In this document: positions 1 to 64,000 of the stretch, piece by piece | Layout of the letters: each line of letters opens with the position of its first letter | How positions within the stretch are numbered: the first letter of the stretch is position 1 | Assembly (NCBI GenBank): GCA_947626145.1 | Contig: CANQRB010000010.1 | Span: forward strand, 22,575 to 86,574 | Length of the DNA: 64,000 nt | Source: an uncultured Clostridia bacterium | Lineage (GTDB): Bacteria > Bacillota > Clostridia > UMGS1883 | Direction of reading: 5' to 3' | Notes under the pieces: model-generated | Told to the model about the DNA's origin: nothing | Database searches by the model: none | The model's input: only the letters and a program-made list of their open reading frames with translations | Translations under genes and position numbers: made by a program

Positions 1-1
1 C

Positions 2-328
2 GAGGAAAAGATAATCCGCTATCCAAACATCGTCATTAACCTTACCAACTACGAGCTCACCCTGGGCGACAAATCCTTTGACATACCGCCCAAGGAGCTG
101 GAGCTGCTGTACTTCCTGGCCAGCCACCCCAACCGGGTGTTCACCAGAGAGCAGCTGCTGGAGGACGTATGGGGCTTTGACTACTACGGCGACTCGCGGA
201 CGGTGGACGTCCACGTAAAGCGGCTCAGGGAAAAGCTGGAGGGCTATGACGACAGCTGGTCCCTCAAGACAGTTTGGGGCGTGGGCTACAAGTTCGAGGT
301 CAAGCCGGAGGTGAAGCCTGTTGGGTAA
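2..328 (+). CDS. OmpR-family response regulator, C-terminal winged-helix domain (5' truncated by window)
   Basis: Frame open from base 2: ...PPKELELLYFLASHPNRVFTREQLLEDVWGFDYYGDSRTVDVHVKRLREKLEG, typical OmpR/PhoB DNA-binding domain; followed directly by a histidine kinase. Confidence 0.93.
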   Translation, partial: EEKIIRYPNIVINLTNYELTLGDKSFDIPPKELELLYFLASHPNRVFTREQLLEDVWGFDYYGDSRTVDVHVKRLREKLEGYDDSWSLKTVWGVGYKFEVKPEVKPVG

Positions 329-1760
329 GACCTTGTTCACCCGCGTGTTCCTTACCACGGTGCTGGTTATCCTCCTGTCCTGCATACTGTCGGCGTCGCT
401 GCTTTACAGTCAGCTGGGCAACTACATAATCAGAACCGAAAGCGAGGAGCTGGAGGACGTGGCGGAGCGCGTGGCTGAAATAACCGGACAGTTCATTGAC
501 GATAGCTCCGCTCAGAAGTGGCTGTTCAGACACATTGAGACTCAGAGCCGGAATAACCGCTGCACCGTGCTTGTTATGAATACCAACGCCGAGATAGTCA
601 CCATGGCCGGCGGCAGCGATTACATCGACGTGGACAAACTGAGCGGCAGCCTCATAAGCAAGGCGCTGAAGGGCGAGGCCACAAGCGGGATAGCCGACAA
701 TGAGGCGGGCATCGCCAAAAACACCTTCGTTTGTACCGAGCCGATCTACGTCGAGTACAACGGCGGCTCCCTGATTATGGGGGCCGTGGTGGTCTGCAAG
801 CCAATGCCCCAGATACAGCAGGCCCGGAACGAGGTAATGGGACTGTTGATAACATCTCAGTCCATCGCCCTGATGATAGCCTTCCTGTTCAGCTTCCTGC
901 TGGCGAGGAGCATTTCGCGTCCTGTCAGCCAGCTCAACTCCGCGGCCAAGGCCGTGGCCTCCGGCGACTTCACCAAGAAAATCGAGTACCAGCCCAAGGA
1001 CGAGATAGGGGAGCTGATATCGAGCTTCAACTATATGACCGGGGCCCTGAAGGAGATAGACGAGGCCAGGAGCAGCTTCGTCAGCAACGTGGCCCACGAG
1101 CTGCGGACGCCCATGACCATAATCAGCGGCTTTGTTGAGGGCATAATCGACGGCACCATCGGTGAGGACGAGCGGGATAAGTACCTTAACATAGTCCTCA
1201 GCGAGTCCCGTCGCCTGGGACGGCTTGTCAACGACCTTCTCCAGACCAGCCGCCTTGAGAGCGGCACCGCCAAGCTGGTGATGAAGCAGATCGATATAAA
1301 CGAAATGCTGCGCAAAGGTGTAATAAGCTACGAAAACGCCATTACGGAAAAGAAGCTGGATGTGGAAGTGGAGTTCAAGCGTGAAAACTGCTACGCCGTG
1401 GCCGATGAGGATTCCATATACCGCGTCGTTATGAACCTGCTGGACAATGCCATAAAATACGCCCCCGAGGGCGGACATATAAAGGTACGGACCTCCGAGT
1501 CGGTCCGCAAGGTGGAGGTCAGCATCGAAAACAGCGGCGACGGCATCAGCGAAAAGGATCTGGCCCATATCTGGGAGAGATTTTATAAAACGGACAAGAG
1601 CCGCGGCATGGATAAGCGGGGCGTTGGGCTGGGCCTTTATCTGGTAAAGACCATAATCAACCAGCACAACAACCGTATATGGGCCGAGAGCAAGGAGGGC
1701 GAGTACACGAGGTTTACCTTCACTCTCGACAAGCCCGGCATAACCGGCGTGAAAAGTTAA
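321..1760 (+). CDS. Sensor histidine kinase (HAMP, HisKA, HATPase_c)
   Basis: HAMP-like region, H-box VAHELRTPMT, N-box NLLDNAIKYAP, GVGLGLYLVK; overlaps the upstream regulator. Confidence 0.93.
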   Translation: MGKTLFTRVFLTTVLVILLSCILSASLLYSQLGNYIIRTESEELEDVAERVAEITGQFIDDSSAQKWLFRHIETQSRNNRCTVLVMNTNAEIVTMAGGSDYIDVDKLSGSLISKALKGEATSGIADNEAGIAKNTFVCTEPIYVEYNGGSLIMGAVVVCKPMPQIQQARNEVMGLLITSQSIALMIAFLFSFLLARSISRPVSQLNSAAKAVASGDFTKKIEYQPKDEIGELISSFNYMTGALKEIDEARSSFVSNVAHELRTPMTIISGFVEGIIDGTIGEDERDKYLNIVLSESRRLGRLVNDLLQTSRLESGTAKLVMKQIDINEMLRKGVISYENAITEKKLDVEVEFKRENCYAVADEDSIYRVVMNLLDNAIKYAPEGGHIKVRTSESVRKVEVSIENSGDGISEKDLAHIWERFYKTDKSRGMDKRGVGLGLYLVKTIINQHNNRIWAESKEGEYTRFTFTLDKPGITGVKS

Positions 1761-1885
1761 AAAGTCTTGATATATTTTTTAAAACAAGTTTAAAATGAAG
1801 TTCATATCTGTGTAATAATTGTATTTTATAATAATCACATAATAAATAATCAACAGGTTGTAAAAAAATGAAAGGATGATTTTTT

Positions 1886-3172
1886 ATGACGGATTATAAT
1901 GAATTCAATTGGAATGAAGAAGAAAGCCATGTCGCTGAGCCTCAGTCGGCCCCATCTCAGCTGTACACCGAAAATGTGCTTCGGCCAAAGAACAGCAAGA
2001 AGAAAAAGGGCGGCGCGAGGCTCGCAATCGGAATTATCTGCGGCGCGCTGGCGGGCAGTCTTCTCTCAACCACCCTTGTGCTTGGCGCTTTTTCCATCAA
2101 CGGTAAGAGCGGCGGCACCATGTTCGAGTCCAACCGCAAGGCCGACGTCGTCAACACCACTCAGGTCAGCACGGTTATCGGCAACGACAAGGGCGAGGAG
2201 CTTACCACCCGTGAGATCGCCAGAATGGTCGGCCCCTCGGTAGTGGGTATATCCTGTACTGTTCAGTACCAGAATAACTTCTATTTCTTTGGCGGCGGAA
2301 CTCAGACGGCGGTTTCCAGCGGCAGCGGCGTCATAATCAGCGACACCGGTCATATTGTGACAAACTACCACGTCATTGACGGCGGCAGCGATATAAAGGT
2401 AAAGTTCAACAACGGCGACGAATATCCCGCCACTCTTGTGGGCGGCGATGAGGAGTCCGACCTTGCGGTACTTAAGATCGATCCAGTGGACGGCATGACC
2501 GTGGCCGTTATGGGCGACAGCGATCTGGTAGAGGTGGGCGACAGGGCTATCGCCATTGGCAATCCCCTTGGCGACGAGCTTTTCGGCACGACCACTCAGG
2601 GCATTATCAGCGGCAAGAACCGTACCGTTACCGTTGACAACCGACAGATGACACTGATACAGACCGACGCGGCCATCAACAACGGCAACAGCGGCGGCGC
2701 CCTTATCAACGCCTACGGCGAGGTTATCGGCATCAACAGTGTAAAGATTTCCAGCGGTATGTCCAGCACCGGCTCCGTTGAGGGCCTGGGCTTCGCCATC
2801 CCCATCAACGAGGTAAAGAGCGTTGTCAATGACCTTATCAACTACGGCTATGTAACCGGCAAGCCCCTTATCGGTCTGACCGTTCAGCCCATAACCACCG
2901 AGATGGCCCTGTATCTGCCTGTTGATCACGGCCTGTATGTAATGGGCGTTACCGCCGACAGCGCGGCTGAAAAGGCCGGTATCCAGCGCGGCGACATAGT
3001 TATCTCCTTTGACGGGCAGGAGGTTCGTACCAACACCGAGCTCAACGCTTTGAGAGATAAGCATAAGGCCGGCGATAATGTTGAAATGGTTATCGACCGC
3101 AACGGCGAGCGCCTGACGATCATGCTCACTCTTTCGGAGGACAGCTCCGCAAAGACAAAGCAGCAACAGTAA
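1886..3172 (+). CDS. HtrA/DegP-like S1C serine protease with PDZ domain
   Basis: TM anchor, TNYHVI (His), SDLAVLK (Asp), GNSGGAL (Ser), C-terminal PDZ-like region. Confidence 0.93.
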   Translation: MTDYNEFNWNEEESHVAEPQSAPSQLYTENVLRPKNSKKKKGGARLAIGIICGALAGSLLSTTLVLGAFSINGKSGGTMFESNRKADVVNTTQVSTVIGNDKGEELTTREIARMVGPSVVGISCTVQYQNNFYFFGGGTQTAVSSGSGVIISDTGHIVTNYHVIDGGSDIKVKFNNGDEYPATLVGGDEESDLAVLKIDPVDGMTVAVMGDSDLVEVGDRAIAIGNPLGDELFGTTTQGIISGKNRTVTVDNRQMTLIQTDAAINNGNSGGALINAYGEVIGINSVKISSGMSSTGSVEGLGFAIPINEVKSVVNDLINYGYVTGKPLIGLTVQPITTEMALYLPVDHGLYVMGVTADSAAEKAGIQRGDIVISFDGQEVRTNTELNALRDKHKAGDNVEMVIDRNGERLTIMLTLSEDSSAKTKQQQ

Positions 3173-3194
3173 TAAGCAAAACACTCAATAGTAA

Positions 3195-3232
3195 AAAGAA
3201 AATTCGCTCATAAGGGCGAATTTTCTTTTTTG
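3195..3232 (+). terminator. Rho-independent terminator after htrA-like gene
   Basis: GAAAATTCGC-TCATAAG-GGCGAATTTTC followed by T-run. Confidence 0.8.
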
Positions 3233-3300
3233 TGTTCTTATACTGATCCAAAAATTAAAATCATAAATATGCGGGTTTATTATGGTAACAATGACAGATT

Positions 3301-3460
3301 AAAAAGGCTTCCCCTCGAGGGGAAGCTGTCGGCGAAGGCCGACTGATGAGGTGTAGCCGCTGTGCGGCGTTAGTGTAACCGTAAACGTATAACGGATGCT
3401 TCGCATCCTACACCTCATCCGGCACTTCGTGCCACCTTCCCCTCAAAGGGGAAGGCTTTA
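3301..3460. repeat. Palindromic intergenic element (MITE/REP-like)
   Basis: Outer arms GGCTTCCCCTCGAGGGGAAG / CTTCCCCTCAAAGGGGAAGGC plus inner CTGATGAGGTGTAG / CTACACCTCATCCGG arms; non-coding. Confidence 0.75.
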
Positions 3461-3502
3461 TTAGACGCTTTTAATTAGGATTAGTATTATATTTTCAGCA
3501 TA

Positions 3503-5740
3503 TCATTTTGCTCTGCTGGAATGGCAAGTGAAATACAGTATCTGATATTCGTCGGATATTTCCTTCAGAAAATCCAGTCCGCCCCGTGTCCGTGCCTCGT
3601 CAAGGTTGGTGAAGGGGTCGTCAAATATGACGAAGGGCTTTTCCTCCCGGTACATGGCCTCGATCATGGCCATTCTCAGGCAGATGCCCGCCAGATCCCT
3701 GCGGCCCTGGCTTTGGAAGCGCAGCTCCCGCCGCTGGCCGGATTCATGTATGCCGAGGCTTATGTTGGCGTCGATGTCGAAGTCTTCCGGATGCTGGCCG
3801 TTCATCAATGAATAATACCTTCTGAAGCCCTCCAGCAGCGGGCTCATATAGCGGGAGGTCAGGCTTTCACGGGCCTGACGGAGCATGGAGCGTGTCTCCT
3901 TAAGCAGGCCATAGCGCTTTGTCTCCCGTGTGAGAAGGTTTTTCTTTTCGTGGAGCTCTTCAATGGCGGAGTCAATTTCGTCTTTTTCCCGGCAGAGCTC
4001 TGTAAATTTCCGCTTCCGGGCGTCTATGTCCGAACCCGCATCGCTGATCCTGTCCGAGATTGCTCTCAGCTCAGAGATCAGCCCTGTCATGTCAATGCGT
4101 TCCGCCGGATCGGCGGCGGCTATGGCGGCGAAGTCCTCCCGAGCTTCAAAGTCCTCCTTTTTGCGGTGCGCACGCTCCAGCTCCTGACCGCGGACGTTGA
4201 GCTCGTCGAGGTCGTGCCTGAGGGTGCGCAGGCCCTCTCCGGCGCCGTCACAGCCGTTGGGGAGGTACCTGTTCAGAAATGCTTTCAGTGATGCCTCGGC
4301 CCGTGAAAGCTCTTCTCTTGGAAATTCCTCCTCAAATTTGCGGCGCTTGGCGGCAAGAGCGTTCAGTCTGTCGGCCTCGGCCCTCATGCGGTAAAGCCTG
4401 TCGGGTATGTCCCCGCTGTCGGTGTTCGGCCCCATCCCTGCGAAGAAGGCTTCAAGCTCCCGATCGATTTCCTCCAATTCGGCCGTGCCGTCACGGCGCG
4501 TTGACTTTGATTGCCTTTTTTGGGGAATGAAAAGGCTTGCCGCGGCAAGAATGACGCCTGTCGCGGCGCAGACGACCGCAGCGGAGGTGCCAAGGATAAA
4601 GTAGGCGATAACGGCCAGTATGGCCGTAAGCACGGCAATTATGGCCGGGCACAGGAGCCTCGCCTGTCTGAGCTGTGGCCCGGCGGCGCTTATGTCCGAT
4701 AAAAGCTGAGTGCGGCGGCTCCATTGTGCAATTTTTTTGTCAATTTCCTCGGAGCTCGGCAGCCTGTGCTTTTCCAGCTCCTCAAGCTCGGCGTACTCCT
4801 CGGGACTCGGCTCCGTCGCGGCGGCTTTCAGCCTCAGCTCGTTTATGCGGCTGAGGTTATTTTCCGCTTCGGTGAGCTCCGCGGCGTCTGGAACACCGGC
4901 GGGGAAACGCCCGAGCACGCTCTCATACTCGCTTTGGCGGGAGCTGTACTCGTCGGCTATCCCGACGTAGTCTTCCTTTTGGTCAATGAGACTGTTGACG
5001 CCCGAGGCTTTGTCCTGACGGTTCTGTAAGGCCTTTTGCTGACGTTTGAGCTCTGCCAGCTCCCCTTCCTCCCGTTCAAGGGCCGCCTTGCATACCTCAA
5101 GCTCCGCGTCTGCTGACGCCCCGCCCTGCGCTTTCCTTTGCAGCTCGTCGATCTCGTCTTTTAACTTGTAGATAGAGCCGGTTTTTCGGGTGGGGGAGAG
5201 CTTGTTGAGCAGATCATTGAGGGCTCCGTCGGCGGCCTCAAATCTGTCCATGTCGCCGGACATGGCCGTCAGGTTCCCAAGCCGCGAGTTTATCCTGTCG
5301 GTGGATTCGGTGACACAGTCGGCCTGTGAAATGAAAACCGTTCTCTTAAACGAGGCGTTGTCAAGCCCGAAGAGGGCTTCGCCCGGCACCGGCGAAAAGC
5401 CGTCGTATTCCAGATTGGTTCTTTCGCAGCGCAGAGAAAAGCTGTCCTTCTTCGCCGTAGCCCCGAAGGTGCGCTCAAGGATGTAGACTTCGCCGCCGAC
5501 CTCAAATCGCAGGCTTCCGCCGTAGGTGCCGCCCTGCCACGGAGCGTAGCGTTTGCGCTCGTTACGGAAATCGTCCCGTGCGCTCTCCTCAAAGCCGTAG
5601 AGCATCACGCGGATGAAGGCGGCCAGCGTGCTTTTGCCGCTGCCGTTTGGCAGGCAAATGAGGTTAAGTCCGGAATTGAAGCTGTGATCCTGTCCGTTGA
5701 GTATGCCGAAGTTTTCAATGTGGCAGTCTATGAGCCTCAT
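3503..5740 (-). CDS. AAA family ATPase, SbcC/Rad50/YhaN-like
   Basis: N-terminal Walker A LPNGSGKST, long coiled-coil, C-terminal FVIFDDPFTNLD Walker B; overlaps SbcD-like partner. Confidence 0.87.
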   Translation of the reverse strand: MRLIDCHIENFGILNGQDHSFNSGLNLICLPNGSGKSTLAAFIRVMLYGFEESARDDFRNERKRYAPWQGGTYGGSLRFEVGGEVYILERTFGATAKKDSFSLRCERTNLEYDGFSPVPGEALFGLDNASFKRTVFISQADCVTESTDRINSRLGNLTAMSGDMDRFEAADGALNDLLNKLSPTRKTGSIYKLKDEIDELQRKAQGGASADAELEVCKAALEREEGELAELKRQQKALQNRQDKASGVNSLIDQKEDYVGIADEYSSRQSEYESVLGRFPAGVPDAAELTEAENNLSRINELRLKAAATEPSPEEYAELEELEKHRLPSSEEIDKKIAQWSRRTQLLSDISAAGPQLRQARLLCPAIIAVLTAILAVIAYFILGTSAAVVCAATGVILAAASLFIPQKRQSKSTRRDGTAELEEIDRELEAFFAGMGPNTDSGDIPDRLYRMRAEADRLNALAAKRRKFEEEFPREELSRAEASLKAFLNRYLPNGCDGAGEGLRTLRHDLDELNVRGQELERAHRKKEDFEAREDFAAIAAADPAERIDMTGLISELRAISDRISDAGSDIDARKRKFTELCREKDEIDSAIEELHEKKNLLTRETKRYGLLKETRSMLRQARESLTSRYMSPLLEGFRRYYSLMNGQHPEDFDIDANISLGIHESGQRRELRFQSQGRRDLAGICLRMAMIEAMYREEKPFVIFDDPFTNLDEARTRGGLDFLKEISDEYQILYFTCHSSRAK

Positions 5741-6819
5741 TCGATCACCTCCCCGTCGGCCAGGGCTTTGAAGCCATAGCGTATTATTGCCGCCTTGTCC
5801 TCCTCGGAGAGATTGTCCCGGGCCCTTACGGTTCTGACGAACTCGCCACGCAGAGAGAGGTCATGCTCAAAGGCGGAGTAGTCTATGCGCGGGCGGGAGC
5901 GGTCGGAAACCCTTACAAAGTAAAAGCTGTCCTCAAAATCCTTCTCCAGCTGAGTCAGGTTAAGCTCAAAGTCCGGGTCGGTTTCTCCGGTGAGGATTAT
6001 GTGGAGCAGGTCGTCGGGGTTCAGCCCACTGGCGGAGGAGCGCACGGCGTCGGTGACCGCCGACTGCCCGTCCAGGCCGGTTATGTCCACCTCCAGCTCG
6101 GACAGCCGACGGCGGGCGAAGGGAACAAATTCACTGCTCACCGTCCCCGAGGTCTCGTCGATGTCCAGCAGCATAAAGCCCTTTTCGCCCGCCTCATCAA
6201 AGCCCCGGCCCTCAAGACAGCCGGGACAGCACCAACGGCCCCGACCGTCAAACTTTTCCTCACGTCGGGCGTGGACGTGGCCCAGGGCCAGATAGTCGAT
6301 GCCTTTGCCGCGAAGCTCCCTTATATCTATGTCCTCCGGATTTTGAGGTGAATTTTCCACCGCCTGTCCGTGGAGGACGACGATGTTTATCCTTTCCGGA
6401 TCAAGCCTGAGGGAGGAGCAGAGCCGACCGTGTCCGCCGGTCATTTCCGCTCCGGTGATTACAGTGCGGCCAAGCTCATAGCCCGTCCACTCGTCGCCGA
6501 AGAGCCGAAGGTTGGGCGGCAGGGGAGAGAGACCGGCCAGAAAGCTGTCCGCGTCATGATTGCCCCGCAGATAGTAAAACTCGATGCCGGGACTGCCGCA
6601 AATGGCCGAGGTGACGATATCCCTCGCGGCCTGAGAAACGTTTTTGGTGTCGAAAAGGTCCCCCGCGATTATTATGCCTTTTACGCCGTTGTCCGCCGCG
6701 TATTGTATCATTCGTGAAAACGTGTTCCTCAGCTCGGCGTTCCGCTCACGGGCCTTACCCGGCGGCAGAAACCTCATCCGGGAGTCAAGGTGCAGATCGG
6801 CGCAATGTATCAGTTTCAT
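5737..6819 (-). CDS. Metallophosphoesterase / DNA repair exonuclease, SbcD/YhaO-like
   Basis: MKLIHCADLHLDS, GDLFD, RGNHD, LALGHVHAR motifs; 4-nt overlap with the ATPase. Confidence 0.9.
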   Translation of the reverse strand: MKLIHCADLHLDSRMRFLPPGKARERNAELRNTFSRMIQYAADNGVKGIIIAGDLFDTKNVSQAARDIVTSAICGSPGIEFYYLRGNHDADSFLAGLSPLPPNLRLFGDEWTGYELGRTVITGAEMTGGHGRLCSSLRLDPERINIVVLHGQAVENSPQNPEDIDIRELRGKGIDYLALGHVHARREEKFDGRGRWCCPGCLEGRGFDEAGEKGFMLLDIDETSGTVSSEFVPFARRRLSELEVDITGLDGQSAVTDAVRSSASGLNPDDLLHIILTGETDPDFELNLTQLEKDFEDSFYFVRVSDRSRPRIDYSAFEHDLSLRGEFVRTVRARDNLSEEDKAAIIRYGFKALADGEVIE

Positions 6820-6839
6820 GTTAAATCACCCTATTCAAA

Positions 6840-6867
6840 AGGGGCCGCCGCAGATGCGGCAGCCCCT
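6840..6867 (-). terminator. Terminator for the 6883-13617 minus-strand genes
   Basis: AGGGGCcGCCGCAgaTGCGGCaGCCCCT hairpin with T-run on the minus strand. Confidence 0.7.
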
Positions 6868-6882
6868 CCTCTGCTGTTTTAA

Positions 6883-7077
6883 TTACTCTACCCAGCTCTC
6901 CTTTTTGCCGCCCCAGTAACCGAACTTGTCATTGACGGTGCTGTCGGCAAAGCTGCTGCTGGTCTGGACAGTTCCGGTTTTGGTAACGGCCAGATCGGCG
7001 GACTGAAGAGCCATTATGTCCTCGCAGGAGGTGAGCCGAACCGCGTTAACGGCAGGAATAACAAATGTCTTTTTCAT
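6883..7077 (-). CDS. Small 64-aa protein of unknown function
   Basis: Strong RBS (TAAGGAGGT) upstream of ATG; MKKTFVIPAVNAVRLTSCEDIMALQS...; last gene of minus-strand run. Confidence 0.6.
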   Translation of the reverse strand: MKKTFVIPAVNAVRLTSCEDIMALQSADLAVTKTGTVQTSSSFADSTVNDKFGYWGGKKESWVE

Positions 7078-7089
7078 TGTGGTACCTCC

Positions 7090-8199
7090 TTATAATTCAG
7101 GTGTGAAGTCCATATCGAGATCGCTGTCGTTCACTTCGGATTCCGCGATTTCGGTGGGAACAAACTCGAGGTTTACCGCGTCGAGGGAGAGTACCTCAAC
7201 AACGGATACCTCCGCCCCGTTGGAAAGAGTGGCCGTGCCGTCGCCGTTGAGGGTGAGCATATTGTACTTGCCGCTCTGATCCTCGGCGCCGGTGCCGTCG
7301 GTGAAGGCGAGACCGGCGGTGACGGCCTTGTCGGTGAGCTTGAGCACGTTGTCAGTTTTTGTCATTACAAGCTGGGCCTCTTTGGTGAGGTTGCCATCCT
7401 TGTCGATGAATATTTTACCGTTTTTGAGCACCTCGTTGACCTTGACAAGCTGATTGGCGCTGATGCGGGTATTTTCCTCAAGACCGGCTATGGCCTCCAT
7501 AACAAGGCTGTAAACGCTGACGGGTGCGGTGGCGTTAAGGCTTTCAACGCCGCCCGAAACGCCCTTGGCCTGATACTGGCGGTTGGTGTTGACTGTGGCG
7601 AAGGACGCGCCGGTCATGCCCTCGTCGAGGTCGGCCTGGGTATAAACTCCGGTCTCGTCGTCCTCGGCATAGACCCGAATGGACTCGCCCTTAGTCTCGC
7701 CGTAGGTGAAGTCAATGGTGAAGTTTTCGCCGTCCCAGCCCAGAGAAGCGAAGAGATCCAGTCTTTGGGGAACGATCACGTCCACATCGGCCAGTTCCAC
7801 GGGCTTGAAGGAACGGTCCACAAGTATTACCTGAGCCTTGTCGCTGATACCGGTAAAGTCGATGTCAGCGCCGGACTTTATGTCGCCCAGCTTCATTTCT
7901 CCGGCGGCCTCGCGGAGGTCAAGGGAGTCAATGTAGAGAGTCAGAGGGATGGGCGTTCCGTCCAGTGATCTCATTACGCCCAGGTCGTCCCCGGCGGTGG
8001 TCAGCTCGTATGTGTTTTCACCCACGGTTATCTCCAGCTGAGCGGCGTAAAACTGAGTGCCGGCGTCCTTTATGGACACGGCCACATCCTTGCCCTTGCC
8101 GGACAGAAGAACCGAGGGGGCGGCTATGGCGGGCATTGCCGCCATAGCCACGGAAGCCGAAGCTATAATTGAAATAAGCTTTTTAGTCGTGTTTTTCAT
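7090..8199 (-). CDS. Secreted protein of unknown function (possible cohesin-like beta-sandwich N-terminus)
   Basis: Signal peptide MKNTTKKLISIIASASVAMAAMPAIAA; 15 nt from upstream gene; RBS present. Confidence 0.7.
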   Translation of the reverse strand: MKNTTKKLISIIASASVAMAAMPAIAAPSVLLSGKGKDVAVSIKDAGTQFYAAQLEITVGENTYELTTAGDDLGVMRSLDGTPIPLTLYIDSLDLREAAGEMKLGDIKSGADIDFTGISDKAQVILVDRSFKPVELADVDVIVPQRLDLFASLGWDGENFTIDFTYGETKGESIRVYAEDDETGVYTQADLDEGMTGASFATVNTNRQYQAKGVSGGVESLNATAPVSVYSLVMEAIAGLEENTRISANQLVKVNEVLKNGKIFIDKDGNLTKEAQLVMTKTDNVLKLTDKAVTAGLAFTDGTGAEDQSGKYNMLTLNGDGTATLSNGAEVSVVEVLSLDAVNLEFVPTEIAESEVNDSDLDMDFTPEL

Positions 8200-8214
8200 G
8201 CTTGTGACCTCCTT

Positions 8215-11200
8215 TTAGTTAGTGTGAGCAAGCTCAATGGCGGGCATGGACTCATAAGAGGGAGAGTCAATCCAGATCGTGTCGCTGGTCATACGCTTGC
8301 TTTCCGCATTTTCGGGATCGTCGGTTCTGTAGAACTGGGCCTTCATCTGAGCGGGGAGCAGGCTGGCGGCGGCGCAGTCGCTGTTGCCGGCCTTATCCTG
8401 AAGCTCGGCCTCCTTCTGAACGTCGGGCACGAAGATGAACATACCGTCGCTGATGTCGCTTACCTCACCGTCGGTGGGTATCTCGGCGAAGAGCAGACCG
8501 TATCCGTCAACCGGACGCTCCACAACGGACTCAGGAGTGGTGGTGTTGGCGTCGTCGTTGGTGACGAAGCGGCCCATTATCTGTACAAAGTTATAAACAG
8601 GGTCGCCGCGATAGGTGCCTACGATTACAAGGCTTCCGGCGGGAATGATCTCGTCCTCAAGCGTGGGATCGGCCGCCTTTTCTTCCTCGGTGTAAACCTC
8701 GCCGTACTGGTAGTCGGCGCTGAGTATGCCCACGGTGGCGTCGGAGTAGAAGTCAACTCTGTCGCCGGGGTAGCCGATGAGCTCGACCTTGCTTCCCTCG
8801 GGAACACCGGTCACAGCTACGGTCTCGGCGTCGTATGTCCAGATGCGGGTGTCGGCGGCGTCGGCGCCGGGCTTGTTGAAGTAGGTGAGGTAATAGCCCT
8901 TGCCCGCATCCGCAAGATTGGTATCAGCGGAGAAGGCGCCCTCCTTGGCGGTGAGGGTCAATGTCTCAGGCTCCCCGGCCTTGCCGGTGGCCTCGTCAAC
9001 CTTCGCAACCGTGCGGGTTACCTCAACCTTGAAGGTTCCCTCTGTGGGAGCGGGAGTTACCTTGATACCGGAAACAGCGGTCTTGGCGTTCATGGTAAAG
9101 GTGGCCGTGCCGTTGGCTGTTTCCAGCGTGTAATCCGTTTCGGGTATTGTTTTGTCATAGGCCACGCGCACCTGACCGGCGTTAACAAGATTTTCATCAA
9201 GGATGCCGCCCATGTTGTCATAGGCCTTTACCTGATACTCAAAGGCCATGTTGTTGGCGGAGCCGATAACGTCGAAGTATTCGTTGCCGTCGGTCACAAA
9301 GGCGATGGTTTCGCCGTTGCGCTTGATCTCATAGCCAAGTACGTCCGCGGAAGGATTGGTGAAGGTTATCTTCACGGTCTTTTCTATGTCGTACTCGGGA
9401 ACCTCGGGAGCGGTCTCGCCCTCGGCAACCTCGGGCATAGTGGGCTTGCGCTCAGCCTCGGGCAGGTCGATGAGGAGGTCTGCCGCGGCAGTGGTAGCGC
9501 CGGGAGCCACGGTGTGACCCGCAAGACGGAGCCTGTAGGACTCGTCGTTCAGGTACTGGATGGAGCGGGTCTCGGCGGGCTTGGCCTCGATAGCCTTAAC
9601 AACGTCCTCGCTGAGCCTCATGCCCCAGCTGTAGAAGAAGTCGCTGAGGTTCTTATTGGCAACGTCGCTGGCAATAAGGGCAATGCGCTCGTCGGGAGTG
9701 TAGGCAACGGTTTCGGCGCCTACCGTACGCTCCTTATAATCGCCCTTCTTCCAGGCGGTGAAGAATTTGTTGTAGAAATCAAAGGGATTGGCCTCATCAT
9801 ACGCCAGATGGAGCTGCCAGTACATGGCCAGCTGAACGAATACGTCGTTGGAGGTGCCGGGCCGTCTGGCGCTTACCTTGTCATATACCTGAGCGTACTT
9901 GTCGCTGAGCTCGAGACGGGTCTTGAGCTTGGTGGACTTGTCTCCGTCATAAGCCTGAAGGGCGATGGAGTAAATGTTGTTGGTCAGCTCGGCGCGGCCT
10001 ATCTTATCCATGTTGTGGCCGACCTCGTGACCGATGCCCCAGCCGAAGAGGCCGTTGCTCTCGTCAGTGTCGGTGAGGGTGGAGGTGGGCCGTCCTGTAA
10101 CAACTCCGCCAACGGAGCCCCAGCCAATGCCCACATGGTTGCCGGCGGCGTACATGAAGGCCTTGCCGAACATCTTCATGTAACGGATGTTCTGACGGCT
10201 CTCCATAACGTTGGGCTTGTCGGCGTCAAAGGTGATCTCGTCGATGCCCTGGATGGCGTTCACAACGTGCATGAACTCCTCCCAGGCGAGTACGTTGTTG
10301 TACAGGGTCTCGGCGGCCTCGTCGTCGCTTGCGCCGGTGGGGAAGATAGCGTTCTTCACCTGAGAAGCGGGCATGGACAGCAGGACGCTTGGCATGGAAA
10401 TCTCGGTGGAATTCAGAATTCTGTAGTCAAGACTGTTGTTGATATACGGAGGGGTTGTAACATAGTCCTTAAGTTCGGTTACGTAAGCGCTTATAGCGGC
10501 CTTGCGGGCCTCAACGCTCATTGTGTTCCAATCCTGGAGCTCAAGCATGGGAATGATCGTGGCGTTTTTGCCGCGCACATGGAGCTTGATCTGGTCGGGA
10601 TGTTCGCCGTCGTAGCGGATGTATACCGAACCGCCGCGCTCCGTGGAGTTGCCGCCCATATTGGGGAACTTAATGCGGTTGCGGCCTTTGTTCAGAGGAA
10701 CGGAGGTCTGCCATGCGTTGGCCTCGCCGTAATACTGGGTGCCAACAAGGGTCACGGGGTGTGTGTCGGCATCCTCGGGAAGCTGGGCGTAAACTACCAG
10801 CGCTCCGTCGGTCAGTTTGCCGCGGTCGGCACGGATGGCGTCGGGGCCGGACCAGCAGGCCACGCCGAGAGGCTGAAGGTCGCTGGCGCTCTGGCCAAAC
10901 TTGTTGGAATCTCTGCCGTTGCTGCGAGAGCGGAAGTCGCTCTTTACATAGCCGTCGGTGGACTTGCCGTTTAACAGAAGCGATGCAAGAGAAAGCTCAT
11001 CAAGAAGGCTGTCCTTGTCAACATAGTAGCCGTCGGAGTTGTTAGCCTGAGAACGGTAGTTGGCTATCTTTCCCTTGGTTTCGTCCACGTTAGCCTTGGC
11101 CTCGTCCGTAAGCTCGGTAAAGGCGTCGTCCTTGAACAGAGCGGCTATATCTTCGGCAAGGGTGTTGCCCTCGTAGAAGAAGAAGTCAGAGAAGGTGCGG

Positions 11201-13617
11201 ACATTGTATGCTTCCTGTTCGGTATCAACAACCATGAATTTCACGTTTGTCTTGTCAAAGGGGAAAATCATGTAACCGTTGATACGGTCGGATACATTAA
11301 CGCTGCCTTCTGTATAGGTGGTAGCCAAAGCGCGCATGGCTGTCCTTTGAGCTTCGTTGAGAGCATTGCCGCTCTTAAGCTGATCGATGTAGCTTGTAAT
11401 TTCGTTATATGCCGCCTCATCGTAAGTCCAGACTCTGTACAGACGGTGGTTGTTACGGTATGTGCCGTCAAGACGAGGGATAGCAAAGAGATAATTCATC
11501 TCATACTGCTGGTCAAACTCGAAAGCTATGCCGCCGTGCTGCCACCACTGTATGGACTGCCAATAGGTAAGAGGATTGTCATCATACAGAACTTTCGGGT
11601 CAAAGGTCTTGCCGTCAGCGGTCTCATTGGGGTCATAGCTGCTGTCCACAAGCCATACGTTTGTTATAGCGGTTTTCTTGTCCAGTCTGTCCTTGGTGGG
11701 AAGCTTGGGGAACTCGATCTTGCTTTCCTTAGGAGTACCGGTATAACGGTCGGACACGGGGCCGAGGCCCTTGTCGTTGCCGACGATGACAAAGATGCTG
11801 TGCTCGCTGTCATTTGTAAGGCCGGTCAGGGTCACGCTGAGAGTGGCCACGTCGGTTGCGCCTTCCTCGCCGGTGAGGCTGTATGCCGTGTAACCGGCAG
11901 CTTTGAGCTCGTCCTCATTTCTGTAAGAGGGATTTTCCGTAAGCACGCCGGTATCCTTGTAATAAACGCGGTAGAAGGAGGTGTTGTCAACTTCCTTCCA
12001 GGATACGCTCAGCTCGCCGCTCTTGACGGTGTTGTCATCCTCGCTGTTTTTAACAACGATCATGGTCGTCTTTTCAGTGGGCGGGCCGCTGGGCTCAGGA
12101 ATGGCGGTTATCGTTTCGGAGCGGATGCTCTCCCAACGTCCGGGACCCTCGTCGCCGCTTACGGCTGTGATGCAGAAGTTGTAGGGGGTCAGGTTGATCA
12201 GGCCGTCAACGGTACCCTTGTTGGTATCGAAGAATACCTGCTTCTCACCCTCACCGGGCTTTTTCGTGTTGGTGTAGTAGATTATGTAGCCGGTAACGTT
12301 GGGATAAGCGTCCCAGGTGAAGTCTATCTTCTCGTTGCCGGGGGCAGCGGTGAGACCGGTCACGGCCATGTTCTGGGAGGCGGGGTTCTCGGGAACGATG
12401 TCCTTAAGGAACTTGATCTCCTGAACTACGGCGAAGGTGGCCTTTCCGTCGGCGCCCTCTACCTTCTCAACATTGATGGTTACCTTCTTGACAGCCACGC
12501 GGCGGCCAAGGTTGATAACGATGTTGCTGCGGCCGGTGTCGCCGTCGGCGGCAAGGGGCTGAACCTCTTCGGGCGTTTCGGTGTTGAAGGGAACCTCCAC
12601 AAAGAAGGTTTCCTTAGTGTCCAGATCCTCGCACTCCACCTTGGCCAGACCGGCGGTAATAGCGCCGGTGACGGAGGGGCTTACGATCTCGATCTGCTCC
12701 ATCTCCACAGGCTCCTCAAAGGTGATGGGGATGGCCACAGGCTCGTCATTCTTGGAGCTGAAAGCGATGGTCTCGGCGTTGTTCTCGGCAAAGAGGTTGG
12801 CCACGTCGCCGGAAACGTCCAAAGTCTGCTCCATCTCTTCCTGAATTTTCTTAACCTCTATGACCTTTGTCATGATAAGGTTGGTGTCATAAATCTCGAT
12901 GGGCTCGTTTGCAAAGCCCGGGCCGCCCTTTTCCTGCGCGGCCTGATGGTTGACATACATGAGGTCAACGATGTCGATTTTGCCGTCACCGTTCAGGTCG
13001 TAAAGGGCGATGTCCTCGGCGGTCTCGCTGCCAAGGGCGCTGCTTATGGCGTCGATGTCGGCCTGATCGATGAGCTCATCGCCGGTAACGTCTCCGAGAG
13101 AGAAGGTGTTGCCGTCCGTACCCAATACGGCTCTCTTGGAATATTTGTCAATTACGATGGGTTCAGAGGTGTAATTCTTATACCCGTCGCCGGTGTACTC
13201 AAGCACGTAATAGGACTCTTTTTCACCTTCTGCGACAGGTTCGTTGACCGGCAGGTTGTTGAACAGTACGTCCATATAGCCGATTTCCTGCTCGGTTGTG
13301 AGCTGAACACCGTCGGTGTTCTTGAGGGTAACAACGGTATCAGCTGAGGTGTTGCCGTTGATTTTCGCCTCGCGAAGCAATGTTCCATTTTCATCACGAA
13401 GGAAAACGTTGATGTTTTTGGTGCTGACTAAGTCCGTGCGCTGAGGGTAGTCAAATCTCAGCGTGGCAGTGATCGTGCCGTAAGACTCCACAACAGTCTC
13501 GGTACCGGTACCGGGTTCGGGGGCCGCCTCCTCCGCAAAGCTCGCCATGGGCGCCATGGTGAACACGAAGGCAAGACAGATCACTAATGCCAGAAGTCTC
13601 GTCTTTTTCACATACAT
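8215..13617 (-). CDS. Very large secreted M60-family (enhancin-like) metallopeptidase with dockerin-like, Fn3-like and discoidin-like regions
   Basis: Signal peptide; GHEVGHNMDKIGRAE = HEXXHX8E; paired Ca-binding repeats GDVTGDELIDQADIDAIS...YDLNGDGKIDIVDLMYV; Fn3-like NMAVTGLTAAPGNEKIDFTWDAYPNVTGYIIYY. Confidence 0.87.
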   Translation of the reverse strand: MYVKKTRLLALVICLAFVFTMAPMASFAEEAAPEPGTGTETVVESYGTITATLRFDYPQRTDLVSTKNINVFLRDENGTLLREAKINGNTSADTVVTLKNTDGVQLTTEQEIGYMDVLFNNLPVNEPVAEGEKESYYVLEYTGDGYKNYTSEPIVIDKYSKRAVLGTDGNTFSLGDVTGDELIDQADIDAISSALGSETAEDIALYDLNGDGKIDIVDLMYVNHQAAQEKGGPGFANEPIEIYDTNLIMTKVIEVKKIQEEMEQTLDVSGDVANLFAENNAETIAFSSKNDEPVAIPITFEEPVEMEQIEIVSPSVTGAITAGLAKVECEDLDTKETFFVEVPFNTETPEEVQPLAADGDTGRSNIVINLGRRVAVKKVTINVEKVEGADGKATFAVVQEIKFLKDIVPENPASQNMAVTGLTAAPGNEKIDFTWDAYPNVTGYIIYYTNTKKPGEGEKQVFFDTNKGTVDGLINLTPYNFCITAVSGDEGPGRWESIRSETITAIPEPSGPPTEKTTMIVVKNSEDDNTVKSGELSVSWKEVDNTSFYRVYYKDTGVLTENPSYRNEDELKAAGYTAYSLTGEEGATDVATLSVTLTGLTNDSEHSIFVIVGNDKGLGPVSDRYTGTPKESKIEFPKLPTKDRLDKKTAITNVWLVDSSYDPNETADGKTFDPKVLYDDNPLTYWQSIQWWQHGGIAFEFDQQYEMNYLFAIPRLDGTYRNNHRLYRVWTYDEAAYNEITSYIDQLKSGNALNEAQRTAMRALATTYTEGSVNVSDRINGYMIFPFDKTNVKFMVVDTEQEAYNVRTFSDFFFYEGNTLAEDIAALFKDDAFTELTDEAKANVDETKGKIANYRSQANNSDGYYVDKDSLLDELSLASLLLNGKSTDGYVKSDFRSRSNGRDSNKFGQSASDLQPLGVACWSGPDAIRADRGKLTDGALVVYAQLPEDADTHPVTLVGTQYYGEANAWQTSVPLNKGRNRIKFPNMGGNSTERGGSVYIRYDGEHPDQIKLHVRGKNATIIPMLELQDWNTMSVEARKAAISAYVTELKDYVTTPPYINNSLDYRILNSTEISMPSVLLSMPASQVKNAIFPTGASDDEAAETLYNNVLAWEEFMHVVNAIQGIDEITFDADKPNVMESRQNIRYMKMFGKAFMYAAGNHVGIGWGSVGGVVTGRPTSTLTDTDESNGLFGWGIGHEVGHNMDKIGRAELTNNIYSIALQAYDGDKSTKLKTRLELSDKYAQVYDKVSARRPGTSNDVFVQLAMYWQLHLAYDEANPFDFYNKFFTAWKKGDYKERTVGAETVAYTPDERIALIASDVANKNLSDFFYSWGMRLSEDVVKAIEAKPAETRSIQYLNDESYRLRLAGHTVAPGATTAAADLLIDLPEAERKPTMPEVAEGETAPEVPEYDIEKTVKITFTNPSADVLGYEIKRNGETIAFVTDGNEYFDVIGSANNMAFEYQVKAYDNMGGILDENLVNAGQVRVAYDKTIPETDYTLETANGTATFTMNAKTAVSGIKVTPAPTEGTFKVEVTRTVAKVDEATGKAGEPETLTLTAKEGAFSADTNLADAGKGYYLTYFNKPGADAADTRIWTYDAETVAVTGVPEGSKVELIGYPGDRVDFYSDATVGILSADYQYGEVYTEEEKAADPTLEDEIIPAGSLVIVGTYRGDPVYNFVQIMGRFVTNDDANTTTPESVVERPVDGYGLLFAEIPTDGEVSDISDGMFIFVPDVQKEAELQDKAGNSDCAAASLLPAQMKAQFYRTDDPENAESKRMTSDTIWIDSPSYESMPAIELAHTN

Positions 13618-13959
13618 TTCTCCTTTACATTTTTAGTCAACACCGCACAAAGACCGCCGATCGCCGCTCTGTAATTTACTTTAAACGCTTCCGTAATTTA
13701 AAGAAATTTAAAGGACGATCACACAATACCGTATAAAACCGGTGCCCGGTATGGGGGCGGTTCCGGTGAGGTGCTGCTTTAACTGATTTGGGCGGTTAAC
13801 GCCACAGGTATTATATCATATAAACGGTAATAATGCAACATAATTTTTCCAAAATGAGAAGGATTTTTTTAATAAATGTTGTATATTTTACTATATAAGA
13901 TGTTGTTTAGTATACTACACATTGTGTTTGAATACAATATGGCATAAGGAGGCGGGAAC

Positions 13960-14397
13960 ATGACGAATTATCGCGGGAGCGCCGGACAGAACCGGCATTT
14001 GAAAATGGCGGCCATATTCGGCGCGCTGGCCGTTCTGACTTTGGCGGTGACCCGCTGCGGCGGCAGGGGAGAATACATAGGCACCTTTGACCTGAGTCAC
14101 TATTGCCTTGAGGTCTGGAACGGCAGCCATATTTGCGGCAATTCCGCCTACGGCTGCGGGGGCGACAGACTTGTCCCCGGCAAATCACTGGCCGTGCCCG
14201 CCGACGTGCTCGAAAAATACCCCGTCGGCACCAAGGTTGTGCTGGTTTATCCCGACGGTAAGGAGGAACACCTGATCATACAGGACACCGGACGGGCCCT
14301 TGGTGAGCTTGGGCGGCTGGATATGCCGGTGTACTCCCACAGCGAGGCCTTGGAGCTTGGCGTGGTGGAGAATGTGAAGCTTTATGCGGCAAAATGA
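13960..14397 (+). CDS. Hypothetical exported protein with 3D/RlpA-like C-terminus
   Basis: N-terminal TM; KSLAVPADVLEKYPVGTKVVLVYPDGKEEHLIIQDTGRA resembles 3D-domain proteins. Confidence 0.55.
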   Translation: MTNYRGSAGQNRHLKMAAIFGALAVLTLAVTRCGGRGEYIGTFDLSHYCLEVWNGSHICGNSAYGCGGDRLVPGKSLAVPADVLEKYPVGTKVVLVYPDGKEEHLIIQDTGRALGELGRLDMPVYSHSEALELGVVENVKLYAAK

Positions 14398-14414
14398 AAA
14401 ATGTAAAATGGGGG

Positions 14415-14732
14415 GTAAAAAACTCGCAATGTAATCTGGAGGCACAGGGGCTGTCCAAAAAAATCGTGCAGAACGGACGAAAATCAGCCCGCGCAGGCGG
14501 CCCATGCCGCCGAGCAGGCCCTCCCGACGGCGTACAAAGGTACGCCGAGAGGTGATGTTCGTTCGTAGTTCAAGGGCACAAAAACAAAAGAAAAACCGTC
14601 GTTTCGAAAAACGGCGGTTTTTCCACATTAATTCATGGGTTTAATTTTATTGTCGGACTTAACAACACGTAAATTTCGCTCATATAATGGCTTTCAGCCC
14701 TTGAACGGTCTGCGCCATTTTTTTACAGCCCC
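14415..14732. repeat. ~0.3 kb interspersed element, copy 1 (imperfect terminal inverted repeats)
   Basis: Aligns nearly end to end with 18648-18965; ends GGGGCTGTCCAAAAAAATCGTGCAGA (14447) / TCTGCGCCATTTTTTTACAGCCCC (14732). Confidence 0.8.
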
Positions 14733-14748
14733 TATTTTAATGGCAAAT

Positions 14749-16122
<1,374 letters not shown>

Positions 16123-16282
16123 TTACCCCGCCCGCCTTCACTGTCGGACAGGGCCGCGCCGAAACGGCCTTCACCCCTTTGTGACCGCCATCTCCACACT
16201 TTGAAAAAAATTATACCACAGGTTTCACAAAATTGCAAGTTTTTTTATTGCAAAAATTATGCAAAAAATTTCTCTTTTTCTA

Positions 16283-16335
16283 TTGACATACGTATGAATA
16301 TGTGATACTATGAATATATGAACAGTTGTTCACAT
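16283..16335 (+). promoter_or_regulatory. Promoter and ArsR/SmtB-type operator for the metal-efflux operon
   Basis: TTGACA-17-TACTAT, followed by imperfect palindrome ATATGAACAGTTGTTCACAT (16316-16335). Confidence 0.7.
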
Positions 16336-16354
16336 GATGAGAGGAGGAATTAAA

Positions 16355-16750
16355 ATGACGGATAATTACAGCAATCTCGAAGAAAACAACGTTGACCGCT
16401 GCGAGGAGACCGTCACCCATGGCGATAAGGTGGAGCGGGCCAAAAGTCTGCTGCCCGACGACGATATGCTTTTTGAGCTGAGCGAGTTTTTCAAGCTCTT
16501 CGGCGACAGCACGAGGATAAAGATACTTGAAACCCTGAACGGCAGCGAGCTGTGCGTCTGTGACATTTCGGCGGTGGTTGGGGTCAGCCAGTCCGGCGTC
16601 AGCCACCAGCTCCGGCTGCTTCGCCAAAACAGGCTTGTCAAGACCACAAAGGTGGGCAAGGAAAGCTATTACACCCTCGACGATGAGCACATCGGCGATA
16701 TAATAAAGATAGGTATGAACCACATCAACGAGAGGAGGGCGGGCCTGTGA
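16355..16750 (+). CDS. ArsR/SmtB-family metalloregulator
   Basis: ELCVCDISAVVGVSQSGVSHQLRLLRQNRLV wHTH; RBS GAGGAGG; overlaps ATPase gene. Confidence 0.93.
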   Translation: MTDNYSNLEENNVDRCEETVTHGDKVERAKSLLPDDDMLFELSEFFKLFGDSTRIKILETLNGSELCVCDISAVVGVSQSGVSHQLRLLRQNRLVKTTKVGKESYYTLDDEHIGDIIKIGMNHINERRAGL

Positions 16751-18618
16751 GCAAGCATGAACACGAGCATGAGCATGAGCACGGCTGCTGCTGCGGCTGT
16801 GACCACTGCCACGAGGATGAGCATGAAAGCAAATTCCTTCTTCCCCGGCTCCTGATCGCTTTTATCCTGATGGCCGTGGCATGGGTTTTGGAGAAACATG
16901 TGAGCTGGTATTTCACTTTGCCCGTTTACATTATTGCATACGCCGTGGCCGGATATGACACGGTCATAAGCGCGGTCAGGGGACTGCTCAAAGGACACGG
17001 CTTCGACGAGTGCTTCCTCATGACCGTGGCCACGGTGGGAGCCTTTTGCATCGGCGACTTCACCGAGGGCGTGGCGGTAATGATATTCTACGGCCTTGGC
17101 GAGTATATTCAGGATCTGGCCGTGGACAGGAGCAGCGGCAGCATTAATTCCCTTATACGTATGCGGCCCGACCATGCGGCCATCTACGAAAACGGCGTAA
17201 AAACCGTGGTTTCCCCCTCCGAGGTAAAGGTGGGTCAGGTCATTGCCGTTGCCCCAGGCGAGCGCGTGCCCCTTGACGGGGTTCTCCTTTCTCCCGCCGC
17301 CACAGCCGACACTCAGGCCGTCACCGGCGAGAGTGTTCCTCGGGACTACTCCGAGGGCGACGAGATAATTTCGGGCATAATCAATATGAAGTCCGAGATA
17401 TTGATAAAGGTCACCCACGCCCTCAAGGACTCCTCCACGGAGCGCATTTTCCGCATGGTGACGGAGGCCAGAGAAAAAAAGAGCCGCAGCGAACGGTTCA
17501 TAACCCGCTTTGCGAAGATATACACCCCCGCCGTGGTGGGCGCGGCGGCGTTACTGGCCTTTATCCCGCCGATTTTTCTGGGAAATTTTGCCGAATGGCT
17601 CCATCGCGGCCTGATCTTCCTTGTGGCATCCTGCCCCTGCGCGATTGTGCTGAGCGTACCCCTGACCTATTTTGCGGGCATGGGTCTTGCCTCGAGGAAC
17701 GGCGTGCTTTTCAAGGGCGGGGCCTACCTTGAGCGTCTGGCCGGTATTGATACCGTGGCCTTTGACAAGACGGGCACCCTTACCGTTGGACGTCCGGAGA
17801 TAGTAAAAGTCTGTCCGGCTTCCGGCCTTACCGAGGCGGAGCTTTTGCATCTGGCGGCCCACGCCGAGTCAAAGTCGGAGCACCCCATAGCCGCCGCCAT
17901 AGCCGCAAAGGGCACCTGCGACAGCTGTGAGGTAACGGATTTCACCGAACTCACAGGCGGCATATCCGCCAAGGTCAACAGTATACAGCTTGTGGCCGGC
18001 AATACCGCTCTCACCGGCGTTGAGAACGACGGCCCCTACACCGCCGTCCATGTGCTGCGGGACGGGGAGTATATCGGCTCGGTCTATCTGGCCGACACCC
18101 CGAGGGAGGATGCGGCGTCGGCGGTCAGTGAGCTTAAACGCATGAAGATTACTCCGGTCATGATAACCGGCGACAACGCCTCCGCGGCGGATGAGACAGC
18201 GGCGAGGCTCGGCGTCGCCAAGGTGTATTCGCAGGTGCTGCCCGAGGAAAAGCTCAGCATAATTAAGGGCCTCAACGGCACGGTGGCCTTTGTGGGCGAC
18301 GGCATCAACGACGCTCCGGCCCTGAGCGGAGCGGACATAGGCATCGCCATGGGCGGTATGGGCCGCGAGGCGGCAATGGAGGCCGCCGACGTGGTTATAA
18401 TGGATGACGCGCCCTCAAAGGTGCCGCTGGCGGTGCGCATCGCCGGAAAAGTGAATAAGACTGCCGTTTTCAACATCGTCTTTGCCTTGAGCTTCAAGGC
18501 CCTTGTTTTGATACTCGGGGCGCTGGGCATAGCGAATATGTGGCTTGCGGTGTTCGCCGACGTTGGCGTGGCGCTAATCGCCGTGGCCGTGGCCGTTCTG
18601 CGGTGCAGAAAGGTATAA
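16747..18618 (+). CDS. P1B-type heavy-metal (Zn/Cd/Co) exporting ATPase with His/Cys-rich N-terminus
   Basis: SCPCAIVLSVP, DKTGTLT, GDGINDAPAL; N-terminus MSKHEHEHEHEHGCCCGCDHCHEDEHES. Confidence 0.95.
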   Translation: MSKHEHEHEHEHGCCCGCDHCHEDEHESKFLLPRLLIAFILMAVAWVLEKHVSWYFTLPVYIIAYAVAGYDTVISAVRGLLKGHGFDECFLMTVATVGAFCIGDFTEGVAVMIFYGLGEYIQDLAVDRSSGSINSLIRMRPDHAAIYENGVKTVVSPSEVKVGQVIAVAPGERVPLDGVLLSPAATADTQAVTGESVPRDYSEGDEIISGIINMKSEILIKVTHALKDSSTERIFRMVTEAREKKSRSERFITRFAKIYTPAVVGAAALLAFIPPIFLGNFAEWLHRGLIFLVASCPCAIVLSVPLTYFAGMGLASRNGVLFKGGAYLERLAGIDTVAFDKTGTLTVGRPEIVKVCPASGLTEAELLHLAAHAESKSEHPIAAAIAAKGTCDSCEVTDFTELTGGISAKVNSIQLVAGNTALTGVENDGPYTAVHVLRDGEYIGSVYLADTPREDAASAVSELKRMKITPVMITGDNASAADETAARLGVAKVYSQVLPEEKLSIIKGLNGTVAFVGDGINDAPALSGADIGIAMGGMGREAAMEAADVVIMDDAPSKVPLAVRIAGKVNKTAVFNIVFALSFKALVLILGALGIANMWLAVFADVGVALIAVAVAVLRCRKV

Positions 18619-18647
18619 TATATAAGTAAAAATATAAGTTCGGAGCC

Positions 18648-18965
18648 GTAAAAAAACTCACAATGTAATCCGGAGGCACTGGGGCTGTCCAAAAAATCGT
18701 GCAGAACGGACGAAAATCAGCCCGCGCAGGCGGCCCCTGCCGCCGAGCAGGCCCTCCCGACGGCGTACACAGGTACGCCGAGTGGTGATTTTCGTTCGTA
18801 GTTCAAGGGCATAAATTATAAAGAAAAACCGCCGTTTCAAAAAACGGCGGTTTTTCCACATTAGTCATAACTATTTAACTTTTGTCATTTGACTTTTCAA
18901 CACTTAAGTTTGTTTTAAATTAATCCCTATGCCCTTGAACGATCTGCGCCATTTTTTTACAGCCC
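18648..18965. repeat. ~0.3 kb interspersed element, copy 2
   Basis: Homologous to 14415-14732, same orientation; internal IR GTTCAAGGGCATA/TATGCCCTTGAAC; terminator-like hairpin AAAACCGCCGTTT...AAACGGCGGTTTT. Confidence 0.8.
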
Positions 18966-19814
18966 TCACTTTTTGTTGGCCATTTTGCGGTGTTCGCTTG
19001 GACTGTGGCCGAAAAACTCGCGAAAGGCCGTGGAAAAGTACAGCTGATCCTCATATCCCGAGGACTGGGCTATCTGACCGATTGGCAGGTTTGTCTCTGT
19101 CAGCAGCCGGGCGGCGTTGTTCATCCGATAGGTGCGGATGTACTGCTTGGGAGAGACGCCAAGCTTTTCCTTGAACAGGCGGCAGAGGTAGCTCCGGTTC
19201 ACTCCCACATAAGCGCTGAGCTCGCTGACGGTTATGGCGCTGTGATAGTGGAAGGTGTGGATGTAGTTCAGTGCGAACTTTACATAATCCTCGGCCATGG
19301 TCATGGGCTGGGGCTTTTTTGTCGCGAAGGCCGACAGAGCGTCCATAAGCCGGCCGTATACCTTGTAGGGGTTCAGGGTTTCGGTTTCGGCCAGACGCAG
19401 CATGGCCTCGCCGGCGGCGGTGTTGTTCCTGATAACGGGGATTTCTCTGGTAAATTCCGTGGAGCTGAGATAGCCCTCCACCGCCGAGCCCGAAAACTCC
19501 ACCCACGAATATTCCCAGGGATCGCTGCCGTCCGCCTTGTAAAAGGTCACATCCTTGGGATATATCAGAAAGGCGTCCCCCGGCCCGAGCTCGAACTCTC
19601 CGCCGTCCGTTTTATATACGCCCTTCCCCCTGTGGATATAGTGAATGAGGTGATTGGAGCGCACAAAGTTGCCGATGGAATAATTCGGCCGGCAGTCCTC
19701 GTGGCCGTACTGAATGGCGTTGAAGTCCACAAAGTCCCGAAATCTGTTTATGACGGTTTTTCTCATAAGCTCACCTCCCAGGACAATTATAGTATTTTTG
19801 GAGAGATAAGTCAA
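18966..19814 (-). CDS. AraC-family transcriptional regulator
   Basis: Cupin-like N-terminus; C-terminal SELSAYVGVNRSYLCRLFKEKLGVSPKQYIRTYRMNNAARLL; divergent from the GH105 gene. Confidence 0.92.
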   Translation of the reverse strand: MTYLSKNTIIVLGGELMRKTVINRFRDFVDFNAIQYGHEDCRPNYSIGNFVRSNHLIHYIHRGKGVYKTDGGEFELGPGDAFLIYPKDVTFYKADGSDPWEYSWVEFSGSAVEGYLSSTEFTREIPVIRNNTAAGEAMLRLAETETLNPYKVYGRLMDALSAFATKKPQPMTMAEDYVKFALNYIHTFHYHSAITVSELSAYVGVNRSYLCRLFKEKLGVSPKQYIRTYRMNNAARLLTETNLPIGQIAQSSGYEDQLYFSTAFREFFGHSPSEHRKMANKK

Positions 19815-19904
19815 TACTTATGTCACAAAATCCAATATTTTTATAACAAACTCTTATGGATAATTTACGGTTTTTAATGTATCATTAAAACGTGAGGTGA
19901 GAGT

Positions 19905-21713
19905 ATGGACATTCTTGATCGGGCCCGAAAAATCGCCCGCAGGTATATGGATGAAAATCCTCCCGTTCCCCTTAAGATGAGGGCCTTCTATGACGGCGGC
20001 GTCCGCCGAGGCCCGGACTACCGCTATCACGCGGATATGGACAGGCTGTTCCCGCAAGCGGAGATGGGGGATAAGGCCTTTGTCCGCTGCCTTTATATGG
20101 CGGGCGGTGAGGAAGAGATCGGCCTGACAATAACCCTTTTCGGCCCGGCGATACTGAGGGTGAACGGGGCGGAGGTCTTTCGCTCCAGCATTTTTACCGA
20201 ACGAAATAATCACACGGAAAACCGTGTGGATATACATATGAACCCCGGCGAAAACCTGCTTGAGCTGGAACTGACAAAAACTCCCCTTGGATTCGGCTGC
20301 ATCTTCGGCACATGGCTGGGGAAGTGGGACTATATCTTCATGCGGCCCGACGATCCGGAAACGGAGGGCTGTCAGTACCGGCTGAACGACGGCCCATGGC
20401 TGCCGGAGCCCGAGCCGGTGAACGTCGAGCTTAAGCCCGGCGAATATGCTCTTTTTGTCGCGTCGGACGGGGACGGCCCGGTCACGGTGCGTAAAACGGA
20501 GGCAGAGTTCCCGCCGGACGAAAATTATTCAAACCTGTTCGGCATAGAGGGTCACGGGGCGTGGCTGGGCCTTTGGCCTTTGAAGGAGGAGCATGGGGGC
20601 GACCTTTTCGCCCGGCCCATTGAGGGAACCTACTGGCGCTTTAAGGAAAAAGACCTTTGGCTGCGGCCCTGTTACGGTGCGGGGAATTTCGGCCGGTGGA
20701 GCTATCCTCTGGGCGTAACCCTGTACGGCCTTTTGCGGCTGGGCCAGCTTTTGAACGACAAGGAGATAAAGGCTTATGTTGCCGCCCATGCAGAGCGGTG
20801 CCTTAACACCTTTGACTATGCTCTATGGGACAAAGACAGCCACGGCGGCGCGGCAAGCCTGCACAACCTTCTTTGCAGCATCGACAGTCTTGACGACTGC
20901 GGGGCCTTCGGAGCGCTTGTGGAAGAAGCGGCTTTGACCCTGGGGGTAGAAAATACCGAAAAAATATGCGCTTATATTTCCGACTACATAGAGAACCGCC
21001 AGCCCCGGCGGGAAGGCGGGGCTTTTTACCGAAAAAATCAGCTCCACAGCTTTCACAACGACACCATGTGGCTGGATGATCTGTACATGAGCGTGCCCTT
21101 TTTGTGCCGCAGGTATCTTATCACCGGAGATGAACGCTTCCTTACCGACGCCGCCAACCAGTTCAGGCAGTACAGAAAGCTGCTTTACATGGATGATAAG
21201 GGGCTGATGAGCCATGTTTACGACTTCCGCCACGGGCTGCGCAACGGCGTGGCGTGGGGACGGGGCAACGGCTGGACGCTGTTTTCCCTCAGTGAGCTGC
21301 TCATGGCCATGCCGCGGGATTTCCCCCACAGGCCGGAGACGGAGGCCATGTTTAAGGAGCTTTGCGTCGGGTACGCCGCCCGTCAGAGTGAGGACGGCCG
21401 CTGGCACCAGGTGCTGGACGATCCGGAGGCTTATCTTGAGACCAGCTGCACCGCCATGTTCGCCTGCGCTTTCATGCGTGGGGTGAGGATGGGCCTGCTG
21501 GAGCCGGATTATGCCGAAAGAGCCCGGCGGGCGGTAAACTCCATTGTGGAAAACTGCACTGACGGCGAGGGCAACGTTTACGGCGTGTGCCGTGGCTCGG
21601 AGTTCGCTTTCCGGCCCGATTACTACAAATATGAGCTTACGACAAGGACGAACGACACCCACGGGATAGGGATAGTTCTTCTGGCGATATATGAGGTGAC
21701 TTATGGAACTTAA
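19905..21713 (+). CDS. GH105-like unsaturated rhamnogalacturonyl hydrolase with N-terminal extension
   Basis: FHNDTMWLDDLYMSVPFLCRRY, GVAWGRGNGWTLFSLSELL, (alpha/alpha)6 GH105/GH88 motifs; adjacent pectin genes. Confidence 0.85.
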   Translation: MDILDRARKIARRYMDENPPVPLKMRAFYDGGVRRGPDYRYHADMDRLFPQAEMGDKAFVRCLYMAGGEEEIGLTITLFGPAILRVNGAEVFRSSIFTERNNHTENRVDIHMNPGENLLELELTKTPLGFGCIFGTWLGKWDYIFMRPDDPETEGCQYRLNDGPWLPEPEPVNVELKPGEYALFVASDGDGPVTVRKTEAEFPPDENYSNLFGIEGHGAWLGLWPLKEEHGGDLFARPIEGTYWRFKEKDLWLRPCYGAGNFGRWSYPLGVTLYGLLRLGQLLNDKEIKAYVAAHAERCLNTFDYALWDKDSHGGAASLHNLLCSIDSLDDCGAFGALVEEAALTLGVENTEKICAYISDYIENRQPRREGGAFYRKNQLHSFHNDTMWLDDLYMSVPFLCRRYLITGDERFLTDAANQFRQYRKLLYMDDKGLMSHVYDFRHGLRNGVAWGRGNGWTLFSLSELLMAMPRDFPHRPETEAMFKELCVGYAARQSEDGRWHQVLDDPEAYLETSCTAMFACAFMRGVRMGLLEPDYAERARRAVNSIVENCTDGEGNVYGVCRGSEFAFRPDYYKYELTTRTNDTHGIGIVLLAIYEVTYGT

Positions 21714-22932
21714 GGAAATACGCAAAATCGACATTTCGGCGGCGGGGCGCTATTGCCGTATGTGGTTGGGTGACATCGACGGGGACGGACGAATGGAGAT
21801 AGTCATGGTTCAGCCGGACTCAGGCTTTGACGATCGATACTGGCCCCACAGCGTCCGCTGCGCCACGGCCTATGACCTCGGCGGCAAAGTGCTTTGGCAG
21901 ATAGGGACGCCCGATCCGGACGCGAAGCCCAGCGGCAGCGACATACCCGCCCAGATATACGACATCGACGGGGATGGGAAGCCTGAGTTTATCTGCGCCA
22001 TGGACGACGAGCTCCGCATCTATGACGGAAAGACGGGAAAGCTGAAGTCCGCCCATTCCCTGCCCGACCCCCACGCCCACGACTGCATAATCATCGCCGA
22101 CCTTGAGGGCCGGGGACGGGCGGAAAATATCATAGTAAAGGACCGCTATCAAAGGCTCTGGGCCCTTGACAGGGATTTTAACGTTATGTGGGAGCATGAG
22201 GGCAACGTGGGTCACTATCCCTGGCCCCACGACCTTGACGGGGACGGGGCGGAGGAGCTTATCGCCGGTTACACCGTGCTCAACGGCAAGGGTGAGCCCC
22301 TGTGGACAATCGACATGAAGGATCACGCCGACTGCATCTGGATAGGGGACATCAACGGCGACGGCAAACCCGAGGCGGTCATCGGCGGCGACGACATCAC
22401 CGCCTACACCAATGACGGACGGCTGCTGTGGCGGTTCACGGACACCGTGGAGAGCCAGAACGTGGCCATCGGCAACCTTCGGCCGGAGCTGCCGGGACTG
22501 GAGATCTGCGGCCTTGACCGCATCGATCGGGGAAATCCGGGCCTTGACGGCATTTTTATAGTCAGCTCCGAGGGGAAATCCCTGTACAAGGAGCATAGAA
22601 CGGTACCCGGCTGGAGCAGCGTCTGCACCGTGATAAACAACCTTGACGGAAAGAACACGGATAATATTCTGGCCTACCGCCGTGGCGGGCTGCCCAACGC
22701 GGTCTATGACGGGTACCTGAACACCGTTTTTGAGTTCCCCTTTGACGGCTATGTACTCTGGGGCGATCTTGTCGGGACGGGAGCCAACCAGCTCATAGTC
22801 TACTCCCAGACCGAGGCGGTCATTTACTCCGCCGTGCCCGTTGATCTTGACAAGGGCGCGGACGGCCCGCTGCCCCAGCCGAAGCGGCTGTACAACAATA
22901 CCCGCTACTGGGGCGGGGAGTGCGGAAAGTGA
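21703..22932 (+). CDS. FG-GAP/VCBS repeat protein, RG-lyase-like beta-propeller, no signal peptide
   Basis: Repeated DIDGDGxxE motifs (GDIDGDGRMEIVMV, YDIDGDGKPEFICA, DINGDGKPEAVIG). Confidence 0.7.
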   Translation: MELKEIRKIDISAAGRYCRMWLGDIDGDGRMEIVMVQPDSGFDDRYWPHSVRCATAYDLGGKVLWQIGTPDPDAKPSGSDIPAQIYDIDGDGKPEFICAMDDELRIYDGKTGKLKSAHSLPDPHAHDCIIIADLEGRGRAENIIVKDRYQRLWALDRDFNVMWEHEGNVGHYPWPHDLDGDGAEELIAGYTVLNGKGEPLWTIDMKDHADCIWIGDINGDGKPEAVIGGDDITAYTNDGRLLWRFTDTVESQNVAIGNLRPELPGLEICGLDRIDRGNPGLDGIFIVSSEGKSLYKEHRTVPGWSSVCTVINNLDGKNTDNILAYRRGGLPNAVYDGYLNTVFEFPFDGYVLWGDLVGTGANQLIVYSQTEAVIYSAVPVDLDKGADGPLPQPKRLYNNTRYWGGECGK

Positions 22933-23131
22933 GGAATTAGAAATTAGGAATTAGGAATAAATAGTGATTAACGCGGTTGCTCTGACAGGCGTGGTTTGCC
23001 GAAAAAGTGAGCCGGATTGACGTACTGTGACATTGGCAGTGTATTGCGCTTCCTCCGACAGATGTTTACTGCGGCAATGACAAACAGCGCGGCCACCGCA
23101 TTAATATTCCTCACTCCTCATTCCTAATTAG
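22931..23131. repeat. MITE-like element with AATTAGGAAT-type terminal inverted repeats
   Basis: 5' GAGGAATTAGAAATTAGGAATTAGGAATA and 3' TATTCCTCACTCCTCATTCCTAATTA; no ORF. Confidence 0.7.
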
Positions 23132-23151
23132 TAAAAGAAAGGATGTTGAAA

Positions 23152-26100
23152 ATGAAAAAGCTTTTGACGATCACGGCGGTCACGCTTGCGTTGATCCTGC
23201 TGACGGCGGCTCCGGCGCTGGCCGACGCCTCCGGCGGGCTTGTGGCGGTTAAGGTCGACGGCGGGGTATACCTGTCCTGGAACATGACCGGCGCCGAAAG
23301 TTACACCCTCTATCGGGGCGACGAGGCCATCGTTACGACTACGGGCACCAACTATGTGGACGCCGAGGCCGACGGCACGGCCCAATATCACATTGATTCC
23401 AACGCCCCTGTTTCCGTGTGGGATAAGGGCTATCTGGAAATACCCATCGAAGCCCCCGCCCAGAACCTTGGCGATATAACCGAGGGTATACGGGCCGTGG
23501 AGCTTAAGGCCGCTGCGGAGATGAACATCGGCTCCAAGTGGCACCTTGCGCCCCTTGAGGACGGGGCCGTCGTCCCCATTCGTGAGGACGGAGCTGTTAT
23601 GGATGTCAATGCCCAGTCCAAGGAGGTTGGCGGCAGCGTGGGCACATACGCTTTCAACAACGGCGACAACCAGAAGTTCTACCTTGAGGACGCTGACGGC
23701 GGCTATGTTATAAAGGGTAAGCAGAGCGAACTCTATCTGGCCGTGGCCGCCGACGGGGCCGTCACCCTTCAGGAGCGGGCCGACGCCTCGGTTTTCACGG
23801 TGACGGACATTGATTTTGACATAGCCGAGGCGGAAATGACCGCCATAAAAGCCATAAAAGGCGAAGTTGTCTATACCGCCAACGACGCCTCCGTGGGCGA
23901 TCTTGACGGCGACGGGGAGTACGAGATTGTCCTCAAGTGGGATCCCAGCGACTCCAAGGACGCCTCCCAAAACGGGAGGACCGGCAAGGTCTATATTGAT
24001 GCCTATGAGCTGAACGGCACAAGGCTTTGGCGCATAGATTTGGGCCCCAATATCCGTGCCGGAGCCCATGACACACAGTTCATAGTCTACGACTTGGACG
24101 GTGATGGAAAAGCCGAGGTTGCCTTCCGCACCGCCGACGGCACGGTGGACGGCGCGGACACGGTTATCGGCGATCCGGACGCCCTCTGGACAGATAACTG
24201 GTCGGGCAAAAACCTCGAGGGCCCACTTTGGGTAACCGTTTTTGAGGGCGCCACGGGCAAAGCTTTGGCCAGCGTTCCCTACGACCCTCAGACCACCGAA
24301 CCGGGAGCGTCCATATTCGGCGACGACTACGGCAACCGCTCCGAGCGGTACAACGCCTGTGTGGCCTATCTCGACGGCGTAAATCCCTATATGGTGTTTT
24401 TCCGGGGCTACTACGGGGGCCAGTCGGGCAAAGGACCCGGCAGGACGGTTATTGCCGCTTTCAGCTATAAAGACGGCAATATTGAAAAATACTGGCGTTT
24501 CGACACCATGGACGCCGGAAATGAGCAGTATATCGGTCAGGGCAACCACAATGTTTCCGTGGCCGACGTGGACGGGGACGGAAAGGATGAAATCCTTACC
24601 GGCGCCCTGACGCTGGACGACGACGGCAGCGTGCTGTGGTGCTCCTTCATGGGCCACGGCGACGCCATGCACCTTGGAGATTATGACCCCTACAGACCGG
24701 GGTTGGAATATTTTGTGGTACACGAGCACGCCTCTCCCGACCAGAAGTACGGCTTCACCGTCTTTGACGCTGCCACCGGCGAGATACTTCATAAGAGAGA
24801 GGCCGGCAAGGACACGGGCCGTGGCGTCATGGCCAATATCGGCCCCTTCGGCGGCACTTATGTTGCCTGGGCCGGCAGCGGCGCGGGGAAGATTAACTCC
24901 CTGGGCGAAAATCTTAATTACGATTTCAATTCAATGAACTTCCGCATATTCTGGGACGGCGACCTCTACGAGGAGCTTTTGGACGGAACCTCTATTTTCA
25001 AGATTAACGGCGAGGGCAAGCAGGAGCTGATTTTCAGCGCCGCAGGCTGCGCCTCCAACAACGGCTCCAAGTCCAACCCCTGCCTTCAGGCGGACATTCT
25101 TGGCGACTGGCGCGAGGAGGTGCTGCTCCGCAGCGCCGACGGCCTGAGCCTGAGACTGTACACCACCACTGTTCCTACGGAATTTTCGCTCATGCCCCTG
25201 ATGACCGACCACGTTTACCGCATGGGCGTCGTTTGGCAGAACTCCGCCTACAACCAGCCGCCCCACCTTGGCTATTATCCGGCGGGCATTGTGGAGCTGA
25301 CTCTCGGTTCCGACACGGCCAAAATAAACGGCCTGACCGCCGGGCTGGACGCCGCCCCCTATGCCGAGGAGGGCCGCACCCTTGTGCCCCTGCGCTTCAT
25401 CGGCGAGGCTTTGGGCGCAAAGGTGGAATATGACAACGGCGTAATAACGGTCACCGCCGGGAATGACACCGTAATAATGAACATAGGCAGCGCCGATTAC
25501 ACCCTTAACGGCGAGGCAAGAACCATGTCCGTCCCGCCCGTTGTGGTGAACGAGCGCACTCTTGTCCCCGTCCGCACCGTGTCCGAGGCCCTCGGTATGG
25601 ATGTGGGCTGGGAACAGGAGACCCAAAAGGTGACTATCAGAAGGAGAGACTTACCCGTGACAGTAACGCCAATGAATATTGAAACCACGGCCGCTTCGGC
25701 GGCCGTGGACGTCAGTCAGCCCAAAAGGATTTTTATCGCCGGTGACTCCACGGCCCAGACATACCGCGAAAGCGCCGCTCCTCAGGCGGGCTGGGGCCAG
25801 ATGCTTGGCCTTTTCTTTAATGACAGCGTCACTGTGGAAAACCGGGCCCTGGCCGGCCGCAGCCTTAAGAGCTTTTACAACGACGGCCGCTGGGACGCGA
25901 TACTTAACGACGCCCTGCCCGGCGATTATGTCATTATTCAGTTCGGCCACAACGATGGGGCGTGGAACAAGCCAGAGCGCTATATCAGCCTTGAGGACTA
26001 TCCGGCGTTTCTGGACGAAAAGTATATAGGCCCCGCCCTTGACAGGGGACTTATCCCCATAATAGCCTCCCACACCCAGTCCCACAGGTTCGGCGATGAC

Positions 26101-27804
26101 GGGAAGATCGGCGAGCCCGACCCCGACGCGGTCAGCTATGATTCTCTTCTTCGGGACGCCGCCGAGCGCTGGAACCTGACCTTTATCGACGTAAACAAAC
26201 TCAGCCGTGACCTTGAGAATTCCATGGGAGCTAAAGAGAGCGAAAAGCTCCATCTCTATGCCGACCCCGGACAGTACGCCAATTATCCCGACGGGGTGGC
26301 CGACAACACCCACTATTCCTGGTACGGAGCCTTTGAAATTGCCAAAATCGTCGCCGAGGGTCTGGAGCAGATCGACGATCTCCGTCTGCGCCGGGCCGAC
26401 GGATACGCCATGACCGGTTCTTTTGAAGGGGAGCATAGCTTCGACGTCCGTCAGTACGGCTTTGCCCGTGAGTTCAGCGTGGCCGTCAGGACAGGTGCTC
26501 CCGTCACCGTCACGGTAAACGGAAATACCGTTTTGACGCCAAATTCCGCCGAAAGTGAGCTCATGACCCGTGCCGCCGCGGTGGACGGCAGAATTAATAT
26601 CACTGCCTCCGGCCCTGTGACCGTGGAGGTCAGCCCCGTGTGGAGCTTTGCTCCCGAGGGCGGCATAAACGCCGCCGAGGATTATTCTCTTGACATCCCT
26701 GACGGCACGTACGATTTTTACTTCACAAAGTCGGACACCGAGCGGGGCAACATTTACATAAACTCCCTTTTGGTGGGGGCCAATGTGGATATGTACGGTA
26801 CCGTGGGCGTGCCTAATGGTACGGTTCATGTGTTCCGTGGCTTTGACGTGGAGGGCGGAGCCGCCGTCCGTGTGGATCAGCGCACCACCCGCCTTGCCAA
26901 AGTGGAGGCTGTGAAAACTCCCGCCATTTTCAGCCGCAAGACCCGTATTTTTGTGGGCGGCGACTCCACTCTCTGCAACTATTATCCCGTAATTCCCGAT
27001 GTGGTCGAGGCGGATATTCCCGCCGGGGAGCGCCGCACCGGCTGGGCCCAGCTCCTTGACAGGTTCGTCGTCTCTGACTACGAGGTGGTAAATCTTGCCT
27101 CCAGCGGCGACTGGGCCCGTGACTGGAAGGACAACATCTTTCCCACAGTTATGGCGCAGGGCCGCCCCGGCGACATTCTCGTCATACAATTCGGCATCAA
27201 CGACCGCAACCGTGACGACAAGAAAAAGGAAACTATGGCCGACGCCCTCAGATATATGGTGACCGAGGCCGCCCAAAAGGGCATTACGCCCATTCTGGTC
27301 AAGCCCCAGCCCTCCGTGGGCTACACCTGGGGCAGCGCCGGCGAAAACGAGGCCCCCAACGGCAACAACGGCGGCTTCTTTGACGTGGTGACCGATGTGG
27401 CCAATGAGACCGGCTGTCTTTATGTTGACCTTTACGCTCTGGCGGGCCAGCACTTTGCTCAGGTGGGACGGGATTATGTGAGCCGTAATTATCAGCTTTG
27501 GGACAGCGCCAAAAACGAGATGGCCGACAAGCTCCACATTTCCTTTGCCGGAGCTAAGGAGATATGCGCTCTGTTTGCGGCCGAGGCCGACGAGCGCGGC
27601 CTTATAGCCTCGGACGGCTATTACGAGGTCACTCAAATAACCAACGGCGTCTATCTGTTCGTAAACGGGGAAAAGGCCTATATTCTTAATAATTCCGACG
27701 GCGGCAGGGACGTGACCCTTACTTACGCCGGCGGCAGTGAAACGGTGACCGTCGCCCCTCACTGCGGCCTGCACATTAATACCCCGCAGGAGATGACAGC
27801 GTGA
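23152..27804 (+). CDS. Secreted multidomain rhamnogalacturonan lyase (PL11-like) + stalk (copper amine oxidase N-like) + two SGNH/CE12-like esterase domains
   Basis: Signal peptide; PL11-like DLDGDGEYEIVLKWDPSDSKDASQNG; stalk GRTLVPLRFIGEALGAKVEYDN / ERTLVPVRTVSEALGMDV; SGNH 1 FIAGDSTAQTYRE...FGHNDGAW...DNTHYSWYGA; SGNH 2 FVGGDSTLCNYY...FGINDRN...DKLHISFAGA. Confidence 0.9.
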   Translation: MKKLLTITAVTLALILLTAAPALADASGGLVAVKVDGGVYLSWNMTGAESYTLYRGDEAIVTTTGTNYVDAEADGTAQYHIDSNAPVSVWDKGYLEIPIEAPAQNLGDITEGIRAVELKAAAEMNIGSKWHLAPLEDGAVVPIREDGAVMDVNAQSKEVGGSVGTYAFNNGDNQKFYLEDADGGYVIKGKQSELYLAVAADGAVTLQERADASVFTVTDIDFDIAEAEMTAIKAIKGEVVYTANDASVGDLDGDGEYEIVLKWDPSDSKDASQNGRTGKVYIDAYELNGTRLWRIDLGPNIRAGAHDTQFIVYDLDGDGKAEVAFRTADGTVDGADTVIGDPDALWTDNWSGKNLEGPLWVTVFEGATGKALASVPYDPQTTEPGASIFGDDYGNRSERYNACVAYLDGVNPYMVFFRGYYGGQSGKGPGRTVIAAFSYKDGNIEKYWRFDTMDAGNEQYIGQGNHNVSVADVDGDGKDEILTGALTLDDDGSVLWCSFMGHGDAMHLGDYDPYRPGLEYFVVHEHASPDQKYGFTVFDAATGEILHKREAGKDTGRGVMANIGPFGGTYVAWAGSGAGKINSLGENLNYDFNSMNFRIFWDGDLYEELLDGTSIFKINGEGKQELIFSAAGCASNNGSKSNPCLQADILGDWREEVLLRSADGLSLRLYTTTVPTEFSLMPLMTDHVYRMGVVWQNSAYNQPPHLGYYPAGIVELTLGSDTAKINGLTAGLDAAPYAEEGRTLVPLRFIGEALGAKVEYDNGVITVTAGNDTVIMNIGSADYTLNGEARTMSVPPVVVNERTLVPVRTVSEALGMDVGWEQETQKVTIRRRDLPVTVTPMNIETTAASAAVDVSQPKRIFIAGDSTAQTYRESAAPQAGWGQMLGLFFNDSVTVENRALAGRSLKSFYNDGRWDAILNDALPGDYVIIQFGHNDGAWNKPERYISLEDYPAFLDEKYIGPALDRGLIPIIASHTQSHRFGDDGKIGEPDPDAVSYDSLLRDAAERWNLTFIDVNKLSRDLENSMGAKESEKLHLYADPGQYANYPDGVADNTHYSWYGAFEIAKIVAEGLEQIDDLRLRRADGYAMTGSFEGEHSFDVRQYGFAREFSVAVRTGAPVTVTVNGNTVLTPNSAESELMTRAAAVDGRINITASGPVTVEVSPVWSFAPEGGINAAEDYSLDIPDGTYDFYFTKSDTERGNIYINSLLVGANVDMYGTVGVPNGTVHVFRGFDVEGGAAVRVDQRTTRLAKVEAVKTPAIFSRKTRIFVGGDSTLCNYYPVIPDVVEADIPAGERRTGWAQLLDRFVVSDYEVVNLASSGDWARDWKDNIFPTVMAQGRPGDILVIQFGINDRNRDDKKKETMADALRYMVTEAAQKGITPILVKPQPSVGYTWGSAGENEAPNGNNGGFFDVVTDVANETGCLYVDLYALAGQHFAQVGRDYVSRNYQLWDSAKNEMADKLHISFAGAKEICALFAAEADERGLIASDGYYEVTQITNGVYLFVNGEKAYILNNSDGGRDVTLTYAGGSETVTVAPHCGLHINTPQEMTA

Positions 27805-28649
27805 AAACCTTCAGAATTGAGCTGAAAATTTGTGCGGAAAGTGATATGACCGTTGACGCCTTTGTCAATCACCGCCGCTTTTTGGTGAACGGACTTAAGC
27901 TCAAGGCGGGGGAGACCTTTGCGGGCGCCTTTGCCGCCGCCTTGGGCGAGGCTGACTTCCAGAAGCAGCCTTGTTACCGTGACGAAAAAGTGAACCTCAA
28001 CGTCACCGGCGGCGAGGTTGAGGCAAAAATAGAGGAGGCGGAGCTGCCGGTGATATACTGTCTCGGCGACTCCACCGTCTGTGACCAGACCTATGCCGGC
28101 GGCGGTTCCATGGAGCGCTGCTGCGGCTGGGGCCAGACCCTGCCCATGTATCTTGGGAGCGGATTTGCCGTCAGCAATCACGCCGAGCAGGGAACCCACA
28201 CCGGCGACTGCCTGAGCTGTCACCTGCCGCCGGTGCTGCGCCAGCTACGGCCCGACGATAAAGTCCTCGTCCAGTTCGGCCACAACGACCAAAAGCAGGA
28301 CCGGCTCCGGCCCTTCGGCGGATATAAGGACAATCTGCGGAAGATTGCCGAACTGGTTGGCGAAAAGGGGGCGGAGTGCGTTCTTTGCACGCCTATAAAC
28401 CGGCTGATATATGTGGACGGGGAGCTGAACACCTATCTTGACGATTACGCCGCCGCCGTCCGTGAGCTGGCGGCGGAGCTGGGGCTGCGCTGCATTGACC
28501 TCTATACTTTTACCACGCGGACGTTCCGTGAGCTGGGCGAAGAAGCGGAGAATCTGTTCTACCATCCGCCCGGCGGCCCTCTTGACCGGACGCATCCCAA
28601 CGATTTGGGCGGGAAGCTGATAGGAGCGGAAGTCGCGCGTGAACTGTAA
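27801..28649 (+). CDS. Rhamnogalacturonan acetylesterase-like SGNH/CE12 protein (no obvious signal peptide)
   Basis: YCLGDSTVCDQTY, VQFGHNDQKQDRLRPFGGY, DRTHPNDLGGKL; 4-nt overlap with upstream gene. Confidence 0.88.
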   Translation: MKTFRIELKICAESDMTVDAFVNHRRFLVNGLKLKAGETFAGAFAAALGEADFQKQPCYRDEKVNLNVTGGEVEAKIEEAELPVIYCLGDSTVCDQTYAGGGSMERCCGWGQTLPMYLGSGFAVSNHAEQGTHTGDCLSCHLPPVLRQLRPDDKVLVQFGHNDQKQDRLRPFGGYKDNLRKIAELVGEKGAECVLCTPINRLIYVDGELNTYLDDYAAAVRELAAELGLRCIDLYTFTTRTFRELGEEAENLFYHPPGGPLDRTHPNDLGGKLIGAEVAREL

Positions 28650-28680
28650 CCGAAAAGCGCACTCCTTCCGGATGAAATAT

Positions 28681-28722
28681 ATAAAAGCTCCCGAAGCCAA
28701 GGCAGGCTCCGGGAGTTTTTGT
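28681..28722. terminator. Hairpin terminator between convergent genes
   Basis: AGCTCCCGAAGCC...GGCTCCGGGAGTTTTT. Confidence 0.75.
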
Positions 28723-28729
28723 GTATAAT

Positions 28730-29368
28730 TTATGCAAGTATTTTCTTGACGGCTTCGGCCATCTTGTCGCACTTGCAGTTGGCGAAGAACAGCTCGCTGA
28801 ACTTTTCGCCGGCGACCGCGCCCTTGACAAGCTCGGGATCAAGCTTTTCGAGGATAGTGATCATGTCTGTGTGGGTAACCTTCTTGACCTCGTCCAGAAT
28901 TTTCTTGTTCCTCTGCTCGGGAACGGCCCTCTCCTTGGGATAGCCGCCGCCCCACTCTTCGACGAAGAGCTTCTCAAACACGTACTTGAGATTCAGCTCG
29001 GCGCCCCAGCCCCAGCCCTTGGCAAAGGGAAGAGCGATGGCGTTGCCGTTGTTCACCTGAGTGAACTGATATGCGTCGGTGGGATCGACAATATGTCCGC
29101 AGAGCACACCGGGGAAGGCGTTGCAGGCCAGCATTGCGCCCTCGCCTGTGCCGCAACCCGTCACAACAAGGTCGGCGGCGCCGCTGTTGAGCAGTATACC
29201 GGCAAGTATGCCTATCTGCACATAGGTGAGCTGGGCGGCGTCCTCGGCGGTGTACATTCCGTAGTTAAACACCTCATGGCCCAGGGGCTCGGCCACACTC
29301 CGCAGAGTGGCCTCGATTATGCTGTTCTTTGCAGCCTGACTGTTTTCGTTGATAAGTGCGATTTTCAT
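28730..29368 (-). CDS. RpiB/LacA/LacB-family sugar-phosphate isomerase
   Basis: MKIALINENSQAAKN...GHEVFNYG...ADLVVTGCGTGEGAMLACN. Confidence 0.85.
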   Translation of the reverse strand: MKIALINENSQAAKNSIIEATLRSVAEPLGHEVFNYGMYTAEDAAQLTYVQIGILAGILLNSGAADLVVTGCGTGEGAMLACNAFPGVLCGHIVDPTDAYQFTQVNNGNAIALPFAKGWGWGAELNLKYVFEKLFVEEWGGGYPKERAVPEQRNKKILDEVKKVTHTDMITILEKLDPELVKGAVAGEKFSELFFANCKCDKMAEAVKKILA

Positions 29369-29443
29369 GTTGTATCTCTCCTTTTATAATTTCTTAAATC
29401 AATTATACACCAAATTGTTCTAAAATGCAATAGGTATTTTCAA

Positions 29444-30874
29444 TTATTTGCCGTCCGTCAACTCTTCCGCAGCGTTTTCGGTAAACTCGAACCTGCCCAG
29501 ATCCATGTGGTAAATGAGGGTGGGCTTTGCCTTGATAAAGTAATTGCTGTCCAATTCCCCTTCGTCGTCCCCGTCAAACTCCGAGGCAAAGATGAATTTG
29601 TCGTACAGCCTGTATATCTTGCTGCGGGTGAGCTTTTCCACGGAAAAGCCGCTTTGGCGGCAAAATTCCATGGCCAGCAGCCGTACCGCGTTGGTGAGCT
29701 CGGTGCCCCGGGTCATGGTGCCGGTGTACACCGCCAACAGCTTTTTCGCCAGATCCTCGGCTCCGCTGGTGCGCACCGACTTGACCACGCTGTCGCTGAA
29801 GGCCGCCCGCTCCTCCGGGCTCATGTCCCTGATTTTACGCATATAGCTGCCCATCTCGTCGGCGTTGTTGAAGGAATAGCCGTTGACTCCGTCCACTACC
29901 TGACCGGCGTTGAGCGGGTCGGTCAGGGCCAGCACCGGCAGGCCTGAGGCCATGCCCTCCAGCATGGAAATGGAGTTTGTGTCGGAAAGAGAGGCCGTAA
30001 CGTAAATGTCCCCGATGGCAACATAAGGCGGCATATCCTCGTGAGCGACTTTGCCCGTGAAAATCACCTTGTCGTCTATGCCGAGATATTTGGCCTGGAG
30101 TTCAAGCTCGCTCCTCACCGGCCCGTCGCCTATGATAATGAGCCTGAGCCTGTCCTCCGGAACCACGGTTTCCTTCCAGAAGCCAAGCAGCACGTCCACG
30201 CTCTTTTCACGGCCCAGCCGTCCAACAAAAATGGCCACGGTCTCGTCGTCGGCTATGCCCAGCCTTTTCCTGAGAGCGGTTTTTTCGGCCTGGCTGACGG
30301 CTCCGGGGCGGAAGGCGTCCAGCTCGGCGGCGTTGTTGATTACGGTGACGGGCTTTTTTACCCCGATTTCCCGGCAGTACTGTGCCACCTTTTCACTGGG
30401 GCCGGTGATGGCGTCAGCGTGGTCGGCCACCAGCAGAAAGTATTGCCTCGCCAGCTTTGTGGCCGGGCGGGAAAGAGTCTTTGGCGCTATGTAGTATACA
30501 TACTCGTCATACATGGTGTGCATCGTGTATACCATAGGCACGTTAAGCAGCTTTGCCATGCGGATGCCGCTCTGTCCCATGCTGAATTCCGTGTGGATGT
30601 GTATTATGTCGGGGCCGAACTCACGCAGAATGTCACGGCGGTGGCGGCTGATGGGCGAGGGGACGGGATAGCCGTAGAGCCGCCGCCCTGTTTTTGCCGC
30701 CGGACAGTGCAGCACGTTGTTTTCGTCCACATAATGATGGGCGCACTCGGTGTCGCCGGTGACTATCATTACCTCGTGACCCAGCGACCTCAGCCCCTGG
30801 GTGAGGATCTTTACATGGGTTATTACTCCGTTGATGTAAGGCTCGTAGCATTCGGTGAACATTGCTATTTTCAT
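29444..30874 (-). CDS. Glycosyltransferase family 4 protein
   Basis: MKIAMFTECYEPYINGVITHVKIL, FVGRLGREKSVDVLL, SDTNSISMLEGMASGLPVLA. Confidence 0.9.
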   Translation of the reverse strand: MKIAMFTECYEPYINGVITHVKILTQGLRSLGHEVMIVTGDTECAHHYVDENNVLHCPAAKTGRRLYGYPVPSPISRHRRDILREFGPDIIHIHTEFSMGQSGIRMAKLLNVPMVYTMHTMYDEYVYYIAPKTLSRPATKLARQYFLLVADHADAITGPSEKVAQYCREIGVKKPVTVINNAAELDAFRPGAVSQAEKTALRKRLGIADDETVAIFVGRLGREKSVDVLLGFWKETVVPEDRLRLIIIGDGPVRSELELQAKYLGIDDKVIFTGKVAHEDMPPYVAIGDIYVTASLSDTNSISMLEGMASGLPVLALTDPLNAGQVVDGVNGYSFNNADEMGSYMRKIRDMSPEERAAFSDSVVKSVRTSGAEDLAKKLLAVYTGTMTRGTELTNAVRLLAMEFCRQSGFSVEKLTRSKIYRLYDKFIFASEFDGDDEGELDSNYFIKAKPTLIYHMDLGRFEFTENAAEELTDGK

Positions 30875-30887
30875 GTCGTTACCTCCG

Positions 30888-31082
30888 TCAGCGCTTGACA
30901 AAGCGGTTGCTTTCGATGTCGTACTTATATCCGGCCCGCTCCATTATGGCTTTCAGCTCCTGGGCGTCCTCCTCAAGGTCGTCGCAGAGGGCGTCAAGCG
31001 AGGGATAAAAGTCCCTCAGCTTTGTGTTCAGCAGGCTGAAAAGAATATTTGGGTCTTTCGGCAGCATAAAATCTCTCCTCAA
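30888..31082 (-). CDS. Small conserved-looking 64-aa protein (DUF-type)
   Basis: ORF upstream of and co-directional with the GT4 gene. Confidence 0.5.
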   Translation of the reverse strand: MRRDFMLPKDPNILFSLLNTKLRDFYPSLDALCDDLEEDAQELKAIMERAGYKYDIESNRFVKR

Positions 31083-31212
31083 TTACAGCTTCTTTTTCTA
31101 TTCTACCACATCTTAGCAAAAAAAGCAAACATGATTTTAAAAAAATTGTTGATTTATGTGTCGGATTGTAGTATAATATAAAATGTAAATTTGTAATAAG
31201 GCGGGAAGACCC

Positions 31213-31608
31213 ATGGATGAGAGAAAAGATGAAAGAGTAAAAACGGTGGTAAAGATCAACAACGCCGAATATACTATTGTCAGCACCGCTCCGGAGGAGT
31301 ATGTGCGCAACGTGTCGTATTATGTTGATAAAAAAATTCGGGAAATGACACAGCATGACCGCCGTCTTTCCACTTCTATGGCCGCGGTGCTGGCCTGCGT
31401 CAATATTGCCGACGAGCTGTTCCAGCTCAGGGACGAGCACGACGAGGTGTCAAAAAAGCTGGTGGAGCTGGCGAACGAGGCGGGGGAGAACAAGCTCCTG
31501 CTGGATAAGCGCACCGCTGAAAATACCAAGCTCACCAACGAAAATCAGGCCCTGCGCATCAGCATCGCCCGGCTGGAGACCGAGCTCAAGCACGCAAAAA
31601 AGCAGTGA
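31213..31608 (+). CDS. zapA: Cell division protein ZapA
   Basis: KTVVKINNAEYTIVSTAPEEYVRNVSYYVDKKIREM...AAVLACVNIADELF; adjacent to U32 peptidase (common synteny). Confidence 0.88.
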   Translation: MDERKDERVKTVVKINNAEYTIVSTAPEEYVRNVSYYVDKKIREMTQHDRRLSTSMAAVLACVNIADELFQLRDEHDEVSKKLVELANEAGENKLLLDKRTAENTKLTNENQALRISIARLETELKHAKKQ

Positions 31609-33656
31609 TGAAGGAAAATTTGACCGAATTACTGTCTCCGGCCGGGGGCCCCGAGGCCTTGAGGGCGGCGGTGCAGAACGGCGCCGACGCGGTATATCTG
31701 GGCCTTAAGCGGTTCAGCGCCAGACAGAACGCCGAGAATTTTTCGGACAGTGAGCTGGCGGAGGCCGTGCGGTACTGCCATATCCGGGGCGCCAAGGCCT
31801 ACCTCACCTTAAACACCCTTATGCGCCCGGGCGAGGAAGGGGCCGTGGAGGAGGCGGTGACCGCCGCCGCGGAAAGCGGGATAGACGGCCTGATAATTCA
31901 GGATTTGGGCGTGGCGGAGCTTGCCCGCGGCCTTTATCCCGGCCTTGCCCGCCACGCCAGCACCCAGCTAAGCGCTCACAGCTCCGCCGACGTGCTTTCA
32001 CTGATGGAAAAGGGCTTTTCCCGGGTGGTTCTGAGCCGTGAGCTTTCGGCGGAGGAAATCGGGAAAATATATGACGAGACTGGCTGCGAACTGGAGGCCT
32101 TCGTCCACGGGGCTCTCTGCGTCAGCTTCTCGGGCCGCTGCCTTATGAGCAGCTTTATCGGCGGCCGCAGCGGGAACCGCGGCTGCTGCGCCCAGCCCTG
32201 CCGCCAGCGCTATGCCTGCGGCGGAGAGACGGGCTACTATCTCAGCCCCCGTGACCTCTGCCTTGTGAAGCGTCTGGACGAAATGAGGCGTTCTGGCATC
32301 GTCAGCTTCAAAATCGAGGGCCGGATGAAGAGCCCCGAGTATGTGGCCACCGTTACCGGAGTTTATCGCCGCGCTCTTGACGGCGAGAGGGTGACGGCGG
32401 AGGACATGAAAAGGCTGACGGACATATTCTCTCGTGGCGACGGCTTTACCGAGGGGTATTTTTCCGGCCTGAACACGCCGGAGATCATGAATACAAGAAT
32501 TTCAAACGACAATATTTCCGCCGACGTGCCCAAGGAGCTGCTGGCCGAGGCCCACAATTCCTGCCGCGAGGGCAGCGAACGCCGTAGAGTCGCCGTTGAT
32601 ATGCGGTTTTCCGCCTGTGTGGGTAAAAATATGGCCCTTGAGGTTACGGACGCTGACGGCAACTCGGTACGGGCGGAGGGCGGCGAACCGTCTCCGGCAC
32701 AGAAGTCTCCCATGACGGCTGAGAGCGCTGCCCGCAGTCTTGCCAAGACCGGCGGAACGCCGTATTACGTGCGGAGCTTTGAGCCGGAAATTGAAGACGG
32801 ACTTTTTGCGCCGGCCTCGGAGCTGAACGCCCTGCGCCGGGCTTGTCTTGAAGAGCTGAATGAGGTGCGGGGCAGTTTTGTACCTTTTGAGAGACACTCC
32901 TATGAACCGAAATTTGCCGGTGCTTCCGCCGGAAAGCAGGAGCTTTATGCGTCGGTGGAGTCTCTTGAACAGCTTGCCGCCGCCATGGAGGCGGATCGCG
33001 TGATCCTGCCCCTGAGTTTGCTGGAAAAAACGGCTTTTAAGGAAAAATATATTCCCTCACTGCCGCAGATAGTTTTGGATGGGGAGACTGTCCGTCGGCG
33101 GCTCATGGCTCTTCCAAAGGGAACCGAGGTCTACGCTTCGACCCTTGGCGGTCTGCGTATGATAAATGAGGCCGGACTGAGGGCGAGAGGGGACTTCGGA
33201 CTTAACATCAGCAATTCCGCCTCCGCAAATCTGCTTGGCCGTGAGGCGGTCAGTCTGACCCTTTCGCCGGAGCTGAGCCTGAGAGAGATAAAAAATGTCG
33301 CCGGCTTATCTCCCGTGCCGGTGGAGGTGTTGGCCTACGGCCGCCAGATCCTTATGGTTAGCCGGGCCTGCATAATAAGGGGCATCCGTGGAAAGTGCGA
33401 CTGCCGCCCACTGACCCTCCGGGACAAGACCGGAGCGGAGTTCCCCGTACGGGGTGACCCGGAGACACACATAAATACAGTATACAACTCCCGGCCCACC
33501 TTTATGGCCGATCGGCTGGAAAAACTGCGCTCCTGCGGCGCATCGGTGCTGCGGCTGAGCTTTACAGACGAAAGTCCGGCCCGTGTGCGGGAAATAATCG
33601 AAATGTACAGGAATGGCGGCAAGGCCCCGGAACTGTTTACAAGAGGATATTTTTAA
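31605..33656 (+). CDS. U32 family peptidase
   Basis: ELLSPAGGPEALRAAVQNGADAVYLGLKRFSAR; EAFVHGALCVSFSGRCLMSSFIGGRSGNRGCCAQPCR. Confidence 0.95.
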   Translation: MMKENLTELLSPAGGPEALRAAVQNGADAVYLGLKRFSARQNAENFSDSELAEAVRYCHIRGAKAYLTLNTLMRPGEEGAVEEAVTAAAESGIDGLIIQDLGVAELARGLYPGLARHASTQLSAHSSADVLSLMEKGFSRVVLSRELSAEEIGKIYDETGCELEAFVHGALCVSFSGRCLMSSFIGGRSGNRGCCAQPCRQRYACGGETGYYLSPRDLCLVKRLDEMRRSGIVSFKIEGRMKSPEYVATVTGVYRRALDGERVTAEDMKRLTDIFSRGDGFTEGYFSGLNTPEIMNTRISNDNISADVPKELLAEAHNSCREGSERRRVAVDMRFSACVGKNMALEVTDADGNSVRAEGGEPSPAQKSPMTAESAARSLAKTGGTPYYVRSFEPEIEDGLFAPASELNALRRACLEELNEVRGSFVPFERHSYEPKFAGASAGKQELYASVESLEQLAAAMEADRVILPLSLLEKTAFKEKYIPSLPQIVLDGETVRRRLMALPKGTEVYASTLGGLRMINEAGLRARGDFGLNISNSASANLLGREAVSLTLSPELSLREIKNVAGLSPVPVEVLAYGRQILMVSRACIIRGIRGKCDCRPLTLRDKTGAEFPVRGDPETHINTVYNSRPTFMADRLEKLRSCGASVLRLSFTDESPARVREIIEMYRNGGKAPELFTRGYF

Positions 33657-33685
33657 AACGATAAATCGTCAAGGAGGAAAATATA

Positions 33686-35035
33686 ATGGGTAGATTGTTC
33701 GGAACCGACGGCGTGCGCGGCGTGGCCAACAAAGAGCTCACCGCCGAGCTTGCGCTTAAAATAGGAAGGGCCGGGGCCTATGTCCTCGGCAAAGAGAAGA
33801 ACGGCCGTGCCAGAATTCTCATCGGCATGGACACCCGTATCAGCGGCCCGATGCTGGAGGCCGCCCTTGTGGCCGGTGTGTGCAGCGTGGGCGCCGAGGT
33901 GGTATGTCTGGGCGTGTGCCCGACGCCGGCGGTGGCCTATCTCACCCGAACCCATGGCTTTGACGCGGGGATTGTGGTTTCCGCGTCCCACAACAGCTAC
34001 GAATTCAACGGAATAAAGTTTTTTAACTGTCAGGGCTACAAGCTCCCCGACGCGACCGAGGACGAGATAGAGCGTCTCATTCTGGGCGAAACGGAAATGC
34101 CCGAGCTGCCAACTCACGGCGGCATCGGTACCGTCCGTCGGGCGGAGCACATGGTTGAGGAATACATAAACTTTGCGGTTTCCACGGTCAATGTTGATTT
34201 GACCGGCAAAAAGATCGCTCTTGACTGCGCCAACGGCGCGTCCTCCGTCACCGGCCCCACGGCCTTCCGCAGGATGGGAGCGGAGGTGCTTGTCATCAAC
34301 AACGACCCCGACGGCGTAAACATAAATTACGGCTGCGGCTCAACGCATATCGAGGGGCTGCAAAGGTTTGTAAAGGAAAACGGCTGCGATCTGGGCTTCG
34401 CCTTTGACGGCGACGCCGACCGCGTACTGGCTGTGGACAACAACGGCGGCCTCATCGACGGCGACGTTATCATGGCCGTCTGCGGCAATTATCTCAAACA
34501 GAAGGGACGGCTCAGGGGCAACGCCATCGTCGCCACAATTATGAGCAATCTGGGCCTGTTCATTATGGGAGAGAAGTGCGGCATAAACATTCCCAAGACC
34601 AAAGTGGGCGACCGCTATGTCCTTGAGGAGATGCTCAAGAGCGGCTATTCTCTGGGCGGCGAGCAGAGCGGCCATATAATTTTTCTGGAGCATAACACCA
34701 CCGGCGACGGCCTTGTCAGCGCGCTGAACTTCGCTCAGGTGGTGCAGGAGAGCGGACAGCCGGTCGATGAGCTCTGTAAAATAATAACTATCCTGCCCCA
34801 GGTTCTGGAAAACGCCAGGGTAGCCAGGAGCGGCGACACCCGCTACGCCTCCGATCCGGAGATAACGGCCGAAATAGAGCGCCTTGAAAACAAGTTCCGC
34901 GGACGTGGCCGTGTACTCATCAGGCCCAGCGGCACCGAGCCCCTTGTGCGGGTGATGATAGAGGGCGAAAACACCGAGGAGATCGCCGCCGAGGCCAAGG
35001 CTCTCAAAGAGCTTATCGAACGAAATCTGGGATAA
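33686..35035 (+). CDS. glmM: Phosphoglucosamine mutase
   Basis: [56 protein letters not shown]. Confidence 0.97.
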
Positions 35036-36522
35036 TGTGCTGCGACGGATATTTTGAAAAGGAAAATTACTTCCTGCCGTGGAACGGCCTGACAGAGGCC
35101 CAGCGGGAGGAGCAGAAAAGCTTTCAGGCGGAATTGACCCGGCGGACGGGCTTTGTGTTCGGCGAGGACTGCGTGGTTTCGCCGGAGGCTCACATCTACG
35201 AGGTAGAACGGGCGCAGGTCGGGCGCGGGGTCAAAATAGCCAGTCATGCCCTGCTCCGGCGGCTGGAGCTGACCATGGGTGACGACTGTACCGTCAACTC
35301 CTATGCCGTCATTCACGGCAAGGTGACTGTGGGCAGCGGTGTCAGCATTGCCCCCGGGGCCAAGCTGTTCGGAGAAAATCACAATTTTGACCGCATTGAC
35401 GTCCCGTTTAAGCGTCAGGGCAACCGCCGTGAGGGGATAGTTGTCGGCGACGACGTGTGGATAGGTGCGGACGTTGTTATTGTGGACGGAGTTAAGGTGG
35501 GCAGCCATGTTGTGCTGGCCGCCGGCTCCGTCGTGGTGAAGGATATCCCCGACTACGCTTTGGCCGGAGGCAATCCGGCCCGTGTGATACGCGACCGCCG
35601 TGCGGCGCTTAAAGACAGTCCGGAAACCGAAAAATTGATTTCTGACTTTGGCAGGACGGCCGGTGAACAGTGGAGGTCGGCGGCAGAGAATTGCGCGGCC
35701 GAGCTGGAGACAGGGGAGATACGTCCCTGGTGCGACGGGGCCGAAATTGCCGCTATGTTCGACGGTGAGCCGCCCTTTATGAGTAGGGAAAGGTATATTG
35801 AGAAGCTCCATTCAATGGAGGAGGACCGCCACAGCTATGAGACAGTCATGTCCATTGGCTGCGCTTTGCATGCTCTGGGCGGTTCGCTCAACGGCCCGTT
35901 CACTTATATTGACGGCCTTGATATTGACACATGGCTTTCGTCCCTGAAGTGGCCCGACGACCCTTGGGACGCCGGACATAATACGGATATTTTGGCTACG
36001 GCCATGTTTTTTAACAAAACTCTGTTCAACAAGCCTGTTCGGGAGGACAGGCTCTTCGGCTGGCTGGGACGGAACATCTGTCCGCAGACCGGACTCTGGG
36101 GCGGAGGCAGCCTGAACCTCCGCGTGAACGGCTGGTACAGGACGGTCAGGGGCAGCTACGGCCAATTCGGTCTGCCGCTGCCTTATGCGGAAAGGACTAT
36201 TGACTCCGTGCTGGAGCACAGGGACAACGGCTGTGAGTTCAACGCCTGCAACGTGCTGGATATAATTTACCCTCTCTGGCGCTGCGGCCTGCAAACCGAT
36301 TACAGGCGCACCGAGGGACAGGCCTGGGCCCTTGAGACTCTCCGCCGCATAATTCCGCTGTGGAGGCCGGGCTTCGGCTTTGCTCCCGAAAAAGATCCGG
36401 TGACACTTAAAGGCACGGAGATGTGGCTTTCTATCGTTTACAATATTTGCTTATATCTGGAAAAAGATGAGCTCCTTGGCTATATTCCCAAAGGTGTACA
36501 CAAAATAACCGACAAAATTTGA
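35035..36522 (+). CDS. Left-handed beta-helix (hexapeptide) acyltransferase fused to an uncharacterised C-terminal helical domain
   Basis: Hexapeptide repeats VGSGVSIAPGAKLFGENHNFD...IGADVVIVDGVKVGSHVVLAAGSVVVKDIP; ~270-aa C-terminal extension; TAATG overlap with glmM. Confidence 0.8.
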   Translation: MCCDGYFEKENYFLPWNGLTEAQREEQKSFQAELTRRTGFVFGEDCVVSPEAHIYEVERAQVGRGVKIASHALLRRLELTMGDDCTVNSYAVIHGKVTVGSGVSIAPGAKLFGENHNFDRIDVPFKRQGNRREGIVVGDDVWIGADVVIVDGVKVGSHVVLAAGSVVVKDIPDYALAGGNPARVIRDRRAALKDSPETEKLISDFGRTAGEQWRSAAENCAAELETGEIRPWCDGAEIAAMFDGEPPFMSRERYIEKLHSMEEDRHSYETVMSIGCALHALGGSLNGPFTYIDGLDIDTWLSSLKWPDDPWDAGHNTDILATAMFFNKTLFNKPVREDRLFGWLGRNICPQTGLWGGGSLNLRVNGWYRTVRGSYGQFGLPLPYAERTIDSVLEHRDNGCEFNACNVLDIIYPLWRCGLQTDYRRTEGQAWALETLRRIIPLWRPGFGFAPEKDPVTLKGTEMWLSIVYNICLYLEKDELLGYIPKGVHKITDKI

Positions 36523-36534
36523 CGAATTTTTTTG

Positions 36535-36562
36535 TTGACTTTTTACAAATTTGTGGTATAAT
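36535..36562 (+). promoter_or_regulatory. Sigma-A-type promoter of the RNase J gene
   Basis: TTGACT-16-TATAAT. Confidence 0.75.
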
Positions 36563-36681
36563 AACACTTAGGTGATGTGTTCTGGCAATAGAATATAGAT
36601 TTAAACTCGGCATATTTGCGGAAATTTGAGTATAATTTTCGCTTTGTTTTGTGTTGCATTATTACGAAAACGGAGGTTTAT

Positions 36682-38349
36682 ATGGCAAAAAAATCAAAAC
36701 TGAAAATCATTCCCCTGGGAGGAGTGCAGGAGATAGGCAAAAACCTCACCGTCTTTGAGTACGGCGGCGAGATACTTGTTCTGGACTGCGGCATGGCCTT
36801 TCCGGACGATACCATGCCCGGGGTTGACAGCGTCATACCCGATATGACCTATCTCATCAACAATAAGGAAAAGGTAAAGGCCGTGGTGATAACTCACGGA
36901 CATGAGGATCACATCGGCAGCATTCCCTATCTGCTCCGCAGCATCAATGTGCCTGTCTACGGCACAAGGCTCACTCTGGGTCTGGTCGAGCAGAAGCTGA
37001 AGGAATACGGCATACTGAGCATTTCTCACCTGAACCGCATACAGGCCGGAGATACGGTAAAGATAAGCAATAATTTCACCGTGGAATTTATTCGGGTCAA
37101 CCACAGCATAAGCGACGCGGTCGGCATGGCGATAACCACTCCCGCCGGCACGGTGGTTCACACCGGCGACTTCAAGATAGACTGTACGCCCATACTTGGC
37201 AGCATGATCGACCTTGCCCGCTTCGGCGAGCTGGGTAAAAACGGCGTCCTTGCCCTCATGAGCGACAGCACCAACGCCGAGCGCCCCGGCTATACCATGA
37301 GCGAGCGCACCGTTGGCGAAAAATTCGAGGAAATCTTCGCCAACACCCGCCAGCGCATTTTTATCGCCACCTTTGCCTCAAACGTTGACAGGGTTCAGCA
37401 GATAATAAACGCCGCCGTCCGCAACAAGCGTAAGGTTGCGGTTTCGGGCCGCAGCATGGTCAATATCATAGAGGTCGCCTCCATTTTGGGCTATCTGAAG
37501 ATTCCCGAGGGCACGCTTATTCCCATTGAGGACGTGAAAAAGTACCACGATCACCAGCTTGTGATTATCACCACCGGCAGTCAGGGTGAGCCCATGAGCG
37601 CCCTGACACGTATGGCTTATTCCGACCACAGGAAAATTGAGATCACCCGGGGCGACTTGGTCATTATTTCAGCATCGCCCATTCCCGGCAACGAAAAGAC
37701 GGTTTCCAACGTTATAAATGAGCTGTACAAAAAAGGCGCGGACGTTATCCATCAGTCCATAACCGAGGTACACGTGTCCGGACACGCCTGCCGGGAGGAA
37801 TTGAAGATAATACTCGGCCTTGTCAAGCCCCAGTATTTCATTCCCGTCCACGGCGAGGAGCGCCACCTAAAGCGCCACGCCGAAATAGGGGCGGAAATGG
37901 GTATCGACAAAAAGAACATCTTCCGCATGGAGATAGGGCAGGTTCTTGAAATGGATCGGAGCAGCGCCAAAATCTCGGGCACCGTGCCCAGCGGCGCGGT
38001 TCTTGTGGACGGCTACGGCGTGGGCGACGTTGGCAACATCGTGCTCAAGGACAGGAAGAATTTGGCCGAAAACGGTATAATTATGGTGGTAATGGCCATT
38101 GACAGCCGGAATAACAGGCTTGTTTCCGGACCGGAGATCATCAGCCGTGGCTTCATCTATATGCGGGACAACGAGGCAATAATGGAAGAACTGCGGCGGG
38201 TAGCCCAGACCAGCGTTCAGGACTCCCTGATCTCTAAGCAGCACGACTGGAGCACCATTAAGTCCAATGTAAAGTCCGCCCTCAGCGACTTTGTATATGA
38301 GGGCACACACCGCCGGCCCGTGATTTTGCCTGTGATTTTGGACGCGTAG
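36682..38349 (+). CDS. Ribonuclease J
   Basis: HGHEDHIGSIPYLL beta-lactamase motif, HTGDFKIDCTP, SDSTNAERPGYTMSE; start MAKKSKLKIIPLGGVQEIGKN. Confidence 0.96.
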   Translation: MAKKSKLKIIPLGGVQEIGKNLTVFEYGGEILVLDCGMAFPDDTMPGVDSVIPDMTYLINNKEKVKAVVITHGHEDHIGSIPYLLRSINVPVYGTRLTLGLVEQKLKEYGILSISHLNRIQAGDTVKISNNFTVEFIRVNHSISDAVGMAITTPAGTVVHTGDFKIDCTPILGSMIDLARFGELGKNGVLALMSDSTNAERPGYTMSERTVGEKFEEIFANTRQRIFIATFASNVDRVQQIINAAVRNKRKVAVSGRSMVNIIEVASILGYLKIPEGTLIPIEDVKKYHDHQLVIITTGSQGEPMSALTRMAYSDHRKIEITRGDLVIISASPIPGNEKTVSNVINELYKKGADVIHQSITEVHVSGHACREELKIILGLVKPQYFIPVHGEERHLKRHAEIGAEMGIDKKNIFRMEIGQVLEMDRSSAKISGTVPSGAVLVDGYGVGDVGNIVLKDRKNLAENGIIMVVMAIDSRNNRLVSGPEIISRGFIYMRDNEAIMEELRRVAQTSVQDSLISKQHDWSTIKSNVKSALSDFVYEGTHRRPVILPVILDA

Positions 38350-38377
38350 GTTTTTACTTTAAGGACACAATAACGAA

Positions 38378-38406
38378 GAAAATCCGCTCATCACGAGCGG
38401 ATTTTC
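38378..38406. terminator. Bidirectional terminator between RNase J and ilvE
   Basis: GAAAATCCGCTC-ATCAC-GAGCGGATTTTC perfect 12-bp stem. Confidence 0.85.
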
Positions 38407-38422
38407 TATATATAAATTCATA

Positions 38423-39490
38423 TTATTCAAGTCCGGTGGTCCAGCCCATATCGTCGGGCAGCTTGCCCCACTGGATGCCGGTGATGGTGTCATAGAGCTT
38501 GTGAGTGACGGGGCCGATCTCGCCGTTGTTGATATAGGCCACCTGATCCTCGTAGCGAAGCTCGCCCACGGGGGAGATGACGGCGGCGGTGCCGGTGCCG
38601 AACACTTCCTCAAGCTTGCCTTCCTGAGAGGCCTTCATGACGTCGGCTATGGGCAGTCTGTCCTCGCTGACCTCGTAGCCCCACTTCTTGAGAAGCTCGA
38701 TGCAGGACATACGGGTGACGCCGGGGAGCACGGTGCCGACCGTGGGAGCGGTGTAGATTTTGCCGTCTATTTTGAAGAAGCAGTTCATGCTGCCAACCTC
38801 TTCAACATATTTGTGCTCGACGCCGTCCAGCCAAAGGGTCTGCTCATAGCCAAGGTCGTGGGCCTTTACCTGAGAGATGAGGGAAGCGGCGTAGTTGCCG
38901 CCGCACTTGGTAAAGCCGGTGCCGCCCGGGCAGGCGCGGGTATACTCGTCCTCGACAAAAATCTTTACCGGGTTGATGCCGGTGGAGTAATAGGCGCCGA
39001 CGGGAGAACAGATGATGATGAACTGGTGAGTCTTGGAGGTGCGCACACCCAAGTGGGGCTCGGTGGCGATAACGAAGGGGCGGATGTAGAGAGAGGTACC
39101 CTCGCTGTGGGGAACCCAATCCTCCTCCATCTTAACAAGGGCCTTGACCGCCTGTACGAAGTCCTCCTCGGGCAGAGCGGGCAGACACATACGGTGATTG
39201 GTGTTTATCATACGGGCGGCGTTCTTTTCCGGACGGAAAAGCCTGATGCTGTTGTCGGGCTGACGGTAGGCCTTAAGTCCCTCAAAGGACTCCATTGCGT
39301 AGTGGAACACCATGGCGGCGGGATCCAGTACGAGGGGCTCATAGGGGACTATGCGGGCGTCGTGCCAGCCGATGCCCTCGGTGTGGTCTATGACAAGCAT
39401 ATGATCGGTGTATATGGTGCCGAAGCCCAGCTTGCTTTCGTCGGTGGGCTTGGCCTTGGGATTTGTAGTTTTTGTGATGGAAATGTTCAT
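38423..39490 (-). CDS. ilvE: Branched-chain amino acid aminotransferase
   Basis: FGTIYTDHMLVIDHTEGIGWHDARIVPYEPLVLDPAAMVFHYAMESFEGLKAYR. Confidence 0.95.
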   Translation of the reverse strand: MNISITKTTNPKAKPTDESKLGFGTIYTDHMLVIDHTEGIGWHDARIVPYEPLVLDPAAMVFHYAMESFEGLKAYRQPDNSIRLFRPEKNAARMINTNHRMCLPALPEEDFVQAVKALVKMEEDWVPHSEGTSLYIRPFVIATEPHLGVRTSKTHQFIIICSPVGAYYSTGINPVKIFVEDEYTRACPGGTGFTKCGGNYAASLISQVKAHDLGYEQTLWLDGVEHKYVEEVGSMNCFFKIDGKIYTAPTVGTVLPGVTRMSCIELLKKWGYEVSEDRLPIADVMKASQEGKLEEVFGTGTAAVISPVGELRYEDQVAYINNGEIGPVTHKLYDTITGIQWGKLPDDMGWTTGLE

Positions 39491-39703
39491 GACTATGTAC
39501 TCTCCTTCATTTCAGTTTACTATATTATGCTCCTTTTTTTCGGAAAAATCCAGTCCTTTTTTATAAAAAGGCAAAAAGAATTAAAGAATTTTATCATCTT
39601 TAGAAAAAATATTAAAAATATTTGGAAAAAAGGCTTGCATTTTTTTTAACGATATGCTATAATAACTTTGTTTGTTAAGAACGATTTGAAAGAGGTGAGA
39701 TAT

Positions 39704-39907
39704 ATGAAAGAGGGTATTCATCCCAAGTACACGCAGACCGTTATCCGCTGCGCCTGCGGCAATGTGATTGAGACCGGCTCCACTAAGGAGAATATCAATG
39801 TCGAGGTTTGCGCCAAGTGCCATCCTTTCTATACCGGTAAGCAGAAGCTTGTTGATACCGGCGGACGTGTTGAGAAGTTCAGGAAGAAGTACAATCTGGG
39901 CAAATAA
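39704..39907 (+). CDS. rpmE: 50S ribosomal protein L31 (cysteine-containing type)
   Basis: [27 protein letters not shown]...[29 protein letters not shown]. Confidence 0.96.
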
Positions 39908-39917
39908 GCAAAATTAA

Positions 39918-39951
39918 AACGGCCATCGCTTTTGTGCGGTGGCCTTTTGCT
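39918..39951 (+). terminator. rpmE terminator
   Basis: ACGGCCATCGC-TTTTGT-GCGGTGGCCTTTT. Confidence 0.7.
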
Positions 39952-39993
39952 TTTGGGGTATATGTTGTGCATACGGAATTTCCGCCGCCTGTG

Positions 39994-40848
39994 TCAACCC
40001 AGAACGAACCTGGCCAAAAGCCACAGAATAAAAAGGTGTCCCGGATAAAAAGCATAGTACGCATACTGAAGCGCGCGATTGTGCGGCCCTTGTTTCCTGT
40101 TATACATCCATATAGGAATCAGCGCCAGCGCGGCAAGCGCCTGTCCCCGCAGTTCCCAGCTAATGTTCGGCGTACAAAACGGAAGCACAAACATATAACT
40201 GCCTAACGCGGGCCATTGGGACAGCTGCGGATCAAAGCTACACAAGACAACGGAGAACCACTGAAGCGACGTATTGTGGAAACCACACAGGCCTAAATTG
40301 ACAAAAAGCATACCCGCCAGCTGTCCGACCCACCCGAAGCGCATATCGCGGAAAAAGTAAAACAGCATCACCGTCAAAATTCCTTCGCCGTAATAATCAA
40401 CCATCGCAATATAGCCGACCAGATAGCCCAACACGGTACACACGGCCGTCGTCAGGATAAAAGCGATCCGGCCTTTTTTGCGGGCCTTATCTATTATCGC
40501 CAGCAAAATCAGCGCGATGCAGAAGGTGAACATCACGTTTTGGTGATCAGTATAAAAAAACGAGCCGTAAAACGCCAGATCAAACGGAATTTCAGAAATC
40601 AGCGCAAACAGGAAAACACGGCTCAGGTACTTCCTGAAATTATGTGTATGGACAAACCCTTCCGCGATCTGGAACGCAAAAATAGGGAAAGCGAGCCGCC
40701 CGATAAAGTCCATCCACTGAAAACTTGCCTGTTCATGCAAAGGCACATAAAATATATGATCGATCAGCATCAGCGCCATAGCGATCAGCTTCAAATCCAG
40801 CGCATTCAGACATTTTAAGGAAACTGTCTTTTGTTTTTCCATTTTCAT
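39994..40848 (-). CDS. TraX-family membrane protein
   Basis: LNALDLKLIAMALMLIDHIFYV...FIGRLAFPIFAFQIAEGFVHTHNFRKYLSRV; multi-TM. Confidence 0.85.
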   Translation of the reverse strand: MKMEKQKTVSLKCLNALDLKLIAMALMLIDHIFYVPLHEQASFQWMDFIGRLAFPIFAFQIAEGFVHTHNFRKYLSRVFLFALISEIPFDLAFYGSFFYTDHQNVMFTFCIALILLAIIDKARKKGRIAFILTTAVCTVLGYLVGYIAMVDYYGEGILTVMLFYFFRDMRFGWVGQLAGMLFVNLGLCGFHNTSLQWFSVVLCSFDPQLSQWPALGSYMFVLPFCTPNISWELRGQALAALALIPIWMYNRKQGPHNRALQYAYYAFYPGHLFILWLLARFVLG

Positions 40849-41042
40849 CCCCGGTGTTTATGGATGCAAACACCGTAACCTCCCCGTGTTATAAGTGGTA
40901 GTGTTTATAGACCCTCTCCAAGGTCTGTGTGATATAATTTTGAAATGCTGCGAAATGGTGGCTGCATCTAAACGTTTTTGTATATCAGGTCATATTTTTT
41001 AGTTTAATTTTATTGCATTTAATACGCTGTGTATATGTTTAA

Positions 41043-42110
41043 TTACTCTCCGAGGTATCGGATTATAGCTTTTCTTGCGTTCATCAAATCTTCATTGTAC
41101 TTTAGGCAGTCTAGGTTTAATAGCTCCACAAATCTTGAATCCTCTGCCTCAAAAAAATATAGTTTTTTCGTGTCAATTACCATGACTCGATTTGGAATCA
41201 AATGTTTTGCACTATGTATTTCTCCATCTAATGAAAATTCATCAAGATAACAGTATTTTTCCAACTGCACCTCGATTTTATTTACTGTATGAACATTTAA
41301 CTTTACTTCAACAAAGCATAGTTTCTTGTTTATCAATATACAATTATCGGCATACCCAGTCAGTTTCCCATCACGATAACAGGCACATTCAGAAAAAATC
41401 CTTTTTTTATCTCCAATATACTTTAGAAAATAATCCACATAATATTTTCTAAATTGAATCTCCAAAAAGAAAGAGCGTCGGTATGATTGTGTAATGTTTA
41501 ACCAATTATGAGAATTGATATTCTTTAACGGTATAGGGGTGGCATGACTTTGAATTACATAAATTGGAAGAGAATTTTTCCTCAAAACGAGTTCTTTCAA
41601 TCTTTCAAAATCGTCTCCAAGAACAGCCGTAATCGCACTTTGCCGGGAAAGAAAAATAAATTCAGAGAACTCATTTAAATCAATCGGATTATTTAATACA
41701 CAAATTTCTCCGATTGCCGCGTAGACTTTACTACCCCAATGCATTCCTTCTGTTTCAGCAAAATTATCAAAAAAGGGCCGTTTCAGAACTTTGCCTACCG
41801 CAAATATCTTTCCTCCAAATTTTTGATATAGTTGCTTTGCTTTTTGCAGCGACATCAGCAAAATATCATTGTCCATTATTTCTTTCCGATTTAGTTGAAT
41901 CTCCAGTTGTCGAATAATCGCAATCACCGATTTTGCATAATAGAAGAATACAATATCATTTGGTATAGCCCACTTTGGCATCGTCCACTCAACTTCGCGA
42001 TTATGCAATACATTCTCAATATCAAAGTGGCCAACTTCAAAGACGAAGTGTCGTAATTCATCTAAGGTCTTAGGAAAACTTATATTATTAATTACCGATT
42101 GAACATTCAT
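41043..42110 (-). CDS. Uncharacterised AT-rich protein with PD-(D/E)XK-like C-terminal motif
   Basis: GYADNCILINKKLCFVEVKLNVHTVNKIEVQLEKYC (D...ExK...Q pattern); start chosen at MNVQSVINN just after the guaA stop. Confidence 0.65.
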   Translation of the reverse strand: MNVQSVINNISFPKTLDELRHFVFEVGHFDIENVLHNREVEWTMPKWAIPNDIVFFYYAKSVIAIIRQLEIQLNRKEIMDNDILLMSLQKAKQLYQKFGGKIFAVGKVLKRPFFDNFAETEGMHWGSKVYAAIGEICVLNNPIDLNEFSEFIFLSRQSAITAVLGDDFERLKELVLRKNSLPIYVIQSHATPIPLKNINSHNWLNITQSYRRSFFLEIQFRKYYVDYFLKYIGDKKRIFSECACYRDGKLTGYADNCILINKKLCFVEVKLNVHTVNKIEVQLEKYCYLDEFSLDGEIHSAKHLIPNRVMVIDTKKLYFFEAEDSRFVELLNLDCLKYNEDLMNARKAIIRYLGE

Positions 42111-42114
42111 TGCA

Positions 42115-43647
42115 TTATTCCCACTCGATAGTTGCCGGCGGCTTGCTCGTAATATCGTACACAATTCGATTTACGTGCTTGACCTCGTTGACTATCCTGT
42201 TGCTGACCCGCTCAAGCACATCATAAGGTATGCGGGCCCAGTCGGCGGTCATAAAGTCGGTGGTGGTCACTGCCCGAAGGGCGATAGTGTAGTCATAGGT
42301 GCGCTCGTCGCCCATGACGCCCACACTCTTCATGTCGGTTATGACGGCAAAATACTGATTTATCGTTCTATCCATACCGCAGTTGGCGATTTCCTGACGG
42401 AAGATGGCGTCGGCGTCCCGAAGAATATCGAGGCGCTCTTTTGTTATCTCGCCGATGACACGGACTGCCAATCCGGGGCCGGGGAAGGGCTGGCGCCACA
42501 CAAGGTTGTCCGGTATGCCAAGCTCGGTTCCCAGCTTGCGCACCTCGTCCTTGAACAGGAGCCGCAACGGCTCCACGATCTCCTTGAATTTTATCACATC
42601 GGGCAGGGCTCCGACGTTGTGGTGGCTCTTGATGGTTGCGCTCTTGCCGCTGCCGCTTTCCACCACGTCCGGATAAATGGTGCCCTGTACAAGGTAGTCC
42701 ACCTCGCCGATCTTATTGGCCTCGTCCTCGAATACCCGTATAAACTCCTCGCCGATGATACGGCGCTTTTTTTCTGGCTCGGTCACGCCGGCCAGCTTTG
42801 TAAGGAAGCGTTCCTCACAGTTAACACGTATGAGGTTGATATCGAACTGCTTTGTGAAAATTTCCTCCACCTCGTCGCCCTCGTTCTTGCGGAGCAGACC
42901 GTGATCCACGAAAATACAGGTGAGGTTCTTGCCTACCGCCCGGGACAGGAGAACCGCCGCGACGGAGCTGTCCACGCCGCCGCTCAGGGCGCAGAGCACC
43001 TTCTTGCCGGCGTATTTTTCCTTGGCCATCGCTATGTACTCGGCGGCATAATCGCTCATTTTCCAGTCGCCGGTGCAGCCGCAGACATTGTAGAGGAAGT
43101 TGCGGAGCATACGCTCACCGAAAAGAGTGTGATTTACCTCCGGATGGAACTGAACGCCGTAGAGCTTTTTTTCGGCGTTTTCATAGGCGGCCACGGGACA
43201 GGTGCCGCTGGACGCCGTGATTTTAAAGCCCTCGGGCACGGCGCTGATGTAATCGGTATGGCTCATCCAGCAGACGCCCTTGCCCTCGATGCCCTCGAAA
43301 ATCAGGCTGTTGGAGAGCTCCACTTCAATTTTCCCGTATTCCCGGGTCTCGGCGCCGCTGACCCTGCCGCCCAACAGGTGGGCCATGAGCTGGGCCCCGT
43401 AGCAGATACCCAAAACCGGAATCCCGAGCTCAAATATTTCTTTTGAAACGGAGGGCGCATCCTCGCCGTAAACGCTGTTTGGCCCGCCGGTGAAAATAAT
43501 TCCCACAGGCTCCTTGGCCTTAATCTCCTCAATGGTCCGCGTGTAGGCCAGAACCTCGCAGTAAACGTTGTGCTCCCGCACACGACGGGCGATAAGCTGG
43601 TTGTACTGGCCGCCGAAGTCAATAACTAAAACTGTCTGTCTGTTCAT
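42115..43647 (-). CDS. guaA: GMP synthase (glutamine-hydrolysing)
   Basis: [35 protein letters not shown]-terminal ...[16 protein letters not shown]. Confidence 0.97.
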
Positions 43648-43663
43648 GGGATTACCTCCGTTT

Positions 43664-44080
43664 TTACTTTCGTTTTCCGCCAAATTTTCTGTTAATTTTT
43701 GTGCTTTTGTTCATGAGATTGGATGATACCTCAAAAATGAGGAACCATAGCGTGAGAAGCAGGAAGGATATGAGCAGATATATCATCGCCGCAAGGAAGC
43801 CGTTTTTGCCGTTCACGAAAAAGAACAGGGCCGCTCTGACCAAACCCGTTACGCCCACCGCGGCGGCCGCGTTGGGGAACAGGCGTATGACCCGCTGTCC
43901 GGTGTGCAGCGCGGACATCATCGCGGCGGCGGCCATGGCGATAGGCAGCACAAAGGCTCCGGCCACATCCGCCATCCAGGCTGTGCTGATGAGCTGCCCT
44001 ATGCGGGCAAGCTGACCCGTCAGCATTGCGGCGAAGCAGACGGCATGATAAATATATGTAACGATCAGGACTTTTTTCAT
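43664..44080 (-). CDS. Small integral membrane protein, unknown function
   Basis: 138 aa, about 4 predicted TM stretches, upstream of guaA. Confidence 0.6.
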
Positions 44081-44211
44081 AAAACGGTCTCCTTCGACTT
44101 TTTATTGAAATAATTATATCATGTTCCTGAGGTTTTTGCAAGTGCCGTGGAAAATAATTTGCGAAAAAACTGCGCAAAGTCAGTTTTCATATAAATTTAA
44201 CAAAAATTCTG

Positions 44212-44240
44212 TTGACTAATGCGGCCATTTTTGATATAAT
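44212..44240 (+). promoter_or_regulatory. Promoter upstream of CHB_HEX_C-repeat protein
   Basis: TTGACT-17-TATAAT. Confidence 0.65.
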
Positions 44241-44292
44241 TAAATATAATTTATTTATATAATTTATTTAAAGAATCGAAAGGAAGAGAAAC

Positions 44293-47200
44293 ATGAATAG
44301 TAAAACCGCAAAAAATCTGATCGCAATTTTTGCGGCGCTGGCTCTGCTTATAATTGTTCCGGCTGTCTGTATGGCCGCCGTGGATGGGCCTGTAATAACG
44401 GAAACCAATGTCCTTAACGGTGTGCAGATCAGTATGACGGCGGAGTACGGTTCCGCCATATACTACACTCTTGACGGCACCACGCCCACGGAGAGATCTC
44501 AGGGATACAGCGCACCCTTTGTGCTTGACACCAAGGGCGAATACAAAATAAGGGCAATCGCCGTCACGGACGGGCAGAAAAGCTCCGTTGCCGGCCATGA
44601 CATGACCCTTGCGGCCTGCGGTTACGACATTGAGGCAGCAAGAAAAGATACCAGCCTCGCCCTCCGCGTGTCCAATGCCGGCGGCGGCAGGTATCAGGTG
44701 GAGTTCCTGAATTTTGACGGATATTCTGTTTTCTACACTATCGGCCGCACCACCCGGCCCACAATATACGCTTCGAATATAAACGACAGTAAGCTTTACA
44801 TATCCAAGCCCACATATATAAGTATGCTCATCTGCAAGATGGGGTGCGCCCCGGAGCTGCTTACGGTCTACGCCACTCAGGAGGCGTGGAAGAACAGGCC
44901 CATCGTGGCTGATGTCAGCGTGGAGAACCAAAGCTTTTACGGCGGAAAAACCATAAGGTTCCTGTCCGATACCGAGGGCGCCAGCTTCCGTTACAGAATG
45001 AGCACCTCGTCGTCCTCGTTCAACGGCTTAATGCTGGATGAAACCAACACCGAGGCCTGCGACGGCACGGTCAGGATCGAGACGGAGGGCGACTATTACC
45101 TCAAGGCCTACGCCTGCAAGGACGGCTATTTCGACAGCGATCCCACAAGCCTTATGAGAGTTTCGGTGTCAAAATGCCCCGAGCCTGACGTGAAGGTCGA
45201 GGACAGCTCTGTTAACGGCAACCTGAAGGTCGTCACGGTGACCGTTCCCGACGGCTGCGACGTGTTCTACACCACCGACGGCACCACCCCCAATGAGGGC
45301 AGCAAAAAATATACCGCTCCGCGTACCTTCGGTATGGATTACACCCTTAAGTTTGCAGCCATGCAGAGGGGCAGCGTCAGCAGTGACATTGTAACGGTGA
45401 ATGTGTCCGGCAAGGGCGGCGATCCGCTGGAAAAGCCTGTTTACAGCGGCAGCAGGGCGGCCAGCGGCGTGAGAACCATAACCCTCACCTCGCCCAATGA
45501 CGCCGACATATACTATGCGATCACCACGTCCTCCACTCGTTACGAGCCTACCGCTGAAAAGGATACACGGTATACCGAGCCCATTGTCCTTGACGAGGAC
45601 GGAGTATTTTACATCTGGGCCAGAGCTTACAGGGACGGAGAGTACAGCGAGCTTTTCTACGGAAAAATCACTGTTGAAATTATCGACCCGCTGGCGGCCC
45701 CCGGCGTGCTAAGCGAAATACTGCCCAGCGGCATCAGAATAGTACGGTTAAGCTCCGTGAACGGCAATAAGATATATTATATGCTTTCGTCCGAGGAGAT
45801 AACCGCCGAAACGGAGATTCCCCAGACCGAGGAAAATCTTTATGTTTATCCCATAACCTTGACCCAAAGCACCTATCTCGCCGCGGTGGCGGTGAATGAG
45901 GACGGCGAGGTCAGCAGCATGAGCCGCGGCTATGCCGATATTCCCGGCGGGCCTATAGCTCCCGAGCCGGTCGGCAATATCTCCATGCAGAGCACAAATG
46001 ACGGCGGCACCGTGACTGTTACTCTGGATTGTGAGGATCCCGACGCCGACATATTCTATTCCTTCGATTCAAACGCCTCCGGAACGGCGGGCGTGACTGA
46101 TAGGGCATACGACGGTGAACCCATTTCCTTCTCGGCCGACGGTTATCTCCATGTTGTGGCCGCCCGACCCGGATATGAGTATACATACAGAACTTACAGT
46201 ATTGTCGCGGCTCAGGAAAAGACCGCAACGCCGAAGGTCAATGCGACCCGGCTCAGCGGCGGCACCTACCGTGTAGACATTACCTGTGCCACGAAGAATG
46301 CGAAATTTTATTACACCACAGACGGCACAACGCCTAACGAGGGCAGCAGTCAGGCAGCCTCCGGCAGGGCGGTAGTTCCGGGCGGAGTTACCCTTAAGGT
46401 TATTGCAATAGCCGACGGCTATGCGGCCAGCGATGTGGTGACCGAAATACTTTCCGCCGAGGAGGCGGAGCGTTGCGGCATCGTCATTCCGGAAATGGAG
46501 GACGTTATCGGCGGCAAGCTCGTATATCTGACAACCCTTACCGATGGAGCGTCCATTTATTACACCACCAACGGCACCGAGCCCACGGCGGACAGCCTGC
46601 TGTATGATGAAACGAAAAAGGTTCGCGTTACCGCCGAAGGTGAGACCCGTATCCGTGCCAGAGCCATAAAGAGCGGCATGGAGGACGGGCCGGAGCAGGA
46701 CTTCACGGTCACGCTCACACGGCTTGCCACTCCAAAGGCGGCCAAATCCTCCAACGGAGCCATCATTCTTGTGGCGGTTGAGCCGGGTGCAACCGTTTAT
46801 TACACTCTTGACGGCAGTATTCCCAACATCAATTCTCCCGCCACGCACAGCGTAATGCCTACCGGCGAACACGCAAATTATCCCGGCCTCAAGTGCGCAC
46901 AGATACCCGTGGCCGAGAACGGCACCTTTACGGCCGTGGCGGCAAGGGGCGGCTATGTGACCAGCTATATGTACCAGACCTCCATTGAAATAAAAGAGAG
47001 CGTGGAACTTCCCACGGTGAGACAGCTTGTCCGCACTCCCGTGATGGGCGGCGAAACCGTCGAGATACCTCTGCTCACTCCCGGTGCGACATTGTACTAC
47101 TCTCTTGAGGCCGGCAGCGTCAGCAGCGTATCTCCCAGCCGCATATACACCGGCCCGCTGCACATTTCCGATCAGATGAACTATATAACCGTGCTCGGCA

Positions 47201-47826
47201 CTAAGGCCGGATTAGGCAACAACAAGGTGCAGTACACCATATCTCTGCCCAAGACCGGAGTTCCCAAGGCGGACATCGACTCCAACAGCGTACTGAAGGC
47301 CGGCGACAAAGTAAGACTTTCGTCGGACAAGGTGACCGTATCAGGAACCGATACGGATACGACAATATTCTACACCCTTGACGGTACTATACCGACGGTG
47401 GACAGTACTCAGTACACCGGCCCCATTGAGATTACCGGCTCCACACGGATACGCGCCGTTGCGGCGGCTCCCGGAGCGGTGGTCAGCGATGTGCTTGAGC
47501 TTTACTACACCGTTGAGGGAGAGGAACCCTCGATGGTCATTGACGGCAGCGGCCTCAGCGTTGAGAACGGTCTTGTCTCCGGCTCGGTAAAGGTTGAGAT
47601 AAGCGGCGTCAACGTGGCTGGCAAGCGTGTTATTGCGGCGGTATACTGTGACAGCAGACTTATCCAGGCGGTCAGCACCGTGCCTGAGGACGCAGTGAGC
47701 GAGGTCGTGCTGGACGGATTTGAAAGTCTGGTCGATTCCGACAACAGCATCGTTGTCAAGACATTTATATTTGAGAACGATGAGAGTATTGCTCCGGTTT
47801 GCGAAAGCTCGTTGTATATTAAATAG
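44293..47826 (+). CDS. Secreted protein built of ~10 CHB_HEX_C-like (chitobiase C-terminal/Fn3-like) repeats
   Basis: Signal peptide; recurrent I/V-YYT-L/T-DGT-T/I-P motif (IYYTLDGTTPTERSQGYSAPF, FYTTDGTTPNEGSKKYTAPR, IFYTLDGTIPTVDSTQYTGPI). Confidence 0.85.
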   Translation: MNSKTAKNLIAIFAALALLIIVPAVCMAAVDGPVITETNVLNGVQISMTAEYGSAIYYTLDGTTPTERSQGYSAPFVLDTKGEYKIRAIAVTDGQKSSVAGHDMTLAACGYDIEAARKDTSLALRVSNAGGGRYQVEFLNFDGYSVFYTIGRTTRPTIYASNINDSKLYISKPTYISMLICKMGCAPELLTVYATQEAWKNRPIVADVSVENQSFYGGKTIRFLSDTEGASFRYRMSTSSSSFNGLMLDETNTEACDGTVRIETEGDYYLKAYACKDGYFDSDPTSLMRVSVSKCPEPDVKVEDSSVNGNLKVVTVTVPDGCDVFYTTDGTTPNEGSKKYTAPRTFGMDYTLKFAAMQRGSVSSDIVTVNVSGKGGDPLEKPVYSGSRAASGVRTITLTSPNDADIYYAITTSSTRYEPTAEKDTRYTEPIVLDEDGVFYIWARAYRDGEYSELFYGKITVEIIDPLAAPGVLSEILPSGIRIVRLSSVNGNKIYYMLSSEEITAETEIPQTEENLYVYPITLTQSTYLAAVAVNEDGEVSSMSRGYADIPGGPIAPEPVGNISMQSTNDGGTVTVTLDCEDPDADIFYSFDSNASGTAGVTDRAYDGEPISFSADGYLHVVAARPGYEYTYRTYSIVAAQEKTATPKVNATRLSGGTYRVDITCATKNAKFYYTTDGTTPNEGSSQAASGRAVVPGGVTLKVIAIADGYAASDVVTEILSAEEAERCGIVIPEMEDVIGGKLVYLTTLTDGASIYYTTNGTEPTADSLLYDETKKVRVTAEGETRIRARAIKSGMEDGPEQDFTVTLTRLATPKAAKSSNGAIILVAVEPGATVYYTLDGSIPNINSPATHSVMPTGEHANYPGLKCAQIPVAENGTFTAVAARGGYVTSYMYQTSIEIKESVELPTVRQLVRTPVMGGETVEIPLLTPGATLYYSLEAGSVSSVSPSRIYTGPLHISDQMNYITVLGTKAGLGNNKVQYTISLPKTGVPKADIDSNSVLKAGDKVRLSSDKVTVSGTDTDTTIFYTLDGTIPTVDSTQYTGPIEITGSTRIRAVAAAPGAVVSDVLELYYTVEGEEPSMVIDGSGLSVENGLVSGSVKVEISGVNVAGKRVIAAVYCDSRLIQAVSTVPEDAVSEVVLDGFESLVDSDNSIVVKTFIFENDESIAPVCESSLYIK

Positions 47827-47850
47827 CCTGACCGGATAATTGAATTAATA

Positions 47851-47882
47851 AGGAAATCCGCTCCTATGTGGGGCGGATTTCT
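47851..47882. terminator. Terminator between convergent genes
   Basis: AGGAAATCCGC...GGCGGATTTCTT. Confidence 0.75.
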
Positions 47883-47922
47883 TATGATGTTATGAGTCAC
47901 TCTTATTGTCAGGCCAAAATCG

Positions 47923-48867
47923 TCAGGACGGAACATTTGTGATGCTTTCCTTGTACTGCTGGCGGTACTCGCTGGGGGACATTCCCATCTGCTTGCGGAA
48001 AATGTCGTTGAACCTCTGTTGGGCGCTGAAGCCCACGTCTATGGCGATGTCGCCGATCTTTTTGTTGGTCTCCTCCAGCAGCACCTTTGCCTTTTGTATG
48101 CGGACGCTGAGCAGGAACTGTATAGGGCTTATGCCGTAGTGCTTCTTGAAGGCGCGGGCAAAGTGACTGGTGGAAATATAAACGTAATTGGATATATCAT
48201 CGAGAGAAATATCTGTATAATAGTTTTCAAGTATGTAATTTTTGGCGGCCTCCAACAGCTCGTGGAGCTTGTCGCCCTTGGAGGAGAGTGAGCTCTCCCA
48301 CTGGGCCTTGAGGCTGCGGCTCAGCCACACGAAAAGCTCCATGATGAGCAGGCTCTCCAAAAACTCGCTGGCCTCGTCGGGGTCCTTGGTTTCCTGCATA
48401 ATCTGCTGCATAATGCTCACTATGTTGCTCCGGTATATGCTGGACAGGGAAAAGTAGCCCACCGCGTCCGTGTCGGAAATGAAGCTCAGGAACTCGTCCA
48501 GGCTGACAGTGGAGATCTTGCTCTCATATTTCTTTACAAAGCAGAATTTCAGTATCCAGAACTGGCAGGGGTTGCCGCTGTCCATATCCAGCTTGTGAGG
48601 AATGTGGGGCTTTATCAGAAGCAGGTCGTGGTTGTGAATAGGCACAATTTTGCCGTTTATGTCGAAGTGAGCCCGGGACGCGTGCTGGACGTAGATCAGC
48701 TCGAACTCGTCGTGAATGCTGTTGGCCTCAACCTGATACCGGCCGTCCATGATCCTTTGCAGCGAGTGGACGACTATGGGCAGGCCGCCCTCGGAGTTGA
48801 TCAGATCTTCCCATATTTTAGGCATATTTTCCATAAAATCACCGCCAATACACACTTTTCTTATCAA
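47923..48867 (-). CDS. AraC-family transcriptional regulator
   Basis: ISLDDISNYVYISTSHFARAFKKHYGISPIQFLLSVRIQKAKVLLEETNKKIGDIAIDVGFSAQQRFNDIFRKQMGMSPSEYRQQY. Confidence 0.94.
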   Translation of the reverse strand: MIRKVCIGGDFMENMPKIWEDLINSEGGLPIVVHSLQRIMDGRYQVEANSIHDEFELIYVQHASRAHFDINGKIVPIHNHDLLLIKPHIPHKLDMDSGNPCQFWILKFCFVKKYESKISTVSLDEFLSFISDTDAVGYFSLSSIYRSNIVSIMQQIMQETKDPDEASEFLESLLIMELFVWLSRSLKAQWESSLSSKGDKLHELLEAAKNYILENYYTDISLDDISNYVYISTSHFARAFKKHYGISPIQFLLSVRIQKAKVLLEETNKKIGDIAIDVGFSAQQRFNDIFRKQMGMSPSEYRQQYKESITNVPS

Positions 48868-49028
48868 TTTTAAAATATTATATCATAAAAACACGCAAAA
48901 ATCAAGTCGAAAAAATAATTTTCGTGAAAAATCCGAAAAAAATTTTTACATAAAGCCGCCATGGCCGCGGTTCTCCCTTGACAACTCCCGATAAATATAG
49001 TAAAATCAAATAAAAGGAGGCTGAAATC

Positions 49029-50357
49029 ATGTTTAAAAAGGACTTTGTCTGGGGCACGGCCACTGCCGCCTATCAGATAGAGGGCGGGGCCGCTGACGGT
49101 GGAAGGACCCCGTCCACTTGGGATGTTTTCTCTCATCAGAGGGGCAAGACCCGCGAAGGGGCCACCGGCGACGTGGCCTGTGACAGCTATCACCGGTGGC
49201 GGGAGGACGTGGCCCTCATGAAGGAACTGGGCGTCAACGCCTACCGCTTCTCAATTTCGTGGAACCGTATCCTCCCCGAGGGCACCGGTAAGGTCAACGA
49301 GGAGGGCGTGGCCTATTACCGGAGCCTTGCTGAGGAGCTGCTGAAAAACGGCATAACTCCTTACGCCACTCTGTTTCACTGGGATTATCCCTACTGCCTG
49401 TACCTACGCGGCGGCTGGATGAATCCCGACAGCTCAAAGTGGTTCGGCGAGTACGCCGACGTTGTGGGCCGCCGCATGGGCGACCTCATTAAGCACTTCA
49501 TTCCCTTCAACGAGCCCCAGTGCTTCATTGGTCTCGGCCATCAGAGCGGCACTCACGCTCCCGGACTCAGGCTGGACGAGCCGGATATTTCCCACTGCAT
49601 ACACAACGTTCTTCTGTCCAACGGCAGGGCGATCCGTGCCCTTCGGGCGGAGGTGGACGGAGCCGTGACCGGCTTTGCCAACTGCGGCGGAACCGCCATG
49701 CCAAAGACAAATTCCGAGGCGGACATAAAGGCCGCACGGGATTGGATGTTCGGCGGCTGCGGAATGTGGGACAACAGGCTGTGGATGGATCCCATGTACT
49801 TGGGCATCTATCCCGAGACCCTTGTCCGCACGCTTGGTGAGCCGACAGCTGAGGACGTGAAGATAATTTCGGAAAGGCCGGATTTTGTGGGCATAAATAT
49901 TTATCAGTCCGAGGAGATAGCCGCCGGCCGCGACGGAAAGCCCTATAACGCCGGACACGGGCAGGGCCACACCCGCACGTCCATGGACTGGGCCGTGACG
50001 CCCGACTGCCTGTATTGGGCGGCAAAATTCCTCAACGAGCGGTATAAGCTGCCGGTCATTGTCACCGAAAACGGAATGTCCAACAACGACGTAATAACTC
50101 CCGACGGCAAGTGCCACGACTCCCAGCGCATTGAATATCTGCGTGGTCACCTTGCCGGACTGAAGCGGGCCGCCGCCGAGGGAATCGATGTGGCGGGATA
50201 CTTCCAGTGGTCGCTGCTGGACAACTTCGAGTGGGCTGACGGCTACAACCAGCGCTTCGGTCTGGTGTATGTGGACTATAAAACCTGCGAACGCACCCCC
50301 AAGGACTCGGCGGAGTTTTACGCAAATGTTGTCAAATCCAACGGGGAAATTTTGTGA
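49029..50357 (+). CDS. Glycoside hydrolase family 1 (beta-glucosidase-like)
   Basis: FVWGTATAAYQIEGG; acid/base PFNEPQ; nucleophile VTENGM; QWSLLDNFEWADGYNQRFGLVYVDY. Confidence 0.96.
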   Translation: MFKKDFVWGTATAAYQIEGGAADGGRTPSTWDVFSHQRGKTREGATGDVACDSYHRWREDVALMKELGVNAYRFSISWNRILPEGTGKVNEEGVAYYRSLAEELLKNGITPYATLFHWDYPYCLYLRGGWMNPDSSKWFGEYADVVGRRMGDLIKHFIPFNEPQCFIGLGHQSGTHAPGLRLDEPDISHCIHNVLLSNGRAIRALRAEVDGAVTGFANCGGTAMPKTNSEADIKAARDWMFGGCGMWDNRLWMDPMYLGIYPETLVRTLGEPTAEDVKIISERPDFVGINIYQSEEIAAGRDGKPYNAGHGQGHTRTSMDWAVTPDCLYWAAKFLNERYKLPVIVTENGMSNNDVITPDGKCHDSQRIEYLRGHLAGLKRAAAEGIDVAGYFQWSLLDNFEWADGYNQRFGLVYVDYKTCERTPKDSAEFYANVVKSNGEIL

Positions 50358-50367
50358 GAGAACGGCT

Positions 50368-50402
50368 ATTGTCAACCATCAAAACCGTATTTAGTTGACA
50401 AT
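50368..50402 (+). promoter_or_regulatory. BirA-like biotin operator upstream of bioY
   Basis: ATTGTCAACC-N15-AGTTGACAAT, perfect 9-bp inverted repeat ATTGTCAAC/GTTGACAAT. Confidence 0.6.
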
Positions 50403-50457
50403 GATTTCGCTTAACCGCATCTTGTATTTGGTGTTTACAATTTTTTGCTAATTCGTA

Positions 50458-50486
50458 TTGACACTTCCTCCTCAAAAATGTATACT
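50458..50486 (+). promoter_or_regulatory. bioY promoter
   Basis: TTGACA-17-TATACT. Confidence 0.8.
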
Positions 50487-50520
50487 GTTATGGCAATATA
50501 ATTTTTGGAGGACATCAATA

Positions 50521-51053
50521 TGAAAAAATTCACCACAAGGGACATCATCGTCTGCGCTCTTATGTCGGCGGTGATGTGTGTCTGCTCAATGTTCACCATT
50601 CCCACGGGCTTTATATCAGTGACGCTGAGCGTGTTCGGAGTGCTGCTTTCGGCGGTGATTCTTGGCCGGAAACGTGCCGTTATTGCCACGGCGGTGTTTA
50701 TATTGCTGGGGGCAGTCGGCCTGCCGGTATTCAGTGGCATGAGGGGCGGTCTCGGTATGCTGGCCGGGCCCACCGGCGGCTTTATATGGTCATACATACC
50801 CATGGCCTTCATCGTTGGCCTCGCTTCTGACAGGGCGGAGGGCGGCTGCCGCCTTCCCATTGTTATCGCCGCCTGTTTCGTCGGGGCCGCGCTGTGCGAC
50901 TCTCTTGGGGCGGTACAGTACAAATTCGTCATGGAAACCGGCTTTGGCGCGGCTTTCGGGGCCTGCTTTGCGCCCTTTATACTGTTGGACTGCGTTAAGG
51001 GGCTCGCTGCGGCGGTGCTGGGAATAAAAATAAGGAAAATACTTCGGCTCTAA
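50521..51053 (+). CDS. bioY: BioY-family biotin transporter S component
   Basis: [83 protein letters not shown]. Confidence 0.93.
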
Positions 51054-51073
51054 CTGCCGGAAAGGACAAAAAT

Positions 51074-51844
51074 ATGAAATTCATATCATGGAACGTCAAC
51101 GGCCTTCGGGCCTGCATGAGCAAGGGCTTTGCCGATTTCTTCGCCCAGGCTGACGCGGACTTCTTCTGCCTTCAGGAGACAAAGCTCCAGGAGGGGCAGA
51201 TAGACTTCGCGCCGGAGGGGTACCTCTGCTATTGGAATTACGCCGAGAAAAAGGGCTACAGCGGCACGGCCATCTTCACCAAGCACCGGCCGAAGGCGGT
51301 GACCTACGGTATCGGCATTGAGGAGCACGACCACGAGGGCCGTGTAATCACCCTCGAGTATGAGAGCTTTTACGTTGTGACCGTCTACACCCCCAACTCT
51401 CAGGACGAGCTGAAAAGGCTGGACTACCGCATGAGGTGGGAGGACGATTTTCTGGCTTATCTTAAGGGTCTCAACGCCAAAAAGCAGGTGCTCTTCGCCG
51501 GGGATTTGAACGTCGCCCACAAGGAGATAGATCTGAAAAACCCAAAAACCAACCGTCACAACGCCGGCTTTACCGACGAGGAGAGGGCCAAATTCACCGC
51601 CGTGGTGGAAAACGGGTTTAAGGACACCTTCCGCTCCCTCTATCCGGATATGGAAAACATCTATTCCTGGTGGTCCTACCGCTTCAAGGCGCGGGAAAAG
51701 AATGCGGGCTGGCGTATTGACTACTGGTGCGTTTCCGAAAATATGCCAATCGTTGACGCCATGATATACACCGACGTTTACGGCAGCGACCACTGCCCCG
51801 TCGGCCTCATAGTGGACGAAAAGGAGGCCGGTCTCCTTGTATGA
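51074..51844 (+). CDS. xth: Exodeoxyribonuclease III
   Basis: [63 protein letters not shown]. Confidence 0.96.
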
Positions 51845-52709
51845 GCTCACCGACCCCAGGATAATAAAAAGCCTCTGTACCCGTTTCGGCTTCACCTTTT
51901 CAAAGAGCATGGGGCAGAATTTTATCACCGATCCCTCGGTGCTGGCACACATCGCCGCCAGAGCCACGGATGGCGCCGAGGGCGTGATCGAGATAGGCCC
52001 CGGCTTCGGCAGCCTTACGGCGGCTCTGGCCTCGCGGGCGGAAAAGGTCACGGCCATTGAGCTGGATCGGCGGCTCGAACCCGTGCTGAAGGAGACTCTG
52101 GCCGGCTTCGGAAATATCGACATTATCTGGCAGGACTGTCTCAAGGTGGACTTTAATGAGCTTTTGAATACCCGTTTTACCGGAATGAACGTCAGTGTGG
52201 CGGCAAATCTGCCGTATTATATCACAACCCCCATCCTCATGAACCTGATAGAGAACCGCTATCCCTTCAAGCGCATTATCGTCATGGTTCAAAAAGAGGT
52301 GGCCCAGAGGCTCTGCGCCTCTCCCGGCGGCAAGGACTATGGGGTCGTGACCCTGACCGCTCTGTACTATACCCGGCCGGAGATACTTGAGATAGTACCG
52401 GCCTCAAGCTTTATTCCCGCCCCGAAGGTGGACAGCGCCGTGATCTCTCTTGAGCTCAGGGACGAACCCGCCGTAAAGCCTAAGGACGAGCGGCTTTTCT
52501 TCGCTTTGATAAAGGCCGCCTTTTCTCAGCGGCGCAAGACCCTGCTCAACTGTCTTGCCAACAGCGGTAAATTCGGGACGAAGGAAGACATAGAGGGCGC
52601 GATCTCCTCCATCGGCAAGGATCCTCGCCTCCGCGGCGAGACACTCAGTATTGAGGAATTTGCCTCTTTGGCGGACGTGTTTGTTGAGAAAAACAGCTTG
52701 TCGAAATAG
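51837..52709 (+). CDS. rsmA: 16S rRNA (adenine1518/1519-N6) dimethyltransferase (TTG start)
   Basis: [20 protein letters not shown]...[12 protein letters not shown]...[13 protein letters not shown]. Confidence 0.96.
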
Positions 52710-52722
52710 TTCGGCATATTTA

Positions 52723-52756
52723 AGCAGGCTTGCCTTGAGCGGGCCTGCTTTTTTGC
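52723..52756 (+). terminator. rsmA terminator
   Basis: AAGCAGGC...GCCTGCTTTTTT. Confidence 0.75.
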
Positions 52757-52871
52757 TGAAGGTGTAAATTTAATAAATAATTTTGTATAATCTTGATATT
52801 TCGAGAGCGATGTATTATAATGAAATCAAACGCAGCGCGGAGATTGCGTCCGTGTTCATAGCAACAAAAAA

Positions 52872-52960
52872 ATGACAGTCCGTTTTAACACCCAGTGAAT
52901 ATGCTATAATAACTGTATAAGGAACATATTTTTTGCAAAAACAACGGCACGGACTGTCAT
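52872..52960 (+). promoter_or_regulatory. cas operon promoter flanked by a perfect 12-bp inverted repeat
   Basis: ATGACAGTCCGT (52872-52883) and ACGGACTGTCAT (52949-52960); -10 TATAAT at 52905-52910. Confidence 0.65.
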
Positions 52961-53001
52961 ACCGCACAGAAATTGAAAAAGGAAAAGGAGAAATAATAAC
53001 T

Positions 53002-55152
53002 ATGTTCAAAGCTCACACCGGTCCAAACAACACATTTCAAACTCTGAAGGAGCACCTGGAAAACGTTTCCGAGCTGTGCGCCGGATACGCTATTCCCGAG
53101 CTTCAGGATTATGCCCGGCTATGCGGCCTGCTCCACGATCTGGGTAAGTACACCAGGTCCTTTCAGAAGCGGATAAACGGCGCCAATATTCAGGTTGAAC
53201 ACGCCCGTTACGGAGCGCAGGAGATCAACGGTAAGGGTAAAGGCTCGTACTTGCCTATGGTGGAGTATTGCATCGCCGGTCATCACAGCGGCCTTCATGA
53301 CGGCGGAACGAAGGCGGACAACAGTGATATTGCCTCGCTCCACGGCCTTTTAAAGCGGGAAAGAGAGGATTGCTCGGCCTACAGGAACGAGATTGAATTC
53401 ACTATGCCCAAGGACAGTCTGCCCTCGTTCATGAAAGGATGTAAGACCGCCGAAGACGTAATCGAACTCTACGCTTTCCTGACGCGGTATCTCTTTTCAT
53501 GCCTCACCGACGCGGACTTTATTGATACCGAGCGTTTCTTTTCGCCCGGAGCGGAGAGGGGAGTCCACGGAAGCTTTGAAAAAGCCCTTGAGCTTCTGAA
53601 TAAAAGGCTGGATTCCTTCCGACCGACGACAAAGCTGCAAAAGGCCCGCAGCGAAATACAGTCTCAGGTCTACCGGCGTATGCGCGATGGGGCGGATGTG
53701 TATTTCATTGATATGCCCACCGGCAGCGGCAAAACCCTTTGCAGCCTTAAGGCCGCCCTCGAAACGGCCATTCGGGAAAAGAAGAAGAGAATTATTTACA
53801 TAATTCCCTATGTCAGCATTATTGAGCAGACCGCCGATGTGTTTGAGAATATTTTCGGCGATGTGCTGCCGGTGCTCCAGCACCATTCCAACTATAGCTT
53901 TGACACTGAGGCCAACGAGGACGAGAACACCGCCGATAAGCTGAAGCGGGCCTGTGAAAACTGGGACGCCGATCTCATAGTGACCACCAACATTCAGTTT
54001 TTTGAATCCATGTACCACTATAAAGGCAGCCGGCTGCGCAAGCTCCACAATCTGGCCGACAGCGTGATCGTTTTTGATGAGTTCCATATGCTCCCGACCC
54101 AATACATACAACCCTGTCTCAGGGCGGTGGGCTATATTACTAAGTATCTCCATTCCACGGCTCTCATTATGTCGGCCACAATGCCGGACTATTCCGCTTA
54201 TTTGGAAAAATATCTGCCCGGCAGCAGCGTTGCCGGCGCCGTGGAGGACAAATCCCTTTTCGGGGCCTTTGAAAAGTGCCGCTACAGTTATGTCGGTCAG
54301 AAAAGTCTTGAAGAAATTGCCGCCATGGCCGGCGAGCGCGGCAGTACACTTGTGATTGTGAACTCCCGCAAAACGGCGAAAAGACTCTTCAATTTGTGCA
54401 GGGAGGACGGCGAAGCCTATCATCTTTCCACTTACATGACGCCGGCCCACCGGTCAAAGGTGATAGGCGAAATAAGGTCGCGGCTTGATGCCGGGGCAGA
54501 TGTGACCGTAATATCTACCTCACTTATAGAAGCTGGAGTCGATCTCGATTTCCGAACAGTAATGCGGGAAAACGCCGGTCTCGACAACGTAGTTCAGGCG
54601 GGCGGCCGCTGCAACCGCGAGGGAAAAATGGAGTCGGGCGACGTAATAGTCTTTGAGACCGGCAGCGCCTACGGCGAGGTCGCGATCAAGGCAAACATCA
54701 CACGCAGCCTTTTCGAGGAGTACGGCAATATAACCGGCGAGGACTGCATAAAGGAATATTACCGCCGCCTTTTTGCCTGGAACGACGAGCTGATTTCCAA
54801 GAACAGTATAACAGAGGATATGATGGTTCTCAAACCTGACGCCATTCCGTTCCGCAGCTACGCCGAGAGCTTCGGCCTCATCGACAACGAGACCATAGGC
54901 ATACTCATTCCCGACGAGGAAAACGCCGAACTGATGAAGGATATAGAAGCTTTGAGGCAGGGCAATCTTTCGGTCAAGCGCCGTCTGCAAAAGCATTGTG
55001 CCTCGGTGCGCCACTATGAGTTTAAGACCATGCTGGAAATGGGAATAGTCGAGCAGCTGCCCGGCGGAGTGTGGATGCTGAGCAATTCCGCATATTACGA
55101 CAAGGAATTTGTGGGCCTTGATCTGGAACGTGAAGCAAACTTTATTTTGTAA
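53002..55152 (+). CDS. cas3: CRISPR-associated nuclease/helicase Cas3 (HD + DExD/H)
   Basis: HD region LCGLLHDLGKYTRSFQKR, MPTGSGKTLCSLKAAL, VFDEFHML, VVQAGGRCNREGK; RBS GGAGAAATAATAACTATG. Confidence 0.95.
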   Translation: MFKAHTGPNNTFQTLKEHLENVSELCAGYAIPELQDYARLCGLLHDLGKYTRSFQKRINGANIQVEHARYGAQEINGKGKGSYLPMVEYCIAGHHSGLHDGGTKADNSDIASLHGLLKREREDCSAYRNEIEFTMPKDSLPSFMKGCKTAEDVIELYAFLTRYLFSCLTDADFIDTERFFSPGAERGVHGSFEKALELLNKRLDSFRPTTKLQKARSEIQSQVYRRMRDGADVYFIDMPTGSGKTLCSLKAALETAIREKKKRIIYIIPYVSIIEQTADVFENIFGDVLPVLQHHSNYSFDTEANEDENTADKLKRACENWDADLIVTTNIQFFESMYHYKGSRLRKLHNLADSVIVFDEFHMLPTQYIQPCLRAVGYITKYLHSTALIMSATMPDYSAYLEKYLPGSSVAGAVEDKSLFGAFEKCRYSYVGQKSLEEIAAMAGERGSTLVIVNSRKTAKRLFNLCREDGEAYHLSTYMTPAHRSKVIGEIRSRLDAGADVTVISTSLIEAGVDLDFRTVMRENAGLDNVVQAGGRCNREGKMESGDVIVFETGSAYGEVAIKANITRSLFEEYGNITGEDCIKEYYRRLFAWNDELISKNSITEDMMVLKPDAIPFRSYAESFGLIDNETIGILIPDEENAELMKDIEALRQGNLSVKRRLQKHCASVRHYEFKTMLEMGIVEQLPGGVWMLSNSAYYDKEFVGLDLEREANFIL

Positions 55153-55169
55153 CTTACAGATACAGTAAA

Positions 55170-55211
55170 TTTGATAAAAACTGCTTGCAATATTTGATAA
55201 ATTGTGATAAA
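55170..55211 (+). promoter_or_regulatory. Direct-repeat cluster TTTGATAAA upstream of cas5c, with a possible internal promoter
   Basis: TTTGATAAA at 55170 and 55193, TGTGATAAA at 55203. Confidence 0.4.
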
Positions 55212-55251
55212 ATAATATTATAATTTTTATATGAAAAAGGAGGGTCAAATT

Positions 55252-55980
55252 ATGCCAACAAGCTATGGCTTCAAGATCATGGTCAGCGGCGACTACGCCT
55301 GCTTTACCCGTCCGGAGTTGAAGGTTGAGCGCGTAAGCTACGATGTTCCGACGCCCGGAGCGCTTGAGGGTCTTATTAAGTGCCTGTACTGGAAACCAGC
55401 TATCAGATACATAATAGACGAAATTGTGGTCTTTAATCCGATCAATTTTATCAACATACGCCGGAACGAGGTAAAGGACAAGGTTAACCTTTCCGCCGTG
55501 AAAAGCGCCATGAACGGCAAGGGCGGCGAGCCGGAAATTTACACGAAGGAAAGCATAAACCAGCGTGGGGGCATGGTGCTCAGGGACGTGCTGTACGGCG
55601 TGGGATTTCATTTTGAATTGACGGGCCTGCGCAGCGACCATGAGGACGAGGGAGAGGCCAAGCACTTCAATATTCTGCGGCGAAGGCTGGAAAACGGCCA
55701 GTGCTTCCGTCAGCCTGTGCTGGGTTGCCGTGAGTTCTCGGTAAGGGAGATATATCCCGTGGAGGAGTTCCCCTACGAAAAAATACACGATAGCCTTAAA
55801 GGCGACCGGGATTTAGGCTTCATGCTGTACCGCATGGAGTTTGAGGATAAGGGCCGTCCGCTGAACGGCGACTGGGACGAGCCTAAGTTTTCCGATTCGG
55901 CGAGGCCCAGCTTCTATCGGCCCCACATGGTGGACGGAGTTATCGACGTGGCGAAGTACAGGGAGGAATTGAGATGCTGA
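55252..55980 (+). CDS. cas5c: Type I-C Cas5 (Cas5c/Cas5d), predicted pre-crRNA endonuclease
   Basis: SYGFKIMVSGDYACFTRPELKVERVSYDVPTPGALEGLIKCLYWKPAIRY; RBS AAAGGAGGG. Confidence 0.95.
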   Translation: MPTSYGFKIMVSGDYACFTRPELKVERVSYDVPTPGALEGLIKCLYWKPAIRYIIDEIVVFNPINFINIRRNEVKDKVNLSAVKSAMNGKGGEPEIYTKESINQRGGMVLRDVLYGVGFHFELTGLRSDHEDEGEAKHFNILRRRLENGQCFRQPVLGCREFSVREIYPVEEFPYEKIHDSLKGDRDLGFMLYRMEFEDKGRPLNGDWDEPKFSDSARPSFYRPHMVDGVIDVAKYREELRC

Positions 55981-57767
55981 TAAGCGCGCTGAACGAATAC
56001 TACGACAAGCTGGCCGCCGCGGGGAAGGTCAGCCCTCCCGGCATGACCAGGCAGAAAATAAGCTATATGATAATGCTCCGGCCCGACGGGACGGTCAGCA
56101 ACATCAACGATGTTCGCGAAGAAACTCAGCCGGACGCAAAGGGCAAAACAAAGAAGGAACTCCGGGAAATGGATTTCCCGGAAAGACCGCCGACCACGGC
56201 TATTGTGCCGTATCTCGCCGACCACAGGCCCCTGTACATTTTCGGCCTCAGCTATGACAAAAACGAAAAGCGCCTGACTCCCGACGGAGAAAAGGCCGAG
56301 GAAAGGCACAAAAAATTTGTGGAATACAACCTTGAGTTTACCGAGGGCCTCACTTCGCCAATAGTAACCGCTTTCAGGAATTTCCTGATAAATTGGAAGC
56401 CCGGGGACGAAACGGAAAATCCGAAGCTCACCGCCCTTGATAAGGATTACGCCGGCGGAAATTACTGCTTTGCTCTTGACGGTCATCCCGAGATAACCTT
56501 GCACGGGGATAAAGGCCTTTTGGAAAAGTGGAGAGCCGCGTCGTACGGCGAGGCCGAACCCGACGGAGTGTGCGCCGTCAGCGGTGAACCGGCGGTCATA
56601 GCCAGAATACACGACAAAATAAAGGGTGTGCGTGGCGGACAGGCTACCGGAACCGCCATAGTTTGCTTCAACAGTCCGGCGGAGGAATCCTACGGCAGGT
56701 CACAGTCATATAACAGCTCCATTTCTCAGAATGTGATGAAGCGATATACCGAGGCTCTTAACCTGCTAATTTCGGATAAAGGGCATTGTATGTATGTAGA
56801 GGATTTAACTATGGTGTTTTGGGCTCAGTCCGAGAATGACGGGGCGGAAACAGATATTTTTAGAGCTCTGCTGAACGGTGACGAAATGGATGCCGATGAG
56901 ACAAACGCCATGCTGCGGGCCGCTGTGAAGGAAATAGCTCAGGGGCGTAATGTCGATTTATCGGCCTTTGACGATGTTGATGAGAACGTGACTTTTTATG
57001 TGGTTGGCTTGGCGCCGAATGTGGCTCGGGTGTCGCAAAAATTCATATACCGTGACAAATTCGGCGAGGTATTTAAAAATGTTGCCGGCCACCAGGCCGA
57101 CATGATGCAGGAGGGCGGCGAATGGCAGATACCGCTTTGGAGAATTCTTAAAGAGCTGATTTCACCTAAAAGTAAGAACGACAAGGTTTCGCCGCCGCTT
57201 ATAGCTTCTCTGTTCTCGGCAATAATCAACGGTTACCGTTATCCCGACAGTCTGCTGGAAACGGCGGTCCGCCGGGTAAAGGTTGATAAAAATGTAAATT
57301 ATGTTCGTGCCGGCATAATAAAGGCCTGTGTCAACAGAAGGTCGAGATTTAATAATGAAAAGGAGGAAATAAAAATGGCACTGGATAAGAATAACACAAA
57401 TCCGGCTTACCTCTGCGGAAGGCTCTTTGCCGTGCTGGAGAGAATACAAAGGAACGCCGCAGAGGGAGAACTGAACAAGACGATCAAGGATTCGTATTTC
57501 GCCTCGGCCTGCGCCAAGCCTCAGGCGGTGTTCACTCAGCTTATGCGTCTGGCTCAGTATCACATGAAGAAGGATGACTATGCCGAAAGAAATAATCGGC
57601 TGATCGGCGAAATAATTGATAAGCTGGGTGACAGCTTCCCCTCGACGCTGCCGCTGGCCGAACAGGGTAAATTCATAATCGGATACTATCAGCAGGTTCA
57701 GAACTTTTATGAAAAGTCTGGTAACAGTGTTGAAAAAAATGAAACCAATGAAAATAATAATAATTAA
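55974..57767 (+). CDS. cas8c: Type I-C Cas8c/Csd1 large subunit
   Basis: LNEYYDKLAAAGKVSPPGMTRQKISYMIMLRPDG...; Csd1-like; between cas5c and cas7. Confidence 0.95.
   Translation: MLISALNEYYDKLAAAGKVSPPGMTRQKISYMIMLRPDGTVSNINDVREETQPDAKGKTKKELREMDFPERPPTTAIVPYLADHRPLYIFGLSYDKNEKRLTPDGEKAEERHKKFVEYNLEFTEGLTSPIVTAFRNFLINWKPGDETENPKLTALDKDYAGGNYCFALDGHPEITLHGDKGLLEKWRAASYGEAEPDGVCAVSGEPAVIARIHDKIKGVRGGQATGTAIVCFNSPAEESYGRSQSYNSSISQNVMKRYTEALNLLISDKGHCMYVEDLTMVFWAQSENDGAETDIFRALLNGDEMDADETNAMLRAAVKEIAQGRNVDLSAFDDVDENVTFYVVGLAPNVARVSQKFIYRDKFGEVFKNVAGHQADMMQEGGEWQIPLWRILKELISPKSKNDKVSPPLIASLFSAIINGYRYPDSLLETAVRRVKVDKNVNYVRAGIIKACVNRRSRFNNEKEEIKMALDKNNTNPAYLCGRLFAVLERIQRNAAEGELNKTIKDSYFASACAKPQAVFTQLMRLAQYHMKKDDYAERNNRLIGEIIDKLGDSFPSTLPLAEQGKFIIGYYQQVQNFYEKSGNSVEKNETNENNNN
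57375..57767 (+). CDS. Predicted Cas11c small subunit from an internal in-frame start in cas8c
   Basis: AAAAGGAGGAAATAAAAATG inside cas8c, in frame (offset 1401 nt); product MALDKNNTNPAYLCGRLFAVLERIQRNAAEGELN... Confidence 0.75.
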   Translation: MALDKNNTNPAYLCGRLFAVLERIQRNAAEGELNKTIKDSYFASACAKPQAVFTQLMRLAQYHMKKDDYAERNNRLIGEIIDKLGDSFPSTLPLAEQGKFIIGYYQQVQNFYEKSGNSVEKNETNENNNN

Positions 57768-57784
57768 GAAAGGACGATTTGAAA

Positions 57785-58648
57785 ATGAAAGCTATTGAAA
57801 ACCGGTATGAATTCGTAATGATTTTTGACGTGGAGAACGGCAATCCCAACGGAGACCCCGATGCGGGCAATATGCCGCGTATCGACCCCGAGACGTCGCT
57901 GGGTATTATGACCGATGTTTGTCTCAAGCGCAAGATCCGCAACTTTGTGGAGATTTACAAGGAAGGCGAACCGGGCTGCAATATTCTTATCAAGCCCGAC
58001 AAGTCCCTCAACTCCAAATTTACGGCTCTATATGAGGAAAACGGTCTTAAGACAAAGCAGAAGGGCAAAAATGCGGACGATGTACGCGAGGCCCGGAAGT
58101 TTGCGTGTCAGAACTATTATGACGTCAGAACCTTTGGCGCAGTCATGAGCACCGGCGACGATCCCTGCGGCATAGTCCGCGGCCCGGTGCAAATAAACTT
58201 TGCAAAAAGCGTCGACCCTGTATACATACAGGATGTGTCCATCACCCGTCAGGCCCGGACGACGGAGGACAGAATGGAGACCGGCCAGACAGAAATGGGC
58301 CGCAAGAGCATAGTCCCCTACGGCCTTTACAGGGCTGAGGGTTATGTTTCCGCCATGCTGGCCCAGAAGGTTACTGGCTTCTCCGAGGAGGATCTCGAGC
58401 TTTTGTGGACGGCGATAATCAATATGTTTGAGCACGATCACAGCGCCGCCCGCGGTAAGATGTGCATGAGAAAGCTCATCGTATTCCGTCATGACAATGC
58501 CCTCGGCTGCGCTCCATCCGGCGTCCTGTTCGACAAGGTTAAAATCGTGAAAAAGGACGGCGTCACAGTTCCAAGGAGCTATGAGGACTACGTAATTACC
58601 GTTGACGGAAATATGCCAGCCGGCGTCACTCTGGAGGAAAAACTGTGA
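57785..58648 (+). CDS. cas7: Type I-C Cas7/Csd2
   Basis: NRYEFVMIFDVENGNPNGDPDAGNMPRIDPETSLGIMTDVCLKRKIRNFVE. Confidence 0.97.
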   Translation: MKAIENRYEFVMIFDVENGNPNGDPDAGNMPRIDPETSLGIMTDVCLKRKIRNFVEIYKEGEPGCNILIKPDKSLNSKFTALYEENGLKTKQKGKNADDVREARKFACQNYYDVRTFGAVMSTGDDPCGIVRGPVQINFAKSVDPVYIQDVSITRQARTTEDRMETGQTEMGRKSIVPYGLYRAEGYVSAMLAQKVTGFSEEDLELLWTAIINMFEHDHSAARGKMCMRKLIVFRHDNALGCAPSGVLFDKVKIVKKDGVTVPRSYEDYVITVDGNMPAGVTLEEKL

Positions 58649-59307
58649 CAATAAATATCCGGGACATACAGCACTATATGTACTGTCCCCGGAGATTTGC
58701 GCTTATGAGGGTCAACGGAGACTGGGCGGAGAACGCCTTTGTGGTTATGGCCAATATCATGCACGAAAACGTCCACTCCGGCAGACACAACGTAAAATCA
58801 TCATCGAAGATCGAAAAAAGCTCAGTCGCTTTATATAATGATGAGCTGGATATTTATGGCGTGGCCGACTGTGTTGAATTTGAAAAGTCAGCCGGCGGCT
58901 GCGCCGTGCCCGGCCTCGAGGGCAGATATAAGGTCAAATTGGTGGAGTACAAGCCCACACAGCCCCGCGATGGTGAAATAAGAGAGACCGACGCCATTCA
59001 GGTCTTTGCCCAAAAGCTTTGCGCCGACTGTATCTGGCATTGCGACAGCGAGGGATGGCTTTATTATTCAGACACCCGCAAAAGAGTGAAGCTGCCGTTT
59101 GACACTGACTTTGACCGCTATTATGCGCTGTTGACCGGACTTTTGGCGGGGATGAGGAGCTGCCTTGAAAACGGTTTTATCCCGCCGAAGCCTCAGGGAC
59201 AGCAGTGCGGCGGCTGTTCGGTCGAAAACCTTTGCTTGTCCAAGACTGTAAAATATGACGTGAAAAGTCTTGTGATAAAGGGGGAAGACGTATGCGAAAG
59301 CTTTTAA
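58645..59307 (+). CDS. cas4: Cas4 (GTG start)
   Basis: INIRDIQHYMYCPRRFALM...VKLVEYKPTQP...QCGGCSVENLCL (4 Cys Fe-S). Confidence 0.95.
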   Translation: MTINIRDIQHYMYCPRRFALMRVNGDWAENAFVVMANIMHENVHSGRHNVKSSSKIEKSSVALYNDELDIYGVADCVEFEKSAGGCAVPGLEGRYKVKLVEYKPTQPRDGEIRETDAIQVFAQKLCADCIWHCDSEGWLYYSDTRKRVKLPFDTDFDRYYALLTGLLAGMRSCLENGFIPPKPQGQQCGGCSVENLCLSKTVKYDVKSLVIKGEDVCESF

Positions 59308-60314
59308 ACACCCTGTATATTACGGATGAAAACATTTACCTCACCCTTGACGGGGAAAACGTGGTTTGCCGCGAAGGGGACGAGGTTCGCCTCCGTCTGC
59401 CCTTCTCCAACCTCGAGGGGATATGCTGCTTCAGCTATCTCGGCTGTTCTCCGGCGCTTATGGGTAAGTGCGCCGATTACGGCATACCCATAAGCTTTAT
59501 TTCCCCGCAGGGGCATTTCCTCGCCAGAGTAGAGGGTAAGACCCGCGGCAACATTCTCCTGCGGAAGCGTCAGTTTGAACTCTTTTCCGCCCCGCCGGTA
59601 AATTTGCGGCAGAATACCGTTGCGGCAAAGCTGGCCAATACCCGCAGCGTGATCAGGCGTACAATAAGGGACAATCCGCAGGCCGACGGGGACGGGGCCT
59701 TGACCGCCGCCGCCGAACGGCTGACCGGTTATATAGGCGACGTGTACAACGAAACCACCTATGATGGCATAATGGGCATAGAGGGAAACGGCGCAAAAGC
59801 TTATTTTGAGATTTTTAACAGGCTTATTCTTAATCAAAAGGAGGATTTCCGCTTTATACAACGCACCAAGCGGCCGCCTCTTGACCGCGTCAATGCCCTT
59901 TTGTCGTTTTTGTATACGGTCATGACCAACGACTACGCATCGGCGCTTACAAGCGTCGGGCTGGACAGCTATATGGGCTATTATCACGCTCCCCGTCCGG
60001 GACGTGAGTCGCTTGCCTGTGATCTTGTCGAGGAGGCAAGGTGCATAGTTGAAAGGTTTACCCTTACTTTGATAAATCTCAAGATAATCAAGGCCGACGA
60101 TTTTGAGGAGCAGGTGAGCGGAGCGGTCTTTCTCAATAAGGACGGGAGAAAAAAGGTGATTGCCAGATGGCAGGAAAAAAAGCGGAGCGATATGGTTCAT
60201 CCGTATTTAAAGCAAAAGATAAAGCTGGGCCTGCTTCCGTATGTACAGAGTATGCTCATGGCCAGGTATGTCCGTGGCGAGCTGGACGAGTATCCTTGTT
60301 TTTTGGTCAGGTAG
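59292..60314 (+). CDS. cas1: Cas1 integrase
   Basis: LLNTLYITDENIYLTLDGENVVCREGDEVRLRLPFSNLEGICCFSYLGCSPALMGKCADYGIPISFIS; GIEGNGAKAYFEIFN. Confidence 0.97.
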   Translation: MRKLLNTLYITDENIYLTLDGENVVCREGDEVRLRLPFSNLEGICCFSYLGCSPALMGKCADYGIPISFISPQGHFLARVEGKTRGNILLRKRQFELFSAPPVNLRQNTVAAKLANTRSVIRRTIRDNPQADGDGALTAAAERLTGYIGDVYNETTYDGIMGIEGNGAKAYFEIFNRLILNQKEDFRFIQRTKRPPLDRVNALLSFLYTVMTNDYASALTSVGLDSYMGYYHAPRPGRESLACDLVEEARCIVERFTLTLINLKIIKADDFEEQVSGAVFLNKDGRKKVIARWQEKKRSDMVHPYLKQKIKLGLLPYVQSMLMARYVRGELDEYPCFLVR

Positions 60315-60323
60315 GTGATAAAA

Positions 60324-60614
60324 ATGATGGCAGTTGTCAGCTATGACGTTTCTACCGTTGATCCGTTGGGCAGCAAGCGGCTGCGCAAGGTGGCCAAGGT
60401 TTGTGTCAACTATGGTCAGCGGGTCCAGAATTCGGTGTTTGAGATAGATGTTGACTATGGCACCTTTCTTAAAGTGAAAAATGAGCTGGAGAAAATTATT
60501 GACAAAGAACGTGACAGCATACGCATATATTACCTTGGCAACAATTGGAAAAACCGAGTTGAGCACATAGGCGCAAAGGAAACCTATGACCCCGAAGGGG
60601 TGCTGATTTTGTAG
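60324..60614 (+). CDS. cas2: Cas2
   Basis: MMAVVSYDVSTVDPLGSKRLRKVAKVCVNYGQRVQNSVFEIDVD. Confidence 0.97.
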   Translation: MMAVVSYDVSTVDPLGSKRLRKVAKVCVNYGQRVQNSVFEIDVDYGTFLKVKNELEKIIDKERDSIRIYYLGNNWKNRVEHIGAKETYDPEGVLIL

Positions 60615-60760
60615 CTGCGAAGTTGCGGTGATACGATTTTGCCGTGACGTTCGCAGAAAAAATCGGCGTTATATTATTAAAAAAACATATTGTTATTATT
60701 ATAACGAATGTTTGTCCGCCCTTTTGTGTAGGCGCGGTATCTCGGCATACAATATGTCGA
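60615..60760 (+). promoter_or_regulatory. CRISPR leader
   Basis: AT-rich 146 bp between cas2 stop and first repeat; contains two inverted repeats (CTGCGAA/TTCGCAG; AACAT-ATT-GTTAT-TATT-ATAAC-GA-ATGTT). Confidence 0.8.
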
Positions 60761-63700
60761 GCCGCGCCCCCATGCGGGGCGTGTGAGTTGAAATGCCCTT
60801 GGCCGGGGGCTGTAAACGTAAAAGCGGCGGCCGCGCCCCCATGCGGGGCGTGTGAGTTGAAATATAGGCATTGAGCAGTCCGGTATCTCCATACTCCATG
60901 CCGCGCCCCCATGCGGGGCGTGTGAGTTGAAATTCCTCCCCACGTTGGAGCCGGACGGTGATATACGCCGCGCCCCCATGCGGGGCGTGTGAGTTGAAAT
61001 TCATTGATGATGTGACCCTTGAAATAGTCACCGGCCGCCGCGCCCCCATGCGGGGCGTGTGAGTTGAAATACTATAAGGGATACCGTACATTTTTGCAAC
61101 ATCGCCGCGCCCCCATGCGGGGCGTGTGAGTTGAAATCTTGAAAATTCGTTATCCTGTTTACACTATTATGCCGCGCCCCCATGCGGGGCGTGTGAGTTG
61201 AAATTTGAAGTTGCGATTGTCAAAGTGTTTATCCCGGAGCCGCGCCCCCATGCGGGGCGTGTGAGTTGAAATTGGTACGGCGTTAACACACGCCTGTAGT
61301 GAAATCGCCGCGCCCCCATGCGGGGCGTGTGAGTTGAAATAAAAAGGCCCTGAGCAAGCGGATAGCTGAGACTGCCGCGCCCCCATGCGGGGCGTGTGAG
61401 TTGAAATTCCAGAATAAAATTTTTATACCCGCCAACTTTTGCGCCGCGCCCCCATGCGGGGCGTGTGAGTTGAAATTTTCAAAATGGCGGTCAGCATATC
61501 GTCAAGCTTGCCGCGCCCCCATGCGGGGCGTGTGAGTTGAAATTGCCTACGCCAAAGGCAAAAAACGATATGCTTAAATGCCGCGCCCCCATGCGGGGCG
61601 TGTGAGTTGAAATGTTATATAGACGCTCAACCTACAGTGGATGCCGGCCGCGCCCCCATGCGGGGCGTGTGAGTTGAAATAATGTCTCTAATTCCTCTTT
61701 GGTTACAATGTGAGCCGCGCCCCCATGCGGGGCGTGTGAGTTGAAATCGTTATAAAGCCGGTTGAATTTGTTCATCATACGCCGCGCCCCCATGCGGGGC
61801 GTGTGAGTTGAAATGCCCATAGCTGCCAACGTTCCGCGCCCTACCATCGCCGCGCCCCCATGCGGGGCGTGTGAGTTGAAATGACCTCTGTCCGAGGGGT
61901 TATTTCCGCATCCTGTGCCGCGCCCCCATGCGGGGCGTGTGAGTTGAAATTTCGACGTCGGCTTCCTCCAGCGCCTGCCAGATGGCCGCGCCCCCATGCG
62001 GGGCGTGTGAGTTGAAATCAAAACGACGCCTTTCTTTTTACAGGCCCGGTCGAGCCGCGCCCCCATGCGGGGCGTGTGAGTTGAAATGTCGAAGCGCTGA
62101 CCCCGAGGGATTGCGACAACGCCGCGCCCCCATGCGGGGCGTGTGAGTTGAAATGGCGGTAGCCTATGTCGGCCCTTTGTCGCCGAAAGAAGCCGCGCCC
62201 CCATGCGGGGCGTGTGAGTTGAAATTTGTTGGCGAGGAGAATATGCGCCGGGAATTTCGCCGCGCCCCCATGCGGGGCGTGTGAGTTGAAATTGCCTCCC
62301 GCCGTGCCCGGTCGAAGCTTGTACTTGCCGCGCCCCCATGCGGGGCGTGTGAGTTGAAATTCATTATCTTTTTCCTTTCCACCGTCCATCTTCGCCGCGC
62401 CCCCATGCGGGGCGTGTGAGTTGAAATCTGGATGCCGTTTTTAAGGAACCTAAAGGAATTTGCCGCGCCCCCATGCGGGGCGTGTGAGTTGAAATTACTT
62501 TACCCTTTTCCGGTTCGGATATCTCCGGAAGCCGCGCCCCCATGCGGGGCGTGTGAGTTGAAATTTAACCTGACAATCGGGGTAATTACAGCATTTCCGC
62601 CGCGCCCCCATGCGGGGCGTGTGAGTTGAAATATATTGTTTGGTGTGGTGTGCCGGTATATCCGGCCGCGCCCCCATGCGGGGCGTGTGAGTTGAAATGC
62701 GCATTCCCTACTTGGACGAAAACGGGCAGGAGGCCGCGCCCCCATGCGGGGCGTGTGAGTTGAAATGCGGAGTTAGCGTAAAGTTGCCAATCAGATATCG
62801 CCGCGCCCCCATGCGGGGCGTGTGAGTTGAAATCGTCTTCGGCGCCGCTGTCGGTGATAACAGACTCGCGCCGCGCCCCCATGCGGGGCGTGTGAGTTGA
62901 AATTCGGCCTCACGGCCAACGCCCACCGTACCGTCAGCCGCCGCGCCCCCATGCGGGGCGTGTGAGTTGAAATCAAACAGCACATGATCAACCATGGCGC
63001 CGATCACTGCCGCGCCCCCATGCGGGGCGTGTGAGTTGAAATCTCCGTCACCTGCTTCAGCGCCTCAGCGTTGCTGTGCCGCGCCCCCATGCGGGGCGTG
63101 TGAGTTGAAATTTCCCATAGTTGCGGATTGTGCCTGGAACATGGCGCCGCGCCCCCATGCGGGGCGTGTGAGTTGAAATTTTTTCACAAACCGGAGCCAA
63201 ATAGTGAAGCATAGCCGCGCCCCCATGCGGGGCGTGTGAGTTGAAATCTTGGCGTCCCGCATCTGTTCGGGTGTGTAGGTGCCGCGCCCCCATGCGGGGC
63301 GTGTGAGTTGAAATTTTCATTTTTCCACCGCCTGTTTGGCTTCAGCCGCCGCGCCCCCATGCGGGGCGTGTGAGTTGAAAATTCCGTATGTACCCCATCA
63401 GCTTGTCCATGCCGGCCGCGCCCCGCATGGGGCGTGTGAGTTGAAAACCACGTAACGACATACTTCCAGCGGCTGTGGACCCGCGCCCCGCATGGGGCGT
63501 GTGAGTTGAAAATTTGACGTTTCCCCTGTACGGGGAACATATATACCGCGCCCCGCATGGGGCGTGTGAGTTGAAAATTTTTGAGAAATCCGCCCTGCAA
63601 AAGACGCTCCAGCCGCGCCCCGCATGGGGCGTGTGAGTTGAAAATTATTCTGGTTTCGGCAGTAGTCATTTGCTCCCGCCGCGCCCCGCATGGGGCGTGT

Positions 63701-64000
63701 GAGTTGAAAACCGCCGTGGAGAAGCTGCTCCCCGCCGTCGAGGGCCGCGCCCCGCATGGGGCGTGTGAGTTGAAAACATTCTGATTGTGATGTTGCGTAT
63801 CGGCCCCTCGGCCGCGCCCCGCATGGGGCGTGTGAGTTGAAAAATCAAAATGGCACACGAAGCAGGGGCCGACAGCGCCGCGCCCCGCATGGGGCGTGTG
63901 AGTTGAAAAGCGCAAAACGGCTGGCAAAGAATTGTTACGGCTAGCCGCGCCCCGCATGGGGCGTGTGAGTTGAAAAGAGAGCGAGGCGGATTTAGACTTG
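60761..64000 (+). CRISPR. Type I-C CRISPR array, at least 48 repeats, truncated by the window end; two repeat types
   Basis: Type A (60761-63314, 38 copies) GCCGCGCCCCCATGCGGGGCGTGTGAGTTGAAAT; chimeric copy at 63348-63381; type B (63415-63976, 9 copies) GCCGCGCCCCGCATGGGGCGTGTGAGTTGAAAA; spacers about 32-36 nt. Counted by hand. Confidence 0.99.

Follow-up and report, generated by a model that had tools for sequence, protein, structure and literature searches.

The window, the whole stretch of 64,000 nucleotides analyzed here from an uncultured Clostridia bacterium, ends in a type I-C CRISPR array whose repeats change form several times along its length. On balance, the evidence favors a single array in which the leader-side repeat changed stepwise and was copied into each later acquisition, so that the blocks of like repeats form a fossil record of the template. 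Each new CRISPR repeat is copied from the one next to the leader, so any change there passes to every repeat added afterward. Under this explanation, most changes to the leader-side repeat would affect the hairpin loop and the terminal base, with the stem and the 3' handle held. The array is a mildly unusual but real case of propagated repeat polymorphism, and it looks like ordinary drift passed on by inheritance.

The type I-C operon in the window is complete, and all of its genes lie on the plus strand. The cas3 gene (helicase/HD nuclease; 52933-55152) matches TIGR01587 and TIGR01596 above cutoff, and is followed by cas5c, the crRNA-processing nuclease of type I-C (55231-55980; TIGR01876, 160.8 bits, cutoff 85). 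The effector genes cas8c/csd1 (55974-57767; TIGR01863) and cas7c/csd2 (57779-58648; TIGR02589), both above their cutoffs, precede cas4 (58645-59307; TIGR00372), cas1c (59292-60314; TIGR03640), and cas2 (60315-60614; TIGR01573). No cas6 is present among these seven genes, and cas5c stands in its place. The leader (60615-60760, plus strand) runs from cas2 to the first repeat.

The array spans positions 60761 to 64000, on the plus strand, and its repeats are only 33-34 bp long. The block next to the leader (60761-63314) contains 38 copies of the A repeat, GCCGCGCCCCCATGCGGGGCGTGTGAGTTGAAAT, with loop CATGC and terminal T, and their spacers. A single hybrid repeat, the 39th (63348-63381), combines the A loop CATGC with the terminal A of the B form. 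Beyond it, nine B repeats (63415-63976), with loop GCAT and terminal A, reach to the contig end; these read CCGCGCCCCGCATGGGGCGTGTGAGTTGAAAA with a leading G, except that the first base is C or A in the repeats at 63480 and 63545, which are 65 bases apart. These odd first bases look like a one-base slip of the leader-side cut during integration. The mid-array switch reported by the sequence-only reading (an earlier model-made note on this DNA) is thus real, with the repeat sequences and boundary as it gave them. The loop change from CATGC to GCAT and the terminal change from T to A, which it had joined in one event, both occur, but not together, as the hybrid repeat demonstrates. Its time order also holds by leader polarity: the leader adjoins cas2, so that the B block would be the older and the A form was passed on through 38 later acquisitions. 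A block-versus-block comparison found no spacers common to different blocks beyond short words. From leader to trailer, like variants lie together in unbroken blocks, as in inherited repeat polymorphism.

The sequence-only reading had proposed extending the array past 64000. The window comprises positions 22575-86574 of contig C10, and C10 ends at 86574, so that the contig itself ends with the window. Another contig of the same assembly, C1, starts inside a repeat of the same kind and orientation, without a leader, and none of the genome's other contig ends has an exact match to the 3' half of the repeat. Positions 1-1030 of C1 are therefore probably the trailer half of the window's array. Comparison of synteny with relatives found no homologous flank and supports the join neither way. 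From new to old, the C1 repeats comprise two GCAT-T, six GCAC-T, three CACGC-T, one GCAC-T, one CACGC-T, one GCAC-A, and a degenerate last repeat, giving the loop order GCAT, GCAC, CACGC, GCAC, CACGC, GCAC. The extension thus added further loop switches: C10 and C1 together have five loop-class switches, four of them of the CACGC/GCAC form. Three C1 spacers near the trailer, after the repeats at 263, 330, and 463, have the 10-mer TTTTAGCAAG in common, which may come from one repeated source element.

Reads of two strains wrongly joined inside the repeats would also give an array of two forms. The genome is a 23-contig draft with a contig break inside the array, the repeats are short, and the relatives described below are metagenome-assembled, so this genome may be as well. 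Such an artefact is nevertheless very unlikely, given that like switching occurs at several points within single contigs, both here and in three relatives (L025, L026, and L033), and that the spacers flanking the hybrid repeat are unique on both sides.

The sequence-only reading had suggested a hairpin-inversion error, in which template switching in the palindromic stem flipped the loop and the flipped form then became the template. Its starting observation is correct: the reverse complement of the A core (CGCCCCCATGCGGGGCG) is one G away from the B core, and A and B differ by one edit after inversion versus three directly. The CATGC and GCAT loops are near-reverse complements because CATG is self-complementary and lies between C and G runs. 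This relation was noticed post hoc, and 16 of 1024 random 5-nt loops (1.6%) match B as well as A does in the same near-reverse-complement test. The CACGC and GCAC loops, by contrast, are not reverse complements; the reverse complement of CGCCCCCACGCGGGGCG is three edits off CGCCCCGCACGGGGCG, equal to the distance without inversion. Inversion is excluded as a general cause because four of the five loop-class switches are of this second form, and even for the single A/B switch a flip is highly improbable. The loop-class switches on C1, which inversion does not explain on their C background, count in favor of stepwise change. If C1 belongs to the same array, its series of independent changes also contradicts the one-step flip of the sequence-only reading. 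A palindromic stem can make unrelated loop changes look like flips.

Arrays from relatives vary in the same part of the repeat. Twelve named loci were found by Cas1, which is at least 58% identical in eleven of them; all come from metagenome-assembled genomes (ten labelled Lapin, two goat gut), mostly of uncultured Clostridia or Monoglobus. Their loops include TCGC/TCGT, GCAA, CCA, GCA, TCAC, CACGC, CATGC, and CTGC. The closest relative, L025, is 90% identical to the window in DNA over 7.8 kb covering the cas genes and leader, yet its loop differs from the window's and went from TCGC to TCGT and back to TCGC. Both loop classes exist as pure arrays in relatives, GCAA/GCA in L012 and L028-L031, and CACGC in L032 (L033 is nearly pure for it), and the loop varies both within and between arrays. 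Among 609 repeats in 15 array sequences, changes between neighboring repeats occur at 4.1 per 1000 bases in the loop, 1.6 in the handle, and 11.5 at the terminal base, and the two stem arms together have only two change events in all. The loop thus has about 19 times more changes per base than the stem (Fisher p = 6e-6, from events that are not independent). There appears to be little constraint on the exact sequence of the loop and last base, in contrast to the stem and the 11-nt handle, which remain fixed.

Several further observations concern the content of these arrays. An insertion of about 1.4 kb, probably a transposable element, interrupts the L025 array at 14060-15425 and has a minus-strand transposase-like gene. 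In the window's A block, spacer 21 has an opposite-strand match in the L025 array (23 of 24 nt), and spacer 22 has 23 nt in common with the L033 array; because of these matches, different species have probably sampled the same invaders.

The order of the blocks bears directly on how they arose. Nine blocks were coded by three features: the loop class, whether the variable loop base (Y) is C or T, and the terminal base. In this permutation test of nine blocks only, with the loop coded as one feature and the C10-C1 join assumed, the array requires nine feature changes over its eight block-to-block steps, versus a mean of 13.6 in shuffled orders, of which 1.2% do as well (p = 0.012). Only one feature changes in seven of the eight steps. 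The order favors stepwise change of one template over the joining of unrelated arrays. Homologous recombination between the arrays of different strains, with crossovers in the common GGGGCGTGTGAGTTGAAA part, could instead have joined blocks that evolved apart, and a mosaic of this type is possible but rather doubtful. Recombination between repeats is a leading hypothesis for array rearrangement (PMC8047081), and the hybrid repeat at 63348 is the expected product of one crossover. Seven of the eight possible combinations of the three coded features are present, and both loop classes are known as pure arrays in relatives, as would suit a mosaic. The hybrid repeat fits stepwise change equally well, and it is the single-feature steps that favor the latter. 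The distribution of this stem also speaks against a mosaic: in 28 genomes of the order, the same stem was found, besides the genome itself, only in the family members G003 (loop GCAA) and G007 (TCGC/TCGT), and neither of these arrays has GCAY or CAYGC loops. The 3' half of the repeat had no match in IMG/VR contigs.

The part least explained by stepwise change is the repeated return to the same two loops, which is odd for free drift. No intermediates between GCAY and CAYGC (e.g., GCAYGC) were seen, and each switch needs at least three edits, which counts against the stepwise explanation. Most simply, the returns would reflect partial copying from one repeat to another within the array, or a small number of recurring short indels; such copying, recombination involving other arrays, and recurring indels could each account for the recurrence. 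It is unlikely that the loop switches reversibly between two states, GCAY and CAYGC, during array growth, whether through a specific DNA mechanism that acts on the palindromic repeat as it is duplicated or through selection for escape from phage mimics such as the prophage element described below.

The predicted fold of the repeat RNA also differs from that of the sequence-only reading. In place of a 6-bp stem, all six forms folded are predicted to have an 8-bp stem with one G-U pair, followed by 11 nt, and the folding energies are near-equal across all repeat forms tested. Eleven nucleotides is the length of the Cas5c handle (PMC3727216), so that the predicted hairpin agrees with the 11-nt 5' handle expected of type I-C. 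Because all the folded forms give the same stem and 11-nt tail, all repeat forms are expected to be processed alike by Cas5c. Two crRNA processing classes in one array, as had been suggested, are not indicated: the stem, cleavage region, and handle are identical in the predicted fold, and loops vary freely among relatives.

A prophage in the same genome includes two mimics of the type I-C repeat, with loops GCAC and GCAT (contig C5, 62548-62649; L011:4549-4650). These loops resemble the older forms of the host, GCAC and GCAT, and the second mimic has a stem mismatch. The 29 nt between the mimics hold most of an extended -10 promoter-like site (ATGACA-17-TACAAT). Just downstream is a 137-aa open reading frame with no match in Pfam or PHROG and no relative found in IMG/VR. 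The prophage element is a candidate Racr, possibly with an anti-CRISPR gene. The prophage region contains no protospacer for the array spacers, and no type I-C repeat occurs near the terminase in IMG/VR relatives of the prophage's terminase. The loop switches might be seen as the record of an arms race, in which the loop was altered to evade a Racr-like, repeat-mimicking phage RNA, and the likeness of the mimics to older host loops, with a promoter-like site between them, speaks in favor of this. This is most improbable. Both mimics retain the handle and the 6-bp inner stem (mismatched at one base pair in one of them), which are the features that Cas5c should read, and we know of no loop-specific recognition. 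The element is present in one prophage only, and none of 20 other genomes of the family has a copy.

A second kind of repeat-like element lies upstream of cas3 in six relatives (L026:3555-3610, L028:3546-3600, and the same place in L029, L030, L031, and L036). Each is a mini-array in which a sigma70-like promoter precedes two degenerate I-C repeats that flank a guide of about 19 nt. This guide matches, on the minus strand, the ribosome-binding region just before the first start codon of the cas operon, with an adjoining CTC motif. Mismatches are confined to guide positions 6, 12, 18, and 19 (6, 15, 18, and 19 in L036), and none of 200 shuffled guides in each locus matched as well. Type I Cascade does not read positions 6, 12, and 18. 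As judged by sequence, the arrangement would fit CreR, an autorepressor resembling a crRNA that has been reported in type I systems (PMC12737573). The regions upstream of cas3 in the window and in L025 yielded no such mini-array. These CreR-like guides and the Racr-like prophage element may be worth more than the repeat switch.

If confirmed, the array would be an ordered record of CRISPR repeat template change over at least 60 acquisitions, and would mean that variation is almost unconstrained in the I-C loop but not in the stem and handle. Arrays of this kind also have a practical consequence, in that repeat-clustering tools can split a single array into several.

Compared with known systems, the locus resembles type I-C (Dvulg) CRISPR-Cas with Cas5c processing: the full cas3-cas5c-cas8c-cas7c-cas4-cas1-cas2 operon adjoins the leader and array, and the repeat is a hairpin with an 11-nt 3' handle. 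It differs in that the loop switches several times inside one array, and in the handle itself, which is TGAGTTGAAAT in the window and TGGATTGAAAT in L034 and L035. The prophage pair of mimics resembles Racr elements, which are repeat-mimicking phage RNAs (PMC10651486). Array rearrangement by recombination between repeats predicts hybrids such as that at 63348-63381, but the joining of unrelated arrays does not predict single-feature steps. A parallel to stepwise template change is known repeat polymorphism, including trailer-end variants and propagated repeat mutations, in which variant repeats lie in blocks, older toward the trailer, and are copied into later ones (PMC4869251, PMC8047081). 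The window's array has the same block-wise variants with the older on the trailer side; in contrast to the known cases, its variation runs through the whole array rather than the last repeat only, and it returns repeatedly to two loop classes that differ from each other by indels.
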